Below are positions 1-64,000 of a stretch of 64,000 nt of DNA, one piece after another. The DNA comes from Kovacikia minuta CCNUW1 (GTDB taxonomy: Bacteria; Cyanobacteriota; Cyanobacteriia; Leptolyngbyales; Leptolyngbyaceae). The position numbers and the translations under genes were made by a program. Each line of letters opens with the position of its first letter. Positions within the stretch are counted from its first letter, which is position 1. The stretch is from assembly GCF_020091585.1 (NCBI RefSeq), contig NZ_CP083582.1, forward strand, positions 3,410,001-3,474,000. The letters run 5' to 3'. Under the pieces are notes generated by a model. That model saw only the letters and a list, made by a program, of their open reading frames with translations, did not search any database and was not told the origin of the DNA.

Positions 1-1311
1 TCGATCCGGATACCGTTTTTCAATTGGCTTCTGTTTCTAAACCGATCGCTTCAACCATTGTGGCGGGGGTAGTTGGGGATGGCTTGGTCAAGTGGGATGA
101 TCCGATTATCAAACACTACCCCAGCTTTGAAATGGACAGCCCTTATGTGACCCGTGAGGTAACCCTGCGTGATATGTTCTCGCCATCGCAGTGGGTTGCC
201 TGACCATGCCGGGGATGATCTGGAAGACCTGGAATTTGACCGGACAACGATTTTGCAACGGTTGCGCTATCTGCCCCTGGGCGATCGGTTTCGCTCAGTT
301 TATAACTACACCAATTTTGGGTTGACCGCCGCCGCTGAGGCAACGGCAAAAGCAACCGGAAAATCCTGGGAAGATCTTGCCTTCGATCGGCTGTATCAAC
401 CCCTGGGTATGAACCGAACCAGTTCGCGCTATGAAGACTTTGCCAGGGCTGAGAACCGGGCACTTGGGCATGTTCCAGTCAATGGCAAATGGGTGGCTAA
501 ATATCAACGCAAGCCGGATGCCGAGTCTCCCGCAGGAGGGGTTAGTTCGACCGTGCGTGACATGGCAAAGTGGGTGCGGCTGCAACTTGGGAACGGCATG
601 TTTGAGGGGAAACAAGTCATTGCTGCCAAACCGCTGGCAGAGACCCACATTCCCCACATGGTCAACGATCCGCCGAAGAATCCCAATCTCGATCGGGCAA
701 GCTTTTATGGATTGGGTTGGAATGTCAGCTATTCTGACAGGGGATTGGTGCAGTTGGGGCATTCTGGTGCCTTCAATCTGGGGGCTGGGACGGCGGTCTA
801 TTTGCTGCCAGCGGAGGACATTGGGATCGTGGTTCTGTCCAATGCTCGTCCGATCGGGGTGCCAGAAACGATCGCGGTGAGTTTTCTAGACATGGTGCAA
901 TACGGGAAGTCTCGACACGACTACTTTGAGCTATTTCAACCTGCCTTTGCAACGCTCGAAAAACCGAACTACGGGACGCTGGTGGATTACACTAAACCGC
1001 CTGCCCAACGGTTACCCTCAATGCCTTTGACCACTTACACTGGTACGTATCGCAACCACTATTTCGGTGAAGTTGAGATCGCAGCCAGAGCGGGTAAATT
1101 GTTTCTGCTTCAAGGATTTAAGAAACAGGCATTCCCTTTACAGCATTACGATCGCGATATGTTTACCTACCAACCCGAAGGCGAAAATGCCTACGGTTTA
1201 AGTGGGGTAACTTTTACCATTGGCGCAAATGGAAAAGCGACAGCCGTAATGGTTGAAGACTTGAACATCAATCAACAGGGAACGTTTAAACGAGACTTGT
1301 CTAAGCCGTAA
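1..1311 (+). pseudogene. Beta-lactamase-family serine hydrolase (penicillin-binding type), 5'-truncated and frameshifted
   Basis: The reading frame enters from the left edge with the catalytic SxxK motif (context LASVSKP, about positions 27-47). It runs to about position 180, then the homology continues one base out of register as RSGLPDHAGDD and stays open to 1311. Deleting one C near 183-184 would give LRDMFSHRSGLPDH as one frame. Downstream there is a YxN motif (YTN in VYNYTNFGL) and an HxG-type motif (HSGAFNLGAGT), the order expected in class C beta-lactamase/DD-peptidase-like hydrolases (COG1680). These act on peptidoglycan peptides, esters or beta-lactams; the substrate cannot be told here. 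The C-terminal ~100 residues form an extra beta-rich domain common in this family. A GTG at 169 could start the downstream frame but would lose the nucleophile, so a true shorter gene is unlikely. It is either a pseudogene or an error at one base. Confidence 0.8.
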
Positions 1312-1317
1312 TCTGCT

Positions 1318-2839
1318 TTAAAGGTTCTTGAGGCGTTGGCGAAATTCTGCTGCCAGTTTAGGATTGGGAATCTGGCTGGCAAGGACTTCGATCAGGGTGG
1401 TGCGATCGAGGTGGGGATTGTCTGTAACCACCTGTTTGATTAATACCTTGGCGATCGGCCCAATGCAGCGGGTCAATTCCTGGCGGCAACTCTCGACAAA
1501 GGCATCATTTGGTGCCGCAGAGGGAGGCGTGGAATAATTTTGTTGGGTGATGCAGGGATCTTCTGATTTAGGAGCCTTGGAACCGGAGGGTAGAAACGGC
1601 TGCCCACCAGAGGTTAGCTCCTGGGGAATTTGAATCCGGGTTCTGAAGTCGTTTGCCTGTTTGAGATCAGAAATTTGGGAGGTGAGAACTTCAATAAATC
1701 CCTGGGGGGTGATGTCTGGGTAATGGTTGAGGGTGTCGTCAATCAGGAAGCGGGCGATCGGACCGACACAACGGGTCAATTCCTGACGGCACTGCTCCAT
1801 GAATGCGGCGGATGAGATAGAACTGAGCGGGGGAGGCGAGGAGGGGGTGGCAAGACCAACCGATGCGGCGAGTTGCTTGCCCTGGGGTTTTTCAGCTTGA
1901 TGCAGAGCTTGGGTGGCAAGACTGAGCTGGGGTCGTTCTTCAGCTTGGGGCAGGGTTTGCATTGCCTCCAAAACTTCCCGTGCAGACTGAAACCGATCCT
2001 TGGGTTTCGACATAATCAGTTTGTCGAGAATCTGCCCCAGGGACGTTTTGAGCTTAACGTGCGATCGCCAGGTCCATTGCAGGGTTTGGGGATCGACCAG
2101 GGTATTTGGATTCTTTCCGGTCAGCAGGACGATCGCGGTCACTCCAAGGGCATAAAGGTCGCTACAGGGGTAGCAATGACCCATTCCCAGTTGTTCTGGA
2201 GGGGAATAACCCGACTTGCCCAAGCGGGAGGTTTGCCTGACGTAGCCCGAAGTTGCAGTATCGACAGACCAGGCGAGGGAATCTTTGACCAGACCAAAGT
2301 CAATCAGGATCGGCAAGCCCCGATCGCGGGAAAACATAATGTTGTCTGGCGCAATATCCCGATGAATCAGATTGAGCTTGTGGAGATACTCCAGCACGGG
2401 CAGCAGATCCCGCAGCCATTGGATGACCTCGGCTTCCGAAAACAACTGCCCCTGTTGCTTGCGTTGGTGCAACAGTTGGGCATAAGTGATGCCATGCAAT
2501 ATAGTCTTGAACGATAAACAGACGTTGAGCCTGGGTAAACCCTGCCAGAAATTTGGGGATTTGGGGATGGGCAATCTGGTAAAGGGTTTTGGCTTCTTGC
2601 TTAAACAGTTCTACCGCTTTTTGCAATACCTGTTTAGACTGGTCAGCGGGTACAAATTCCTTCAGAACACACAGTTCATCAAAGCGCTGGGTATCGCTTG
2701 CCAGGTACGATCGCCCAAAACCTCCCTGTCCTAACAGGCGTTGAACTTTGTAGCGACCGCCAACTGAAGTCCCAATGGGAATTTCTCGCTGTTTGAGTTG
2801 AGTTGTTTCAGAGGTAGGGGGCTGCTGTCTCTGCTCCAT
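1318..2839 (-). pseudogene. Serine/threonine protein kinase (PknB-like) with two C-terminal helical repeats, frameshifted
   Basis: The N-terminal part, starting best at ATG 2839 (MEQRQQ), has the glycine loop LGQGGFG and the lysine in VLKEF. The frame then breaks. From about 2496 downward the other frame supplies HRDIAPDN (catalytic loop) and DFGLVKD. Removing one base in the context ATTGCATGGC (sense strand, around 2496) gives a continuous VQDYIDGITYAQ. The reconstructed protein is about 506 residues: kinase domain to ~290, a linker, then two similar ~60-residue segments (FMEQCRQELTRCVGPIARFL and FVESCRQELTRCIGPIAKVL), typical of cyanobacterial kinases. All catalytic motifs are intact, so only the single-base shift argues against function. 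The stop lies 6 bases beyond the convergent hydrolase gene, so the two are tail to tail. Substrates are unknown. Confidence 0.82.
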
Positions 2840-3436
2840 GACCGACGATTTCCAAAAGATATGTAACTGTGCGGGAGAGGTAGAGGTTTGTTCTAAATCT
2901 AAGGGAATTTGAATTTTGAATTCTTTAAGGCAAGTTCCCTGATTTTTAGCCTGTCTCAAAAATTTAATTTGAGTCTCGCTATTAGTCTTTCTGCGATTCT
3001 CACTGTCTCAGTTCAGACCCATTTGAACAATATATAGCTTGCAACCAGGGAAGAACTAGGGAAGTTTATTCTTTGGTAGGAACTTCATTATCTATCTGGC
3101 TCAATCCGGATTTCAATGCCTAATCTCGATCGTTCTTAATAAAGTGATACATTTCTCCGTTTGATGCTGGGACTTTGGGAAAATAGCAAAAATTCCTCCG
3201 AATCAAGACCTCTGATTTTCATGAGAGAAATAGGGGCACTGATAGCCCGTCTTAAACGAGATCACGAGAATCAATCCGAGACTTATTGTGAGACAGAAAT
3301 GAGAGCCGTGAGACAAGGGTGGATGATTGCACGATCGCGTCTTTCAATAGGGAATATTAAACTAAGCCAGGAAATCAGAAGGCAGCGCTTAACCCCCACT
3401 CCCCACTCCCCACTCCCCACTCCCTAATTCGCAGTC
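2840..3436. other. Intergenic region with repeated GTCTCA/TGAGAC motifs and a heptamer tract
   Basis: No convincing gene. An open frame at 3161-3427 ends inside simple repeats and resembles nothing I know. GTCTCA or its complement recurs near 2953, 3005, 3288 and 3309, as it does in the 5.2-5.9 kb gap. The right end (about 3390-3426) is a tandem CCCCACT heptamer tract reaching almost to the start of the next gene. Confidence 0.5.
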
Positions 3437-4360
3437 ATGACACTTTCCCAGCAAACCCTTGAATCAGCCCGGCAAGGAGATGCGGTGGCGATCGCCGCGC
3501 TGATTAATCAATCGCTTCAACCAAAGGGCATTTATGCCAGGGTGACACGCCAGGGTACCCGTCTCAAAGTGTTGCTGGAAGCCGATCAAATTCCTCATCA
3601 GGAGGCATTGGTAGCTTATCTGGAAAAGAATCTGGCAAAGTTGAAAATCTCTTTCGTCACGATGGTTGAACTTTTGGGCAAACAAACCTGTGCAGCAGCG
3701 CCTGCATGGCGGTACACCTTCTCCCTGAATCCGCCTCAAACCCTACCTGTCGAGGACAATTCAGCATCCCAGGCGCGATCGATCGAGGCAGTTCCACCCC
3801 AACCGACAATGGCGCAGGCTTTTCCCACTGCTGCCAAAGTGAAGCTTCAACGGACCTATCAGGTTATTTTTTCGGGGGTGATGGCGTTGATTCTGGTCTT
3901 GATTGGAGCCAACCTGCGCTCTGCCCAAACGCTATTTACTAAGGCACAAACCCCTCAGAAAGTTACCCTCAGCAATGGGATTGAAAGTATCTATCAAGCT
4001 CCGATCATTAGCCGCAGAAGGGGGGTACCCGTAATTATGGTGACATTTAACGGTAGCCATCCTTTTCCGATGATTGTGGATACGGGAGCAGGAGGGACGC
4101 TGATTACCCAGGATATGGCGTCTACCCTGGAGGTAAAACGGGTGGGGCAGGCAGCGGCTCAAACTGCGAACGGTTACACAACTTTTGATGTCGGATATGT
4201 GAGTTCGATCGAGGTGGATGGGGCAAAGATTATTAATGTTCCGGTGGCGATCGGTTTGTCAGATATGGATGTGGGATTGCTGGGTCACGATTTTTTCAAT
4301 AATTTTGATGTGACGGTGCGGGAGAAGGTGGTTGAATTTCGTCCGCGCAAGGAAAATTGA
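3437..4360 (+). CDS. Membrane-anchored retropepsin-like aspartic protease
   Basis: 307 residues. The N-terminal ~110 residues form a soluble domain (EALVAYLEKNLAKLKI). A hydrophobic segment at about 142-160 (VIFSGVMALILVLIGANL) is a likely membrane anchor. The C-terminal ~120 residues contain the aspartic-protease signature VDTGAGGTLIT (about 216-226) and a second conserved stretch, GLLGHDFF, near the end. This matches clan AA single-domain retropepsin-like proteases (TIGR02281-type), which need to dimerise. The start ATG lies just after a CCCCACT heptamer tract, with no strong ribosome site visible. It stands alone on its strand. The natural substrate is unknown in cyanobacteria. Confidence 0.8.
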   Translation: MTLSQQTLESARQGDAVAIAALINQSLQPKGIYARVTRQGTRLKVLLEADQIPHQEALVAYLEKNLAKLKISFVTMVELLGKQTCAAAPAWRYTFSLNPPQTLPVEDNSASQARSIEAVPPQPTMAQAFPTAAKVKLQRTYQVIFSGVMALILVLIGANLRSAQTLFTKAQTPQKVTLSNGIESIYQAPIISRRRGVPVIMVTFNGSHPFPMIVDTGAGGTLITQDMASTLEVKRVGQAAAQTANGYTTFDVGYVSSIEVDGAKIINVPVAIGLSDMDVGLLGHDFFNNFDVTVREKVVEFRPRKEN

Positions 4361-4533
4361 AGGCAGAAGGCGGAGGGCAGAGGGCAGAATGAAAAGGATA
4401 AAGGATAAAGGATAAAGGATAAAAAAGGGGGGAGGAAAGAAGGAGAAGGTGAAATAGATAGCTGCATAAAGGGGTTAAAAGTCGGTACAGTGTTTTTGAA
4501 ACCTCACTCCCCACTCCCCACTCCTCTCCCTCA
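4361..4533. repeat. Heptanucleotide tandem-repeat element (purine arm, then pyrimidine arm)
   Basis: Starts right after the protease stop with GGCAGAN and GGATAAA heptamers (four GGATAAA copies near 4399-4427), continues purine-rich, and ends in CCCCACT copies at 4505-4525. The purine-then-pyrimidine layout recurs at 24.1, 35.6, 43.7, 44.7 and 62.0 kb. It resembles the short tandemly repeated repetitive (STRR) sequences of filamentous cyanobacteria. Confidence 0.7.
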
Positions 4534-4535
4534 CC

Positions 4536-5231
4536 ATGTTAACTGTCGAAATTTACAGCGCTCAGTCCTGTCCCTATGCCCAGCGCAGCCGGATGGCGCT
4601 GTTGGAAAAGGGAGTGCCGTTTGAACTGGTCGAGATTGATTTATTTAACAAGCCGCAGGGGTTTGCTGAAATTTCGCCCTATGGCAAGGTTCCGGTGATT
4701 CGCTATGGGGACGATCGGGTTTGGGAGTCGGCGGTGATTAATGAGTATCTGGAGGAGATGTTTCCAGAGCCGCCGTTGTTGCCAAGGGAGCCAGGTTTAC
4801 GGGCGATCGCGCGGATCTGGATCGATTTTGCAAATACGAAATTGATTCCCGCTTTTTACAAACTGCTGGTCAGTCAGGATGCGGAAACGCAGGCAGAGTG
4901 GGCGGGCGAACTGGAAAAACACTTTCGGTTTATGGAGACAGAGGGGTTCGCCAAATTGTCGGGTAACGGACCCTACTGGATGGGGGAATCTTTGAATTTG
5001 GTGGATCTGTCTGTTTATCCCTGGTTTGAGCGGTTGCCTGCCCTGAATCATTACCAGGGCATTGGTTTACCTGTGGATTGTTTGCGATTGCGGAACTGGT
5101 GGATGGCAATGCAATTGCGCGATTCGGTGCGGGCAACTGCTCAATCGGCGGAGTTCCATGTGGAGCAGTACGCGAAGTACATCCGTAGCCCAATGTTTGG
5201 GGCGATCGTTCAGGAAGTGAAACGGCTTTAG
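4536..5231 (+). CDS. Glutathione S-transferase family protein
   Basis: 231 residues, a normal length for a cytosolic GST. The N-terminal thioredoxin fold starts at once (MLTVEIYSAQSCPYAQRSR, with Cys-Pro-Tyr-Ala at the active-site position). It includes the cis-proline glutathione-binding segment GKVPVIRYGDD and the ESAVINEYLEE acidic motif. The all-helical C-terminal domain follows from about residue 85. The SCPYAQR context resembles dehydroascorbate reductase/omega-type or CLIC-like GSTs, where cysteine rather than serine or tyrosine contacts glutathione. Likely roles are detoxification or thiol repair in the cytosol; the substrate is unknown. ATG 4536 follows a pyrimidine heptamer tract directly. 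Confidence 0.85.
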   Translation: MLTVEIYSAQSCPYAQRSRMALLEKGVPFELVEIDLFNKPQGFAEISPYGKVPVIRYGDDRVWESAVINEYLEEMFPEPPLLPREPGLRAIARIWIDFANTKLIPAFYKLLVSQDAETQAEWAGELEKHFRFMETEGFAKLSGNGPYWMGESLNLVDLSVYPWFERLPALNHYQGIGLPVDCLRLRNWWMAMQLRDSVRATAQSAEFHVEQYAKYIRSPMFGAIVQEVKRL

Positions 5232-5886
5232 ACTTCGTTGCCAAAGCAAGTCTCATCGGTCTTAAATTAATCTCATTTTAAGACCAATTCTGGACTCATG
5301 GTCTCATTCTGATAGGGCTTGAATGCAAGGTAGGAAGCGGTGAACTTTGAATCTATTCCCCCTCTTGCACTTCTGCGTAGTACGCAATAGCCCAACCTTC
5401 TTTTTGTAGCCGTTAAAACCTCGACTAGATAATCGTTTCAGTTCTATTGATGAACGATCGTAAAAAGGGCTGTGGACTAAAATTGGACTAAAAAAATCAG
5501 GGTCTTTGCCTTTTCCAATTCCGCCCCAGTCGTCTTAATTGTCTTAATTGAGTCTCAAGATTAGTCCTGGTTTGATTCTTTCGATCTCAAGTAAGAATAC
5601 GGCGAGACGAGCATATTTCAGTCAGGGTATTCCAGCTCCCCAAGCTTTTTAACTAGAACCTGTACCAACTCTGAAAGAACGATCGCGGCAGGTCCAAGGT
5701 ATTGGTACAGCACGTTGAGAAATCCGGTTTTTGTACCCGCGGTCCAGGTAGAGATGCAACAGGGTGGAGATGGTGCGGCGAACGTCTCCCTGCGATTGGG
5801 GTATCATGCAAATCATTATGAGATTCTGAGTCCAGAGTTGGACTTAAGTCGAGACAAGAATAAGACTATTGAGACAGCTTTTGCCC
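5232..5886. other. Intergenic region, GTCTCA-rich, no gene seen
   Basis: About 650 bases without a supportable gene. GTCTCA or TGAGAC recurs near 5248, 5298, 5551 and 5871, with related GAGAC copies between, as in the 2.9-3.4 kb gap. An open frame at 5715-5909 has no family resemblance and overlaps the ABC gene end. Confidence 0.45.
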
Positions 5887-6786
5887 TTATCCTTTCCCCC
5901 TGCGCATAACTTCCAGATACACATGCTCCAGGCGCACTGGTTGGCGAGAAATCGCATCGATCGCAATTCCATCAAAACGCGCCAGGATATCCTTTAAATC
6001 CAGCGATTGGGGTAGCCAGAAGGCAAGCTCATTGCCATAGTGACGAGGGTGGAAACCGAGTTGGCGGGCACGGGCAATTGCCCGTTCCTCCTCCTGGGTT
6101 TGAACCAGAATAATTTCCTGTGCCGGAATCAGCTGTCTGAGTTCCGTCAGGGTTCCCTCCGCCAGAATCTGTCCCTGCTTCAGGATGCCAATCCGATCGC
6201 ACAATCGTTCCGCTTCCTCCAGCAGATGGGTTGTCAGTAGTACGGTAATTCCCTGACGTTGCAATTGTCGAATCAACTCCCACAGTTCATAACGGGCTTC
6301 AATATCCAGTCCAGTTGTCGGTTCATCTAAAATCAAAAGCTTGGGCTGATGGACAAGGGCGATCGCCAGGCTTAGCCGCCGTTGCATCCCACCACTCAGG
6401 GTCTCGGCTGTTTGCCCCGTCCGTTGCCCCAAACCCACCGCCTCCAGACAAGCCTGAACCTGCTGCCGTAGCCGTACCCCTCGCAGCCCATATAGACGGG
6501 CAAAAAACCTCAGATTCTCTGCACAGGTCAGGGTTCGGTACAGCAACGTTTCCTGGGTTGCGACCCCAATCAGATACTTGGTTTGCTCTGAAATGGGGCG
6601 ATCGTTAATTTGAATCACCCCACTATCCGCTTTTAGCAGATTGCAGAGAATGTTGATTGTCGTTGTCTTACCCGCCCCATTCGAGCCAAGCAGCCCATAA
6701 ATTTCACTGGGGGCGATCGCCAAACTCAAATCTCGAAGCACAACCTGCTTCCCATAGGCCTTGTATAGTTTCTCAATTTTGAGCAC
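5887..6786 (-). CDS. ABC transporter ATP-binding protein (drug/Na+-exporter type)
   Basis: 299 residues. Walker A is GSNGAGKTT (about 34-42), the signature is LSGGMQRR (about 132), Walker B is LLILDEPTTGLD, and the switch histidine is in LTTHLLEE. The C-terminal ~80 residues form the accessory domain seen in ABC-2-type export ATPases (CcmA/DrrA/NatA-like). Such subunits pair with a separate membrane permease, but neither neighbour encodes one, so the partner must lie elsewhere. The substrate cannot be inferred. The start ATG at 6786 gives the canonical MLKIEKLYKAYG opening. Confidence 0.9.
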   Translation of the reverse strand: MLKIEKLYKAYGKQVVLRDLSLAIAPSEIYGLLGSNGAGKTTTINILCNLLKADSGVIQINDRPISEQTKYLIGVATQETLLYRTLTCAENLRFFARLYGLRGVRLRQQVQACLEAVGLGQRTGQTAETLSGGMQRRLSLAIALVHQPKLLILDEPTTGLDIEARYELWELIRQLQRQGITVLLTTHLLEEAERLCDRIGILKQGQILAEGTLTELRQLIPAQEIILVQTQEEERAIARARQLGFHPRHYGNELAFWLPQSLDLKDILARFDGIAIDAISRQPVRLEHVYLEVMRRGKG

Positions 6787-6980
6787 AGGTGGTAGGTGAT
6801 AGGTTCAAAGGATGCAGGTCACAAGGACGCGGAGACGCGGAAAATTCAACTCAAAACTTAAGCACTCAAAACTTAGAACTTAAAACTCAAAACTTTCTCC
6901 GACCCCTTCATCCCCCCTCTTCTACTCCTTCAAAACTCGAAACTTAGAACTTAAAACTCAAAACTTTCTCCGACCCCTTG
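6787..6980. repeat. Duplicated ACTCAAA/ACTTAAA heptamer-rich block
   Basis: A stretch of about 40 bases (TTAGAACTTAAAACTC, then AAAACTTTCTCCGACCCCTT) occurs twice, near 6867-6909 and 6938-6980. The second copy covers the 3' end and stop codon of the next gene on the minus strand. It shows how this repeat family trims or extends coding sequences. Confidence 0.7.
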
Positions 6981-8203
6981 CTCGCTTCGGTTTCACGTTT
7001 CAGGATTATCATCTCCGAGCCAACCACAGGGCTGCGGGCCAACAAAGCTCCTTCGGTATCCGTAATTTCTAGCTTACTGAAGTCTAGTTGCTGAGTCCGT
7101 TGGAGAACTTCATTGGCTAACTTATTTTGTTGAGGCTGGCTCAAACCATACCATCCATCCCCCACCCTGACGGTTAGAAGACTGCTGCGGAAGTTTGCCT
7201 GAACGGATTGGATCAGTCCGTTCACGTATTGATTGCTAATTTCTGCAACCTGATCTTGAATGCGAGCAATTAGCTTTTGTTCGGGTGTCAATTTTAAGGG
7301 AGGTGGGGGAGGGGAAGGTAGGGGAGATGGGGCAGGGCTATTCCTCACGACTGGCTTAGGTGCAGGTTTTTCTTCAGCAGGTTTTGTTGGAATGGGTTTA
7401 GCGGGTTCGGGGGTGCTGATTTGGGGTGGAACCGGGGGTTGAGTGGGAGGTGAAGTGACTATCTGAGTTGGGGGAGTTTTGGCAACCGGAGTGGGTTTGG
7501 GTTTACTAGAGAACAACCCTGGAACAATCCAGAGAAAGAGAATAAAAACAGCGACGATCGCCCCTGTGATTGCCCGATCGGAAAACTTTTGATTCAGCGA
7601 TTCTGGTAAGCGCTCCCGAATTTGAGGCAGCACAGTTGCCCACCACTGCTGAAGCCGTTTCCATACAGAACGGAACTTCTCCTGCCATTCATCCGTCAAA
7701 AAAGGTGGTACCAGTTTGTTGGGAGCTAACTCCGAGGTGGGGGGCATTATCTCAGAGCGCTTTCCAGACCCTGGTGCCCCGGATTTTTCTAATTCCTGAT
7801 CTTCCAACTTTTCAACAATCCCTTCCAAAAGTTGGATTGTTCCCTTCAGAGCCTTAACAGTCTGGACTTGTAAAACAGGACGCACCTGATTCCAAACCTC
7901 CTGTACTTTCTCAGAAGCAGGTTGACGACTGACTGCTGGCTGCTGACCGCCAACTCCTGACTTTCGACTTTCTAGCTCCGCGTCCCCATCTCCCCGTGTC
8001 CCCGTATCTTCTTCTAGCTCCTGACTTCTGACTTCTAGCTCCTCCAACGGAAGTTGTTCCGATGTTGTAGAGGAAACTCCGGAGGCAATCTCTGTAGGAA
8101 CTTCTGGCTGTTGAACTTCAGGAATTGAACCCGATTGATTTTCTGGTAAGGGCTGCGGTTCCTGATCAGGCGATTCCGGTGATGGCAATTGGTCCTGTGA
8201 CAT
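6944..8203 (-). CDS. Proline-rich single-span membrane protein, hypothetical
   Basis: 419 residues from ATG 8203 (MSQDQLPSPES); an in-frame ATG 33 bases upstream is possible. The acidic, proline-rich N-terminus contains a segment (about 62-105, EVRSQELEEDTGTRG onward) encoded by simple repeats of the dispersed family. A helix near 210-230 (ITGAIVAVFILFLWIVPGLF) looks like one membrane span. A Pro/Lys-rich linker (about 235-310) leads to a C-terminal domain of ~110 residues (QDQVAEISNQYVNGLIQS, then VRVGDGWYGLSQPQQNKLA). The architecture suggests a cytoplasmic N-terminus and an extracytoplasmic C-terminus. I do not recognise the domain beyond its cyanobacterial flavour. The last residues (KVLSFKF) are encoded by the repeat at 6938-6980. 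Confidence 0.65.
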   Translation of the reverse strand: MSQDQLPSPESPDQEPQPLPENQSGSIPEVQQPEVPTEIASGVSSTTSEQLPLEELEVRSQELEEDTGTRGDGDAELESRKSGVGGQQPAVSRQPASEKVQEVWNQVRPVLQVQTVKALKGTIQLLEGIVEKLEDQELEKSGAPGSGKRSEIMPPTSELAPNKLVPPFLTDEWQEKFRSVWKRLQQWWATVLPQIRERLPESLNQKFSDRAITGAIVAVFILFLWIVPGLFSSKPKPTPVAKTPPTQIVTSPPTQPPVPPQISTPEPAKPIPTKPAEEKPAPKPVVRNSPAPSPLPSPPPPPLKLTPEQKLIARIQDQVAEISNQYVNGLIQSVQANFRSSLLTVRVGDGWYGLSQPQQNKLANEVLQRTQQLDFSKLEITDTEGALLARSPVVGSEMIILKRETEASKGSEKVLSFKF

Positions 8204-8310
8204 GGATGTTTCCTCCCAGGCAGCACAAACAGACACAAACGCGATACATTCTTACAGGTGCAGCCTCAGGGATTCAATCTATCATTATTGAGCGGTATCT
8301 ACAGCATATA

Positions 8311-8399
8311 TAGCGATCCTAAATGGATTGTGAGCAAGGATTCCAATGGCATTCTTGCTCACAAAGCCTCTCAATCTTACAACCGATTTAGGACTGCTA
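8311..8399. repeat. Small inverted-repeat element (MITE-like, 89 bp)
   Basis: Ends TAGCGATCCTAAAT (8311-8324) and ATTTAGGACTGCTA (8386-8399) are imperfect inverted repeats. An inner stem pairs TTGTGAGCAAG with CTTGCTCACAA (8328-8364). TA at both ends fits a TA-targeting (IS630/Tc1-like) origin. A relative of the inner stem lies at 29859-29894. It sits directly upstream of the metallophosphoesterase gene. Confidence 0.6.
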
Positions 8400-8434
8400 C
8401 AGTCCAGTACGAATGCGTTGGGTAATGGGTGACT

Positions 8435-9613
8435 ATGAGCTTAAATCGTCGGCGGTTTTTGTTTCTAGCAGGAGTTGGAGCCATTGGTGGATTAGGGCTG
8501 GGTGCCTTTGCCCGCCATTCTCTAACAGGCACGACTGCGAACTCTTCAGGTCGTTCACCGATCGCTGCGCCTCCCACCTCTGCACCGCAGTCCGTAGCTA
8601 TACAGAAAAGCGCGATCGCCCCCAAAGGCTTGTTTGCGCCCATGCGGGGAGACGTGCGGATTGCGGTTATTAGTGATTTAAACAGTGCCTATGGTTCAAC
8701 AGACTATCAACCCCAGGTTGATCAGGCAATCTCCCTGATTCCTGACTGGCAACCCGATATTGTTCTAGGCGGTGGGGATATGGTGGCGGGTCAGTCCCCC
8801 TCCCTCTCATCCCAGGAAATCACAGCCATGTGGGCTGGGTTCGATCGCCACATCAGTGCGCCCCTGCGCCAGGCAAAGCTTCCCTTTGGGTTTACGATCG
8901 GCAACCACGACGCCTCTTCTGCCCTGGCAGTCAGCGGCAAATTTCTGTTCCAGAATGAACGGGATCATGCCAGTGCCTACTGGAATGACCCCAGCCATGA
9001 CCCCGGACTGCAATTCGTCGATCGGGCTAAATTTCCCTTTTACTACACCTTTCAGCACAAAGATATTTTTTACCTGGTCTGGGATGCCTCCTCCTCTCTC
9101 ATTCCCCGTGACCAGGTTGCCTGGGCAGAAAAAAGCCTTGCCAGTGAGGTCGCACAAGCAGCAAAGATGCGAATTGCGATCGGGCACCTGCCCCTCTATG
9201 CCGTGGCTGTGGGACGGGACGAACCAGGGGAAGTTCTGGCGGATGCCGACAAACTCCGAACCATGCTAGAGCGTTACAACGTCCATACCTACATCAGCGG
9301 GCACCACCACGCCTACTTCCCAGGACACAGCGGAAAGCTAGAACTGTTGCATGCCAGTGCCCTTGGTGCCGGTCCCCGCCCTCTATTAAATAGCAACCTC
9401 CCTCCCTTCAACACAGTCACCATTATTGACGTAGACTTAGGAGCCGCATCCACGGTTTACACCACCTACGATATGAAAAACCTCCAGGTGGTCGATCATA
9501 AAACCTTACCCCGATTGATCGCAGGTCCAACCGGAAAGTTACTGCGGCTGGATGTGCAGGAAAGCGATTTAACCGCATCAGAGCGCGCGTTAACCTGGCA
9601 ACCCAGTAGTTAG
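8435..9613 (+). CDS. Tat-exported calcineurin-like metallophosphoesterase
   Basis: 392 residues from ATG 8435; a GTG at 8429 would add two. The N-terminus SLNRRRFLFLAGVGAIGG is a twin-arginine signal with RRxFL followed by a hydrophobic core, predicting export of a folded metalloenzyme. Metallophosphatase motifs appear in order: VISDLN (a variant of the usual DxH), GGGDMV, GNHDAS, IAIGHLPLY and SGHHHAYFPGH. These ligate a dinuclear metal centre that hydrolyses phosphomono- or diesters. The histidine of the first DxH motif is replaced by Asn, which is seen in some subfamilies. The neighbouring folC starts 34 bases downstream and may be co-transcribed, but the functions are unrelated. Confidence 0.85.
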   Translation: MSLNRRRFLFLAGVGAIGGLGLGAFARHSLTGTTANSSGRSPIAAPPTSAPQSVAIQKSAIAPKGLFAPMRGDVRIAVISDLNSAYGSTDYQPQVDQAISLIPDWQPDIVLGGGDMVAGQSPSLSSQEITAMWAGFDRHISAPLRQAKLPFGFTIGNHDASSALAVSGKFLFQNERDHASAYWNDPSHDPGLQFVDRAKFPFYYTFQHKDIFYLVWDASSSLIPRDQVAWAEKSLASEVAQAAKMRIAIGHLPLYAVAVGRDEPGEVLADADKLRTMLERYNVHTYISGHHHAYFPGHSGKLELLHASALGAGPRPLLNSNLPPFNTVTIIDVDLGAASTVYTTYDMKNLQVVDHKTLPRLIAGPTGKLLRLDVQESDLTASERALTWQPSS

Positions 9614-9646
9614 AATCTGCCCTCCACCCCTTACCCCCTACTATCC

Positions 9647-11038
9647 GTGGATATTGATCAAACCCTGCAATCCTTCGCCCGGTTTGGAGTGCGACTGGGG
9701 CTAGAGTCCATTCAGCAACTCCTGACAAACCTAGGCAACCCCCAAGCGCGTGTCCCCATCGTCCATGTTGCTGGAAGTAACGGCAAGGGATCGGTGTGTG
9801 CTTACCTGTCAGCCGTTTTAACCGCAGCAGGTTACCGCGTTGGACGTTACACCTCACCCCATTTAATTGATTGGTGCGAACGGATTTGCCTGAATGAGCA
9901 GCCCATTTCCCCTGCTGATTTGGAACAGGTTCTGCAACAAACGATCGCCGCCATTCAACCCCATGACCCCCCTCCCACCCAGTTTGAGGTATTTACCGCT
10001 GCCGCATGGCTTTACTTTGCCCAACAACAGGTCGATATTGCCGTCATCGAAGTTGGGCTGGGCGGACGGTTAGACGCGACGAATGTCTGCGATCGCCCCC
10101 TGGTCAGCATCATCACCTCCATCAGCCGGGAACACTGGCAGCGACTTGGCCCCACCCTCGCAGATATTGCTGGAGAAAAAGCCGGAATCCTCAAACCCGG
10201 TTGTGCCGCAGTCATTGGGCACCTTCCCCCCGAAGCCAGAGCGGTCGTCGATCGCCGCATCGCTGAGCTGAAGTGTCCAGTGGTTTATCCTGAATCGGCT
10301 GTTGATGCAGGGTGTGGGGTGAGGGGTGAGGGGTGTGGGGAAGCGGAGTATCAAAATATTCGCTATCCTCTTCCCTTGCAAGGTTCGATACAACTCCATA
10401 ACTCCGCATTAGCGATCTCCGCCTTGCTGATTCTGCAAGAACAGGGATGGCAAATTTCGGATGAGGCGATCGCCAACGGCATGGCAAAAACCCAATGGAC
10501 CGGTCGTCTGCAATGGTTCACCTGGCAGGGGCATAAAATTCTGATCGATGGTGCCCACAATCCGGCGAGTGCAGAAGTGTTGCGGGAGTTTATTGATCAT
10601 CAGGTGTCAGATGTCAGGTGTCAGGTGTTAGGGGATAGGTTGCAAGGTACAGAGTACGAGGTACAGACTGTTCAAACCTCTTACCCCACACCCCACACCC
10701 CACACCCCACACCTACCCACTGGGTCATGGGCATGCTTTCCACCAAGGATCATGCAGATGTCTTCAAGGCATTACTGAGACCGGGCGATCGCCTCTACCT
10801 GGTTCCAGTACCCGACCACAGCTCCGCCGATCCAGAGGAGTTGGCAACGATCGCCCATCAAGTTTGCCCTGATCTGGCAGACTGCCACACGTTTCCAGAT
10901 GTAGTTACCGCATTAGCAACAGCAACGGCTGAAAATGTATCGAGACGAGAAGATACACCTCGCCAATCGTTAACGGTATTGTGTGGTTCTCTCTATTTAA
11001 TTGGGCATTTCTTCAAGTTAGTGGGCGATGGCAAATAA
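9647..11038 (+). CDS. folC: Bifunctional folylpolyglutamate synthase/dihydrofolate synthase
   Basis: 463 residues from a GTG start (DIDQTLQSFARFGVRLGL). It adds glutamate to dihydropteroate and to folates using ATP. The Mur-ligase P-loop is VAGSNGKGSVCAYLS, followed by YTSPHL, the EVGLGGRLDATN metal/ATP segment and DGAHNP at the start of the C-terminal domain. It is longer than the usual ~420 residues because of two simple-repeat inserts. One, near residue 222 (GCGVRGEGCGE), comes from GGGTGTG-like repeats. The other, near 322-360 (QVSDVRCQVLG to TPHTPHPTPT), comes from AGGTGTC and CCCCACA heptamers. Both lie in likely surface loops and keep the frame, so the enzyme is probably active. Confidence 0.93.
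   Translation: MDIDQTLQSFARFGVRLGLESIQQLLTNLGNPQARVPIVHVAGSNGKGSVCAYLSAVLTAAGYRVGRYTSPHLIDWCERICLNEQPISPADLEQVLQQTIAAIQPHDPPPTQFEVFTAAAWLYFAQQQVDIAVIEVGLGGRLDATNVCDRPLVSIITSISREHWQRLGPTLADIAGEKAGILKPGCAAVIGHLPPEARAVVDRRIAELKCPVVYPESAVDAGCGVRGEGCGEAEYQNIRYPLPLQGSIQLHNSALAISALLILQEQGWQISDEAIANGMAKTQWTGRLQWFTWQGHKILIDGAHNPASAEVLREFIDHQVSDVRCQVLGDRLQGTEYEVQTVQTSYPTPHTPHPTPTHWVMGMLSTKDHADVFKALLRPGDRLYLVPVPDHSSADPEELATIAHQVCPDLADCHTFPDVVTALATATAENVSRREDTPRQSLTVLCGSLYLIGHFFKLVGDGK
10594..10722. repeat. In-frame heptamer repeat insert within folC
   Basis: AGGTGTC-type heptamers (about 10600-10630) and CCCCACA heptamers (about 10684-10716) lie inside the folC reading frame. They are the same sequence class as the intergenic repeats. 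The frame stays open through the whole tract. Confidence 0.75.
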
Positions 11039-11050
11039 GAGACCAACCAT

Positions 11051-11278
11051 TCAGGGGTCTATTCGATTCCCCGTCCGGTTTTTTGCTGGGGCATCGTTGC
11101 AATAACCCCAGAACCCCTTGCAGGAAGAGCCATCAAACACAAACCGCATCTTGCCCCAACCATAACGACCATTGCGAGGGGTATCACAGCGACGGTTTAA
11201 ACCATCTTCGGTTATTTGCCTTTGTAGTTTTCCTGAATCCAGACCCGAATCTCTGCCTCCGATTCTGCGGAAATGCAT
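11051..11278 (-). CDS. Short cysteine-containing fragment, hypothetical
   Basis: A 75-residue frame whose second half (CDTPRNGRYGWGKMRFVFDG, then SSCKGFWGYCNDAPAKNRT) has the composition of a real small secreted or zinc-type domain. Its first ~20 residues overlap the next gene in another frame. It may be a remnant of a longer gene or a downstream cistron without a good start. No ribosome site is evident. I do not recognise a family, so coding status is uncertain. Confidence 0.3.
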   Translation of the reverse strand: MHFRRIGGRDSGLDSGKLQRQITEDGLNRRCDTPRNGRYGWGKMRFVFDGSSCKGFWGYCNDAPAKNRTGNRIDP

Positions 11279-11595
11279 TCGCCTGTACGAGGATCAAAAG
11301 TGTACCACCAGCGATCGCTCCCTTCTCCAAATTGACAAACTTCCAACTTAGGCTCACCTGCAATTACCTGAGCGATCTTTTCTTGAAGCGATTTGAACCA
11401 GGTAATGAGCGATTGGGAAACCTTGCCTGAAATTGAATTCGATAATATTTGTTGTTTCTCCCGCTCCAACTGTTCAACCAGTTGCAAGTTATTTGCAGCT
11501 CTCGCAATTTCTAAACGGCGAGCTAGAGAAGCCATCATGCTCTCCTGATGAATGGCAAGAAGTTGGGAGTGGGTTGAATGAATTGCGTTAGCCAT
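11212..11595 (-). CDS. Hypothetical small acidic protein
   Basis: 127 residues from ATG 11595. The first ~55 residues are predicted helical and charged (ASLARRLEIARAANNLQLVE, then EREKQQIL). The second half carries an aromatic segment (RWWYTFDPRTGECISAESEA) resembling a small beta-hairpin module. No signal peptide or membrane segment. The codon pattern and composition look coding, and the RWWYTFDPRTGE stretch recalls conserved cyanobacterial hypotheticals. No function can be assigned. It converges with folC. Confidence 0.6.
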   Translation of the reverse strand: MANAIHSTHSQLLAIHQESMMASLARRLEIARAANNLQLVEQLEREKQQILSNSISGKVSQSLITWFKSLQEKIAQVIAGEPKLEVCQFGEGSDRWWYTFDPRTGECISAESEAEIRVWIQENYKGK

Positions 11596-11839
11596 TATCC
11601 TTTAACAAAAGCAGGTGTAACAATTATTTTGCTTTTCACCTCTAATTATAAAATAAATTCTGTAGCTTATGCTACAAAAATCAGCATTCCATAACATAAG
11701 GACTTGCAATCCGATTCCTTCCTTTTTAAGGAGGGTTAGGGAGGATCTCGTTCCGGTTGGGCGATTAGATAACTTGTGTGTATAGGGTAGCTTCCCAAGA
11801 CTGGGGCTGACTGAACTGAAAACCGCTGTAATGGATCGG

Positions 11840-14239
11840 CTAACGGGCTTCCAGAATGTTGGAGTTCTCTCCCAGAAAGGCTGTTGCATCGTTGCCTGAC
11901 AGCGGTTTTGAGAACAAATAGCCTTGAGCCAGATCACATTTCAGCAGTTTTAGCTGAGACATTTGCCGTTTTGTTTCAATTCCCTCTGCAACGACATCAA
12001 TGCCAAGATTCCAGGCCAGGGAAATGACTGTGCGGATAATTTCTACTTTCTCAAGATCGGTATCTGCCTTATGAACAAAAGACCGATCGATTTTTAGCGT
12101 GTCAATTGGAAAAAGATGCAGGTGGCTCAGGGATGAATATCCCGTACCAAAATCATCCATAACTAACTGAATGCCCAGCGTCTTCAACTGTTGCATCATT
12201 TCCGTAGCTGAATTGGCATCCTCCATAATGGCGCTTTCAGTAATTTCCAACTTGAGATAGCCAGGTTCCAGTCCTGTTTCCTGCAAAATCCTTTCGACCT
12301 GGTGAACCAGGTCAGGTTGGGAGAACTGTTTACGAGACAGGTTGACACTAATTGATAGCGGTGGATTGGAGGGATACTGCTGTTGCCACTGTTTCATCTG
12401 GCTACAAGCTTCGTAAAGCACCCAACGTCCGATCGGCAGAATTAGCCCTGTTTCTTCAGCAATGGGCACAAACTCGGCGGGAGAAACCAACCCGCGCTCC
12501 GGATGTTGCCACCGAATTAAGGCTTCAAACCCGGTAATCTTATTGGTTCGGAGTTCCATCACGGGTTGATAAAACACCCGAAACTCCTGACGCTCGATCG
12601 CTCTTCGCAAATCAGTTTCTAGCTGAAGTAGAGATACTGCATGCTCGTGCATCTCCTGCGTAAAGATTTCATACCGTCCTCTACCCAACGCTTTTGCCCG
12701 ATACATTGCCGTGTCTGCATCCCGGATTAAGTCCTCAGGCTTTTCATAGCCCTTCGCACTTAAGATAATGCCAATGCTGGCATTGGCAAAAACTTCCTGT
12801 CCATTTAAGTGGAGGGGAGTGTTCAGAAGATATTGAATTCGTTCCACAACTTTAATCGCCTCATGATCCTCCTGAACGTACTCCAGCAGCAGTGCAAACT
12901 CATCTCCCCCCAAACGGGCGCAGGTATCACTGGCTCGCAGGCATCCCTTTAAGCGATGGGCAATGGTAATCAGCAGTTGGTCGCCGGTTACATGACCGAG
13001 GCTATCGTTGATGACTTTGAACCGATCGAGGTCGAGAAATACGACTGCAAATTTGTAATCTTCATGGCGCTTCGCCAGCGAGATCGCATGATTCAACCGC
13101 TCCATAAACAAGCTCCGGTTTGCCAGCCCGGTTAAACCATCATGCAGGGCATTGTGCAGGAGTTGCTCTTCTCCTAGCTTGCGCACAGTAATGTCAGTTT
13201 GTGATCCAACTAAACGATAGGCTTTGCCTGAATCGTCTCGAATGGCTGAACCTCGGCTCAACATCCAGCGGTAATTCCCATCCTGATGCAACAGGCGATA
13301 CTGGCTTTCAAAGCTGGCAGTTAACCCCTGACAATGATGGTCAACAACCTGCCTGAACTGATCCTGATCTTCGGGATGCAGCAGCGTTAGCCAATCTTTG
13401 AATTGATTGCCAATTCCATCCTCCTGATAGCCCAACATTGCTTTCCATTGAGGAGAAAAATAAACTTCATTGGTTTCCAGGTTCCAGTCCCATACTCCGT
13501 CATTGATTGCATTGGCAACCAAGGCATAGCGTTCTTCATTTTGGCGCAAGCCCGCTTCAACTTGTTTCAGTGCCAGGAATTCTTGCTCTAACTTTTGTTT
13601 TGCAAGCGTTGCCGTCTCTACCCGTTTCCAGGCTACTTCTGTTTCCTGACGCTTGAGTGATGCTGAAAGCAGGTAAGCAACGGCTTGCAAAAAGAGAATC
13701 TCCTCTGGCGTAAAAGTGCGTCGGACGGTAGAGTGAACGCTCAGAACGCCAAATGGAGTTGAACCATTTTGAACTAACACACTGACACTGCTGATAACCT
13801 TGCGATCGCGGAACACCTGCGCAGGCAAAAATCGCGTTTCAGTTTCCAGGTTTTCTACAACTACTGGTTCAGCACTATTGAGGATATATTCAAGCTGCGA
13901 CCCAGGCTCAATCCCAATTTCGTTCTGAATTCTGAAACTTGGCTTTTGGCTTTTAGCTTTATTGGTATCAATCGAGCCGGGTGTCACCCCAGAGGCAGCT
14001 TCAATTGGATTAAACAATTCCGTCGAATGATCCTTCCACCCTGCACCCGCTCTCAACTGTAGGGCTTGATGTTCTATAAGCACCTCCAGCACCTCAGAGT
14101 ATTCCACTTTCAGAGCTTGCTTAACAGATGTAACGACCGCATCCAGGAATTGAAAAAAATTTGATTCTTGCTGAGTTCGTTGTTCTAATTGGGCAAGAAC
14201 CCAGATGAGTTGATTGCTGTGCTGTGAGAGGAAAGCCAT
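11840..14239 (-). CDS. GAF-PAS-GGDEF-EAL cyclic-di-GMP signalling protein
   Basis: About 799 residues from ATG 14239 (MAFLSQHSNQLIWVLAQLE). The frame is open to 14416, but the upstream extension contains a simple-repeat peptide (KGRGQKAEG) and is less likely. Domains in order: GAF (~25-195), a short coiled linker, PAS with PAC (~225-355, VWDWNLETNEVYFSPQWKAM), GGDEF (~365-530, with intact RLGGDEF) and EAL (~540-795, with FEALIRW and DDFGTGYSS). Both catalytic signatures are intact, so it could make and degrade c-di-GMP, with GAF/PAS sensing. It is likely cytosolic, as no membrane span is seen. It may influence motility or biofilm; a receiver-GGDEF-EAL protein lies at 35.7 kb. Confidence 0.92.
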   Translation of the reverse strand: MAFLSQHSNQLIWVLAQLEQRTQQESNFFQFLDAVVTSVKQALKVEYSEVLEVLIEHQALQLRAGAGWKDHSTELFNPIEAASGVTPGSIDTNKAKSQKPSFRIQNEIGIEPGSQLEYILNSAEPVVVENLETETRFLPAQVFRDRKVISSVSVLVQNGSTPFGVLSVHSTVRRTFTPEEILFLQAVAYLLSASLKRQETEVAWKRVETATLAKQKLEQEFLALKQVEAGLRQNEERYALVANAINDGVWDWNLETNEVYFSPQWKAMLGYQEDGIGNQFKDWLTLLHPEDQDQFRQVVDHHCQGLTASFESQYRLLHQDGNYRWMLSRGSAIRDDSGKAYRLVGSQTDITVRKLGEEQLLHNALHDGLTGLANRSLFMERLNHAISLAKRHEDYKFAVVFLDLDRFKVINDSLGHVTGDQLLITIAHRLKGCLRASDTCARLGGDEFALLLEYVQEDHEAIKVVERIQYLLNTPLHLNGQEVFANASIGIILSAKGYEKPEDLIRDADTAMYRAKALGRGRYEIFTQEMHEHAVSLLQLETDLRRAIERQEFRVFYQPVMELRTNKITGFEALIRWQHPERGLVSPAEFVPIAEETGLILPIGRWVLYEACSQMKQWQQQYPSNPPLSISVNLSRKQFSQPDLVHQVERILQETGLEPGYLKLEITESAIMEDANSATEMMQQLKTLGIQLVMDDFGTGYSSLSHLHLFPIDTLKIDRSFVHKADTDLEKVEIIRTVISLAWNLGIDVVAEGIETKRQMSQLKLLKCDLAQGYLFSKPLSGNDATAFLGENSNILEAR

Positions 14240-14494
14240 TGGGAGAAGGGAAATTTCGCTGGGGACAGTTTTAGAGTGCCCAGTCATCGAATAGGAGCAA
14301 CATTTGCTAACTCCTTCTGCCTTCTGCCCCCTGCCTTTAGCTGCCTTCAGCACCACTATAGATAGAATCGCGGGCAGCAGTTCTCGCGTTGTTCTTCCAA
14401 CAGGTAGAGATTCCAACCCTTATTTCTGAAGGAAGAGGGTTTAACGACATCTCTTCGTTACATTTCAGATGTTGTGACAAACTAATTTAGAACT

Positions 14495-15016
14495 ATGGAA
14501 AACATTCAAGATGTGCTGGTAAATGCCAAAGACAAAATGCCTACTGTGACTCCTACCCCTCCGAGCTTTCACAGTCAGGCAACCGTGCATGAACTCAAAT
14601 CTCGTCTGCAATGGGGTGAGCCTGGGCTGACAATTCTGGATGTTCGCGATCGCGAAGATTGGAATGAATGCCATATTCAAGGAGCAATTCCCCTGCCGAT
14701 GGATAGCTTAGAGAATGGCTATAAACCCAATCTCCCCATCGATCGGGATATCTACGTTTATGGCACGTCCGAAGAACAAACAACCAGTGCGGCTAATGCT
14801 CTGCGACAAGCCGGTTTTCGGCAAGTTGCTGAACTAAAAGGTGGACTAAAAGCCTGGGAAGAAGTGTACGGGGCAATTGATGGTTTTGCGACAACGGGAC
14901 GCCCAAGCAAGGGGGCTTATAATGTTGTCTCTCGGATGAAAGAATTTGCAGAAGAGAGAGCAAAAGAAAAACAGCTCGATAGACAATCGAACAACCAAAC
15001 TTCTCGTTCTATCTAG
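14495..15016 (+). CDS. Rhodanese-fold protein lacking the catalytic cysteine
   Basis: 173 residues. A single rhodanese domain spans about residues 28-130: TILDVRDREDWNECHIQGAI matches the CH2A motif, and the active-site loop should follow IYVY. There the sequence reads GTSEEQTTSAA instead of CxxGxRS, so the cysteine that carries persulfide is absent. This suggests a binding or regulatory role, or evolution to another function, rather than sulfur transfer. The C-terminal ~45 residues are charged (EFAEERAKEKQLDRQS). ATG 14495 follows an A/T-rich leader, and the promoter region is shared with the divergent GGDEF-EAL gene. Confidence 0.85.
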   Translation: MENIQDVLVNAKDKMPTVTPTPPSFHSQATVHELKSRLQWGEPGLTILDVRDREDWNECHIQGAIPLPMDSLENGYKPNLPIDRDIYVYGTSEEQTTSAANALRQAGFRQVAELKGGLKAWEEVYGAIDGFATTGRPSKGAYNVVSRMKEFAEERAKEKQLDRQSNNQTSRSI

Positions 15017-15124
15017 CATTCTTAGCAGACCCAAACCAGTTGCAAGCAAGGCTGAATAAAATCTAGGAGCCAGGAGTCAGAAGCAAATACGCCTTCTGGC
15101 TCCTGGTTCCTAAAACGCTGGTAC

Positions 15125-15191
15125 AGAAACCGGGTTTCTTCTGTGAGATGCTCCAGTTTCGTTGAATATCCTCACCAGAAACCCGGTTTCT
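15125..15191. repeat. AGAAACCGGGTTTCT paired-palindrome repeat, copy 1
   Basis: Two near-palindromes, AGAAACCGGGTTTCT (15125-15139) and AGAAACCCGGTTTCT (15177-15191), separated by 37 bases. The same unit occurs at 30499-30567 and 40538-40605 with almost the same arm spacing. It could fold into a hairpin in RNA; here it lies downstream of the rhodanese gene and the convergent msrB. Confidence 0.75.
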
Positions 15192-15236
15192 CGAAACACT
15201 GTATCGGCGTTCTAGATCCTAATTATTCAGTAAATT

Positions 15237-15731
15237 TCACGCAGGCTCAAATTTTAGTGCTACTCCATTCATGCAATAACGCTGCCCCGTTGGTTTAGGT
15301 CCATCGTTAAATACATGGCCTAAATGTCCACCACAACGATGACAGTGGACTTCGACACGGGTCATAAACAAAGAGCGATCGACCGAGGTATCAACATTTC
15401 CCTCGATCGGCGCATAAAAGCTGGGCCAACCTGTGCCACTGTCAAATTTTGTTTCAGAGGTAAATAGGGGTAAGCCGCAGGCTGCACATGCATAACTTCC
15501 CTGGGCATAGTTCTTATCCAGGGGACTGGTACCCGCCCGTTCGGTTCCGTGTTTGCGCAGCACATGAAATTGCTCTGGCGTTAAAAGCTTGCGCCATTCG
15601 TCTTCGGTTTTGGTAATTTCAAACTGATTGTTTGCCGTTGCCATATCGCGTAAGTTTCCAGATAAATAGCGTGATAGGTAGACTGTGCCTACAAAGGCTG
15701 CACCAGCTTGTAACAGATGCCGCTTTTTCAT
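15237..15731 (-). CDS. msrB: Peptide-methionine (R)-S-oxide reductase
   Basis: 164 residues. It reduces methionine-R-sulfoxide in proteins. The MsrB fold is complete: [20 protein letters not shown], zinc ligands CAAC and [26 protein letters not shown] and the catalytic cysteine in RYCMNG. The first ~28 residues ([20 protein letters not shown]) are hydrophobic with basic residues in front, so this copy may be exported or membrane-anchored, unlike the typical cytosolic ~130-residue form. The KKRHLLQAG opening is weakly Tat-like but lacks RR. Likely role: oxidative repair in the periplasm or lumen. Confidence 0.93.
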
Positions 15732-15898
15732 GATATCTGATAGTAAGTAGGGCGTGAGTGTAGGAAAAGCTTGCCCTAAAGGTACGGTATTCTGGGTACC
15801 TGAGTAGGTTCTGATAAATTGATGAGTGTTTGGTTAACGTTGGTAGCCCGCGAGGCTACTTTGCTAATTGCAGTAGCGCAAGCGGATAAGCTGTAGTT

Positions 15899-16402
15899 GT
15901 GACCGAATTACTGATTGATAGGGTTGACTCTGCGATCGGACAAATTTTTGTTGTGTCCGATGGCAAAAAGCTGTGTGCGCTGGACTTTGCCGACTACAAG
16001 GCGCGGATGCTGAGTTTGCTAGAAAAACGCTACAGGTCGTTTCGCCTGACGGAAGCCGCTAACCCTCAAGGATTCAGCGATCGCCTCCGCGCCTATTTGG
16101 CAGGCGACCTGACAAGTTTGGACGAAATCCCTGTCAGCACTGGTGGGACACCCTTTCAACAACAGGTCTGGTTTACGCTTCGATCGATTCCTGTAGGAAC
16201 GGTTGCCACCTATGGAAATCTGGCTGAAAAGATTGGCAAACCAAAAGCCTATCGTGCCGTAGGGATGACAAATGCACTCAACCCTGTCGCGATCGTACTT
16301 CCCTGTCATCGCGTCATCGGAGCAAACGCAAATTTAACGGGCTACGCAGGCGGGCTGGAGCGCAAAAAATGGTTACTGCACCATGAAGGCGTCAATCTGT
16401 AA
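15899..16402 (+). CDS. ogt: Methylated-DNA--[protein]-cysteine S-methyltransferase
   Basis: 167 residues from GTG 15899. A suicide enzyme that moves alkyl groups from O6-alkylguanine to its own cysteine. The C-terminal DNA-binding domain is complete: TPFQQQVWFTLRSIPVGTVA, YGNLAEKIGKPKAYRAVGMT with the recognition helix and arginine finger, and the acceptor motif PCHRVIG. The N-terminal ~75 residues match the Ogt-type ribonuclease-like domain. A GTG start is chosen because no ATG precedes the conserved TELLIDRVDS opening. It stands alone between msrB and a convergent histidine kinase. Confidence 0.93.
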   Translation: MTELLIDRVDSAIGQIFVVSDGKKLCALDFADYKARMLSLLEKRYRSFRLTEAANPQGFSDRLRAYLAGDLTSLDEIPVSTGGTPFQQQVWFTLRSIPVGTVATYGNLAEKIGKPKAYRAVGMTNALNPVAIVLPCHRVIGANANLTGYAGGLERKKWLLHHEGVNL

Positions 16403-16458
16403 CCTGCTTACCTTTCTGCCTTCTGTCCTCTACCTTCTTTTGCGAGAGCTGAGCACTT

Positions 16459-18714
16459 CTACAACAGGGGTAGCCGCACAGTGAACGTTGCCCCTAAATT
16501 TTCACCCTGGCTTGCAACGGTTACCGTACCACCATGCAGTTCCGTAAGGTGACGAACGATCGCCAGACCCAAGCCCAATCCACCAAAGGAGCGCGTTGTT
16601 TTGCTATCTTCTTGTCGAAAATATTCAAACACATAGGGCAAAAACTCTGGACGAATTCCCTTGCCGGTATCAGTAACAATGATTTGAGCATAGGGAGTAG
16701 GCAGAGGAGAAAAGTTTTGAGTTTTGAGGTTTAAGTGTGGAGCTGCGGAATGGGGAACGGAGAGTAGACCTTCTGTCCCCGCTTCAGCTTCCTCTACTCG
16801 TTCTAACCGAACTTCTACTCTTCCTCCAGTGGGAGTAAATTTGATTGCATTTGAAAGTAAATTCCACAGGATTTGCTGAAGCCGAGCCGCATCACCTGAT
16901 ACCTGAAATCTTTGATAGGCAATTGGCGACGGAAGATGCGTCGGTAACTGAGCGGTTGCAAAAACTTCCTCCGTGCCTGGGAGGCTTTCGTTTACCGGCA
17001 AATCTGCCATCTCAAAACTCAAATCAATTCCTTTCGCATCTGCGGCTAAGCGAACGGTGTTTAGGGCGGTTTCAATCACAGAAACTAAGTGAACAACACC
17101 TACATCCAGCACCATGTTGCCTTGCAAGATACGCGAAATATCTAACAGGTCTTCAATCAGTTCAGTTTGCAGTTTTGCATTGCGTTCGATCGTTTCCAGG
17201 GCACGATCGACCATCTGTTTATCAAATTGGTGGGTACGCAAAAGTCTCGCCCAGCCCAAAATGGGATTGAGCGGAGTGCGAAGCTCATGGGAAAGAACCG
17301 CCAGGAACTCATCCTTAACCCGACTGGCAACCTCGGCGGCTTTCCGCGCGGTCCGTTCCCCTTTCAACAGGTGTTCCCGTTCGGCTTCAGCATGTTGGCG
17401 CTCAGTCACATCCTGCACCACCCCTAACATTCCAAGCGGCTTGCCGTTTGTATCGTAGTGGGCGCGCCCCTTAACTACAACCCAGCGCAAGATTCCATTG
17501 GGATGAACGACCCGGTATTCAATGTCATAATCGCTGTGTTCAGCGATGGCGCGTTCGATCGCCAATTGGGTGCGATCGCGGTCTTCCGCATCCAGTAAAT
17601 TGTGCATTTCAGTCCAGGTCATGGAGGCACCTGGCGGAATCGCAAAAATTTCTGCCGCCTGTTCAGAAAAAGTGACCCTATCAGTTGGGATATCCCAACT
17701 CCAATCTCCCATTCTGGACACTGCCAGGGCCAAGCTTAATCGTTCTGCACTTGCTTGCAACACCTGGTCGGCTTCATATTGGGATGTAATATCAGTAATC
17801 GTAAGAATTCCCAGAACCACATCATCCGCTTTATTGCGTACCGTTGTGCCACTGTACTGCACCACCCAATGTTGATCCGTATCTTTCCGATGCAGCCGAA
17901 TGCGTCGTTTGGTAAATGTTTCGCCAGCCAAAGCGCGAGACAGGGGCCAATCTCCAATCTCTAACAACTGCCCATCCAGTTCTCGAAGTTCAAACAAATC
18001 AGCAAAGCGGTGGAGGGGTTGGCGAACCTCCTCGATCGACCCAAAACCGTGCATAGTTAATGCTGCCGGGTTAAACATCAAGATATTGCCCACCGAATCG
18101 CAAACGACTAAGCCCTCCGTCATGCTATTAATTACGGCTTCTAGCTGTGCCAAATTGGTTTCCAGGGCTTCTTCAACTTGCTTGCGATCGGTAATTTCCT
18201 GGGCAGTGCCTAATACTTGATGGAGTTGTCCAATACTTGTGCGGCAGAAGATTCTATCCCGACTGCTAAACCAGCGCCACTTCCCATTACTATGCCGCAT
18301 GCGATACTCAATCTCGGCGAAACTCCCCTCTGGAAGGGTGTTCAAGTGCTCATAATGGGCTACCATTCGCGCCAGATCAGCAGGATACATGACGTGCCTC
18401 AGAAAGTCTGACCCCATAGCCAGAATTGTTTCCGGTGTGTAACCCAGAAATTCGAGCGATCGCCCATTGATGTAAACATAACGCTGCTCGATCGCATCAT
18501 AGAGATAAAACAACCCCGGGCTCATTTCGACCAATTGTTCAATCAAGCGCTGTCGATCGCGGGAAGATGTTTCAGCCTGCTGCTCAATCACATCTTGAAA
18601 ATACCCAGATGTACCAGAGGAAGAGAGAGACGAACTCCGGTCACTGCTTACAATCTTTTCTTCCTCGGTCACAGTCTTCCTTCCTGCCTTGCAAAATACG
18701 CTTGACACAGCCAC
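16459..18714 (-). CDS. Multi-PAS sensor histidine kinase
   Basis: 751 residues from GTG 18714; an in-frame GTG 45 bases downstream is also possible. At least three PAS/PAC units occupy about 40-180, 185-315 and 320-440. HisKA follows ([20 protein letters not shown], phospho-accepting His at about 470). The HATPase_c domain (~520-750) has [18 protein letters not shown] and [10 protein letters not shown]. No membrane span is seen, so sensing is cytosolic. Inside the ATPase domain, just before IIVTDTG, an insert ([16 protein letters not shown]) is encoded by the same simple-repeat class seen between genes. No response regulator is adjacent. The 3' end follows a pyrimidine-rich repeat tract. Confidence 0.92.
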
Positions 18715-19195
18715 AGCCTTGCATCACACAGGGTTACGAATGAAGTTGATTTTATTGTGAACCCCATGCTATTTGACAACATGAACTGTTGGCATTAAGA
18801 GACCATCCTATTTTGCAAAAAAATATTCCAGTCAGGAGCCTGAAAAGTCTGAATATTCTGACATCTAGCTGCTGGCTTGTGGCTCCCATCACAAACGCTT
18901 ATTTTGATTGTCCGTTGATACCGTAGAAATACTTATCTATCTTCGGAAATACTTTGGTCAAAAAAAGTTTCACAAGTTGATTCAAAGCAAGCGCCAGAAG
19001 TGGTCTGAGACTAACACCAATCAGTCATTGGGCTGGAGCCAGGGCTGTTCCATTTTTTATAGAACTGATGTATTATTAAAGGCTATTGTGTCGTTCAAAC
19101 CGTTGATTGAACAGTTTTAACCTGGATTTTGGTCCTCCAAAGCAATCCACCCCTTCCATGCTCAACACCTGGTTCCCACAATTCCCAAATTTGGC
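18715..19195. other. Intergenic region, nothing firm
   Basis: About 480 bases between the kinase and the divergent HerA-like gene. An open frame at 18908-19120 has no recognisable family or good ribosome site. It probably holds the two promoters, but I cannot place them. Confidence 0.4.
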
Positions 19196-20929
19196 ATGAC
19201 TTTAGAGCAGCCCCTTGGTTCCGTTGTTCAAGGCTCCCTCAGTCAGGGTTTGGAAGTGCGCTTGCACCCAGATGTGCTGGTAGAAGACATGCGGGTGGGT
19301 AAGTTTCTGGTGGTTCAGGGCGTTCGATCGCGCTTCTTCTGCATGCTGACTGATGTTTCCCTTGGAACCTCCAGCCCCCGTATTCTGTCCAACCCTCCCG
19401 ATCCTGCCAATACTTTTTTACAGGAGGTGCTGGCGGGCAGCGGCACCTTTGGCACGATTGATTTAACGCCAATGCTAATGTTTACCCCAGAAAGCAGAAA
19501 GCAGGAGGGAATTCAAAACTCAAAACTCTAAACTCAAAACTCAAAACTTAACCCTTCAAAACTGGGTTCCTACAGCGCCCAATCCAGTGCGGAAATTGAA
19601 CTGCTTCCGGTCAAAACCATTCCCAATCACTTCAGTCAGGTTTTTGATGCCAGTGAGCGAGACTTTCGAGCAGTGTTCGGGTGGGAAGATGACCCCCATC
19701 GGCGTAACTTTGCCATTGGGCAACCGATCGACATGGACGTGCCCATTTGCATCGATCTCGATCGCTTCGTTGAGCGCAGCAACGGCGTATTTGGCAAATC
19801 GGGAACAGGAAAATCCTTTCTGACTCGCCTCCTGCTATCTGGCATTATCCGCAAACAGGCAGCGGTTAACCTGATTTTTGACATGCACTCCGAGTACGGC
19901 TGGGAGGCAACCAGAGAAGGTAAACAATTCAGTACAGTTAAAGGATTACGGCAGCTATTTCCTGGGCAGGTACAAATTTACACCCTAGATCCAGATTCCA
20001 CCAAACGTCGGGGAGTGCGAGATGCCCAGGAGCTTTACATCAGCTATGACCAGATCGATGTAGAAGACCTGATGCTGGTACGGGGAGAGCTGAACCTGTC
20101 GGAAGCCAGCCTGGAAAATGCCATCATCCTGCGGAATGAATTTGGCAAATCCTGGATTAGCCGCCTCCTATCCTTAAATAATGGCGAAATTCAGGAGTTC
20201 TGTGAAACCAAGATGGGCAGCAAATCTTCAATCATGGCACTCCAGCGCAAGTTAAACCGTCTGGATGAGTTGAAGTACATTCGTAGCGCCTGTCCGCACA
20301 ACTATGTGGGTCAAATTTTAGAATCCCTGGAAGCGGGTAAGCATGTCGTGGTTGAGTTTGGTTCCCAATCCAACCTGCTCTCCTACATGTTGGCAACCAA
20401 TGTCATTGCCCGTCGCATCCATCATGCCTACGTGCGGAAAGCCGAGCAGTTTTTGCAGACCAAGAACGTCCGTGATCGCCCCCGCCAACTCGTGATCACG
20501 ATCGAAGAGGCCCACCGCTTTCTTGACCCTGCCACCGTCGGGCAAACCATCTTCGGTACGATCGCCCGTGAAATGCGGAAATACTTTGTCACCCTTCTGG
20601 TGGTTGACCAGCGCCCCTCCGGGATTGACAACGAAGTTATGTCCCAGATTGGTACCCGCATTACCGCCCTACTCAACGACGAAAAAGATATTGATGCCAT
20701 CTTCACCGGAGTCTCTGGAGCACAAAGCCTCCGTTCCGTCCTGGCAAAACTTGACTCTAAACAACAGGCGCTCATCCTGGGACATGCGGTGCCCATGCCC
20801 GTTGTCATTCGAACCCGCCCCTACGATGAAACATTTTATGCAGAAATCGGTGAGACTGCCTGGGAAGAAATGCCAACCCCGGTTGTGTTCAAAGCCGCCG
20901 AAGCCGCAAGGGCAGATCTGGGAATCTAA
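19196..20929 (+). pseudogene. HAS-barrel/HerA-like ATPase (DUF87) with an internal stop in a repeat tract
   Basis: The first part (19196-19531) encodes a HAS-barrel-like domain (LEQPLGSVVQGSLSQGLEVR, then TIDLTPMLMFTPE). The second, in the same frame, continues ELLPVKTIPNHFSQVFDASE and then the ATPase: FGKSGTGKSFLTRLL (Walker A), ITIEEAHRF (Walker B with Glu), VVDQRPSGID (sensor) and a C-terminal arginine segment. Only one TAA at 19529-19531 separates them. It lies in an ACTCAAA heptamer tract where one unit reads ACTCTAA; an A at 19529 would restore the frame. HerA-type hexameric translocases act in DNA-end processing or DNA/protein pumping. The downstream fragment could restart (TTG or ATG), giving a bare ATPase. 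A nonsense pseudogene or a base error are both possible. Confidence 0.8.
19494..19566. repeat. ACTCAAA heptamer tract inside the HerA-like gene
   Basis: A GCAGAAAGCAGGAGG purine start is followed by ATTCAAA/ACTCAAA heptamers (19511-19548). It encodes GIQNSKL, stop, TQNSKL within the HAS-barrel/ATPase junction. The same IQNSK peptide is encoded inside two other genes of this window. Confidence 0.75.
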
Positions 20930-21629
20930 ATCCAACTGACAGGGGAGTTCGTCCAGCGGCCAGGACCCCCTCAGACAGCAGACCTCCGAGTTAAATTTTG
21001 GCAATTAGAGGCTGAATAAAAACCTGAATAGAAGAGGGGCAGGTGGTCTAGATATCCCCCCATCGCAGGCGCTAAAAAGTACGGTTATCTCTCTCATTTG
21101 AGACTAGTTAGAAACGGGCGAACAGGAGATGATAAAGAAGGTAAAGTTCAACCAAATCAGAAGGGAAAGCGTTACTCCTTCTACCTATCCGCCCTCAAAA
21201 GCTAGATTTCGGCGAAAAAAAATAACAGAATCACCCATCTGAATCATCCAATAGGGGGAAACCAAGAAACTTTTGCGGCGTCTATAATTTAGTACCAAAG
21301 ACCCTAGACAGACTCATAATGATTCCGCCTTATTGTTAAATCCTAGTTTTGCCTCTATAAAGTCTAGCTTGCGTTACCACTGCTTGTGTAAGTTGTTCAC
21401 TTTTACTCCATCCACTCATTGAAAGAGTCAAGTAAGGTTTGGTTTTCACCTGATCTTTTCCTGAATTGCTAAAACTAACGCCCCTGGGGAACGTTTTGTA
21501 AAAAAAGGCGACTGATACAGCCTTAAAGGTAACCCCCATAAGGGAGCCATTCTTCAGGAACAAGATTGTAGCGCTGCGTTGTATCGAGTCCTCCATTCTA
21601 TTCTTTGTTTACGGAGTCCATAGGCATCC
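20930..21629. other. Leader region of the sigma factor gene, no gene seen
   Basis: 700 bases with no supportable gene. Around 20948-20968 a stretch resembles the D-arm of a tRNA-Glu, but no anticodon or T-arm follows. An antisense frame at 21336-21596 looks random. A long untranslated leader for the sigma gene is possible. Confidence 0.4.
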
Positions 21630-22613
21630 ATGACCACTGCCAACACTAAGTCCAAGACTACTAAGCCCACCTTTACGGCAGATATGGTTCGCACGTATTT
21701 GCACGAAATTGGTCGCGTGCCCATGCTCACCCATGAGCAAGAGATTGTCTATGGGAAGCAGGTTCAGCAAATGATGGCGTTACAGGATAAGAAAGAATCC
21801 CTGGCGGAAAAGTTGAACCACGAACCCAGTGAAAAAGAACTGGCTGATCATGCGGCGATTAGCGAATCCGACCTGAAGGAAATTATGCAGAAGGGTCGGC
21901 GGGCAAAGCAAAAAATGATCGAAGCGAATTTACGGCTGGTTGTTTCCATTGCTAAGAAGTACCAGAAACGCAACCTCGAATTTCTGGATCTGATCCAGGA
22001 AGGCACGATGGGGTTGGAACGGGGCGTAGAAAAGTTTGATCCGACTCGTGGTTATAAGTTTTCTACCTACGCTTACTGGTGGATTCGGCAAGCAATTACG
22101 CGGGCGATCGCCCAGCAAGCCCGCACCATTCGCCTGCCCATCCACATTACCGAAAAGCTCAACAAAATCAAGAAAGTGCAGCGGGAACTGGCACAACAGT
22201 TGGGTCGTAGTGCCACTGCCGGTGAGATTGCCACTGCTCTGGAGTTAGAACCAGCTCAGATTCGGGAATTTCTCACTATGGCGCGTCAGCCCGTTTCCCT
22301 GGACTTGCGCGTCGGCGATAACCAGGACACCGAACTGCAAGACTTGCTGGAAGATGACGGTCCCTCTCCCGAAAACTACATGGCACAGGAGTCCCTGCGG
22401 CAAGACTTGGAACTCTTGATGGCAGACCTGACGCCCCAACAGCGGGAAGTCATCACCCTGCGTTATGGCTTAGACGATGGGCATGAGCTATCCCTGGCGA
22501 AAGTCGGGGAACGGCTTAACCTCAGTCGAGAAAGAGTTCGCCAACTTGAACGTCAAGCCCTTGACCATTTGCGTCGCCGCAAAGCCCGCGTCAAGGAATA
22601 TATCGCCAGCTAA
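21630..22613 (+). CDS. Group 2 RNA polymerase sigma factor (SigB/SigD-like)
   Basis: 327 residues, shorter than the primary sigma factor (about 380-400 in cyanobacteria) because the long N-terminal region 1.1 is missing. Region 1.2 starts at [20 protein letters not shown]. Region 2 contains the core-binding and -10-melting segment ([35 protein letters not shown]). Region 3 is [18 protein letters not shown], and region 4 has the -35-binding helix-turn-helix ([20 protein letters not shown]). It should direct RNA polymerase to consensus-like promoters under stress, light or nutrient change. The exact paralogue (SigB, C, D or E) cannot be fixed without alignment. Two stem-loops follow the stop. 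Confidence 0.92.
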
Positions 22614-22620
22614 CAGCATG

Positions 22621-22653
22621 GATTTCCGACTGCTTGTGAAGCAGTCGGAAATC
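22621..22653 (+). terminator. Perfect stem-loop after the sigma gene
   Basis: GATTTCCGACTGCTT pairs exactly with AAGCAGTCGGAAATC around a GTG loop (15 bp stem). It lies 8 bases after the stop codon. No T-run follows, so it may stabilise the 3' end or act with the next hairpin. Confidence 0.6.
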
Positions 22654-22690
22654 TCCAGGCTACAAACTCTACAATCAATTACGCTATTTG

Positions 22691-22729
22691 ATACGGAGAC
22701 ATCTTCTGACAAAAGATCTCCGTATTTTT
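22691..22729 (+). terminator. Rho-independent-type terminator
   Basis: ATACGGAGACATCTT and AAGATCTCCGTAT form a stem with one bulge, followed directly by TTTTTG. This is the better intrinsic terminator for the sigma gene. Confidence 0.65.
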
Positions 22730-22758
22730 GTATTTCTATTGCGATCGCCGCAAAAGTT

Positions 22759-22857
22759 ATACCCAATTAAATCGTCTTCGTGGCGCATCAACATCCTGTA
22801 AGGGCGTTTGGCCAAACGCCCCTACCGATCGGTCACGTTTCCAATTCAAATTGGTAT
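22759..22857. repeat. 99 bp inverted-repeat element, copy 1
   Basis: Starts ATACCCAATTAAAT and ends ATTCAAATTGGTAT, imperfect inverted repeats. A central palindrome GGGCGTTTGGCCAAACGCCC lies at about 22802-22821. A copy of the same length, differing at a handful of bases, lies at 57779-57877. Confidence 0.8.
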
Positions 22858-23096
22858 TAGGATGTCCTAATGGCACTGGAAACCCTTTATCACGCAGTTT
22901 TCTTCTCTTACACCTGATACCTGGCACCTACTTTCCGTGTTTTTGCTTAACCTTACCTTAATGAACTGATGAATTCTCGTAATTAAAAGAGCAGCCTTAG
23001 AGCAAATACTCCTACCCCTGGGAACACTACTGGTAATGGTGATATGGATTACGCAAGTAACTCCGTATTTGGGTGGCAGCGAGAGGAATAAACCAA

Positions 23097-24053
23097 ATGG
23101 CAGACGAGGGGCACCTTGCTTTACTGAAGCAAGGAGTAACTGCATGGAACGACTGGTGGCAGAAAAATCCTAAAACTATCCCCAACCTCGAAGGGGCAAC
23201 GCTGAAAGAGATTAACTTGAGGGAATTTAACTTCTTTAGAGCTGATTTGCGAGAAGTGACTTTCAGCCAGGTAGACCTGAGCATGGCAAATCTGGAAGGA
23301 GCCAATCTTGGCATTGCCATGCTGGAAGGGGCAACACTTTATACGGCAATTCTCTACAAAGCAAACCTGCGGGAGTCAAACCTTCAGAAAGCCGACTTGA
23401 GAGAGGCAGATTTGAGCCAGGTAGACCTGAGCATGGCAAATCTGCGGGAAGCCAATCTTTGTACCTCCGTTTTAGAAGGGGCAATGCTATACACAGCAAT
23501 TCTTTATAAAGCCAATCTTTGGGAAGCCAGTCTTTACAAAGCAGACCTGCGGGAAGCCGACTTTGGCATGGCAAATTTACGAGAAGCCAACCTCAGCATG
23601 ACAAACATGAGTATGGCGAATCTTTGTATGGCAAATTTGGTCGGAGCAACCCTTTACGAAGGCAACCTGTCCCGAACCAATTTCAATCTGGCAAACCTTT
23701 GCATGACTAACCTGATTGGAGCCAATCTCCATAAAGCGAATTTAGTTGGGGCAACCATGATTGGAGCCAATCTGTACAAGGCTTCCCTGGTGGGAGCAAA
23801 CCTGCGCGAAGCAGATCTACGAGAAGCAACCCTGAGTATGACAAATCTAAGTGAAGCGAGCCTCCTGGGTGCCAATCTGAGTATGGCAAACCTGCAAAAT
23901 GCCAACCTGAGTAAAACCAACCTGAGCCTGGCAAATCTGCAAGAGGCAAATTTGCACATGGCAAACCTCAAAGGGGCAAATGTCAAAGGTGCCAACCTGA
24001 ATGGAGCTTACTTAAAAGATGCCATTATGCCAGATGGGACTGTGCATGGATGA
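23097..24053 (+). CDS. Pentapeptide-repeat protein
   Basis: 318 residues from ATG 23097 (MADEGHLALLKQG), which has a GAGAGG site upstream; an earlier in-frame start at 23073 lacks one. After a ~30-residue helical cap (TAWNDWWQKNPKTIPNLEGA) the rest is A(N/D)LxX pentapeptides, about 50 of them, predicted to form a right-handed four-sided beta-helix. Many repeats carry Met (LSMANLSMTNMSMANLCMAN) in place of the usual Ser/Arg, an unusual bias. No signal peptide or membrane segment. Function is unknown; some family members mimic DNA and bind gyrase, but nothing here supports that specifically. DNA repeats of the coding region make antisense frames that are artefacts. Confidence 0.93.
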   Translation: MADEGHLALLKQGVTAWNDWWQKNPKTIPNLEGATLKEINLREFNFFRADLREVTFSQVDLSMANLEGANLGIAMLEGATLYTAILYKANLRESNLQKADLREADLSQVDLSMANLREANLCTSVLEGAMLYTAILYKANLWEASLYKADLREADFGMANLREANLSMTNMSMANLCMANLVGATLYEGNLSRTNFNLANLCMTNLIGANLHKANLVGATMIGANLYKASLVGANLREADLREATLSMTNLSEASLLGANLSMANLQNANLSKTNLSLANLQEANLHMANLKGANVKGANLNGAYLKDAIMPDGTVHG

Positions 24054-24185
24054 GGAGGCAGGTGGCAGGTGGCAGGTGGCAGGTGGCAGGTGGCAAAAAA
24101 GGATAAAGGATAAAAATCCTCACCTCCTCACCTCCCTATCTCCCCCACCTTCCTCATCTCATCCTCCCTCTTCCCTCTTGCCTCC
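24054..24185. repeat. GGTGGCA heptamer and pyrimidine-arm element
   Basis: GGTGGCA heptamers (about 24060-24095), then AAAGGATAAAGGATAAAA, then a pyrimidine arm of CCTCACCTCC/CTTCCCTC units up to the stop codon of the glycosyltransferase gene. Same purine-AT-pyrimidine layout as the other elements. Confidence 0.75.
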
Positions 24186-25658
24186 TCACTCAACCGCCAG
24201 GTCAGTTGCTCCTTTGTGGACTGTTTTCACCCATTTCAAGCGCTTGGGGCGAATGGAGATACGAGCGGTCATGCTGGCAACAACAGGTAGCCAGTGAAAC
24301 ATGTAGACACTGCCCAACAGAGCCTGAAGCAGAATTTGCATGGAGGAGAATCTGCTGGCTTGAACAAACCCTTCGCTGGCTACCACCTCTGGTTCTTTTT
24401 GGGCAGCGATCGCCGGGATTCTCCGAATTTGTTTCAGACCCAGCAGCATCCCCAAAACAAACAGGGGGCGGGTGAGTCCTGTGAGCGGGCTGAGCAACAG
24501 GGTACGATTGCGGATTAGTGCCATCAACAAATCGGGAACCATTGCGGTTGGCAAGACATATTGAATCATCAAGAACATGAACAGATCCAGGGTCTTGCGA
24601 GTGCCCATGCGATTTTGCAGGATCGGCTGCCAGTAGTCGAGGTAGCGCTGATAGCCGCCTTCAGCCCAACGATTGCGCTGGTGCCAGAGGGCGATCGCCC
24701 GTGTTACTCCCTCCTCTTCCACCGCTGGAAACATCATAAAGTCAATGTCCCATCGCTCCAGATGCAGGCGAATCGTCAGATCCAGATCATCGGTGATGGT
24801 TTCCTCATTCCAACCGCCACACTGTTCCAATGCTGCACGGCGAACAAATTGACCATTACCACGGAGTTCTCCGATGCCATTAATTGCAATTCGCTGTTGC
24901 TGCAAGTGCGAATCCAAAGCCATTTCAGCAACTTGACCCCGAATCCACAGGTTACGAGAAAGGTTAGAAATAGCTTTCCTGACCTGCACAGCTCCCACCC
25001 GCTGACGTTCAAACAGGGGTAACACGCGCCGTAACAAATCGGCAGGAACCTGGGCATCGGCATCAAAAACAGCAATAATTTCGCCCCTGGTTAACGGCAA
25101 AACTTGATTCAGTGCCCCCGACTTGCCCCCCGCTGAGCCAACTGGACGGTGAAACACCCGTAGTTGCTCGTACTTCTGGGTCAGTTGCTCTAGCAAAACC
25201 GGCGTTTTGTCGGTACTGTTATCGTCAATTACCCAAACCTCATACCGATAATCTGGATAATCTAGCGAACACAGCATTTTGACCAATCTGCCAATCACCG
25301 CCTCTTCATTTTTGGCAGCCACCATGATGGATACCAGCGGCGAAGTTGCCAGTTCGGTATCTGACAGAGGTTCTGGAACGGGGATGGGGCGGGCAAACAA
25401 AAATCTAACCGCATGAATTCCCATCAACGTGGTCAAACCCAATACAAACCAGGACCCCCAGGTAGCCAGGTGTAAGGCGATCGTACCGCTCCAGATAATA
25501 ACTAGAACGACGGCTGCTTTGCGTCGGCGACCATCTCGCCGATTCGGTTGGCTGGCTGGCTCATCCGAATCAGGCAACTGAGATAAATCTGCGATCAGGG
25601 AGCTAAGCGATTCTAGCTCGTTGAAGGAATCGTTTTCGGGCCAGGAACTCTCCGGCAT
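24186..25658 (-). CDS. Membrane family 2 glycosyltransferase
   Basis: 490 residues. N-terminal acidic tail, then two membrane helices (about 48-90, AVVLVIIWSGTIALHLATWG). A GT-A domain carries the processive-type motifs: VWVIDDNSTD, VFDADAQVP, TITDDLDL and QRNRWAEGG (Q/RxxRW). At least two membrane segments follow (FMFLMIQYVLPTAM, PLFVLGMLLG). It probably transfers sugar from a UDP-sugar to lipid or polymer at the cytoplasmic membrane. The start lies inside the end of the upstream radical-SAM gene (56-base overlap), implying translational coupling. This pairing may act in one pathway. The 3' end abuts a simple-repeat element. Confidence 0.9.
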   Translation of the reverse strand: MPESSWPENDSFNELESLSSLIADLSQLPDSDEPASQPNRRDGRRRKAAVVLVIIWSGTIALHLATWGSWFVLGLTTLMGIHAVRFLFARPIPVPEPLSDTELATSPLVSIMVAAKNEEAVIGRLVKMLCSLDYPDYRYEVWVIDDNSTDKTPVLLEQLTQKYEQLRVFHRPVGSAGGKSGALNQVLPLTRGEIIAVFDADAQVPADLLRRVLPLFERQRVGAVQVRKAISNLSRNLWIRGQVAEMALDSHLQQQRIAINGIGELRGNGQFVRRAALEQCGGWNEETITDDLDLTIRLHLERWDIDFMMFPAVEEEGVTRAIALWHQRNRWAEGGYQRYLDYWQPILQNRMGTRKTLDLFMFLMIQYVLPTAMVPDLLMALIRNRTLLLSPLTGLTRPLFVLGMLLGLKQIRRIPAIAAQKEPEVVASEGFVQASRFSSMQILLQALLGSVYMFHWLPVVASMTARISIRPKRLKWVKTVHKGATDLAVE

Positions 25659-26586
25659 AAGTTACTTGATTTAAGAACCAGTATTTGTCTAGACCTTTGA
25701 AGAAGCTTGGAATCAGGTAACACCAAACGGTGCAACCTTCGCATACCGATAGTTTGCCCTGGGATTGGCGATATTCCTCAACCACCTCGGATTGCTTGTA
25801 CAGCTCATACAAACGACCGTTTATCGGCACTCCTGTTTGGGCAAAGTGGTAACAGGGTAACAACAGTTCATCATGGGGTGAAATGGCAATGACCGCATCG
25901 ACTGCTTTACAACGAGGACTGCTGGTATCATTCCCCCCCGCCTTGATAAATTCCAGGGCAGCCTTATTGTAGCCAACATTTGGGTAACGTCTGGCCGTCG
26001 ATTCGATCGCTGCCACCATTTCCGGTGTGGGATTTTTCTTAGCGTTGTAGTTGCTATGGGCAGTAAAGGCAGGGTTCAGCCAGACCCGTGCTTCTAGCTG
26101 CTGCCCAAATTGGGCAACCTCGTCGATCCGATGGTAGTTTTGGGCGGTAACTGTATGGTTGAGAACGGGAAATTCACCAAGAGAGTGGGCAATTTTGACC
26201 GATTCAGTCAGCGTCTCGAAAATTTTCACACCCCTAGACTGGTCGTGCGTCTCCGCATCGGGACCATCCAACGAGAAATTAAGGAAATCGACCAATCCCT
26301 GAATTTCTTTAGCCCGCTTAGGATACAAAATTGTATTCGTCGTCATGCTAGTGTAAAAACCCTGGCGCTTGGCTTCCGCATAAATTTGGGCGACATCTAA
26401 CCGCAGCAAAGGTTCTCCACCTGTAAAGTCTACATACTTGACGTTTAACCGCCTTAGATCCTCTAAGTTACTGCGAATTGTTTCGAAATCTGCCTCTTTC
26501 TTGGGTTCTAACGCCCAAATGTCGCAGAAGTGACACCGAGCATTACAACGGTAGGTCAGATAATAATTTGCTACCAGAGGTGCCAT
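25603..26586 (-). CDS. Radical SAM protein with C-terminal cysteine cluster (SPASM-like)
   Basis: 327 residues. CNARCHFCDIW near residue 14 is the CxxxCxxC motif for the S-adenosylmethionine-binding 4Fe-4S cluster; TGGEPLL follows in the barrel. The C-terminus adds CKAVDAV, LLPCYHF and CEGCTVWCYL, an arrangement for one or more auxiliary clusters as in SPASM/twitch proteins, which modify peptides, sugars or lipids by radical chemistry. The start ATG 26586 opens directly on the barrel. It is the first gene of a pair with the glycosyltransferase, which overlaps its 3' end. The substrate is unknown; joint action on a lipid-linked or cell-surface sugar is inference. Confidence 0.87.
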   Translation of the reverse strand: MAPLVANYYLTYRCNARCHFCDIWALEPKKEADFETIRSNLEDLRRLNVKYVDFTGGEPLLRLDVAQIYAEAKRQGFYTSMTTNTILYPKRAKEIQGLVDFLNFSLDGPDAETHDQSRGVKIFETLTESVKIAHSLGEFPVLNHTVTAQNYHRIDEVAQFGQQLEARVWLNPAFTAHSNYNAKKNPTPEMVAAIESTARRYPNVGYNKAALEFIKAGGNDTSSPRCKAVDAVIAISPHDELLLPCYHFAQTGVPINGRLYELYKQSEVVEEYRQSQGKLSVCEGCTVWCYLIPSFFKGLDKYWFLNQVTYAGEFLARKRFLQRARIA

Positions 26587-26772
26587 AAGTTTCTATAGAA
26601 TGTAAAGTCATTGTAAAGTCTCCGTTGAAAACCACAATAAATCTAAGCGTGAAGGAAGACAAGCTTTCTTTTGTCAATTCGTGCATTAGAGCTAAAATTT
26701 TTGGGAACAATACTATAAGCTTTTCAAGCTCATAGGAAATATTCAACCTGACGGAACTGAGGAAGATTGAGC

Positions 26773-27150
26773 ATGTCCCTCGACCAACTTCAACCTGCTG
26801 CAAACAATCAGGTAGGGGTCTATGTCCCTTACTACCCGCACGCGGCTAAGCGATCGCTGCTACCGCTGGCAATTAGCCTTTACCAGAAAGGGTCCCTGGA
26901 AGGACAACGAAAAATTGAAGGTGGCGAGAGTATTCCCTTCATTGCAACCTGGAATATTTCAACCCTACCGGCTGATTTAACCCGCTGTCGTATCCAGTTT
27001 GATGGCAATGCCGAACTAAGCTACGAACTGATGCTGGCAAACTTTGAGTTCGTAGACTTCCTGATTGAAGTGATTATGAACTTTAAACGTGCTCGTCTAG
27101 CAGACTTTTCCCAGGCTTTTTACCGAAAACTGCTGCGATTGGACGATTAA
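26773..27150 (+). CDS. ebsA: EbsA-like type IV pilus biogenesis/biofilm protein
   Basis: 125 residues from ATG 26773. The pattern LDQLQPAANNQVGVYVPYYP, KIEGGESIPFIATW, DLTRCRIQFDGNAELSYEL and DFSQAFYRKLLRLDD is what I associate with the cyanobacterial EbsA family. EbsA works with the type IV pilus assembly ATPase and suppresses biofilm formation in Synechococcus. The name rests on recall of the family pattern, not a search. It is soluble, with no signal or membrane segment. The promoter region is shared with the divergent radical-SAM gene, where TGTAAAGTC occurs twice at about 26600-26620. Confidence 0.65.
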   Translation: MSLDQLQPAANNQVGVYVPYYPHAAKRSLLPLAISLYQKGSLEGQRKIEGGESIPFIATWNISTLPADLTRCRIQFDGNAELSYELMLANFEFVDFLIEVIMNFKRARLADFSQAFYRKLLRLDD

Positions 27151-27251
27151 GCATCTGTTATATTCCACAAGCTCTGGGGAACTATAAAGAATGAGCAAGT
27201 CGTTGAAAGAAACTGCATAGCGGCTTGTATATTTTTTAAGGAACCTAAATC

Positions 27252-28016
27252 ATGTGGGGTAAAGTTATTCTGGGCGGAGTCGGAGCGGTTTTAGGTGGTC
27301 CCATTGGAGCAGGTTTAGGCGCTGCTCTTGGGCATCAACTTTTTGATTCTCCATCTGACAATACACAACCTGTTCAAAACAGCGACAGCACAGAGCCTTC
27401 AGATGAAGAAACTGTCGCGATAGCTTATTTTGTCTGTTTTTTTGCTGGTTTAGCGAAACTTGCCAAAGCAGACGGAAGGATCACGCAAGATGAAATTGAA
27501 GTGATTGAGTCGATCATTCAGGAAATGAATCTTGACGAAGAGGCACGGGAACTGGCAATTCAGGTTTTTAGAGAAGCTAAAGATGATGATGTTCATATCA
27601 ATGAGTATTTAGCGCAGTTTGCTGCTCTAACTCAGTACAATCAAGATACAGCAGTTCTTTTTATGAATTGCCTCTGTGCTGTTGCAACCGCAGATGGGGA
27701 AATTTCAAATCAAGAGCGCGAGATTTTGAAACTAGCGGAACAGTCTCTTAGATTGCGTGCAGGTACAGTAGAGACACTTATTGGTAACGACATGAGCTTA
27801 GAGCAGGCTTATGGACTTTTAGGTTGCAACGCAGAAATGACTGATGCTGAGGTAAAGCGTCAATATCGTAAGAAATGTATGGATTTTCATCCTGACAGAT
27901 TAGCCAGTCAGGGTTTACCTCCAGAGTTTACAAAATTTGCCAATGAGCAAATGACGAAAATTCATGAGGCTTATGAAGTGATTTTTAGCTCACGCAATCG
28001 CGAGTGTGTAGCATAA
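27252..28016 (+). CDS. TerB-DnaJ (DjlA-like) co-chaperone
   Basis: 254 residues. Glycine-rich N-terminus (VILGGVGAVLGGPIGAGLGA) could insert in a membrane. A TerB-like helical domain follows (about 55-180) with two internal halves marked AKADGRITQDEIEVIE and ATADGEISNQEREIL. The C-terminal J domain (about 190-250) has the HPD motif in MDFHPDRLA. DjlA-type proteins are membrane-bound co-chaperones that stimulate DnaK. AAGGAACC upstream of ATG 27252 is a plausible ribosome site. Base use is more A/T-rich than its neighbours, consistent with a recent arrival or relaxed codon use. Its stop lies 10 bases before the convergent truB. Confidence 0.88.
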   Translation: MWGKVILGGVGAVLGGPIGAGLGAALGHQLFDSPSDNTQPVQNSDSTEPSDEETVAIAYFVCFFAGLAKLAKADGRITQDEIEVIESIIQEMNLDEEARELAIQVFREAKDDDVHINEYLAQFAALTQYNQDTAVLFMNCLCAVATADGEISNQEREILKLAEQSLRLRAGTVETLIGNDMSLEQAYGLLGCNAEMTDAEVKRQYRKKCMDFHPDRLASQGLPPEFTKFANEQMTKIHEAYEVIFSSRNRECVA

Positions 28017-28025
28017 GGACAATGG

Positions 28026-28964
28026 TTAACTGCCTTCAAAGACTATCTTGGGAATCAAAATCTTTCCAGTTTCCGTATTTACTGACTGCCCAATTCCTAA
28101 GAATTGACCGTTTTCGTGGTGAACTTGCATAGTGGTTGGGACAAGTGCCGTATCTGCGGCACTTTTTTTTGTCTCCAGGGTTTGCAGAGGTAATTCGTGG
28201 TTCCATAGAATTCGCTGTCCCTGGCACCAGCGACGGGCGATCGCTTCAGGGAGGGCAATCGTCGGCAGATGCCCCAACGCAGACTCTAGAGCCAGCGGCT
28301 GAAAGGTTCCCTGTTGAAGTTGAGCCTCCAAATCCTCCAGCGTCAGGCTATCTTCCAGATTGAAGCCACTACTGGCAGTGCGCATCAGGTTAGCGAGGGT
28401 TCCCCCAGTATGAATGGCCCTGCCCAGGTCGCGGGCGATCGACCGAATATAGGTTCCAGGTCCACAGGCGATCGCCAGGTCTAACTCAGGAAAGTCACCC
28501 GGTCGCCAGTCCAATACATCGATCGTGAACACCTCCACTTGTCGGGGCTGAACGACAATTTCCTTCCCGCTACGGGCCAGATCATACAATCGCTTGCCCC
28601 CCACCTGGATGGCACTATAGTTTGGCGGAACTTGTTGAATCACTCCTTGAAACTGGCGAAGCGCTACCTCTACGGTTTCCCAATTCAATTCAGGTACCGC
28701 CTGGGAGTGTAAGACTTCTCCTTCCAAGTCATCGGTGGTGGTGCTCAGCCCAAATCGCACAGTTGCCCGGTATGCCTTATCCTGCCGTAGAAATTGCAAC
28801 AAACGGGTTGCCCGACCAAGGGCGATCGGAAGTACTCCCGTCGCCGCTGGGTCTAGCGTACCCGCATGTCCAACTCGCTTAAATTTGAGCAGTCGCCGCA
28901 CTTTTGCAACACAATCATGGGATGTGAAACCAGGAGATTTATTTAAGTTAAGAAAACCATGCAC
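28026..28964 (-). CDS. truB: tRNA pseudouridine(55) synthase
   Basis: 312 residues. It makes pseudouridine 55 in the T-loop of tRNAs. The conserved opening [20 protein letters not shown] is followed by [20 protein letters not shown] with the catalytic Asp, [24 protein letters not shown] and [14 protein letters not shown]. The C-terminal ~80 residues form the accessory domain (PUA-like) and include a less conserved stretch, [15 protein letters not shown]. Length is normal for the bacterial enzyme. Start ATG 28964 is fixed by the universally short N-terminus. Convergent with the DnaJ-like gene. Confidence 0.95.
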
Positions 28965-29214
28965 GGGGATAAAAGGGTTTTGAGTTTGATGATGGGTAAT
29001 GGGAGTCAGTCAGTACCAGTTACCAATTACCAGTTGGCACGGTTCCCTTTCCCACTGTCCCCCCTAACCCAGCCATCCACTCAAGGTGCTAAGAGGGGAT
29101 AAACAGCATTTAAGGATACAAGATAAAAGTGCTAGAAGAATTAAAACCTTCCATGCGATAATTTCACATCAGATTTTTTGTACTAATCACTGGTTGCGAT
29201 TGAGGAGTGTTTTT

Positions 29215-29829
29215 ATGCCAAAGGGTAATTCCAACAAATCCACGGGGGCTTTAGCGGCGATCGCGATCGTTGCCAGCGGATTTGTCATTTCGGGGCCTGC
29301 TCAAGCAGAGCCAGTCCAACAAACGATCGCCCAGGCATCTCTATGCCGGGCTGCAAACCGTTCAACCCCAGTTTTTGAAGCCGATTCCACTATCAGTTCC
29401 GCCCTGTTGCTTTTGCGTCCCAACCAACAGGTAACCCTGACCGATATTCCTCCTGCTGGTAGCCAATTTGCCAGGATCACAGTGCCCGTCTCAGGATACG
29501 TCCAAACCGCTGTGCTAAAAGCCTGCGGTGGTCCTCCCCCCCCTCCCCAAACTGCCTGCCGATACTTGAAGCAACCGCCCCTGGTCAAAGTTCGTAGAGA
29601 ACCCAGAATTGTTGACTCACCCAGTAATGTGATTGGTCAAGTTTACCAGGGCGAAAGAGTTTCTGTCCTATTGAATCCCGATGGTAGCGTCAAATCAGCC
29701 CAAGCAGATGGGTTCAATTGGGTTGCAATTGACCCAACCCGTGCGCCCCTTTTCCTGCCCCCTGGCACTGCCTGGCTCTTCAACAGCGTCGTTGGCAGTT
29801 CAGAAAGCAATTTGGGCTATTGCTACTGA
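29215..29829 (+). CDS. Exported SH3-like domain protein
   Basis: 204 residues from ATG 29215, with GAGGAG eleven bases upstream. An in-frame upstream extension to 29086 has no such site. The N-terminus KSTGALAAIAIVASGFVISG ending in AQA/AEP is a clear Sec signal with a cleavage site. Two SH3-like (SH3b) halves follow: SLCRAANRSTPVFEADSTIS to GYVQTAVL and, after a PPPPPQ linker, CRYLKQPPLVKVRREPRIVD to GFNWVAI. Four to five cysteines may form disulfides. Bacterial SH3 domains often bind peptidoglycan. A stem-loop follows the stop. Confidence 0.8.
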   Translation: MPKGNSNKSTGALAAIAIVASGFVISGPAQAEPVQQTIAQASLCRAANRSTPVFEADSTISSALLLLRPNQQVTLTDIPPAGSQFARITVPVSGYVQTAVLKACGGPPPPPQTACRYLKQPPLVKVRREPRIVDSPSNVIGQVYQGERVSVLLNPDGSVKSAQADGFNWVAIDPTRAPLFLPPGTAWLFNSVVGSSESNLGYCY

Positions 29830-29858
29830 TTTAGAAAGCCTCAAACGCTTGATCCTGA

Positions 29859-29894
29859 TTGTGAGAAAGGTTCCACCCAAAGCCTTTCTCACAA
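29859..29894 (+). terminator. Stem-loop downstream of the SH3-like gene
   Basis: TTGTGAGAAAGG pairs perfectly with CCTTTCTCACAA around a 12-base loop. There is no T-run. It is related to the inner stem of the element at 8311-8399, so it may be a repeat remnant as well as a 3' end. Confidence 0.5.
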
Positions 29895-30498
29895 AGCAGA
29901 TTACCCTTGTAGCGGGTGTTAAACTTCGACATAAGCCTCCGCCAATATAGCCAAGAAAGCCGATACCAGGGGTCGCAGCGGCATAAGGGAGGAGCGTACA
30001 AATAAAATCCCAGGTTGAAGGGGGATGGGGGGGATGCTATTGCTCAGCCTCAGTTTCGCTGACGCAAACAGCCCTCTGCGAGGGAATATCCAATTTTTTG
30101 TTATCGAATTAATAGATCATCGATTAGAAATCTGCTTCGACAAAACTTAAACGATTTACTAGAGGAAATACGGTTTCTTTAACAACTTCGAGGGACTACT
30201 TTTATACAAATGTGAGAGGAAATAACTAGAGCGTTGATTAAGTTGATTAAACGGTTGCCTTCTATTTCAGAACCATCAAAAGCGTGTAGGATTGACTCGA
30301 AGAGACCCAATTTTAGAGAGCTGACCAACGATGGGTCAGGCTTTTACGGTTTAAATTTTAATAGTGAAATATAAATTTGACCTAGACTGAAGTTTAGAAC
30401 CTTCTCAATAGAACTGACGTAAACCTTGGAGGTTTTTAACCAGGAATCGAGCATCGTGATCAGCGGAGTAGCTCAACTCAGATTTTGCAGCAGTTTCC

Positions 30499-30567
30499 AG
30501 AAACCGGGTTTTTCAACCTTGGCTCAACTTGAAAAACCCTAATTTTCCGTCTAGAAACCCGGTTTCT
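30499..30567. repeat. AGAAACCGGGTTTCT paired-palindrome repeat, copy 2
   Basis: AGAAACCGGGTTTTT (30499-30513) and AGAAACCCGGTTTCT (30553-30567), with the same order and nearly the same spacing as at 15125 and 40538. Confidence 0.75.
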
Positions 30568-31031
30568 CAAGGTTTATTGAAAATGGTGGAAGATCTCAGT
30601 TAAACCTTCGAGGTCTTGGTCAACATGCAGGGTTCTGGTCAACTTTTTGCAGTCAGTCACTGATGTGTAATAGATCACTGATAACAGCGACCAGATGTTT
30701 AACAATCTGATTTAACCAGAGGATGGATCAACAGCAATGGTTCCAAAATAATGATTTCAAGATAGTGTGATGTTGAAACAGTAAAGCCCCAACACTGAGA
30801 ATGGTTTGAATTGAAATTCTAAGGATTTTGGGATATTGCTCTAACCCAATCAATCCTTTAGAGGTGATTTGTAAACACCCGTGCCATCTTGAATGAAGGT
30901 GACCTGGTAGGGATTTCAGGCCTTTGTGAGCGACCGGGATGCTCTATTCTACGGAGCTTTATTGAGTGTGTTGCCCAATCTACTCTATAAATCAACTCTT
31001 AGACAAACAAGGCTCTTGAACCTTTTACGCA

Positions 31032-31127
31032 TGTTCTGTCAAAATTTTTTTGAGGGATAAAATCCGCTCAAATAATAACCTTACCCAACCAACCCTATCC
31101 CTCAACTTAAAGTTGACAGACTACTAG
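31032..31127. repeat. ~95 bp inverted-repeat element, copy 1
   Basis: Left arm CTGTCAA...TTGAGGGAT and right arm ATCCCTCAA...TTGACAG are inverted repeats around a centre containing ACCTTACCCAACCAACCC. A second copy in the same orientation lies at 32426-32519, beyond the gene between them. Confidence 0.8.
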
Positions 31128-31203
31128 CGTTAAGCGATCGCGTCATTCAGACTCTTGCAGAATTGAAATGAGTCATCGGTGTGGGACAGCGGAGTTCCTG
31201 GAA

Positions 31204-32425
31204 ATGCAAACCATTCTAGTAATTGAGGATGAACAGGCTGTTCGCAGAAATATTGTGGACATGCTCAAGGCTGAGGGATCTTCAGGCGATCGCCGCAGAA
31301 GATGGACAAGTGGGTGTGGAGTTAGCCCAAAAGCATCTCCCTGACCTCATCATCTGTGATGTGATGATGCCCAAGCTAGACGGATTCGCTGTTTTAGAAA
31401 AGTTGCAGGCAACTCCTATCACTGGAGCAATTCCCTTCATTTTCCTCACCGCCAGAGCCGAATTACGGGATTTCCGCCGAGGCATGAGTTTGGGGGCAGA
31501 CGATTATCTGACGAAACCCTTTACCCGTGCAGAATTGCTAGAAGCCATTGCCACACGCCTGACAAAGCACGCTGCATTTACAGAGTTGCAGCATAAGTTG
31601 GAGGAATTTCAACAATCCAGTTTGCTAAAGGACGACTTTATCAATACGGTTGCCCATGAACTGCGAAGCCCCCTGGCAACCATGAAGATGGCAATCGAAA
31701 TGCTTCAATTGATTCCAGATGCCAAACGGCGGCAATCTTACTTAAAGGTCTTGCAGACAGCCTGCGATCGCGAAGTAGAAATCATTAATGATCTATTAGA
31801 CCTGCAACGCCTGGAAGCCCAAACCGAACAGGACGATCTGGAAATGATTGACCTGCAAAACTGGATTTTACCCATCACTGAATCCTTCAAAGTCCGTGCT
31901 CAGCAACGACAGCAAACGATTCAAGTTTGTCTTGCGCCTAATCTTCCCTCGCTCCTAACCAATCCTTCTGGCTTAGGACGGGTTCTGACTGAACTGTTTA
32001 ATAACGCCTGCAAATACACCTCACCGGGTGGCAGCATCATTTTGAATGTGATACCGGGGAACTTGGAATCAGGAGCCAGAAGCCAAGGAAGCGAGGAAAA
32101 CGCAGAGATGCGGAGACACGGAGACGCGGAGATTTCAATTCAAAATTCAAAATTCAAAATTCAAAACTCCCCTGCTTCCCCCAGCCTCCCACTCCCATCC
32201 ATCCAATTTGTTTTTAGCAACGAAGCCGAGATTCCGGCTGAAGCTCTGCCCCAGGTATTTGAGCGATTTTACCGGGTGCCCAATGGCGATCGCTGGCACC
32301 AGGGTGGTACTGGTCTGGGGTTGAGCCTGGTCAAAAAATTCATTGAACGGATGAATGGCACCATCCAGGTCTGTAGCAAAGCGGGTTGGACTCACTTCAC
32401 AATTCAACTACCGCTTATGGACTAA
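31204..32425 (+). pseudogene. Receiver-histidine kinase hybrid, frameshifted
   Basis: ATG 31204 opens a receiver domain (QTILVIEDEQAVRRNIVDML) that goes out of frame at about 31280, where GAGGGATCTTCAGG has one C more than the GAGGGATTTCAGG needed for EGFQAIAAEDG. The other frame then runs to 32425: phospho-acceptor context IICDVMMPKLDG, KPFTRAELLEA, HisKA (FINTVAHELRSPLATM), and HATPase with NNACKYTSPGG and GGTGLGLSLVKKF. Reconstructed length is about 406 residues. An insert in the ATPase domain (about 278-320, including IQNSKFKIQN) comes from ATTCAAA heptamers and purine repeats. The gene is bracketed by two direct copies of a ~95 bp element, the right one starting at the base after the stop. 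Function depends on whether the shift is real. Confidence 0.82.
32064..32195. repeat. In-frame heptamer insert within the receiver-kinase gene
   Basis: A purine-rich start (AGGAGCCAGAAGCCAAGG), ATTCAAA heptamers at about 32138-32167, then a pyrimidine end (CCCCCAGCCTCCCACTCCC). The three-part layout equals that of intergenic copies; the reading frame is preserved. Confidence 0.8.
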
Positions 32426-32519
32426 TGTTCGGTCAAGCATTTTTTGAGGAATGAAATCCGCTCAAAAAAACCTTACCCAACCAACCCGATCCCTCAACTT
32501 AATATTGACAGACGACTAG
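32426..32519. repeat. ~95 bp inverted-repeat element, copy 2
   Basis: Begins at the base after the TAA of the receiver-kinase gene. About 80 percent or more of bases match the copy at 31032-31127 in direct orientation by eye, including ACCTTACCCAACCAACCC and the TTGACAGAC end. Confidence 0.8.
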
Positions 32520-32737
32520 TAGATCTAAATTTTGGTGCCCATTCTCCGCATTTTGTAGAGTATTTCTAGGTATTTTTGCTTTTGCTTTTTTTCCCTTTAA
32601 TCGCGCTCTAGCAAGGGCTAGGGGTAAATCTGGCGCGATCGACTTCAATCTGAAGGTGTTAACATCATGGCGTCTTACTTAGGACGTTCAAAAGTTGTAA
32701 ATGTAACAGAAACAGCCGCTAACCTGAAAGTCGAATT

Positions 32738-35551
32738 ATGAATACCCCCTTGTCATCTACCTCTTCTCAGCCCCTCTCCACAGAGGTTTCCAATTCTCTC
32801 AATTTCGCCCCCAATGGCTCTTCTGCTTCCTCGCCTTTAACATCCTCTCCACCTTTTCTGCGTGCCAGTAGTGCAGAAACAGGAACCTTCACTGTTGCCA
32901 CAGATTCAACCTCTACCACTCTTACCACTCTTAACTCACCCACCTTTGGTTCCTTCGCCTCCAACCCAACGAATATCAACGGCACCATTTATTTCACCGC
33001 CGACGATGGCGTCAATGGAACTGAATTGTGGAAGACTGATGGAACTGTCCCAGGAACAACCCTGGTCAAAGACATTAACCCCGGCGGCAGCAGTTCTGCC
33101 CCTGAAAATCTAATCAACGTCAACGGCACCCTCTACTTCACCGCTAACGATGGTACCAGTGGCATTGAACTCTGGAAATCAGACGGCACCGCCGAAGGCA
33201 CAGTCCTGGTCAGAGACATTGTTCCCCAGGGAGACGCATCCCCTGAAAGCCTGACTAACGTCGATGGCACGCTTTATTTCACAGTTAACGGTCCTAACTC
33301 TGGCAGAGAACTCTGGAAAAGCGACGGTACCACTGATGGTACGGTTTTTATCAAAGACATTCGGACGGGCATTCCAAGTTCTGATCCGTCTGAATTAACC
33401 GCCGTCAATGGCACCCTCTACTTCACCGCCTTCGACGAAACAAACGGGCGCGAGTTGTGGAAAAGTGATGGCACCACTAATGGCACAGTTCTAGTCAAAG
33501 ACATCTTCCCAGGGCTGACCGATTCCAGCCCAACCGAACTCACCAACTTCAATGGCACCCTTTACTTCACCGCCTTCGACGAAACAAACGGAATTGAACT
33601 CTGGAAAAGTGACGGCACTGCGGACGGCACCACAATAGTTAAAGACCTTGCCCAGGGAGTATCTGGTTCCTCCCCCGCTGAATTGACAGTGGTCAATAAC
33701 ACCCTTTACTTTACGGCTGCGGATCTGGTCGAAAACGACGACACAACCTTTGTCAGCAGTGGCGTTGAACTTTGGAAAACAGATGGCACCGCCGAAGGCA
33801 CCGTTCTCGTCAAAGACATTGTTTCAGGTAGCGGTAGTTCCAATCCCTTAAACCTGACCAATATCAATGGCACTCTCTACTTCACCGCCGATGATGGCAC
33901 CAGTGGTACGGAATTGTGGAAGAGCGATGGCACCGCCGAGGGCACTACTCTGGTGAAAGACATCGCCCTGGAGGGAGCGAGTTCCAATCCCTTAAACCTG
34001 ACCAATATCAATGGCACTCTCTACTTCACCGCCGATGATGGCACCAGTGGTACGGAATTGTGGAAGAGCGATGGCACCGCCGAGGGCACTACTCTGGTGA
34101 AAGATATCGTCTCAGGAATTAACAGTTCTAACCTGGCGAACCTGATCGATGCTGGTGGGACACTCTACTTCACTGCCGACAATGGGGTAAACGGCATCGA
34201 ACTCTGGAAGAGTGACGGTACGGCTGATGGTACGACTTTGGTCAGTGATGTAAATCGCATCAGTACCCAGCCACCCGATAATCTGACGGTTGTTGGTACC
34301 ACCCTTTATTTCACTGCCAATGATGGCACCGATGGCACGGAACTGTGGAAGAGCGATGGCACGGTTGCGGGCACTGCTTTAGTGAGAGATATTAATCTCG
34401 GTAGCGGTAGTTCCAACCCTTCTAACCTGACTAATGTCGGCGGTATCCTCTACTTCATTGCCGATGATGGCACCAATGGGGCTGAACTGTGGAAAACCGA
34501 TGGCACTGCCGAGGGCACCATTCTCGTCAAAGACATCAACTCTGGTAGCCTTGGTTCTACTCCTGCCAGTTTAACCAATATCAACGGCACCCTCTATTTC
34601 ACAGCAAACGATGGCACCAATGGCGCGGAGTTGTGGAAGAGTGATGGCACCGCCGAGGGCACTGTCCTCGTCAAAGACATCGTTGCAGGTAACTCGGGTG
34701 TTGCCCCATTTAACCTGACCGATGTGAATGGCACCCTGTTCTTTGCTGCCGATGATGGCACCACAGGAGCGGAGTTATGGAAAACAGATGGCACTGCCGA
34801 GGGGACGGTTCTGGTCAAGGATATCTTCCCAGATTCCTTGAGTTCCTCCCCTTCCAACTTGACCAATATCAATGGCACTCTTTACTTCACAGCCACTGAC
34901 GGCACCAATGGTGTTGAACTCTGGAAGAGCGATGGGACTGCGGCAGGCACCGTCCTGGTGAAGGATATTCTGACGGGGAATGCTGGTTCCTCGCCATTTA
35001 ATTTGGTTAACGTCAACGGAACTCTCTACTTTGCAGCCTTTGATGAAACGAATGGGACTGAGCTTTGGAAGAGTGATGGGACTGCGGAGGGCACGGTTTT
35101 AGTTAAGGATATCCGTACAGGTGTTACTGGCTCCGAACCAGCTTCCCTGGTTGAGATTAATGGAACCCTTTATTTCACCGCTGATAATGGGACTAATGGA
35201 CGGGAACTCTGGAAGAGTGATGGGACTGCGGAGAGCACGGTTTTAGTTAAGGATATCCGTACAGGTAGTCTTGGTTCCTCGCTGTCTAACCTGACCAACA
35301 TCAATGGAGTGCTGTACTTTACCGCCGATGATGGTACGACGGGGACGGAATTGTGGACAACGGATGGCACTGCGGACGGCACGATCGTAGCCCTGGATCT
35401 GGTTCCTGGAATTGGCGGTTCCTCTCCCTCCAAACTGACCAGTTTCAACAACACAACCTTCTTTGTCGCCTATTCCCCCACCGACGGCACCCAGATCCGA
35501 CTCCTAAATCCCCCCACAGAACCTGAGCCAGATCCGACACCCATTGCTTAA
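32738..35551 (+). CDS. ELWxxDGT repeat protein
   Basis: 937 residues built from 17 repeats of about 48 residues, each with the core (D/E)GTxGxELWKSDGTAEGTVLV KDI followed by a Ser-rich turn and LTNxNGTLYFTA. This is the ELWxxDGT repeat family, found in large secreted or surface proteins and predicted to form a beta-propeller or beta-solenoid. No N-terminal signal peptide is visible; the first ~90 residues are Ser/Thr-rich, and the C-terminus ends in PTEPEPDPTPIA. Export, if any, would use a C-terminal or non-classical route. Two adjacent repeats are identical over 120 bases (33841-33960 and 33985-34104), indicating recent tandem duplication. A ligand is unknown. Antisense frames here are repeat artefacts. 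Confidence 0.9.
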   Translation: MNTPLSSTSSQPLSTEVSNSLNFAPNGSSASSPLTSSPPFLRASSAETGTFTVATDSTSTTLTTLNSPTFGSFASNPTNINGTIYFTADDGVNGTELWKTDGTVPGTTLVKDINPGGSSSAPENLINVNGTLYFTANDGTSGIELWKSDGTAEGTVLVRDIVPQGDASPESLTNVDGTLYFTVNGPNSGRELWKSDGTTDGTVFIKDIRTGIPSSDPSELTAVNGTLYFTAFDETNGRELWKSDGTTNGTVLVKDIFPGLTDSSPTELTNFNGTLYFTAFDETNGIELWKSDGTADGTTIVKDLAQGVSGSSPAELTVVNNTLYFTAADLVENDDTTFVSSGVELWKTDGTAEGTVLVKDIVSGSGSSNPLNLTNINGTLYFTADDGTSGTELWKSDGTAEGTTLVKDIALEGASSNPLNLTNINGTLYFTADDGTSGTELWKSDGTAEGTTLVKDIVSGINSSNLANLIDAGGTLYFTADNGVNGIELWKSDGTADGTTLVSDVNRISTQPPDNLTVVGTTLYFTANDGTDGTELWKSDGTVAGTALVRDINLGSGSSNPSNLTNVGGILYFIADDGTNGAELWKTDGTAEGTILVKDINSGSLGSTPASLTNINGTLYFTANDGTNGAELWKSDGTAEGTVLVKDIVAGNSGVAPFNLTDVNGTLFFAADDGTTGAELWKTDGTAEGTVLVKDIFPDSLSSSPSNLTNINGTLYFTATDGTNGVELWKSDGTAAGTVLVKDILTGNAGSSPFNLVNVNGTLYFAAFDETNGTELWKSDGTAEGTVLVKDIRTGVTGSEPASLVEINGTLYFTADNGTNGRELWKSDGTAESTVLVKDIRTGSLGSSLSNLTNINGVLYFTADDGTTGTELWTTDGTADGTIVALDLVPGIGGSSPSKLTSFNNTTFFVAYSPTDGTQIRLLNPPTEPEPDPTPIA

Positions 35552-35564
35552 TGTTAGTGAGGGG

Positions 35565-35730
35565 TGAGGATGGGGGAAAGGATAAAGGATAAAAGATAGA
35601 AGGATAGGCTGAGGACTGAGGAGAATCTGTTCCCTGTCCCCCTATCTTTTGTCTCTACGTTCTTCTCCTGCCACCTGTTCTTCTCCCTCTGCCTTTTTTA
35701 TCCCTCATCCCTCATCCTTCATCCTTACTG
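35565..35730. repeat. Heptamer-rich purine/pyrimidine element
   Basis: GGATAAA-type purine heptamers on the left (about 35579-35605), then pyrimidine units ending CCCTCATCCCTCATCC on the right (about 35700-35722). It fills the whole space between two convergent genes. Confidence 0.7.
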
Positions 35731-37470
35731 CTATAACCGTTTGTCTGCTAACAATAGCTGCTCGAATTCCTCTGCTGGAACGGGTGGGCTGAACAAATAG
35801 CCCTGCATGGCATGACAGCCATTTTGACGGAGAAAATTCGACTGATCTTCTGTTTCTACGCCTTCAGCAATTACCTTGAGTTGAAGGCTTTGTGCCATTG
35901 CAATAATGGCTTTTGCGATCGCTGCATCATTGGCATCCGTGGTAATTTCACGAACAAATGATTGATCAATCTTGAGGGTATCGATCGGAAATCGCTTTAA
36001 GTAATTGAGTGAAGAATATCCCGTGCCAAAATCATCGATCGAGATGTGAATACCCTTCTGCTTCAGTTCCTTGAGGACCAAAATCGTCGTTTCCACATTC
36101 TCCATCACACTAGTTTCAGTCAACTCCAAAACCAGTAAATCGGGACTAATATCTGTTTCTTGTAAAATCTGGGCAATCAGTTCTACCAGATTATCTTGCT
36201 TAAATTGGCGAGCGGACAAATTCACCGAAATCCGGATGGGTAGCCGATTATTTATCTGCCAGATTTTTATCTGAGCACAGGCAGTCCGCAGCACCCATTC
36301 CCCAATTGGAATAATTAAGCCTGTTTCTTCAGCGATCGAAATAAATTTGTCTGGAGCAATCAACCCGCGCTCCGGATCTTTCCAGCGTAACAATGCTTCA
36401 GCCCCAATAATTCGTCCCGTAATTAAATTGATCTGAGGTTGGTAATAAAGCTGAAATTCAAGTCGAGCAAGGGCAAGATTCAGCTTACTTTCGATCAACT
36501 GCCGCTCGGTTTCGAGGGCATCCATTTCAGGCGTATAAAATTGGTAACCGCCACTACCCTTAGCTTTGACCGATCGCATCGCCATCGTGGCATGGTTCAG
36601 GAGCCTGTCCGGATTGTTGCCATCCTGCGGGTATAAAGCGATGCCAACGCTAATTTGAATTTGAACATAAGATCCATCTAAATCGTAGGGATCGCCCAGC
36701 AGTTTCAGAACTCTTTGGGCAAGCTCAACCACTTCTCCCTGCGAGATATCAGTCACCAGGAGACTAAATTCGTCGCCACCTAAACGAGCAACCGTATTCG
36801 ACTGACCAAAGTTTTGTTCTAGTCGTTCTGCCACCAACTTGAGCAACAGATCCCCATTGCTATAGCCCAAATTGGTATTGATTGCCTTGAAGCGATTGAG
36901 ATTAATGCAAAGGATAGCAATCAGAACCTGCGATCGCCCTGGAATAGACCTGTTTGCGCGTCCTGCCTGCGCTACTGCCTCTTGAAACTGGTGGTGAAAC
37001 AAAATCCGGTTAGGGAGATTGGTCAGGGGATCGCGGTAGGCGAGCTGGCTCAGGGTTTGGGCAGCTCGCTTCATTTCATCAACATAGGGCTGAGTTACAC
37101 TTGCCTGTTTTGCCAAACGGGCGAAAACAGCCCCCAACAACTCAGCCCGCTTGAAGGGTTTCGTCAGGTAATCATCCGCTCCCAATTCCATCCCCTGGCG
37201 CAAATCGATGCGCTCCGATTTTGCGCTCAAGAATATAAATGGGATATTTGCTGTTCCTGCATGCTGACGCAGCCGTTGTAGAACCTCATAACCATCGCAC
37301 TCTGGCATCATAATGTCGCAAAGAATCAGATCTGGTTCAAGTGCCTGCGCGAGTTGAATACCAGCCTGACCATCATTGGCACTGATGACCTCAAAACCCT
37401 CGGCTTGCAGAAGTTTGAGGATTAAGGTGCGGACGTTAGCATCGTCCTCAATTACAAGAAGTTGGGTCAT
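35731..37470 (-). CDS. Response regulator with GGDEF and EAL domains
   Basis: 579 residues. Receiver domain at 1-122 (LLVIEDDANVRTLILKLLQA, phospho-acceptor in LILCDIMMPECDGY, KPFKRAELL). GGDEF at about 145-310 with intact RLGGDEFS. EAL at about 325-575 with GAEALLRWKDPERG and DDFGTGYSSLNY. It can in principle make and degrade c-di-GMP under phosphorylation control. Its receiver closely resembles that of the frameshifted receiver-kinase at 31.2 kb, which would be a natural partner if intact, though the ELWxxDGT gene lies between. The protein is cytosolic. Start ATG 37470 gives the usual short receiver N-terminus. Confidence 0.93.
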   Translation of the reverse strand: MTQLLVIEDDANVRTLILKLLQAEGFEVISANDGQAGIQLAQALEPDLILCDIMMPECDGYEVLQRLRQHAGTANIPFIFLSAKSERIDLRQGMELGADDYLTKPFKRAELLGAVFARLAKQASVTQPYVDEMKRAAQTLSQLAYRDPLTNLPNRILFHHQFQEAVAQAGRANRSIPGRSQVLIAILCINLNRFKAINTNLGYSNGDLLLKLVAERLEQNFGQSNTVARLGGDEFSLLVTDISQGEVVELAQRVLKLLGDPYDLDGSYVQIQISVGIALYPQDGNNPDRLLNHATMAMRSVKAKGSGGYQFYTPEMDALETERQLIESKLNLALARLEFQLYYQPQINLITGRIIGAEALLRWKDPERGLIAPDKFISIAEETGLIIPIGEWVLRTACAQIKIWQINNRLPIRISVNLSARQFKQDNLVELIAQILQETDISPDLLVLELTETSVMENVETTILVLKELKQKGIHISIDDFGTGYSSLNYLKRFPIDTLKIDQSFVREITTDANDAAIAKAIIAMAQSLQLKVIAEGVETEDQSNFLRQNGCHAMQGYLFSPPVPAEEFEQLLLADKRL

Positions 37471-37880
37471 GCGTTGGTTTCTGTGTGTTCAACGATAAGA
37501 ACTTTTAATCGGTTCTCCCGAAAAAGTGGGATAGCCAATAGGGAAGCTTCTTTCAGGATTCCCCTGGGAAGCAGAAAATTAACGTCAGATAATGTTGCCG
37601 CTAGCTTGAAGAGGGATATAATCCAATCGCATCAGGGTAGAACTGTCTTCTGCAACTCGCTCGCAACCGGGTTAAGCCTTGCTTGGAGCGATTCAGCGCT
37701 TGACAGCTTTACAGAATTGGCAAATTGGGTAATTATCTATCTTGCCGGGGATGGAGTCCGGCTTTGTAATCGATATGTTGAAAAAATAGCCAAAATAATT
37801 TGGTAATCCTGTTAATGTTTCGCTGCTGGTAGTATTCTGCCCAGCGAAGTTGCCCAGATATCAACCCCAGGTGGTGAACT
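37471..37880. other. Divergent promoter region, no gene seen
   Basis: 410 bases between the GGDEF-EAL and CAAD genes. An open frame at 37462-37806 has random-looking composition. I see no repeats or stem-loops. AGGTGGTGAACT precedes the CAAD start and includes a ribosome-site-like AGGTGG. Confidence 0.4.
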
Positions 37881-38327
37881 ATGAATCCCGAAGTTAGAGA
37901 ATCCGAATACATTGATGTCAACGCTCCAGACTTCACAGTCCAGTCAGAAGCTCCCCTGGTCAAAGTTGACAACTCAGCCGTTGATCAATCGAAAGAACAG
38001 CTCAAGCAAATCTGGGAACGGATTTATACGTTTCTGGCTGCTTTACCTGAATACCTGGCTGAATTCTTCGGAGAATATCGTCGTCCCCTGGTTACTTTGG
38101 GGTTAATTTTTGCTTCGATCGTCTCTGTCAAAATGACGCTGGCATTGTTAGATGCAATTAACGATATTCCCCTTCTTGCCCCAACTTTTGAGCTAATTGG
38201 ACTGAGTTATACTGCTTGGTTTATTTACCGCTATTTGTGGAAAGCCTCTAGCCGGGAAGAACTGACTCGCGACTTTAGCGCATTTAAGGATGAAGTGTTA
38301 GGCGGCAAAGGTGCGCCGAAACCTTAA
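37881..38327 (+). CDS. CAAD/CURT1-type thylakoid membrane protein
   Basis: 148 residues. An N-terminal acidic region (~1-60) is followed by a helix (WERIYTFLAALPEYLAEFFG), two membrane helices (about 75-97 VTLGLIFASIVSVKMTLALL and 104-122 APTFELIGLSYTAWFIYRYL) and a C-terminal amphipathic helix (SREELTRDFSAFKDEVLG). This is the CAAD domain, known as an appendage of some cyanobacterial tRNA synthetases and as the plant CURT1 proteins that curve thylakoid membranes. Here it stands alone without a synthetase, so a thylakoid-architecture role is likely. A single-copy gene, not in an operon. Confidence 0.88.
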   Translation: MNPEVRESEYIDVNAPDFTVQSEAPLVKVDNSAVDQSKEQLKQIWERIYTFLAALPEYLAEFFGEYRRPLVTLGLIFASIVSVKMTLALLDAINDIPLLAPTFELIGLSYTAWFIYRYLWKASSREELTRDFSAFKDEVLGGKGAPKP

Positions 38328-38379
38328 GTTTTAGGAGTCATGAGCCACAAGCAGACGTGAGGGCTGAGATATGTGATCT

Positions 38380-39180
38380 TCAGCCCTCCTCATTTCCCAA
38401 CCCCTTCACCCATAAAAGGAGAAAGGGGAGCCGGATCGAAAATCCCTCGCCCAACATGGGCGAGGGATTTAGGGTGAGGGAAAATGGAGTTACAGTAGTT
38501 GCCCGGTTAATTATCCTTTCCCTGATTGGAGCATAGATTTCGGAAACCCTTAGTTTCTGAGATTGCCCTTGTTTTTCAGTTTCCAATTGAGCCGCTTTTG
38601 GCTGTTCATCCTGGGGAAAGTGCGTTTCGACGATCGCTGGAATTTCTCCAGGTGTAATCCGGCTATAACGGGTTTTACCTGGCATCACAACAAGATTTGG
38701 ACCCGCTTTGCAATCTTTCATGCAGCCTGTACCTCGAACCGTTACCTGGTCAGAAAGGTTCCGATCGTCCAGTACCGCTTCTAATGCCTTACAAACAGCT
38801 TTACCACCCCGTTTCATGCAGTCCGACTTTTGGCAGACCAGGATAGTTGCTTTTGCGGGAGTAGCTTTTCTTTCAGAATTATTTTTTTCGGATAAATGAT
38901 TAGAAGATTCTCCAGGGGAGGCAATACGGATTTTGTATGCCTTCAGCTTGATCTCATCGGTAGCTGGTTTAACGGTCTTTTCACCCCAAACTTGAATCCA
39001 ATCGCCTGGAGTTAAAATTCCCCCCACTGAAGCGCGAGATTCCTTGGACGGTTTGATACAGAGTTCACCCTCGATCGTTAACAGACGCAAATACTTAATT
39101 TTGTAGCCATCTTCCATCAAGAAGGAAAGGAATCGTCCTTCTAGATTAAATAACGACACCTGTTTATCTTTTTTGCTCAT
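38380..39180 (-). CDS. Thioredoxin-like [2Fe-2S] ferredoxin with extended C-terminus
   Basis: 266 residues. The N-terminal ~90 residues form a beta-rich domain (FNLEGRFLSFLMEDGYKIKY). The ferredoxin domain (~110-195) has four cysteines in the HoxE/NuoE-like order CQKSDC...GTGCMKDC, with the fold marker GPNLVVMPG. It would carry electrons in the cytosol; the partner is unknown. The last ~35 residues (FSLTLNPSPMLGEGFSIRLP and on) are encoded by a common repeat with the inverted pair CCCTCGCCCA/TGGGCGAGGG. The original stop was probably lost and replaced by one beyond the repeat. Conserved residues end before this tail, so the protein is probably functional. Confidence 0.85.
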   Translation of the reverse strand: MSKKDKQVSLFNLEGRFLSFLMEDGYKIKYLRLLTIEGELCIKPSKESRASVGGILTPGDWIQVWGEKTVKPATDEIKLKAYKIRIASPGESSNHLSEKNNSERKATPAKATILVCQKSDCMKRGGKAVCKALEAVLDDRNLSDQVTVRGTGCMKDCKAGPNLVVMPGKTRYSRITPGEIPAIVETHFPQDEQPKAAQLETEKQGQSQKLRVSEIYAPIRERIINRATTVTPFSLTLNPSPMLGEGFSIRLPFLLLWVKGLGNEEG

Positions 39181-39290
39181 AGGGTGATCCTAATTCTCTG
39201 AAAACTCTGCGCTCAGCCATCAAATCTGGCTCATAGCAAGTAACGAAAAATTTCATTGACACTATTTCATTGACATCTACAGTTAATTCC

Positions 39291-39534
39291 TCAGGCTCGC
39301 CAGCAATCCTCAAGCCAATCAATTAACTCCGATCGGGAAGCCGTTAGTTGCTGGATAACACTTCTAACCTGAAGTGCAGCCAGGGGGGTATTCACCTCAA
39401 CTTCTAACAGCCCTTCTGCTGAACAATTGCAGGGAAATATGAAGATCCTGGAGTCTCTGGTAAGCCTGCCAGCGATCGCACCGGGAAATGAGAGAAACTT
39501 GCAGACTTGAAGCTTGAAGACGGGAAGGTTTCAT
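39291..39534 (-). pseudogene. Small conserved cyanobacterial protein, frameshifted
   Basis: ATG 39534 opens KPSRLQASSLQVSLISRCDR and WQAYQRLQDLHISLQ, then shifts frame. One base extra in CAATTGTTC (sense strand, about 39425) hides the continuation CSAEGLLEVEVNTPLAALQV to TASRSELIDWLEDCWRA and a TGA at 39291. Removing it gives an 80-residue protein. The sequence has the look of a small cyanobacterial family whose C-terminus reads ELIDWLExCW, recalled but not searched. It is probably soluble with unknown role. It lies 110 bases downstream of the ferredoxin start, divergent from nothing obvious. A disrupted gene or a one-base error. Confidence 0.6.
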
Positions 39535-40068
39535 TCGGTCCTATTTAATGCAAGTGTTTCTTAAATGGAAGATACCAGTTTGATGCAGGGAAATCCTGAA
39601 TCTTATTCCTCTTATCTGTTCCTGATGCCAATAACATCAAAGCTTGAATGGGTGGAGCTGAGAAACAGCCCTTAAAGCCCTGTGAATTCTCCCATCCTCA
39701 GGGAGCTACTCTTTTATCATGCCCCATCTAGCAGGCAACATGATCAAAGTAGGAATGATTTCACCAAAACTTGAATGAGAATTTTCCCCAAAATTCCTGG
39801 ATAACCGTTTCATTCCTTGTTGCAATTTGTATTCAATAAGGATTACTGATCATCGTACCCTAAAATTTACCAGTTGAAAATGATTGGCAATAAGATCGGT
39901 AGTAAGTGGTAGGTGCCAGAAGTCAGGGGCGAGGGGCGGGTTGAGCGGCGAAACTCCAATTCGGTGGGAAAATGGTTTACTGGGGCTTGATCTGCTCCCT
40001 AGATCTGCTTTTTCGCTGATCTGACTCTTCGCTTAACTCTCCTACCCCCTATCCCCTCCTTTTATCCA
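39535..40068. other. Intergenic region, nothing seen
   Basis: About 530 A/T-rich bases. No supportable gene or strong hairpin. The right end (40030-40066) is pyrimidine-rich, like the simple-repeat arms elsewhere. Confidence 0.4.
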
Positions 40069-40485
40069 ATGCCAGCCCTCGATTCTGATCATCTTACGCT
40101 TGAAACTGCTGAAAAAATTTTGAGACGCTTTATCTGCCTCGATTCAGGCTTGGATTCCCCAATTCCAGAGCGTTCTTTGATCCAGCAAGCACTCTTGTTG
40201 GTTGCCAACCACTCCGATTACCAGATCTTCGGCATTTGCGCCGATACGATTTCCCAGGCAGAAACCGCTTTAACTGCCTACTTAAACGCCCTGGATTATG
40301 AAGATAGACCAGAGATTTCACCCCTAGACGGTCCCGTCTATGTCAAATATAATCCGAAGAAAGGAAAATCCTTGGTGGAACCTTACACGGGTCAACACCG
40401 TGGCATTCTGGTTTCCTGTCAATCGGCATACGACGGAGACGTGAATGAAACATTTGGGCATTTGCCGTTAGATTTGTTTGAGTGA
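40069..40485 (+). CDS. DUF1824 family protein
   Basis: 138 residues. LTLETAEKILRRFICLD, QALLLVANHSDYQIFGICAD, LDGPVYVKYNPKKGKSLVEP and YTGQHRGILVSCQS match the cyanobacterial DUF1824 pattern. Soluble, with no cofactor motif or signal. Function is not known. Start ATG 40069 follows a pyrimidine-rich stretch. A palindrome-pair repeat lies 50 bases after the stop, before the helicase gene. Confidence 0.8.
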   Translation: MPALDSDHLTLETAEKILRRFICLDSGLDSPIPERSLIQQALLLVANHSDYQIFGICADTISQAETALTAYLNALDYEDRPEISPLDGPVYVKYNPKKGKSLVEPYTGQHRGILVSCQSAYDGDVNETFGHLPLDLFE

Positions 40486-40537
40486 GGGGGGGAAATGGGG
40501 GAGATAAAAATAATTTTTATCTTATTTGGACTGACGC

Positions 40538-40605
40538 AGAAACCGGGTTTCTAAACAAAAATCTGTCATTTAACCGTTTAGATTCTGTCTAGAGACCCGG
40601 TTTCT
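40538..40605. repeat. AGAAACCGGGTTTCT paired-palindrome repeat, copy 3
   Basis: AGAAACCGGGTTTCT (40538-40552) and AGAGACCCGGTTTCT (40591-40605). Same architecture as the copies at 15125 and 30499. Confidence 0.75.
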
Positions 40606-40692
40606 TTCAAACTGTGCCTAAGTCCTACTTATATTCTTTTGCTGACACCTGATACCTGATGCCTCACACCTGACGCCTACAACCTATTCCCC

Positions 40693-43047
40693 ATGTCCTC
40701 CCCTCCCTTCTCACTCGATCAACTTCAAGCCACGTTGCGTCCAGGGCAGCGAGAAATTGCCGACTGGCAGGGGGGTCCCTTAGCAGTAGCCGCGGTGCCA
40801 GGGTCAGGGAAGTCTACGGGAATGGCGGTGGCAGCGGCGATCGCGATTGCTCGACATCAGCTGAACAACCGTCGCCAATTAATAGTGGTGACGTTTACCC
40901 GATCGGCAGCAGCAAATATCAAAGCTAAAATTCGGGGATATTTGAGGCAGTTGTCCCTGCCACCGGGGGGCTTTACGGTCCAAACGCTGCACGGGCTGGC
41001 ATGGGCGATCGCCCGTGCCCATCCGGAGTTGTCGGGTTTAAACCAGGACAGTGTGCTGGTGACCCTTAACCAGAGCCATCGCCTGATTCGCACCTGCGTC
41101 GAGCAGTGGATTTCGGCAAACTCCCGCCACTATCAGAGATTGATTGAAGGACGCCAGTTTGATGGCGAGGAAACAGAACGGTTGCGCCGCCAGACCGTAT
41201 TAAGAACTGAACTATTGCCTGCCCTAGCATCGACTGTCATTCATGAGGCAAAAAGTTCCGGGTTATTACCAGCGGATCTGCGTCGGCAAAGTCAGGAAAT
41301 GTCCGATCCCTATGCGGTATTGGCGATCGCAGCTGGATTGTACGAGTTTTACCAGACCCAACTCCAATTCCGAAATCTGATCGATTATGACGAGATGATT
41401 CTCGGTGCGTTGCGTGTGCTGGAAGACCCGGCGGTGCGCCAGTACTGGCAGAACCAGGTGTTTGCCGTGTTTGAAGATGAGGCGCAGGACTCCAGCCCAT
41501 TGCAAACCCGGCTCCTGGAAATCCTGGCGGTTGATCCCACTGTTCCCAATCAACAAAATCTGGTCCGAGTCGGAGATCCGAATCAGGCAATTAACTCCAC
41601 CTTTACTCCAGCAGACCCGATTTATTTTCGAGAGTTCTGTGAAGTGTGTCGAAACCAGAACTGCTTAGCCAGCATGACCCAGGCGGGACGCAGTACTCGC
41701 CCGATCATTGATGCGGCAAACTTTGTGCTTCGGTGGGTCAATGGGGTGTACGGAGGGCAGAAGGCAGAAGGCAGAGGGCAGATGGCAGATGGGGAGGATG
41801 GGGAGAATGCAATTCAAAATTCAAAATTCAAAATTCAAAATTTTTCCTCATCCCCCATCCCCCATCCCTCATCCCTTCCAGAAACGCCCTTCAGTTCCCA
41901 GATGATTCATCCGGTATCTGCGGGAGATCCGCAACCGGATGCAAACCCGATCGCCGAGGGGCGGGGATTGGAACTGTATACGCCAGAGGATGTTTACCAG
42001 ACGGTAGAATGGATCGGGCAGCGAGCAATTGCCCTGTTTCAGAAAAATCCGCAGGGATCGGCTGCCGTGCTGGTGCGAACCAATGAACAGGGCAGATTCG
42101 TTGCCAGGGAATTGTATCGCTGGCACCTGGACACACTGCCTGTGTATGAGGTGGGGCAGCGCGATCGGCAATCCCATGTGCCTGCCGAGTTGCTGACCCT
42201 GCTTCAGTTTTGCGATCGTCCCCACTCGCCTGACTACCTGAAGGCTGCACTCACAACCCTGGTCGGGCGCAAGCTCATTCCCACCCAGGATTTGAATGCC
42301 CTGGTCAGCTTTCCAGAGCAATTCCTCTACCCCGGACCGCTTGACCCACCCCAATCTGATCTCGTTGCCCAGGCGCGGCACTACTGCACCAGCCTCCTGC
42401 GTGCCCGCCTGGAATTGCCTCCTCGCCAATTGATTCCGTTTCTTGCCCTTACCCTGGACTACGACCAGACGGAATTGGCAACGGCTGATAAGTTGGCAGA
42501 GCGAGTTGCCCAGCAGGCTTTAGGAGAGAATACCCTGCCTGCCATTCTGAGTATACTGGCTGAAATTGTTACGGCTGAGCAGTTTGAACCCGTTGAGGCG
42601 GAGGACGGCGAAGAACGCTATACCCGTCCTGGGCAACTGACGGTGATTACCATGCACAAAGCCAAGGGCTTGGATTGGGATTATGTCTTCGTTCCCTTCC
42701 TGCACGAAAATATGATTCCGGGAACCCAGTGGATTCCGCCCCAGATGCAATTTTTGGGAGACTTTACCCTGGCGGAAGTTGCCCGTGCCCAGATTCGCGC
42801 TTACCTGCACAACCAGTTCCCGTTACCCGATATCGAAACAGCCTGGGAACGGGCAAAAACCCTAAAAACAGCGGAAGAATTTCGCCTGCTCTATGTCGCC
42901 ATGACACGAGCCAAACGATTGCTCTGGATGTCTGCGGCAGCAAAAGCACCCTTCACCTGGAATAAACCTGAAAACCTGGATGAACGCAATCCCTGTCCAG
43001 TTTTTCCAGCCTTGCAAGCACAGTTTCCAGATTCTATCTGTCTCTAA
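40693..43047 (+). CDS. UvrD/Rep-family ATP-dependent DNA helicase
   Basis: 784 residues, superfamily 1A. Motif Q/I: RPGQREIADWQGGPLAVAAV then PGSGKST (Walker A, ~34-42). Motif Ia VVTFTRSAA, motif II VFEDEAQDSSPLQ (DExQ box), motif III RVGDPNQAIN, motif V TVITMHKAKGLDWDYVFVP, motif VI LLYVAMTRAKR. It probably unwinds DNA 3' to 5' in repair. An insert at about 353-400 (GGQKAEGRGQMADGEDGEN, IQNSKFKIQN, SSSPIPHPSS) comes from GGCAGAN, ATTCAAA and CCCATCC heptamers and lies between motifs III and IV, a tolerant region. The C-terminal third is shorter than in UvrD itself. No RecB-like nuclease domain. Confidence 0.9.
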   Translation: MSSPPFSLDQLQATLRPGQREIADWQGGPLAVAAVPGSGKSTGMAVAAAIAIARHQLNNRRQLIVVTFTRSAAANIKAKIRGYLRQLSLPPGGFTVQTLHGLAWAIARAHPELSGLNQDSVLVTLNQSHRLIRTCVEQWISANSRHYQRLIEGRQFDGEETERLRRQTVLRTELLPALASTVIHEAKSSGLLPADLRRQSQEMSDPYAVLAIAAGLYEFYQTQLQFRNLIDYDEMILGALRVLEDPAVRQYWQNQVFAVFEDEAQDSSPLQTRLLEILAVDPTVPNQQNLVRVGDPNQAINSTFTPADPIYFREFCEVCRNQNCLASMTQAGRSTRPIIDAANFVLRWVNGVYGGQKAEGRGQMADGEDGENAIQNSKFKIQNFSSSPIPHPSSLPETPFSSQMIHPVSAGDPQPDANPIAEGRGLELYTPEDVYQTVEWIGQRAIALFQKNPQGSAAVLVRTNEQGRFVARELYRWHLDTLPVYEVGQRDRQSHVPAELLTLLQFCDRPHSPDYLKAALTTLVGRKLIPTQDLNALVSFPEQFLYPGPLDPPQSDLVAQARHYCTSLLRARLELPPRQLIPFLALTLDYDQTELATADKLAERVAQQALGENTLPAILSILAEIVTAEQFEPVEAEDGEERYTRPGQLTVITMHKAKGLDWDYVFVPFLHENMIPGTQWIPPQMQFLGDFTLAEVARAQIRAYLHNQFPLPDIETAWERAKTLKTAEEFRLLYVAMTRAKRLLWMSAAAKAPFTWNKPENLDERNPCPVFPALQAQFPDSICL
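41748..41885. repeat. In-frame heptamer insert within the helicase gene
   Basis: GGCAGAA/GGCAGAT heptamers (41757-41788), ATTCAAA heptamers (41811-41840), then pyrimidine CCCATCC-type heptamers to about 41878. It is the most complete in-frame example of the purine-AT-pyrimidine element in the window. Confidence 0.85.
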
Positions 43048-43360
43048 GGAACAACAACAAAATAAAATTGGTCATCGTTAGGGGTCTAGGAACGGGAATT
43101 CAATAAGTTCGAGATTTGGTAGGGGCGGGTTTTGCGGTCAAATCCATGACGACGTGCAGTTTGGTCTGCTAAACCCGCCCCTACAGTTTTCGGTTTTATT
43201 TAATCCACGATCCTCAGCATGCGGCAGGGATGCTTTCGGTGATCGCAAAGATTTTCGCCCACATGCTAAGCCCTTACGATTAGGGTTGCCGATGGGATTT
43301 AATTTACAGATCCTCATACAAGCAAGAAGCAGAGGAAGAGGGCAGAAGGATGAAATGGTA
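43048..43360. other. Intergenic region with a 66 bp inverted-repeat element
   Basis: GTAGGGGCGGGTTT (43119-43132) and AAACCCGCCCCTAC (43171-43184) form a perfect 14 bp inverted repeat around 38 bases. It resembles the GGGCG-centred small elements common in cyanobacteria. Otherwise no gene. Confidence 0.7.
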
Positions 43361-43720
43361 TTAGCCCTTAGCAGATAGGTAGCTCCACTGGCTGCGATCG
43401 CACCTGCCCGTGAGCCTTAACGCGAGTAGTTCGGCCAGCTTCTCTGCCTTGAGAAGATTGTTTTGGTGGTAATCGCAGACATGGATATCGACCGCTATTT
43501 TGCAACTCTCAGTCCAGACGTGCAGCGCCACATGGGATTCTTCCAGAATCAGCACGGTTGAAACGCCCTGCGGCTCAAAAGTTGCCGCTGCCTTGGCAAC
43601 TGAAGTTAAACCCGCCTCCTGAACCGCAGTCTGTAATAGTTCCAACAAGGCTGGAGCGGTATAGTGAGCAATCGTTTCCGTTGTGCTCAGGATGGCTGAA
43701 AAGTGGTGCGATCGAATCAC
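43361..43720 (-). CDS. speD: S-adenosylmethionine decarboxylase proenzyme
   Basis: 119 residues, the short prokaryotic class. It supplies the aminopropyl donor for polyamine synthesis. The self-cleavage site is in LEESHVALHVWTES, where the Ser becomes the pyruvoyl group; the nearby VDIHVCDY contributes the catalytic cysteine. The GVSTVLILEE strand precedes it. The last ~30 residues (KAEKLAELLALRLTGRCDRS) form the terminal helix. It stands alone, and a heptamer repeat element starts 15 bases upstream of its ATG, so its promoter must lie within or beyond that repeat. Confidence 0.87.
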   Translation of the reverse strand: MIRSHHFSAILSTTETIAHYTAPALLELLQTAVQEAGLTSVAKAAATFEPQGVSTVLILEESHVALHVWTESCKIAVDIHVCDYHQNNLLKAEKLAELLALRLTGRCDRSQWSYLSAKG

Positions 43721-43734
43721 GGAAAAGGAAAGGA

Positions 43735-43885
43735 TGAGGGATGAGGGATGAAGGATGAGGGATGAAGGATGAAGGATGAGGGATGAAGGATGAAGGATGA
43801 AGGATAAAAATTATTTCCCCCATCTTCCCATCTTCCCATTCCCCATTCCCCATTCCCTACTCCCTACTCCCTACTCCTCCAACAA
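43735..43885. repeat. Purine/pyrimidine heptamer element with mirror arms
   Basis: GGGATGA/AGGATGA heptamers run about 43735-43805, an AT centre ATAAAAATTATTT follows, then CTTCCCAT, CCCATTC and CCTACTC units to about 43876. The purine arm can pair with the pyrimidine arm, making a long imperfect hairpin between the divergent speD and pdxJ genes. Confidence 0.8.
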
Positions 43886-43929
43886 GCCCTAAACTAGAAT
43901 CGAGTATGCACAGAAACCAAGCAGGAGAA

Positions 43930-44658
43930 ATGAATTTGCCCACACTCGGCGTTAATATTGACCACATTGCCACCATCCGACAGGCAAGACGCACGGTTGA
44001 ACCCGACCCGGTGGCGGCGGCTGTGCTGGCAGAATTAGCAGGCGCAGATGGGATTACAGTTCACCTGCGGGAAGATCGCAGGCATATCCAGGATCGGGAT
44101 GTGCGCTTACTGCGACAAACGGTGCGAACGCATCTGAATTTGGAGATGGCGGCGACGGATGAAATGGTTGCGATCGCCCTTGAGATCAAACCCGATTACG
44201 TTACCCTGGTGCCCGAACGGCGGGAAGAAGTGACTACAGAAGGGGGGTTGGATATTGTCAGCCAAGCCGATCGGATTGCTGAAGTGGTCGATACCCTTCA
44301 GGAGGCTGGAATTCCCGTCAGTCTGTTTATCGATGCCGATCCCCAACAGATTGAAACCTCCGCAGAAGTGAAAGCCAAATTTATTGAACTGCACACCGGA
44401 CAGTATGCCGAGGCAAAAGATGAAGCCAGTCGGGAAAAGGAGCTAAAAATCCTGGCAGAGGGATGTGGGTTGGCGATCGCTGCCGGGCTGCGTGTCAATG
44501 CGGGACATGGGTTGACCTACTGGAACGTTCATCCCGTCGCGTGTTTGCCGGGAATGGAAGAACTCAACATTGGTCACACCATTATTAGCCGCGCCGTTTT
44601 GATTGGATTGGAACGTGCTGTGCGGGAGATGAAACAGGCGATGAAGGGAGAGTTATGA
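43930..44658 (+). CDS. pdxJ: Pyridoxine 5'-phosphate synthase
   Basis: 242 residues from ATG 43930, which has GCAGGAG just upstream; an ATG at 43906 would add eight residues with no site. It condenses 3-amino-2-oxopropyl phosphate with deoxyxylulose 5-phosphate to make vitamin B6. The TIM-barrel markers are complete: [73 protein letters not shown] and [10 protein letters not shown], with [17 protein letters not shown] at the end. Cytosolic and of normal length. Confidence 0.96.
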
Positions 44659-45005
44659 GGTGGTAGGTGGTAGGTGGCAGGTGGTAGGTGGTAGATGATG
44701 GGGTGATGGGGTGATGGGATAGAGAGATAGGTGGTAGAAAGAGTTTTGAATTTTGAGTAGAACCTTAAAGCTTTGCGCAAGGATGAACCCTCAGAATCTA
44801 TACTCAATATTTGGGATTTATAGCAGGTGTCAGGGGTTAGGTGTCAGGTGTCGGGGAACCAATCGCCAAGTGGCAACTGGTTCCAGCGCCGTAGAATGTC
44901 CTAACCTTTATAGCTGCGGCTATCAACCTACCTCTCATTCCCAACATCCAACTCCACCCTCCTAATTCCCTGCTCTCCAATCCCTACCACCTACCACCTA
45001 CCACC
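44659..45005. repeat. Intergenic block of GGTAGGT/GGTGATG and CCTACCA heptamers
   Basis: GGTAGGT and GGTGATG-type purine heptamers follow the pdxJ stop (44660-44740). Then come AGGTGTC units near 44825-44850 and CCTACCA units just before the ycf54 start (44984-45004). No gene inside; the ORFs here are short and random. Confidence 0.7.
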
Positions 45006-45335
45006 ATGCAAACCTACTACTACGTCCTTGCTAGCCAACACTTCCTGACGGTAGAAGAACCGTTAGAGGAAGTCCTTAAAGAACGCACACGTTATTACCA
45101 CGAGCAGGAAAAAGAAATTGATTTTTGGCTGATCAACCAACCCGCTTTTTTGGAAGCACCCGAACTGGCAGCGGTTAAGGCAAAGTGTCCCCAGCCAGCC
45201 AGCGCGATCGTTTCAACCAATTCTCAATTTATCACCTGGCTCAAGCTACGCCTGGAACATGTTGCCACAGGCGAATTTCAAGCCCCTTCAGATACAATTC
45301 CCCAGCCCCTTGCCTCCCTCGCAACGGCATCTTGA
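45006..45335 (+). CDS. ycf54: Ycf54, accessory factor of Mg-protoporphyrin monomethylester cyclase
   Basis: 109 residues. The family pattern is complete: TYYYVLASQHFLTVEEPLEE, VLKERTRYYHEQEKEIDFWL, PAFLEAPELAAVKAKCPQPA and ITWLKLRLEHVATGEF. Ycf54 (DUF2488) binds and stabilises the AcsF cyclase that forms the fifth ring of chlorophyll. The oxidative step itself is done by AcsF, which is not in this window. Soluble, thylakoid-associated. The start is directly preceded by CCTACCA repeats. It marks the host as oxygenic-photosynthetic. Confidence 0.93.
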   Translation: MQTYYYVLASQHFLTVEEPLEEVLKERTRYYHEQEKEIDFWLINQPAFLEAPELAAVKAKCPQPASAIVSTNSQFITWLKLRLEHVATGEFQAPSDTIPQPLASLATAS

Positions 45336-45358
45336 TTAAAGCAAAATCCTAAAAATTT

Positions 45359-46186
45359 ATGGACACGATGATGCGACGGGTTCCCGTTCTGTTCTACACA
45401 ACCCTACTGGCTGTCGCAAGTTTGCCCTTCGCAGCCAGCGTCGCAGCCCAGATCCCCACGATTCCCCCGGATTCCGATCGCCCTGCCCCCGCGCAACCCA
45501 CCTACCCAGCCTGCCAACCCCCCAACCCTGGCGAATATCTGCTGCTGGTGGTCAGCAAAACCCCAGAGAGCCAAGACCAGGTGAAACGAACCCTACCCCC
45601 CAGCGCGACCTCCACCATCTGTAACTATGTAGATGAAGTGGTGACTCGTGTGAGCGGCTTTACCAGCGTCGATACGGCAAATGCCTGGGCAAAGTATCTA
45701 TCAGAGACAACCGGATTATCTGCCTTTGTCGCTCGCCCCTCCGCAGGCGCGGCAAACCAAGAAGCGTCTGCCCCTCCGCCTCAGGTCGCAGTTCCCCCCA
45801 TCTCTGCGCCTCAGACAACCGTTCCCCCTGCCTCCGTGCCCCAATCAACTAAACCGTCTGCCCTACCGTCCAAACCTTCCCAAACCGCAGCAACTTCTCC
45901 CCGTAACCCACTTGCCTACAATCCCAAACCCCTGGGAGAGGGGTACGCCGTTCTGGTGAACTACTTTAATCGCCCCGATTTAGCAACCCAGATTCAGCAG
46001 TTATTAGGGAAAGAAATTGGGCTTGTTTCCTACGGTCAACGTCCCTATTTATTAGCGGTTCATACCAGTGACCCCAGTCAGGCTCAAACAACCCTGCAAA
46101 AGTTAACCGATCGGGGCTTTTGGGCAGTCGTCGTAGACAGTCGTCAGGTGATTTTGCTGCGTCAGACAATCAACGTCAAACAGTAG
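45359..46186 (+). CDS. Exported SPOR-like domain protein
   Basis: 275 residues. N-terminal signal (RRVPVLFYTTLLAVASLPFA, cleavage near VAAQ). A first alpha/beta module follows (GEYLLLVVSKTPESQDQVKR to NAWAKYLSETTGLSAFVARP). Next is a Pro/Gln/Ser-rich linker (about 128-190) and a second module (GEGYAVLVNYFNRPDLATQI to DRGFWAVVVDSRQVILL). The two resemble SPOR-type repeats that bind denuded peptidoglycan, though I assign this by architecture only. It begins 24 bases after ycf54 and could be co-transcribed. Confidence 0.7.
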   Translation: MDTMMRRVPVLFYTTLLAVASLPFAASVAAQIPTIPPDSDRPAPAQPTYPACQPPNPGEYLLLVVSKTPESQDQVKRTLPPSATSTICNYVDEVVTRVSGFTSVDTANAWAKYLSETTGLSAFVARPSAGAANQEASAPPPQVAVPPISAPQTTVPPASVPQSTKPSALPSKPSQTAATSPRNPLAYNPKPLGEGYAVLVNYFNRPDLATQIQQLLGKEIGLVSYGQRPYLLAVHTSDPSQAQTTLQKLTDRGFWAVVVDSRQVILLRQTINVKQ

Positions 46187-46209
46187 ATACAGCAGGTGTC
46201 AGATATCAG

Positions 46210-46318
46210 AGAAAAAATCGCGGTTCTTGATTGAAAACCACACTCAGTCCGACACGATCGCTCAGAACTCCGACTTCTTTGGAGGGGCGATCGCCCCTCG
46301 AAATTAACTGCGATCGCC
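46210..46318. repeat. Island repeat element, copy A (degenerate left arm)
   Basis: First of five similarly oriented copies between 46.2 and 50.3 kb. The consensus runs CCCAGAAGTCGGGGTTCT, about 37 bases, CAGAACTCCGACTTCT, then GGGGCGATCGCCCC and a TGACTGCGATCGCC tail. In this copy the left arm has decayed (GAAAAAATCGCGGTTCT) but the right arm and HIP1 tail are intact. Confidence 0.8.
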
Positions 46319-46344
46319 TCTTCCCCTCTCCCCTGACACTGGAA

Positions 46345-46833
46345 TTACTCCCCCGCAGCACTAAGAATATCGGTGTATAGCTGACTACTCACTCGAAAAC
46401 CCGCTTCCGAGATGAGAGCATTCATAACAGGTTGAACTGCCGGAATCAACCCTCGTTGCTTGGCGACTAGAAGGACTCCCAAAATCCCTACAATGGGTAA
46501 TCCCAGTTGGGTAGCTTCTCTGCGACCCAGCCGTTCGTCAATTAAGAGTTCATCTGCTTGTAGTTCAACCGTTAAGGTAATTGCCTCTGCTTCTCCTAAA
46601 TCCAGGTTTCGTTGCCTCAGTTCTGCTACCAGTTCCAGGTTGGTCACCTCTCGGATTTCTACCCAATCAAGGAATAGGACATCGGTAACTCGTTGATCTT
46701 CATCGCCCGCGCTTGCAAGCTCATTGGCAACTGCCTGGGGGATGATGACGGTGGTGTAGAGTTGCCGCAGAAGCCAGAGATGTTCAACAATTGCCAGATT
46801 GCTGAGGGGAGAGGTGTCGCTGACGACAATCAT
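46345..46833 (-). CDS. PIN-like (DUF3368) toxin of a toxin-antitoxin pair
   Basis: 162 residues. The N-terminal strand IVVSDTSPLSNLAIV holds the first PIN acidic residue. LGEAEAITLTVEL and LLIDERLGRREA supply the others, an arrangement for a metal-dependent RNase. LGLPIVGILGVLLVAKQRGL is the typical DUF3368 C-terminal helix pair. Its ATG overlaps the antitoxin stop by 4 bases (ATGA), standard for these pairs. The free toxin presumably cleaves RNA and slows growth. It lies between island repeats A and B. Confidence 0.88.
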   Translation of the reverse strand: MIVVSDTSPLSNLAIVEHLWLLRQLYTTVIIPQAVANELASAGDEDQRVTDVLFLDWVEIREVTNLELVAELRQRNLDLGEAEAITLTVELQADELLIDERLGRREATQLGLPIVGILGVLLVAKQRGLIPAVQPVMNALISEAGFRVSSQLYTDILSAAGE

Positions 46834-47075
46834 AGCCAGCCTTTTTCCCGCAGATGCTTGATGTCCTCCTGAAATTCCTCAACGTCGTAGTGGATGCAGA
46901 TATTTCGATCGGCAAACAACTTCTGCAACTTGAGCTGAGTCATACCTAGTAATTCACTCGCTTTGCCAAGACTGATTTTGTCTTGCTGGTACAGCAAAAT
47001 GATGATTTCCAGCAGGAGGTCGTCTTCAGATAAACCACTCGCTCTAACAACAGCATCAGGGATAACAAGACTCAT
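46830..47075 (-). CDS. UPF0175 family antitoxin
   Basis: 81 residues. LLLEIIILLYQQDKISLGKA and SELLGMTQLKLQKLFADRNI match the UPF0175 helix-turn-helix pattern. This family is the usual partner of DUF3368 PIN proteins in cyanobacteria. It is upstream of the toxin with a 4-base overlap, so translation is coupled and the antitoxin is made first. It likely represses its own promoter; the operator may lie in the 90 bases before the IS66-type element. Confidence 0.87.
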   Translation of the reverse strand: MSLVIPDAVVRASGLSEDDLLLEIIILLYQQDKISLGKASELLGMTQLKLQKLFADRNICIHYDVEEFQEDIKHLREKGWL

Positions 47076-47165
47076 AGCAGGTTCTTTGGCAGGTTTCTGC
47101 CATTTTAACGTTTGGACGATCGCCCCCTTTAAGAGTTTCCAAAGGCAATCGCCCCTCCCTTTGAG

Positions 47166-47395
47166 GGTAACCGTTCAGGGGGTCTGTAAAAGATCAACAA
47201 AACTCCATAACTCTTCCCAGACAGCACTTTCAAAACTTGACATTTATGAGTTCATGTTAGGAGAAAGTGGCTTTAAGCAGATTTGGTTGATAGTTTTGCG
47301 CCTAAATTACTTTTCGATCGCTACTGCTGGTGTTATTCCTGAAGCAGGCGCTACGCCTAGAGCCATAAAAATCTGATACCCCCTGAACGGTTACC
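47166..47395. mobile_element. IS66-type miniature element with 8 bp target duplication
   Basis: GTAACCGTTCAGGGGGT (47167-47183) and ACCCCCTGAACGGTTAC (47378-47394) are perfect inverted repeats. CTTTGAGG flanks the element on both sides (47159-47166 and 47395-47402). Ends beginning GTAA and 8 bp duplications are the hallmarks of IS66. With about 228 bases and no transposase, this is a non-autonomous derivative. Confidence 0.82.
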
Positions 47396-47420
47396 TTTGA
47401 GGTGATCGCCCAACACTCGA

Positions 47421-47507
47421 CCCAGAAGTCGGGGTTCTTGGTTGAAAACCGTAACCAGTCCGATATGATCGCTCAGAACTCCGACTTCTCTGAGGTGCGA
47501 TCGCGCC
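47421..47507. repeat. Island repeat element, copy B
   Basis: Arms CAGAAGTCGGGGTTCT and CAGAACTCCGACTTCT, then TGAGGTGCGATCGC; the distal tail is shortened. It lies between PIN module 1 and the hypothetical pair. Confidence 0.85.
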
Positions 47508-47571
47508 AAAATCCTTTCCTACACTCCATACCCCGACCCTGTGTCTGTTCTAATTCATCCTAATGCAATCT

Positions 47572-47838
47572 TTAGGCAACTTCTTCTGCCAAAAGTCGCC
47601 CGTCAACCCGTTCGTATTCGTCTTCCAGTAACCAGAGTTGAGCATCTTCGTAGGTTGAACTGGAGAAAACAAGTTTGTAGCTAGAAGTTGGATTGTAGAT
47701 ATCACATGCACCCTGGTGGTCACATACAAGCATCAAAACTTTAGGTGGGAACACCACTGGATCTACCCATAGTTCCACAAACTGCCAGCTATTCGCTTTG
47801 TCTGCGAGGACCTGTGCGGGGGATAACATGATACTCAC
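47572..47838 (-). CDS. Hypothetical protein, second gene of an unrecognised pair
   Basis: 88 residues; ATG 47838 and 47829 are both possible starts. Composition is that of a small globular beta-rich protein (WQFVELWVDPVVFPPKVLML, CDIYNPTSSYKLVFSSSTYE, EDAQLWLLEDEYERVDGRLL). It overlaps the 3' end of the upstream gene by 50 bases, so the two are translationally coupled. The size and position match the antitoxin- or immunity-type member of a two-gene module, but here it is second in order. I do not recognise a family. Confidence 0.65.
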   Translation of the reverse strand: MSIMLSPAQVLADKANSWQFVELWVDPVVFPPKVLMLVCDHQGACDIYNPTSSYKLVFSSSTYEDAQLWLLEDEYERVDGRLLAEEVA

Positions 47839-48148
47839 CTGTTGCTTTAACTATCTTGATCTCACCGTAGTAGAGTGGTTTGCGGCTACCATCTGCTTTA
47901 ATGATGTAGCCGATCGGACTAGGGAAGTAGAGTCCGTAGCGATCGTAATCATCGTCTTCATCAACTTCCGTTCTTTCACCGCTTTGAAGAAGGGCTTGCG
48001 TGACAGCGTCCATTGTAGCTTTGTCATTGAATACATGGGCTTTTCCCTCTTTGCGGAGCAAGCGTTGGACTTGTGGAGTATCAGGAAGATGTCTGTCGGT
48101 TAAGCTCTGTCTGGGGTCAGGGATAAGCTCACGATCGATTCCACTCAT
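47789..48148 (-). CDS. Hypothetical protein, first gene of an unrecognised pair
   Basis: 119 residues. KAHVFNDKATMDAVTQALLQ, then SGERTEVDEDDDYDRYGLYF, PSPIGYIIKADGSRKPLYYG and EYHVIPRTGPRR. The segment from AHVFND to HVIPRTGP has the look of a C-terminal toxin or nuclease-like domain seen at the ends of large cyanobacterial proteins. That is recall, not proof. There is no signal or membrane segment. With the overlapping small partner and its position between two repeats, in line with three PIN modules, it may be a new toxin/immunity pair. Confidence 0.65.
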   Translation of the reverse strand: MSGIDRELIPDPRQSLTDRHLPDTPQVQRLLRKEGKAHVFNDKATMDAVTQALLQSGERTEVDEDDDYDRYGLYFPSPIGYIIKADGSRKPLYYGEIKIVKATGEYHVIPRTGPRRQSE

Positions 48149-48251
48149 GCTTACTTCGTCGCTACATCGCTGTGCCTGCTTGATATTATTGTGCTCAACT
48201 CTATCACCAAAAGAGATCGCCCCTCCCCCCCCGCGATCGCCCCCCAGCTAC

Positions 48252-48360
48252 CCCAGAAGTCGAGGTTCTCGATTGAGAACTGCAACCAGCCTGACCCGAT
48301 CGCTCAGAACCCCGACTTCTTTGAGAAGGCGATCGCCCTTGGAATTGACTGCGATCGCCT
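48252..48360. repeat. Island repeat element, copy C
   Basis: Arms CAGAAGTCGAGGTTCT and CAGAACCCCGACTTCT, then AAGGCGATCGCCC and the GACTGCGATCGCC tail. It separates the hypothetical pair from PIN module 3. Confidence 0.85.
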
Positions 48361-48386
48361 TTTTTCCATGATCGCGATCGGCCATT

Positions 48387-48806
48387 TCATTCCATAATCA
48401 ATAGGTTTTCAAAGGGATTACTATTGTTCCATCGACAGATATTGAAGTCTCGTTGGTCAACGGTCAGAATACGGCCATGCCCAAGATGCTCGGCTAACAC
48501 GATGAGAGAAGCATCAGCCATATCCATCGGCAAATCAGCATAGCGTTCCATCAAACCAACCATCCGCTCGATAGCAGGCAGTTCTAAATGAAAAACTTCA
48601 ATGCCTCCAGCAGCAATATCTCGCAAAAAATCACATTGAGCATCATTACCCACTCTTGCCAGAAGCAAATAACACGTTTCTGTGATGACGGGATAAGTTG
48701 TAATCAGGGGTTCGTTGAATGTATTTAAGACTGCAATTGCTGCCGGATGAATTTGGTCGGTCTGGTTGCCCAGCGCAATGAAAAATCCAGTATCAGCGAT
48801 GATCAT
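48387..48806 (-). CDS. PIN-domain toxin (VapC-like)
   Basis: 139 residues from ATG 48806 (MIIADTGFFIALGNQTDQIH), the standard PIN opening; longer frames to 48878 have no support. Acidic residues fall in ADTGFF, ITETCYLL, DLPMDMADASLIVLAE and ILTVDQRDF, the four positions of a PIN RNase site. It would cleave RNA when released by the antitoxin. It overlaps the antitoxin gene by 14 bases. It lies between repeats C and D. Confidence 0.88.
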   Translation of the reverse strand: MIIADTGFFIALGNQTDQIHPAAIAVLNTFNEPLITTYPVITETCYLLLARVGNDAQCDFLRDIAAGGIEVFHLELPAIERMVGLMERYADLPMDMADASLIVLAEHLGHGRILTVDQRDFNICRWNNSNPFENLLIME

Positions 48807-49050
48807 GTTGCTGCATGAGGTCTTGAAGGATTGCCTTGGAATTAGTGGCAAAGTCTGGTGCGGCTTTAAAGCGACCAATGAAGTGACCTTGTTTCAGCTT
48901 TGCCAGGGGATCATCGGCTGATTGTTGTAATTTCTGATAGTACAGATCAATCGCCTGTTCTAATACATCGGCCAGACTTAGATTGGTCTGCTGTTGAATA
49001 TAGGCAAGTTTGCCAGCGTGGGTTTCATCTAACTGTGTGGTAATTTCCAT
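48793..49050 (-). CDS. Antitoxin of a PIN module (ribbon-helix-helix-like)
   Basis: 85 residues. EITTQLDETHAGKLAYIQQQ and TNLSLADVLEQAIDLYYQKL have the strand-helix-helix pattern of a CopG/RHH DNA-binding domain. The tail (KLKQGHFIGRFKAAPDFATN) would bind the toxin. Upstream of and overlapping the PIN gene by 14 bases, as in vapBC-type operons. A HIP1-rich gap follows, with repeat D. Confidence 0.78.
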   Translation of the reverse strand: MEITTQLDETHAGKLAYIQQQTNLSLADVLEQAIDLYYQKLQQSADDPLAKLKQGHFIGRFKAAPDFATNSKAILQDLMQQHDHR

Positions 49051-49505
49051 TTCGGCATTTGGGGTTGAAGAGCTTGCTTGCTAATCTAGCATTTCGCTTA
49101 TCCTGAGATCGCTCATCCCTCTATCGTTTTAGAGCCATTCCTCCCATTGACTGCGATCGCCCCTCTTTTCCTCACAGAGCCATGATTGAGATCGCAATTC
49201 TCCCTGAAAGGCTGAGATCGCCCCTCCCTTTGCTGCGTTCTCCCCTTGATTGAACCCAGAAGTCGGGGTTCTTGGTTGAAAACCGCAACCAGTCCGACCC
49301 GTTCGCTCAGAACTCCGACTTCTTTGGAGGGGCGATCGCCCCTTGAAATCGACTGCGATCATACGATGAAAGTAGGGGCGATCGCCCCTCAGCCTCCAAA
49401 GTTCTCAAACAAAAAAGTGATCGCACCCTGTCTACATCGCGATCACGGTTAGGTGTCCAACTGCTAAACTGAACTTGCAAATCAGCAAAGTGGAGGAGAA
49501 GAATT
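49051..49505. other. Gap between divergent modules 3 and 4, with HIP1 clusters and repeat D
   Basis: Besides repeat D (49255-49360) it contains several GATCGCCCCTC units (about 49150-49230, 49375-49390) that look like decayed partial copies of the island element. Promoters of both divergent modules must lie here. No gene is seen. Confidence 0.6.
49255..49360. repeat. Island repeat element, copy D
   Basis: Arms CAGAAGTCGGGGTTCT and CAGAACTCCGACTTCT, then GGAGGGGCGATCGCCCCT and GACTGCGATC. Closest to the consensus, with little decay. Confidence 0.85.
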
Positions 49506-49733
49506 GTGATTACCATCGAGGAGATCGCCACTGTTACCTCGGACGGTAAAGTAACAGTTCAGTTACCATCCACCGTTCCACCTGGAGAACACAAATTGGT
49601 GCTGGTAATTGATGAGCAGCCAATTATAAAGGAGAAAAGTCCTCCCCTAGATTTGCCAGTGATCAGTGTAGGTACTTGGCCTGCTAATCTCTCTCTCAGC
49701 CGTGAGGATATGTATGGTGACGACGGGCGGTAA
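49506..49733 (+). CDS. Antitoxin of a PIN module
   Basis: 75 residues from GTG 49506, with GGAGGAG ten bases upstream. ATVTSDGKVTVQLPSTVPPG and EHKLVLVIDEQPI form a beta-rich N-terminus common in cyanobacterial small antitoxins. The C-terminus (LPVISVGTWPANLSLSREDM) would contact the toxin. It overlaps the PIN gene by 20 bases. It is on the plus strand, unlike the three other modules. Confidence 0.75.
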   Translation: MITIEEIATVTSDGKVTVQLPSTVPPGEHKLVLVIDEQPIIKEKSPPLDLPVISVGTWPANLSLSREDMYGDDGR

Positions 49734-50175
49734 TATTGTTTTCCTTGATACTAATATTCTGGTGTATGCCAGTATTCCTGAATCACCCTTACACGATATC
49801 GCAGTCAATTCGATTCAAACTCTGGAGCAAGATGGGCAGGAGCTTTGGATCAGCCGACAGATTCTCCGAGAATTTCTGGCAACTCTAACGCGTCCCCAGG
49901 TTTTCACTGAACCTGTACCAGCAAGATTAGTTGTCGAAGCTACTCGTCAGTTCGAGACTCGCTTTCAGATTGCTGAAGATAATCAGCGGGTTACGGCTCG
50001 GCTATTGGCATTAATGGAACAGGTGGCGATCGGTGGTAGGCAAGTGCATGATGCCAATATTGTCGCCACTATGCAGGCTTATGGAATTAACCAGTTGCTA
50101 ACGCATAATGTAACTGACTTTGAACGCTTCGCTGCACTCATCAACGTGTTGCCGCTGGTAGAGAACGAGGAGTAG
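49714..50175 (+). CDS. PIN-domain toxin
   Basis: 153 residues from ATG 49714 (MVTTGGNIVFLDTNILVYAS); an earlier GTG at 49702 overlaps further into the antitoxin. FLDTNILVY, ISRQILREFLATLT, VHDANIVATM and THNVTDFERF give the PIN acidic set. The predicted activity is metal-dependent RNA cleavage. It is followed by island repeat E, 40 bases after the stop. Confidence 0.88.
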   Translation: MVTTGGNIVFLDTNILVYASIPESPLHDIAVNSIQTLEQDGQELWISRQILREFLATLTRPQVFTEPVPARLVVEATRQFETRFQIAEDNQRVTARLLALMEQVAIGGRQVHDANIVATMQAYGINQLLTHNVTDFERFAALINVLPLVENEE

Positions 50176-50215
50176 AACGCGATCACCCCTTCCCTTGCTG
50201 AGATCGCCCCACTAT

Positions 50216-50319
50216 CCCAGAAGTCGGGGTTCTTGATTGAGAACTGCAATCAGCCTGACACGATCGCTCAGAACCCCGACTTCTCTGTGGTGCGATCGCC
50301 CCTTGAAATTGACTGCGAC
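50216..50319. repeat. Island repeat element, copy E
   Basis: Arms CAGAAGTCGGGGTTCT and CAGAACCCCGACTTCT, then GTGGTGCGATCGCCCCT and TTGACTGCGACC. Last copy; it ends the module array before the WD40 gene. Confidence 0.85.
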
Positions 50320-50324
50320 CCCAA

Positions 50325-50354
50325 CTCCCCGACTTTTTCGGAGAAGTCGGGGAG
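50325..50354 (-). terminator. Stem-loop after the WD40 gene end
   Basis: CTCCCCGACTT and AAGTCGGGGAG form an 11 bp inverted repeat with an 8-base loop. It lies 13 bases beyond the WD40 stop at 50367, in position to end the minus-strand operon. The arm sequence equals part of the island repeat arms. Confidence 0.5.
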
Positions 50355-50366
50355 CTACACCCCCCC

Positions 50367-51074
50367 CTATCTAATCCCGCACATCTGGCGATCGCTCTCA
50401 CTGGCATTGGGATTGGTTTGAAGATAGTCCCGCACCCAATCACAACCCAGTTGCATCAGGTTATCCAGATCCCAATTCCATAGAGTAATAAAGCCAAGTT
50501 CGTCACCTGCGGCGATCGTGTTTCCGTCAGGACTGAAACTGACACTACAGACATCATAGCGATTGCGAAAAGTATGGATCAATTGACCATCCAAACGCCA
50601 GAGCTTGACGGTCTCATCATCGCTGGCTGACGCAATTATCTTGCCGTCAGGACTAAAGGCAACGCTTTTAACCTCGCCCTGATGCCCTTGAAAGGTGCGC
50701 AGAAGTTCCCCATCTAAATCCCACAGCTTAACAGAGCGATCTACGCCTCCTGATGCAATTAGTTGACTATCAGGACTGAAACTAAGACTCTTGATATCAT
50801 TTGAGAAATTAAAAGGCGAGCCAATTGAAATGACTGAGCGAACATCATCAGATTCAATGAAGATATTATTCAAGTTCCTGGTTTCAACGTTGCCTCTTGT
50901 ATCACCAAATGCAATGAATTGACCATTAGGACTAAAACTAATAGCTAGAACTTCATATTTATTTCGGAAGTTATGTAAGAGTTGCCCATTCAAACTCCAC
51001 AGTTTAATCGCGCCGTCCCTACTACCAGCAGCAACCATTGTGCCATCCGGGCTAAAACAGGCACTCTCAATCCA
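50367..51074 (-). pseudogene. 3' fragment of the STAND-WD40 gene cut off by the insertion sequence
   Basis: This fragment encodes about five WD40 blades ([60 protein letters not shown]) and a C-terminal tail (LIQLGCDWVRDYLQTNP-like end). It has no start of its own. Joined to the gene at 52448-56092 after removing the IS and one 7 bp duplication, the frame reads [20 protein letters not shown] without interruption. It is therefore the end of a protein of about 1,446 residues. The tail DWVRDYLQTNPNASESDR is the usual end of such cyanobacterial WD40-STAND proteins. Confidence 0.88.
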
Positions 51075-52452
51075 GTTAGTGTCACGAATTTTTCGCCATT
51101 AGACAGAGAAAAAAGATTCAGTGACAGTAGAGGAACTCCATCGAGAGGGGAGCTTCCCATGACCATAGCCCAACGAGAACAACAAATCCATCGAGTCAAA
51201 GCCGTCAGTTTTCAACCTGAACTGGATGAGGCGTTAGAACAGGCCCTCAGAGAGGCCGTCATCAGTGCCGTCAAAATCACCTTGGAGAGCGCACTGAAAG
51301 AGGAACTCAAGGCAGAACTAGCCAAAATGGGAGACGATCGACCTCGACGTTCCGGGTATTTTCAACGGAGACTCGATACCCAGTATGGCCAGGTGAAGGA
51401 TTTGCGAGTTCCGAAATTACGAGAACGCAACCCAGAACGAGAGTGGCAGATTCTCCAACGTTACCAACGGGGCTTAGGCAACCTGCTCAACTGGTTGTGT
51501 TGTTTGTATGTGATGGGACTGTCGTTGAGAGATTTGCAAGAGGCGCTATATTTTCTCATAGGACATGTGCTTTCCCGCAGTGCTGTGAACCAAGTCACCC
51601 TCCAGATTCAGCAACACTTAGACACTCGTCGCTTAGCCCCGATTGGCAAAACCCCTGCGATATTAATCGTCGATGGGGTGTGGGTAGAGATTCAATATAC
51701 CCGAGAAGCGTTTAAGCTAGACCGGGCAGGACATCTGCGACAAAGTCGGCAGGCCGAAGAACGGGTAATTTTGGCAGTTCTAGCCGTCTGGGAGGATGGG
51801 TCTTATGAAATCCTGCATTATGAGATTGCCTCCGACGAAGGAGAAGCAGAGTGGGAGGCCTTGTTTGAGCATTTAATCGCCCGAGGACTGCAAGCCGATG
51901 CGGTGAAATTAGTGGTCAGTGATGGCAGTTTGGGATTGCCCAAGGCGTTGAAAAAGACCTTGCCCCAGGCCCAACAGCAACGCTGTATCACGCACAAAAT
52001 CCGAGGGATTGAGCGCTATTTGAGTTATGAGGATTTGCCGAAAACCGATGAGCAGGAACAACCCCTGAAGCGGGAAGATGCCAAACGGCAGCGTCGATTT
52101 GAAATTGCCTCTGAGGCTTATCAAATCTACAATGCAGAGACTTTGGAGCAGGCAAGGCAACGGTTAGAGCAATTCATCACCAAATGGGAAACACAAGAAC
52201 CCAAAGCCATCCAAGTCTTTCAACGCGATCTAGAGTTGACCCTGACTTTCTATCAATTTGCACCAAACCTGCATCGGCATATTCGCACCACTAATCATTT
52301 GGAGCGGCTATTTCGAGAATTTCGCACCAAGTCAGATGAAATTGGGGCATTCCCGCATGAAACGAGTTGCCTCACTGTCTTTTTCCTCGTGATTGAGCGT
52401 GATCATGCCAAACATGACCGTAAAACCGTGGCGAAAAATTCGTGACACTAAC
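51075..52452 (+). mobile_element. IS256-type insertion sequence
   Basis: 1,378 bases. The ends, GTTAGTGTCACGAATTTTTC at 51075 and its inverse at 52433-52452, are inverted repeats of about 24 bases. CAATCCA flanks both sides (51068-51074, 52453-52459). It contains one transposase gene. The perfect ends, intact duplication and whole transposase point to recent insertion. Confidence 0.92.
51159..52445 (+). CDS. IS256-family (mutator-type) transposase
   Basis: 428 residues from ATG 51159. N-terminal helical DNA-binding part (ALREAVISAVKITLESALKE), a basic zone (DDRPRRSGYFQRRLDTQYGQ) and the DDE catalytic domain: first Asp in ILIVDGVWVEI, second in KLVVSDGSLGLPKAL, Glu in TNHLERLFREFRTKSDEIGA. 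The Cys-His context QQRCITHKIRGI between the second Asp and the Glu is typical of mutator-type transposases. The stop codon lies inside the right inverted repeat. Intact and probably active. Confidence 0.92.
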   Translation: MTIAQREQQIHRVKAVSFQPELDEALEQALREAVISAVKITLESALKEELKAELAKMGDDRPRRSGYFQRRLDTQYGQVKDLRVPKLRERNPEREWQILQRYQRGLGNLLNWLCCLYVMGLSLRDLQEALYFLIGHVLSRSAVNQVTLQIQQHLDTRRLAPIGKTPAILIVDGVWVEIQYTREAFKLDRAGHLRQSRQAEERVILAVLAVWEDGSYEILHYEIASDEGEAEWEALFEHLIARGLQADAVKLVVSDGSLGLPKALKKTLPQAQQQRCITHKIRGIERYLSYEDLPKTDEQEQPLKREDAKRQRRFEIASEAYQIYNAETLEQARQRLEQFITKWETQEPKAIQVFQRDLELTLTFYQFAPNLHRHIRTTNHLERLFREFRTKSDEIGAFPHETSCLTVFFLVIERDHAKHDRKTVAKNS

Positions 52453-55400
52453 CAATCCACATTGAGAGATCTGAATAAAAAGTTTGTAGACATTCTCCAT
52501 CTAAATTCCACAGTTTGGTAGTACCAATTGCATCACACTCACGCCCACCGGATACAATTAACTGACCATCGGGACTGAAACAAACACTATTGACACTGTG
52601 ATGATGTCCTGAAAAGCTTTTTAAGCATCGACCATCCGAACTCCAAATCTCGATCACACCCTGTCCGTGACCTGAGACAAACATCTGCCCATCAGGGCTG
52701 AAGCTAATGCTATTAACTGATTGGGGCGGTCGAATATCTCTGGACTTATTGCTGTCCAGGCTATGGAGCAGAACGGTGTCATAGGCTCCTCCTACAGCGA
52801 TTGTTTTGTTATCTGGACTAAAGTTGATACTGAGTGGTGCATCTACAAGCGAATCATCGACATAGATAGATGAACAGTTTGTCAGAAGTTGCCCATCCAA
52901 ACTCCAAACTTGAAAATTATTAAACCCTGTCGTAGCTATCATCGTACTATCAGGGCTGAAATCGATACTGCTGACTGAAGTAGTGCATTGAAAGGTTTGT
53001 AATTCACGTCCATTTAAAGCCCATAGCTTGACAGTTCTATCCCAACTGCCTGAAGCAATAAATTTACCGCAGGGGCTAAAACTGACACTCATGACTGAGT
53101 CTCGATGCCCCTGAAAGGTCTTTAAATCTCGTCCATTGATTCCCCACAATTTAATAACGCCATCCGAATAGCCTGAAACAATCATCATACTCTCAGGACT
53201 AAAACAGGCACTCATGGGTACACCTTGATGTCCCTGAAGTTGACATCTTCGGAAGGTCTTAAATTCTCTTCCGTTCAAGTTCCAAAGTTTGAGAATTCTA
53301 TCAGCACCACCCGATATAATCATTCGTCCATCGGGGCTGAAACCAACACAGGTAGTTTTTGTTTTATGTCCTGGGAACGTTTGTAATTCTTTGCCGCCCA
53401 AATCCCATAGTTTAATCGTATTGTCTTCATGAATGGAAGCAATCATCTGGCTGTCAGGACTTAAACTCATGCTATTGAGTTCGCCCGAACAACCTGGAAT
53501 AATCGTGTTGAATGCGTGTTCTTCCAACTTCCATATGTAGATTTTGTTATTACCATTGTTACTCCTGACAGCAGCAGCAAGTAATTTCCCATCTGAGCTG
53601 AAGCGGGCATAGGTACTTCCGCCTTGATACCCCTGCAATCTATTTGACTTTCGCGAATTTAAGTTCAAGAGTTTGATAGTGCCGTCATTGCTCGTCGAGG
53701 CAATTATTGCCTCATTGGGACTAAAGCAAACATCTCTAGCACCGCCGTGATATTCTGGAAATACTCGTAGCAGTTGTCCTTCTAAATCCCACAATTTGAC
53801 AGTGCCATCATTACTGGCTGAGGCAATAATCTCACCATCGGGACTGAACCTGATACTATTAATCCAACTCTGATGCGCTTGAAAGGCTTGAACTTCTTCA
53901 TCTGCATGGCACACTCTAATGACACCTCTAGAGGAACCAGCCGCGATGATTGGCATGGTCGGATTGAAAGCTACACTGAAGAAGTAGAATTTGTCCCCTT
54001 GAAAGGTGCGTAATTCTTGACCATCCAGACTCCACAACTTAAGTTCATCATCAGAACTGCCCCAAATCAGCATTTGACCATTTGGGCTGAAACTAATGCC
54101 ACTGTAGTGGATATCATAAGAGTGTCCTTGAAACGTATGTAACTCTTTCCCATCAGGACTCCAAAGTTTAACAGTTCTATCACAGACTGATGCAATCGCC
54201 TTGCCATCAGGACTAAAACAGGCACTGGTTGCATAAGAACCTGCACTTTCATCTTGATGTGCTTGAAAGATTTTTAACTTTCTCCCATCCAGACTCCAAA
54301 GCGTAAAAATACTATGGTTGCCACCTACTAAAATCGCCTCACCATTAGGGTCAAAGCAAATGCTGCCACCTGGGCTTTGCTCATCCAAGTAAGTCTGCAA
54401 AAGTTGTCCATTCAAACTCCACAACTTGACAGTGCCACTTACATTACCCGCAATCATACTGCCATCAGGACTGAAACAGATATTTGTTACCTCGCTTCCA
54501 TGTCCTTCTAAAGTATTGCGTTCTCTCACGCCGTAAACTGACTGATGCAAAGCAGATGTAACTTCCTCTTTTGTGTAATCGTTTGTTCCAGTCAATGAAC
54601 TAAGTTGTTTAAACTTGTGTCCGACTCTCAAGGCTTCAAGTAGCGCCTCAAATTCCTGATCTGAGTTAAACAATTCTTTTGACCTGGCACTTTGTAATCT
54701 CACCTCTGTTCTTGCAAATGCCAGTTCCGTCTGCTGGAGAGCTATTTCAGCCTGTTGCTGTTCTCGGTTAGCGTGTAATGCTGCTTGTCTTGCTTCCTGC
54801 GCTTCCTGCTTTGCAACTTCTGTTTTCTGCTGTTCTTGCTGTCTCTCAAGTACCTGACTGGCTTTAATAAAACGATGATCCTCCTCTGCCAAGCGTTTGT
54901 CCTCAGACCAAACCAGTATTTCCTCTAACTCCTTCCCCTGAGGAAGGTGAGACTCATCCTGACATCCTGATGCCCGCCACGCACTTAACTTCGTTGCATA
55001 AGGACGCAGGCTTGATAGTTCTTGTGCTACCCAATCCTGGTCGAACACAGCAGCATAAATGGAGTTGTAAACACGCAGGCTTCCCCCTTGCCTCATAACC
55101 AAGCCAGATAAACAGAGCGCAATTTGGTCTTCACTGTCGTCAGCGCCTGTTTCACCTGTCGGCAAGATCTGTTGATAGAGTCCCAAAAATCGTCCAACCC
55201 GTTTCTGGTCATTGAGGATGCGATCGCGCATCGTCCGCAAATGCTCCGGTTCATCCTGTGCTTCCCAATTTTCGATTACCCGCTCTCGCACGACCTGCTC
55301 CACCCAGGCGGCTTCCTCACTGGGGGGCACTGGAGCATTCGTATTTCGCAGTATTTCACAGACCTTTTGGGTCAGAAATGGTTGTCCTCCCGTCCAATCC

Positions 55401-56092
55401 AGCACTGCCTGCAATAGGGCTTGGGGTGTGCCCAGGTTGGTCAACCCTGGTGCTAAGGGTTCTGCTTCGGATGGCTGAAATCCTGTGAGGTCGATCGCCC
55501 GCCCCACGTTGAACGGCGATCGCAGCTTGTCCTGAATCAGATCGGTGGGAGTTGCCACCCCAATCAGGACAAACGACAGGCGACGATATTCTGGCTGATC
55601 GGCACGGCGGTTGTAGCATTCCCGCAGGATCGCAAAGAAATCATCCACACTAAAGCTAAGACTCCGGATACTGTCAATCTCATCAATGAAGATGACGATG
55701 TTTCCGGGGATGGATGGCAGCAGCGTGGTTTCAATGAACCGCCTGAAGCGATCGGCGGGCGACAACAATCGATACTGATCCCACCAGTCATTGATATCGA
55801 ATGTCTCCAATTTCAACCCGTTGGCAATTCGATCAATCACTCCGGCATACCACTGCTCCGGTGTGGCATCCGCCGCACTAATGTCCAGCGCAACACAGGC
55901 AACGCCCTCCGTCTGGAGCCGCTGCATTGTTTGCACCCGCAGGCTGGATTTTCCCATCTGGCGTGAGTTCAGCACATAGCAGTATTCCCCTGCCTTCAGT
56001 TGGGCATAGAGATCATGATCCGCCTGCCGCCACACATAGGTCGGCGCACTGGCAGACAGACTTCCTCCCACTTGATAGAAATACTGACTCAT
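52448..56092 (-). CDS. STAND-type ATPase (AAA_35) with coiled coil and WD40 propellers, 3' end cut off by an IS
   Basis: 1,214 residues as it stands. AAA-like ATPase at ~1-340: P-loop [12 protein letters not shown] (44-50), Walker [29 protein letters not shown], then a winged-helix region. A coiled coil follows at ~400-470 ([20 protein letters not shown]). From ~515 on there are about fifteen WD40 blades with the signature SFSPDGxxIASxSxDxTVKLW, forming two or more propellers. The last residues after SMWIG are lost, because the IS begins there and gives an early stop. The original had about 230 more residues. WD40-STAND proteins sense a ligand with the propeller and oligomerise through the ATPase. 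It is 47 bases downstream of the TIR-STAND gene on the same strand. Confidence 0.92.
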
Positions 56093-56139
56093 CGCTTACT
56101 CATCCTGTTACCCAATCACTCCATCATTCGCTACACTCC

Positions 56140-57666
56140 TCATCCACGGTTCAGGAGATCGCCAAAATAACGTCGATACAGACCGCACAATGGCACAACC
56201 GCATTCCCCTGGTACTTCACCAGCCCCATGCTTTGCAGTCGGAACGCTTCCTCAGTTCCCACCTGAACAGGCTGGTCGGTAGACACAACCTGACGCAGAG
56301 CCGTCACCAGTTTGTGATCCGATTTTAGATTCAAATAATGATGCCGCAAATGTTCTCCATACAATCCCCCTTCCGTCGGTGCGACCTCCAACAACTCCGT
56401 TAGGGTCATCCGCTGTCGGGCAATCTGGTAAAGTGCCACCCGCAATAGATAGGGATGCCCACCCACAAGCTGCATCAGTTGTTCCATCGGCTCCTCACCC
56501 CACTGAAGCCCATGCCGCTGGATCAGATCTTGCACCTCCACCCGTCTCAACTCCCGTAACTCAGTTGCAAATCCAACATTAAACGGCGACTGGTCCATGT
56601 TCAACGGAATGTAGACTTCCTTGGAATGGGCTATCACCAGCCTCAGCTTCTTCCAGGCATCTTCGTTCTTGCCCTGCTCATGCCAGGTTCGCAGCAACCC
56701 AAAAAAGTCTCTGGCGATTTCCTCGTGGGCAAAGATTTCATCCGCATTATCCAGACCCAGCACCAAAGGCATATCGGATTCTGCCAACAGGTAGCGCTCG
56801 AAGTATCTAATACTCTTGTTTTTCGCTCCTAAAATGCCTTTCCAGTAGTCTGCCAGCTTATCGGGTCGCTCCATTGCCTCCGTCACACTGGCACAAAACC
56901 ACTGGAGGAACTGATCCAAACTGGACCAAAACTCGGCATCGATCGACCGGAAGTTCACAGCCGCCGTTCGATACCCCTGCTGCTTGGCAGAGTCCAGCAC
57001 CCGACTGATCAATGAAGTCTTGCCCATCTGCCCCGGCGCTTTAATCCGGATCAGTGCTCCCGGTCTGACCAACCGTTCATAGCAATCCGCATCGATCGGG
57101 GAACGCTCCATATAAAACTGAGAGCCGAGAGGAACGGCTCCGTCTGGCTCCTCCAAACTGACAACCAGGCTAGATTGAGTCTTCTCCTCCTCCGCATCTG
57201 GCTTCGATGTCTGCAAGACCGCCTCAACCGCTTTGCGGATTCCCTGAGCCACATTCAAAAACGCCTCATCGGTATTTGCCCAGGTCGTAATCGGTTGGGC
57301 ATTTTTGGGCAACGCCTGCAATTTGCCGAAGGGCGCACCATGCCAATCCACAGGCTTCAGGATAATCGGAATCACACAGGCTTCCCTCGCTTCATGCCGC
57401 ACCATCGCCTGAGTTAGCTCAATGTCGTAGCAGTAATCGGAAGCCAGGAAATCCGCACTGATCAGCAATAGAATCACCTGCGCTGAATTGAGGTGAGCAT
57501 CTATATCGCCTGCCCATTCGCTACCAGCGGTAATCTGGCGATCGTGCCACGCCTTAATTACTCCCTGACGCTTCATGATGCTGAGATGCTTGGCTAGTTC
57601 ATCCCTCAAAGCCTCATCTCGATGGGAGTAGGAGAAAAAAACTTCGATTGCTTGACTGTCTGACAT
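56140..57666 (-). CDS. TIR-domain STAND ATPase
   Basis: 508 residues from ATG 57666 (MSDSQAIEVFFSYSHRDEAL); the frame is open further up, but the extension runs toward a repeat element. TIR domain at ~5-140: EVFFSYSHRDEALRDELAKH, VILLLISADFLASDYCYDIE with the Glu at the usual catalytic position of NAD-cleaving TIRs. An AAA_35-type ATPase follows at ~170-480: GSQFYMERSPIDADCYERLV, IKAPGQMGKTSLISRVL (P-loop), PLVLGLDNADEIFAHE (Walker B), SPFNVGFATELREL, and a C-terminal winged helix. The same PFNVG motif occurs in the next gene. The likely role is defence: ligand-triggered oligomerisation and NAD depletion. This is family-level inference. Confidence 0.9.
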   Translation of the reverse strand: MSDSQAIEVFFSYSHRDEALRDELAKHLSIMKRQGVIKAWHDRQITAGSEWAGDIDAHLNSAQVILLLISADFLASDYCYDIELTQAMVRHEAREACVIPIILKPVDWHGAPFGKLQALPKNAQPITTWANTDEAFLNVAQGIRKAVEAVLQTSKPDAEEEKTQSSLVVSLEEPDGAVPLGSQFYMERSPIDADCYERLVRPGALIRIKAPGQMGKTSLISRVLDSAKQQGYRTAAVNFRSIDAEFWSSLDQFLQWFCASVTEAMERPDKLADYWKGILGAKNKSIRYFERYLLAESDMPLVLGLDNADEIFAHEEIARDFFGLLRTWHEQGKNEDAWKKLRLVIAHSKEVYIPLNMDQSPFNVGFATELRELRRVEVQDLIQRHGLQWGEEPMEQLMQLVGGHPYLLRVALYQIARQRMTLTELLEVAPTEGGLYGEHLRHHYLNLKSDHKLVTALRQVVSTDQPVQVGTEEAFRLQSMGLVKYQGNAVVPLCGLYRRYFGDLLNRG

Positions 57667-57778
57667 GGATAAACTCAGTTCCTGGCTGAAGGGGCAATAA
57701 GCAAAGAGGCAATCAGCAATCTCCAGTATCCTATTTCTGAATAATAATGGCGAGCCAGACACCTGGACTTGATAACTC

Positions 57779-57877
57779 ATACCCAATTAAATAGTCTTCG
57801 TGGCACATCAACATCCTGTAAGGGCGTTTGGCCAAACGCCCCTACCAAACTGTCGCGTTTTCAATTCAAATTGGTAT
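57779..57877. repeat. 99 bp inverted-repeat element, copy 2
   Basis: Same length and same ends (ATACCCAATTAAAT, ATTCAAATTGGTAT) as at 22759-22857, with the central GGGCGTTTGGCCAAACGCCC. It sits just upstream of the TIR gene and may carry or interrupt its promoter. Confidence 0.8.
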
Positions 57878-57949
57878 CACTCTACAACTACCTCCTATCA
57901 ATTTCCCTACAAGAACCAAAAACTTTGGCTCAACTGCGCCAGGAAACAG

Positions 57950-58216
57950 TCAGAAAACTTGGGTGGTGACTGATTGCCATTTGGAATGGTGCCTGACGAC
58001 GCAAGCCAGAGCCTTTGCAAATTTATGTCCACTTTGCATCGTCACACACTCTACGCAACTATACAAAAACACGCAATTGCTGACGCAAACCTCCGAGGTT
58101 TTGGTCAAAATGCGTCGCTTCCACCACTCCCACGATCGCGTTAACGGTTCAATTTGCAGATCTGGATCAATCGCAATCACAGTAATTTTGGCGTTCTCAA
58201 CCACAGTATTTCCCAT
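57950..58216 (-). CDS. Possible remnant of a small gene
   Basis: The first ~40 residues (GNTVVENAKITVIAIDPDLQ and IEPLTRSWEWWKRRI) read like a real protein. After KTSEV the frame enters the AACCTCCGAGGTT repeat and becomes random. A small gene whose 3' part was replaced by a repeat insertion would look like this. It is upstream of the TIR gene on the same strand, but there is no evidence it belongs to that system. Confidence 0.3.
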   Translation of the reverse strand: MGNTVVENAKITVIAIDPDLQIEPLTRSWEWWKRRILTKTSEVCVSNCVFLYSCVECVTMQSGHKFAKALACVVRHHSKWQSVTTQVF

Positions 58217-58362
58217 GATTGTGTTGGACTGTGATCACAATCGTTCCAGTCACCTGATTTGGAGTGGTTTCAGTCATACCAACTGCGGTGAAAGGAATGA
58301 AAGCACAAGGAGGGTTAAATTCCACAGTATCAAAGGTAAGCGTGATGTTCTGCCATGACCCA

Positions 58363-58926
58363 CTAAAACTCCCATTCGGTAAACAGTTCTCGGACAGGCA
58401 GCGAAAATCCTGGAATCACCGTCTCACCCTCTAATTGATCATCTAATCGCAAGAGCCGATCAGGTTCAGGTGAGTGATAAACGAGGACATATTTCTCATC
58501 GGGATGGATGACCCATACGAGTCGGGTTTGATTTTCAAAGTACTCCACGATCTTGGTGTGAATTTCTTCCACCGTGTTGTTAGGCGACAAGATCTCGACT
58601 GCCAGGTCGGGCGACCCCTCAAAAAATCCTTTTGGCAAGCGCTTACGTCCTTGCAAGCGCTCTCTGACAACAAACGAGATAGCGGGCGATCGCTTATTAC
58701 CAGACTTCATCGTGAAGGCGGTGCTAGAGTCACAGACCACTCCCAACTTCCTGGAACGGACATAGAGCGACAGGCTTCCCCCCAAGAAACTGCCGATTTC
58801 GCCATGCTCCATCCCGGAATTTCCCATATCCAGCAGTTCCCCATTGACTAACTCATAGCGTTCGCTACCGGGCAACGCCATGAACTCCTCATCGGTCCAG
58901 ATTTTCTTGCCTGAGGCGATTGTCAT
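58363..58926 (-). CDS. Uma2 family (DUF820) PD-(D/E)XK-like protein
   Basis: 187 residues. WTDEEFMALPGSERYELVNG, PDLAVEILSPNNTVEEIHTK, IVEYFENQTRLVWVIHPDEK and LEGETVIPGFSLPVRELF match the cyanobacterial Uma2 pattern. Its Asp, Glu and Lys-rich core resembles restriction-type nucleases. Cyanobacteria carry dozens of such genes, many on mobile islands. The substrate is not known. It stands alone with its ATG at 58926, fixed by the conserved opening. Confidence 0.88.
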   Translation of the reverse strand: MTIASGKKIWTDEEFMALPGSERYELVNGELLDMGNSGMEHGEIGSFLGGSLSLYVRSRKLGVVCDSSTAFTMKSGNKRSPAISFVVRERLQGRKRLPKGFFEGSPDLAVEILSPNNTVEEIHTKIVEYFENQTRLVWVIHPDEKYVLVYHSPEPDRLLRLDDQLEGETVIPGFSLPVRELFTEWEF

Positions 58927-59050
58927 TTTGGCTTACAACATTTTGGATTTGCGTTGAAATTGTTTCTCCAGTGTGTCACAGGTGCAGGCGATCGCCTTAT
59001 CCTCCCTGGGCATTCTAAATGGGTAAACTCCAACAAAAGGGGAAATCGAT

Positions 59051-59548
59051 ATGCCTGCCAACCGCATCAGCGCCGCCCTTTCCGCTACCGAACAGCAAGA
59101 AGTGATGAGTGCCATCGCCACCATTCGCCAGAAGCTGTCATTTCTGGTTGACCTGAGTCCAGAGGAACGGAAATCGCTGGCAAAGCTGGGCGATCGCAAC
59201 CGCGCTTTTACCCGCAAGGTGCTGGAAATTGCCACCCAGAATCCCGACTTTCTGCCCCGCTCATTCAACCTGGAGGAAATGCGGCGCGACCTGGAATTGT
59301 TTGAAGCCCTCCAACCGATGCTGCTGGCACTCACACACCTGCAAGAGTTAATTGATGATACGGCAGTTGCAGCAGGCGGCGAAGCCTACACCGCTGCTCT
59401 GGAAGTCTACCGCTACGCCAAAGCTAATGGTACCGTTGCCGGACTGGATAACCTGGTGGACGAAATGGGACAACGGTTTTCGCAACAGACAAATCGAGGG
59501 AAATCAGCCGCCGCACGAAATTCCAGCCCAACTGCCAACCCCGGCTGA
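59051..59548 (+). CDS. Hypothetical helical protein
   Basis: 165 residues. Almost entirely helical: SAALSATEQQEVMSAIATIR, LVDLSPEERKSLAKLGDRNR, FNLEEMRRDLELFEALQPML, LALTHLQELIDDTAVAAGGE and AYTAALEVYRYAKANG. The last ~25 residues are basic and disordered. AAAGGGG precedes ATG 59051 as a possible ribosome site. It resembles small four-helix proteins conserved in cyanobacteria, but I cannot name it. No signal or membrane segment. Confidence 0.7.
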   Translation: MPANRISAALSATEQQEVMSAIATIRQKLSFLVDLSPEERKSLAKLGDRNRAFTRKVLEIATQNPDFLPRSFNLEEMRRDLELFEALQPMLLALTHLQELIDDTAVAAGGEAYTAALEVYRYAKANGTVAGLDNLVDEMGQRFSQQTNRGKSAAARNSSPTANPG

Positions 59549-59899
59549 GTCCCATTCCTGCTGATGGGAATAGGCTGGCTATGGTCGCAATGGAGCCAGC
59601 CTCACGGCTGACGAAGCCAGCCTTGTTTTCAGCGAAGCTAGTCTCACCGCTGACGAAGCCAGTCTCGTTTTCAGCGAAGCCAGCCCCGTTTTCAGCGAAG
59701 CCAGCCTCATTTTCAACGGAGCTAGTCTCACCGCTGGCGAAGCCAGCCTAACGATCGGGGAGACCAGCTTCACTTCAAGTGAAGCCAGCCTACCTGGAAG
59801 TGGAGCTAGCCTACAATCCACACACACAATCCCTCGTTGTCACAGTTTTTCCAGCAGTTTCTGGCGCAATTGCCATTCCTGCAAGGTGAAGGAACACCT
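59549..59899. other. Gap filled mostly by the minisatellite
   Basis: Apart from the 21 bp repeats at 59593-59820, the remaining ~120 bases show nothing. No gene is supported. Confidence 0.6.
59593..59820. repeat. 21 bp minisatellite, about 11 units
   Basis: Units of 21 bases starting GAAGCCAGCCTC follow each other from 59593 to about 59820. Two unit types alternate: one ends GTTTTCAGC, the other ACCGCTGAC. The period of 21 means each forward frame reads a heptad (EASLVFS/EASLTAD), but no start codon serves it. On the minus strand an ATG-started frame (RLASLKT repeats) exists; I regard it as chance. Confidence 0.85.
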
Positions 59900-60217
59900 T
59901 CAGCCATCCACATCACGAATTTTTTGGGCGGTACAAAGCAGATCGATCGCCTGATCCCCCGTAATCAATCGCTTCAAGACAACCTGACCAATGGCTTTAG
60001 ATGCGGGTTCCATTTGGGCTTCAGAAGTTGGTTTGACCTCTACCATCAGCACCGCGTCTTCAACCCGATACAGCCATAACTTCTCGCCATTCTCCCAGAT
60101 ACAAAGATCCATCTGGCGAATCTCCGGTTCCCGTCTCCAGGCAGCTTCATTCCAGAGTCCGCCAAGTTCCCAAACTCGACCGACTGTCCATCCATCTGAT
60201 AGAAAGAAGTACTTCAC
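59900..60217 (-). CDS. Hypothetical small protein
   Basis: 105 residues from ATG 60217. KYFFLSDGWTVGRVWELGGL, WNEAAWRREPEIRQMDLCIW and EKLWLYRVEDAVLMVEVKPT form a convincing beta-rich domain. The C-terminal ~35 residues are helical (ASKAIGQVVLKRLITGDQAI). It looks like a conserved cyanobacterial family I cannot name. Soluble, without cofactor motifs. It converges with the minisatellite and is divergent from apt. Confidence 0.65.
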   Translation of the reverse strand: MKYFFLSDGWTVGRVWELGGLWNEAAWRREPEIRQMDLCIWENGEKLWLYRVEDAVLMVEVKPTSEAQMEPASKAIGQVVLKRLITGDQAIDLLCTAQKIRDVDG

Positions 60218-60368
60218 AGATCGCTACATTTCCTCAACTTGTCAGATAGCTTACACTCAATGTCAACCTAAGCGGTATCTTGATTAAGTTGCCTCGTATA
60301 AACAAGACACCAAAAATGGCGGGCAACGGCTTCCCCCTATTACACGATTACCGTTTAGCGACAAATTC

Positions 60369-60884
60369 ATGGATATTAAGGCTCTGATTCGCGAAGTTCC
60401 AGACTTTCCCAAACCGGGAATCCAGTTTAAGGACATTACAACACTCCTGCGGGATGCGGAAGGGCTTCGCTATACCGTTGATGTTTTGGCAGAGAAGTGT
60501 GCCGACCTGAACCCTGATTTCGTAATTGGGATGGAGTCACGCGGCTTTATCTTCGGTGCGCCCCTGGCATACAAGTTGGGATGTGGGTTCATCCCCGTTC
60601 GCAAACCTGGTAAACTTCCGGCTGCGGTTCACTGCATTGAATATGAACTGGAGTACGGCATGGATCGCCTGGAGGTGCATCAGGATGCACTGCACCCACC
60701 AGAGAGCAGAATTTTGATCGTGGATGATGTGATTGCAACGGGGGGAACCGCCAGTGCGACGGCAAAACTGGTGCAGCAAACGGGCTGTACCCTCGTCGGT
60801 TTTGCCTTTGTAATTGAGCTAAAAGACCTGAACGGACGCAAACATCTCCCGGATGTCCCTATCATTACGTTAGTTGAGTATTAG
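60369..60884 (+). CDS. apt: Adenine phosphoribosyltransferase
   Basis: 171 residues, the normal length. It converts adenine and PRPP to AMP. The opening [51 protein letters not shown] flexible loop and the PRPP-binding loop [14 protein letters not shown] are all intact. The end [12 protein letters not shown] is typical. Cytosolic purine salvage. The permease gene starts 60 bases downstream with no obvious terminator between. Confidence 0.96.
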
Positions 60885-60944
60885 GATAGTCTTGAGCTGT
60901 TAGCATTGGCTATCCGCTATCCGCTACTCGCTATTAGCCAGAAT

Positions 60945-61991
60945 ATGACGACCTCCGATCGCCGCAAATTTGACTCCAATCTGGACAGCCTCACCGCGTT
61001 CTTTGCCAGCGACACCTTCGCTTACATCGTCAAGCGGGTGTTGCAGGCGCTGTTAACCCTGCTGCTGGCATCTGCCCTCTGTTTCTTCATCATTCAACTC
61101 GCGCCTGGGGATTATCTGGATACGCTGAAGGAAAATCCCAAGATTTCGCCAGAGCGGATTGAGCAACTCAGAAAACAGTTTGGGCTGGATAAGTCCTGGA
61201 TTGAGCAATATTTTCGCTGGCTCTGGCAGGTGGTGACGCAGGGAAATTTTGGCACCAGCTTTATCTACCAGCGATCGGTGGCTTCTCTCCTATGGGAAAG
61301 AGTTCCCGCGACCTTGTTGATGGCAATTTCATCTCTGGTCGTCACCTGGGCGATCGCCATTCCCTTAGGAATTGTGGGGGCAGTTAACCAGAACCGAACG
61401 ATCGATCGATTTCTCCAGGTACTGAGTTATACGGGGCAGGGGTTTCCCAGTTTCATCGCGGCTCTGATGCTGCTGATTTTTGCCCAAAACACCACTCCCC
61501 TGTTTCCCGTTGGGGATATGACCAGCATCGATCATGCCGACCTGAACTGGTTCGGCAAAATTCTCGACATTGGCTGGCATTTGATTCTGCCCACGATCGC
61601 CCTCAGTATCACCAGTTTTGCTGGGCTTCAACGAATTACCAGAGGTCAACTGCTGGATGTTCTCCGGCAGGACTATATTCAAACCGCCCGCGCCAAAGGT
61701 CTACCCGAAAATAAGGTCATCTACGTCCACGCTCTGCGGAATGCCATCAACCCCCTGATTACCCTGCTTGGGTTTGAATTTGCCGCCCTCCTTAGCGGTG
61801 CATTCATCACCGAATACTTCTTCAATTGGCCCGGTCTGGGACGCCTGATCCTCCAGGCAATGCAGGCACAGGATCTTTACCTGGTGATGGCAAGCCTGAT
61901 GATGGGTGCTTTCATGTTGATTGTCGGCAATCTGCTGGCAGACCTGCTGCTGAAGGTCGTTGACCCCCGGATCAAGCTGGGTGCGAGTTAG
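60945..61991 (+). CDS. Peptide/nickel-type ABC transporter permease (DppB-like)
   Basis: 348 residues from ATG 60945; a longer TTG-started frame to 60906 reads through simple CGCTATC repeats and is unlikely. Six membrane helices: LQALLTLLLASALCFFIIQL after a ~35-residue cytosolic tail, then LLMAISSLVVTWAIAIPLGI, FIAALMLLIFAQN, LILPTIALSITSFAGLQRI, GFEFAALLSGAFITEYFF and LVMASLMMGAFMLIVGNLLA. The EAA loop (ARAKGLPENKVIYVHALRNA) that docks the ATPase is clear. It should import peptides or related solutes with DppC, ATPases and a binding protein, none of which is adjacent. The N-terminal extension is longer than usual. Confidence 0.9.
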   Translation: MTTSDRRKFDSNLDSLTAFFASDTFAYIVKRVLQALLTLLLASALCFFIIQLAPGDYLDTLKENPKISPERIEQLRKQFGLDKSWIEQYFRWLWQVVTQGNFGTSFIYQRSVASLLWERVPATLLMAISSLVVTWAIAIPLGIVGAVNQNRTIDRFLQVLSYTGQGFPSFIAALMLLIFAQNTTPLFPVGDMTSIDHADLNWFGKILDIGWHLILPTIALSITSFAGLQRITRGQLLDVLRQDYIQTARAKGLPENKVIYVHALRNAINPLITLLGFEFAALLSGAFITEYFFNWPGLGRLILQAMQAQDLYLVMASLMMGAFMLIVGNLLADLLLKVVDPRIKLGAS

Positions 61992-62133
61992 GTGGTAGGT
62001 GGTAGGGAAGAGTTTTAAGTTTTGAGCTTTAAGTTTTGAATCCCCTTTCCCCTTTCCCCCTTCTCCTTTTCCTTTTCCCTCTCATCACCCCATCACCTCT
62101 TCATCCCCCATCCCTCATCTCCCATCCCTTCCT
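61992..62133. repeat. GGTAGGT and pyrimidine heptamer element
   Basis: GGTGGTAGGTGGTAGG follows the permease stop, then TTTTAAGTTTTGAGC-like units. After these come CCCTTTCC, CATCACCCCATCACC and CCCATCCCTCATCTCCC units up to the next gene end. Same family as the other purine-AT-pyrimidine elements. Confidence 0.75.
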
Positions 62134-62724
62134 CTACGGTTGGCTATGCAGCTTCTTCTGAGGTGCGATCAGGTTTGCACCGGTAATGGGGTTGGGGACG
62201 ATCAGCGCACTCCCTAAAAGGATGGAGATGCCCATCAATAAGCCAGTGAGGATTCTGACCTGGGAGCGAAGTTGGCGGATTTGTCGATCGCTTTCCGCCA
62301 GGGCAAGGCGATCGGAGGCGGTTAAGGCACTTGCCTGAGCCTCTGCCACTGGAGGAATGCCCGGATTCTGGATCGGCTGTCGAGGTTTAAAACTCACCTT
62401 TGAGTGTAGCCAGTTGGTAATGATTCGGGGGCAATTTTTCTTAAACCAGCGCAGGGCAAAAACCCTGAATACAGGTTTTGGCATCCAGGCAATTGCCTTC
62501 AAAAGCTGATTCAGAGGGCGGTTTTGAAACTTCTGGTTAATCAAATTGACTGAGCCAACATCGTACAGACAATCCAGGATCATCTTGATCGTTGTTTCCT
62601 CCTGTTCGCTCAGGTGCTGGATCAAAAGCATCACGTCATGCATACGTTCAGCTTCTCGACGCATTTCTTGAGGGGAACGAACGATTGGCGCTGATTGTCC
62701 TGAGGAGACCGACTTGGACATCAT
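62134..62724 (-). CDS. Hypothetical protein with one C-terminal membrane helix
   Basis: 196 residues. A conserved-looking N-terminal part (EMRREAERMHDVMLLIQHLS, TIKMILDCLYDVGSVNLINQ, KFQNRPLNQLLKAIAWMPKP, RWFKKNCPRIITNWLHSKVS) is followed by a coiled segment (LALAESDRQIRQLRSQVRIL). One membrane helix (TGLLMGISILLGSALIVPNP) lies near the C-terminus. It resembles small cyanobacterial membrane-tethered proteins, but I cannot name it. The ATG at 62724 or the next codon could start it. The 3' end abuts a repeat element. Confidence 0.68.
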   Translation of the reverse strand: MMSKSVSSGQSAPIVRSPQEMRREAERMHDVMLLIQHLSEQEETTIKMILDCLYDVGSVNLINQKFQNRPLNQLLKAIAWMPKPVFRVFALRWFKKNCPRIITNWLHSKVSFKPRQPIQNPGIPPVAEAQASALTASDRLALAESDRQIRQLRSQVRILTGLLMGISILLGSALIVPNPITGANLIAPQKKLHSQP

Positions 62725-63128
62725 GGATGGGTTGAATTACGGTTTAATGAGCGAAATTGTGTACCTAAGCGAACATCCGCTAATTAAGCATGGCAGATAA
62801 TTTACTTAGGTTTGTTCTGTCTGAAGATAGGATTTTCACCATTTTAAGAGATGGTCATCGGTGAAATGGGTCGGGGTGTACCGATTTATTCAATTACAAA
62901 TTGCAACGACATGCTTAATTGATCCCTTTAAACAGCATGGGCGATCGGGGTCTTAAGTGAGAATTAAAGAGACTCGGTAGCTGAAACAATAGCTTTTGAT
63001 GCCCCATACCTTGGACTGTTTTAACCGATGCATCCGATGTTGATGCCTCCAAAAAATTAAAAATTAAAAATTAAAACCTTTTTCCCAACGATCAATTTGA
63101 ACTCTCAAGTAGCGGAGGCGATTCAATC
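62725..63128. other. Divergent promoter region of ppsA
   Basis: About 400 A/T-rich bases with no gene. AAAAATT repeats at about 63050-63075. AGCGGAGG lies 9 bases before the ppsA ATG and is a good ribosome site. Confidence 0.5.
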
Positions 63129-64000
63129 ATGGCGTTAGAGACAAGTCTTTTGGCAAATCCTGTGTATGTCAGTTGGTTTGAGGAGTTAAGGATCACTGAC
63201 ATTGACAAAGTGGGGGGTAAAAATGCCTCTTTGGGCGAACTAATCCGTACCCTGAAAGATCAGGGTGTCCGGGTTCCCGATGGATTTGCAATCACGGTTG
63301 ATGCCTACTGGACCTTTCTAAAAGCAGAAGGGCTGAAAGATAAACTCCGCTCCCATTTAGATGATCTGGCGCAGGGCAAACAATCCCTGGCACAGGTGGG
63401 GAGAGCAATTCGCTGGTTATTTTTGCAAACCCCCTGTTCCCCCTGAAATTGTGGAGTCTATCCGGCAGGCCTACCGCGACCTGTGCCAGCGTTATGGCGT
63501 CGATAAAGTGGATGTGGCGGTGCGCAGCAGTGCCACCGCTGAGGATTTGCCCGATGCCAGTTTTGCCGGACAGCAGGAAACCTTTCTGAACATTCGGGGC
63601 GAAGAGGAACTCCTGGATGCCTGTCGCCACTGTTATGCGTCCATGTTCACCGATCGCGCCATCAGCTACCGCCAGGAAACGGGCTACGACCATATGCACG
63701 TCGCGCTGTCCGTTGGCGTTCAAAAAATGGTGCGTTCCGATAAAGCCAGTGCGGGAGTCATGTTCTCGATCGATACCGAATCGGGCTTCCCGGATGCGGC
63801 GATCGTCAGTGGTTCCTGGGGATTGGGCGAAAACGTGGTGCAGGGAGCCGTTACCCCCGACCAGTTTATTGTCTACAAACCCTTGTTAGATCGTCCCCAC
63901 CTCCAACCCATCATCGACAAAAGCAAGGGCAGCAAAGAAAAGAAAATGGTCTACGCCACCGAAGGTAGTAAGACCGTCAAGAACATCAACACCACAGGTA
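63129..64000 (+). pseudogene. ppsA: Phosphoenolpyruvate synthase, frameshifted, 3' end beyond window
   Basis: ATG 63129 opens the ATP-binding half: FEELRITDIDKVGGKNASLG and VRVPDGFAITVDAYWTFLK. At CCCCC (63430-63434) one extra C breaks the frame after WLFLQTP, and the other frame continues [58 protein letters not shown] and [19 protein letters not shown] to the window edge. The enzyme makes phosphoenolpyruvate from pyruvate, ATP and water. All ATP-grasp motifs visible so far are intact, and a shift in a run of C is a classic error or hot spot. The phosphohistidine and PEP domains lie outside. Confidence 0.87.

Follow-up and report, generated by a model that had tools for sequence, protein, structure and literature searches.

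HerA proteins of the HerA-FtsK superfamily, known from Deinococcus and Sulfolobus, are the closest described counterparts of the gene studied here. According to part of a report on the Deinococcus protein, the HAS-barrel makes the exit pore and binds NurA (PMC9960219), so that the two parts of HerA would need to act in one complex. The gene in our sample shares with this family both Pfam domains above their cut-offs and, by profile comparison, resemblance to solved chains that bear the name HerA or HerA-like (e.g. 8wiv, 4d2i), but it falls below the NCBIfam equivalog cut-offs, has a long and variable linker, and is interrupted. A further likeness lies in the P-loop and IEEAH sequences, found among the invariant alignment columns, which we take to be motifs of the HerA-type ATPase.

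Heptameric simple repeats of cyanobacteria have a history of their own in the literature under the name STRR. For the chromosome of Nostoc sp. PCC 7120, sections of one report describe heptameric GGGGA(T/C)T repeats throughout, over-represented in non-coding and under-represented in coding regions (PMC4692102). The array in the HerA-like gene has in common with STRR-like repeats its tandem units of seven bases, its occurrence at many places per genome and its variable copy number, while it differs from the Nostoc repeats in coding for a protein linker, in recurring at one site in many relatives, and in its unit sequence. It lies inside the coding frame, not between genes as would be typical of STRR-like repeats. 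Rickettsia palindromic elements, of about 100-150 bases, are spreading DNA that settles in frame at tolerant places of conserved proteins; in the HerA linker, by contrast, the repeats are tandem heptamers, and one unit gives way to another at a single site. Contingency loci carry simple repeats inside genes, and surface proteins are the familiar case. They resemble the present locus in that a tandem repeat with a unit length not divisible by three lies within the coding frame, but here the gene encodes a DNA motor, the change is a substitution, and copy-number switching was not seen. Searches of openly licensed PMC papers did not bring up a case of heptamer tracts that return to the same protein linker, which is no proof of novelty as most subscription papers lie outside that scope.

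A HerA-like gene interrupted within a heptamer array

The window, by which we mean the whole analysed stretch of 64,000 nucleotides of Kovacikia minuta CCNUW1, contains on its plus strand a single frame from the ATG at 19196 to the TAA at 20927-20929, with 577 codons ahead of the final stop. Codon 112 is a TAA as well, and the frame is otherwise without stops (Table 1). The initial annotation had read the HAS-barrel and ATPase parts in one frame parted solely by this codon, on which frame translation and Pfam agree, and the letters confirm that the heptamer unit with T at 19529 is flanked by ACTCAAA units. Its placement of the stop between the two domains stood in so far as both lie on either side of it. 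The stop is not at the border of the Pfam matches but 19 codons past the end of the HAS-barrel match and 60 codons short of the DUF87 match, and part of the interval between the domains (19595-19672) is strongly conserved.

Table 1. Positions in the window of the parts of the interrupted gene and of arrays in other genes
Feature	Position	Strand	Evidence
First part of HerA gene, ATG to internal TAA, 111 codons, HAS-barrel	19196..19531	+	ORF and Pfam
HAS-barrel Pfam match, residues 8-93	19217-19474	+	PF09378, 1.6e-15, 57.4 bits (cut-off 25.2)
Variable linker between conserved ...LTPMLM and VKTIP, 129 nt (51-171 nt in relatives examined)	19481..19609	+	
Heptamer array, period 7, 5.1 copies, 93% matches, unit TCAAAAC (ACTCAAA in another register)	19513..19548	+	Tandem Repeats Finder
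In-frame TAA, from T at 19529 in one array unit	19529..19531	+	Sequence letters, frame
Second part of HerA gene, 465 codons and final stop, DUF87/HerA ATPase	19532..20929	+	ORF and Pfam
Conserved segment 3' of linker, residues 134-159 (IELLPVKTIPNHFSQVFDASERDFRA), omitted by a restart at 19673	19595..19672	+	
First canonical in-frame start after the internal stop, GTG; no clear ribosome-binding site upstream (by eye)	19673..19675	+	
DUF87/HerA central domain Pfam match	19712-20419	+	PF01935, 5.7e-38, 131.6 bits (cut-off 23.2)
Open arrays inside Mur-ligase-type gene 9647-11038	10310-10713		
Open array inside histidine kinase 31223-32425	32137-32166		
Open arrays inside UvrD-type helicase 40693-43047	41756-41876		

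The array in the linker has a lag-7 score of 25 and a codon-shuffle p of 0.002. Single-base changes that give a stop make up 8 of 108 in the array codons and 171 of 5076 in the remaining gene, which is about twice the share. Since seven is not a multiple of three, an array of at least three units is read in all three frames, and a unit with a stop word therefore closes the gene whatever its register; this is arithmetic and not a result.

The source genome (G000) comprises 8,564,336 bases in 3 contigs, with completeness 100 and contamination 4.11. A second copy of the HerA ortholog was not found in it. Two other DUF87 proteins match at 25-27% identity, and a search of the genome with the HAS-barrel half gave one match, the half itself.

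Orthologs and other shortened frames

Some DUF87 match is present in 57 of 58 cyanobacterial genomes, and in 52 of the 58, the source genome included, the ATPase half aligned at 72% identity or more. An open frame of 559-639 codons was found in 50 of these 52, the exceptions being the source genome (465) and the draft G007 (464). A wider draw covered 388 genomes of the class, and at least 287 of them gave matches at 1e-60 or better. Both domains are fused in one polypeptide in the two relatives scanned whole with Pfam (L172 and L102), whereas the stop intervenes in the source genome. Against the NCBIfam HerA equivalogs, the best score was 80.5 bits, of the intact relative L102 to NF042943, and the ATPase half of the interrupted gene scored 80.3 bits against the same model, with a cut-off of 800. 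With matches so far under the cut-off, we refer to the gene as belonging to an unnamed HerA-like subfamily. Judged from domains and motifs, it would encode a HerA-type DNA translocase (HAS-barrel and DUF87 ATPase) that appears to be kept as a single protein in cyanobacteria.

Several shortened frames were inspected as candidates for further splits and set aside. L013, from G007 (93% complete, contamination 5), has a frameshift in the HAS-barrel (by eye) and a linker length that is not a multiple of three. L093, from G303 (68% complete), is frameshifted directly 3' of the linker and probably once more towards its end (by eye). As both come from drafts, neither supports a repeated functional split. 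Among the matches listed, the short frames of G226, G252 and G313 have coordinates that place their beginnings at contig starts, and those of G232, G288 and G346 sit at contig ends; the match of G346 has one TAA within it. An AlphaFold2 model of the read-through protein was also set aside (43-row alignment, mean pLDDT 49.7), its low confidence probably being due to the similarity of the alignment rows, which share 79-90% identity with the first. Viral contigs were scanned for remoter rows, with 44 pattern matches and no relative.

Heptamer DNA recurs in the linker

Linker DNA was taken between the ...LTPMLM and VKTIP motifs from 181 loci, of which 172 gave a linker and 123 linkers were distinct. 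Some genomes enter this set twice (under our own handle and as a named record), and the gene of the source genome three times. The nine loci left out are another gene (L039), seven loci at contig ends, and L093 with the frameshift mentioned above. The interrupted frame is unusual in this comparison with orthologs: 121 of the 123 distinct linkers are in frame and open, the exceptions being the nonsense codon described here and the frameshifted draft L013. A stop codon was found in none of the other 122 distinct linkers.

A seven-base period (score of at least 8) is present in 25 of the 123 distinct linkers, compared with 0, 3, 3, 2, 0 and 0 at the control lags of 4, 5, 8, 10, 11 and 13; lag 14, a multiple of seven, gives 23. 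Codon shuffles return p ≤ 0.004 in 25 of the 123. When whole genes are considered (117 genes, score of at least 9), 28 lag-7 tracts fall in linkers, which sum to 14,286 bases, and one in the remaining 187,083 bases. Lag-5 tracts number 3 in linkers against 0 in the rest, and lag-8 tracts 1 against 0.

Tract length and unit vary among the linkers of close relatives. As an illustration, the seven rows of one genus (code g4) include GGAGTCA-, GAGGGGA-, GAAAGCC- and GGTCAGC-like units; in one further row (L031), no tract reaches the threshold. On a quick tree of 117 rows (LG+G4, no bootstrap, linker columns removed), the heptamer linker occurs in 25 rows and needs at least 14 label changes, 8 of them forced by starred (well-supported) branches. 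Shuffled labels need a mean of 22.8 changes, with 0 of 500 shuffles as low as 14. The label depends on the threshold, and the tree cannot separate gain from loss. The smallest starred set holding the interrupted gene contains 10 rows, 9 of them with a heptamer linker, so the tract probably predates the stop.

Heptamers in the linker tend to go together with a heptamer-rich genome. Two heptamer units were considered, and exact 21-mers of one or the other were found in 15 of 16 genomes with a heptamer-coded linker and in 1 of 6 without, in a comparison of 22 hand-picked genomes in which the reversed pattern is that same repeat in another register and hence void as a control. That the HerA gene can tolerate repeat DNA in its linker, beyond one gene copy, is well supported by these comparisons.

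Heptamer arrays across the source genome

In 864 kb of the source genome (the window and 40 further stretches, of 8.56 Mb), 276 lag-7 arrays were counted, against 3-18 at lags 5, 6, 8, 9, 10 and 11. The first 464 kb contain 169 arrays, 44 of which fall inside ORFs of 100 codons or more; as such ORFs take up 80% of the bases, arrays are depleted yet present in genes. Of the 276 arrays, 52 are crossed by a frame that stays open for 60 codons or more to either side. Another 25, the HerA array included, have open frames of this length on both sides and none through.

Besides the HerA gene, five of these 25 arrays had both sides scanned with Pfam. At position 43732 of the window and in L210 and L218, a domain was found downstream only, so these look like gene starts. 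Around 9092 in L192, PAS matches lie on both sides of the array in open frames of 127 and 300 codons, and around 5505 in L215, open frames of 643 and 779 codons adjoin the array, with a weak DUF2157 match upstream and a continuous-looking membrane frame. The two open frames are in different frames in each case, and both loci look like frameshifts at arrays. The L215 frame seems to be broken at a C-rich array, either by a real break or by a homopolymer error.

In L192:8192-9572, the G-rich array (9092-9191) contains one irregular extra G (by eye) between the PAS-domain frames. In L215:3599-7875 (G000:C1, 3.00 Mb region), the long membrane-protein frame includes several in-frame arrays, and its DUF2157 match is below the cut-off.

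We have also addressed the order of neighboring arrays. Among 82 pairs no more than 200 bp apart in the 864 kb, 53 are G-rich then C-rich and none is the reverse. Within 300 bp these orders number 55 and 2, and beyond 1 kb the reverse prevails, 45 to 10. One other genome (G013) gave 3 to 0, and samples of four more (G025, G032, G029 and G022) gave no pair of either order. The arrays seem to come as composite cassettes. A hairpin element formed by paired arms is not claimed, because folding energies averaged -22.3 kcal/mol against -23.3 for shuffled partners, with 39 of 50 shuffles as low; likewise, 6 of the 82 pairs have arms sharing an inverted unit, against a shuffled mean of 7.5. In the window, a G-rich array (24053-24095) starts on the last stop-codon base of a pentapeptide-repeat-like gene (23073-24053, named by eye), and two identical 25-base arrays (6870-6894 and 6941-6965) start 71 bases apart.

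Age of the break and expression of the ATPase half

Across 117 rows, 347 columns reach a conservation of 95% or more, and the interrupted gene deviates at none of them. The same is true of 34 of the 117 rows, with a median of 1 deviation, so this test bounds the age of the break and cannot tell loss from function. Zero changes over 788.7 nonsynonymous sites give a bound of about 0.0038 neutral changes per site (95%, Poisson), so that an unconstrained break would date back less than about 0.004. For nine near relatives, the synonymous distances mostly exceed 1 or are saturated. Together with the absence of deviations, this means that the break is recent on the scale of the tree, or that there is no break, or that the halves are still selected.

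The initial annotation had suggested that the halves might work as separate polypeptides through downstream starts. The first in-frame ATG, GTG or TTG past the stop is the GTG at 19673, 141 bases (47 codons) on and beyond the conserved segment. Of the 26 columns of this segment, 16 reach 95% conservation in 117 sequences and 13 vary in no more than one of them. As this canonical restart omits the segment, two working halves are unlikely, and that suggestion does not hold up well. Earlier in-frame codons are non-canonical (CTG at 19562, ATT at 19595). No clear GGAG-type sequence was seen by eye in the 27 bases 5' of 19673. By eye, none precedes the gene's own start at 19196 either, so this absence counts less. 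The RNA around the internal stop shows no unusual degree of structure (z -0.41; 59 of 200 shuffles do equally well).

NurA genes as possible partners

NurA (PF09376) is present in 56 of the 58 genomes, and most of the 58 contain two NurA types and two HerA-like proteins. The source genome has two NurA genes, NurA-A and NurA-B, neither adjoining the interrupted HerA gene. Its NurA-A is one open frame of 434 codons (L222:325-1626, that is G000:C1:1438125-1439426, minus strand). Most of a GGGATGA-like and of a TCATCCC-like heptamer array lies in an in-frame insert of about 43 residues that many orthologs lack.

Presence and absence were read by hand from searches with the two NurA proteins of the source genome, which set the two types apart, with partial matches and the damaged HerA of G007 counted as present, and NurA-A was taken as absent where the best match was no better than about 1e-14 and at a NurA-B-like protein. 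On this basis, this HerA and NurA-A are both present in 48 of the 58 genomes, one or the other is absent in 4 and 4, and both are absent in 2 (Fisher p 0.11; p 0.04 when the 52 genomes of 90% completeness or more are taken). The other HerA-like protein tracks NurA-B, as 7 genomes lack both of them (Fisher p 4e-6, 58 genomes). For this HerA, the pairing with NurA-A is weak and partly by elimination. G007, with its damaged HerA, also shows no NurA-A. The intact NurA-A of the source genome would be expected of a pair still at work and argues mildly against an old loss of HerA. The two other DUF87 genes of this genome and its second NurA offer a possible back-up.

Origin and consequence of the stop

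With some hesitation, we favor the reading that the stop has very recently, and at strain level, taken away the function of one of the genome's HerA-like proteins. Heptamer DNA would settle in the linker time and again and be replaced there, since nearly any repeat that keeps the frame and is free of stops would be tolerated. In this genome, one single-base change in the array would have given the stop, and the outcome would be a 111-residue HAS-barrel fragment and little or no ATPase. The genome's other DUF87 proteins and its second NurA may make the loss survivable. This reading takes the base to be real and the downstream part not to be made, and the loss would be both recent and tolerated. 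In the initial annotation, the gene had tolerated the repeat and was then split by one substitution. In-frame heptamer tracts in the linkers of many relatives and the single interrupting codon agree with this, provided that the base is real.

A base error is a serious contender, although we hold it to be less probable. The gene would then be intact in the organism, and the T a consensus or polishing mistake in a repeat resembling many others. The pristine conserved columns fit such an error as well as they fit a recent loss, and the gene being otherwise perfect, its possible partner NurA-A being intact, and the lack of any stop in the other distinct linkers point the same way, the frameshifted cases L013 and L093 being drafts. 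The genome contains the three-unit 21-mer of the ACTCAAA-type repeat 94 times, with partial overlaps, which could lead to misplaced reads, and other frames of this assembly seem to break at arrays (L215, L192). Those two breaks, however, sit in G- or C-rich arrays, and the HerA lesion is a substitution. A typical long-read error is a change of homopolymer length, which this is not. In addition, many in-gene arrays of the assembly are open, as shown by the numbers crossed and not crossed, and the variant unit with the stop also occurs in one other array of the genome (G000:C1:368013, outside any identified frame), so such units exist naturally.

We consider it decidedly unlikely that the stop is real and the protein is still made, either by readthrough of the TAA or as two reassembling polypeptides, the second from a non-standard or distant start. 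Every strongly conserved residue is kept in both halves, the linker would be the place where a split least disturbs the fold (the predicted structure being too poor to show it), and the in-frame CTG and ATT lie before or at the start of the conserved segment. Against this, the first canonical start comes past that segment and has, like the gene's own start, no clear ribosome-binding sequence by eye, the RNA around the stop folds no better than many shuffles, and no other distinct linker is split by a stop. The role of the Deinococcus HAS-barrel, as far as the cited part of that report goes, would also place the two parts in one complex.

That the array acts as a switch, with heptamer slippage turning the gene on and off in a population, is hardly credible even though a one-unit change of seven bases shifts the frame and tracts vary between close relatives, since the lesion is a substitution and not a copy-number change, nearly all distinct linkers (121 of 123) are in frame and open, and to our knowledge a DNA motor is not a usual phase-variable gene.

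Implications

Returning to the recent loss that we favor, the stop would be a small event that shows a price, namely that this linker, being coded by repeats, lies nearer to stop codons than the remaining gene does. What deserves to be kept is the recurrence of heptamers in the linker rather than the stop. As a speculative extension, and a doubtful one, the linker could be a long-lived docking site for heptamers in filamentous cyanobacteria, with arrays repeatedly inserted or replaced in frame; genomic repeats would then write the joint of a repair motor, and stop-prone units would raise the rate of reversible loss.

At a more modest level, one defined joint of a conserved protein appears to have taken up heptamers many times, with the unit changed between close relatives. 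In relatives, repeats in this flexible protein joint usually leave the HerA gene unbroken. The HerA linker may thus be used to measure how heptamers arrive, change, and get filtered by the reading frame.
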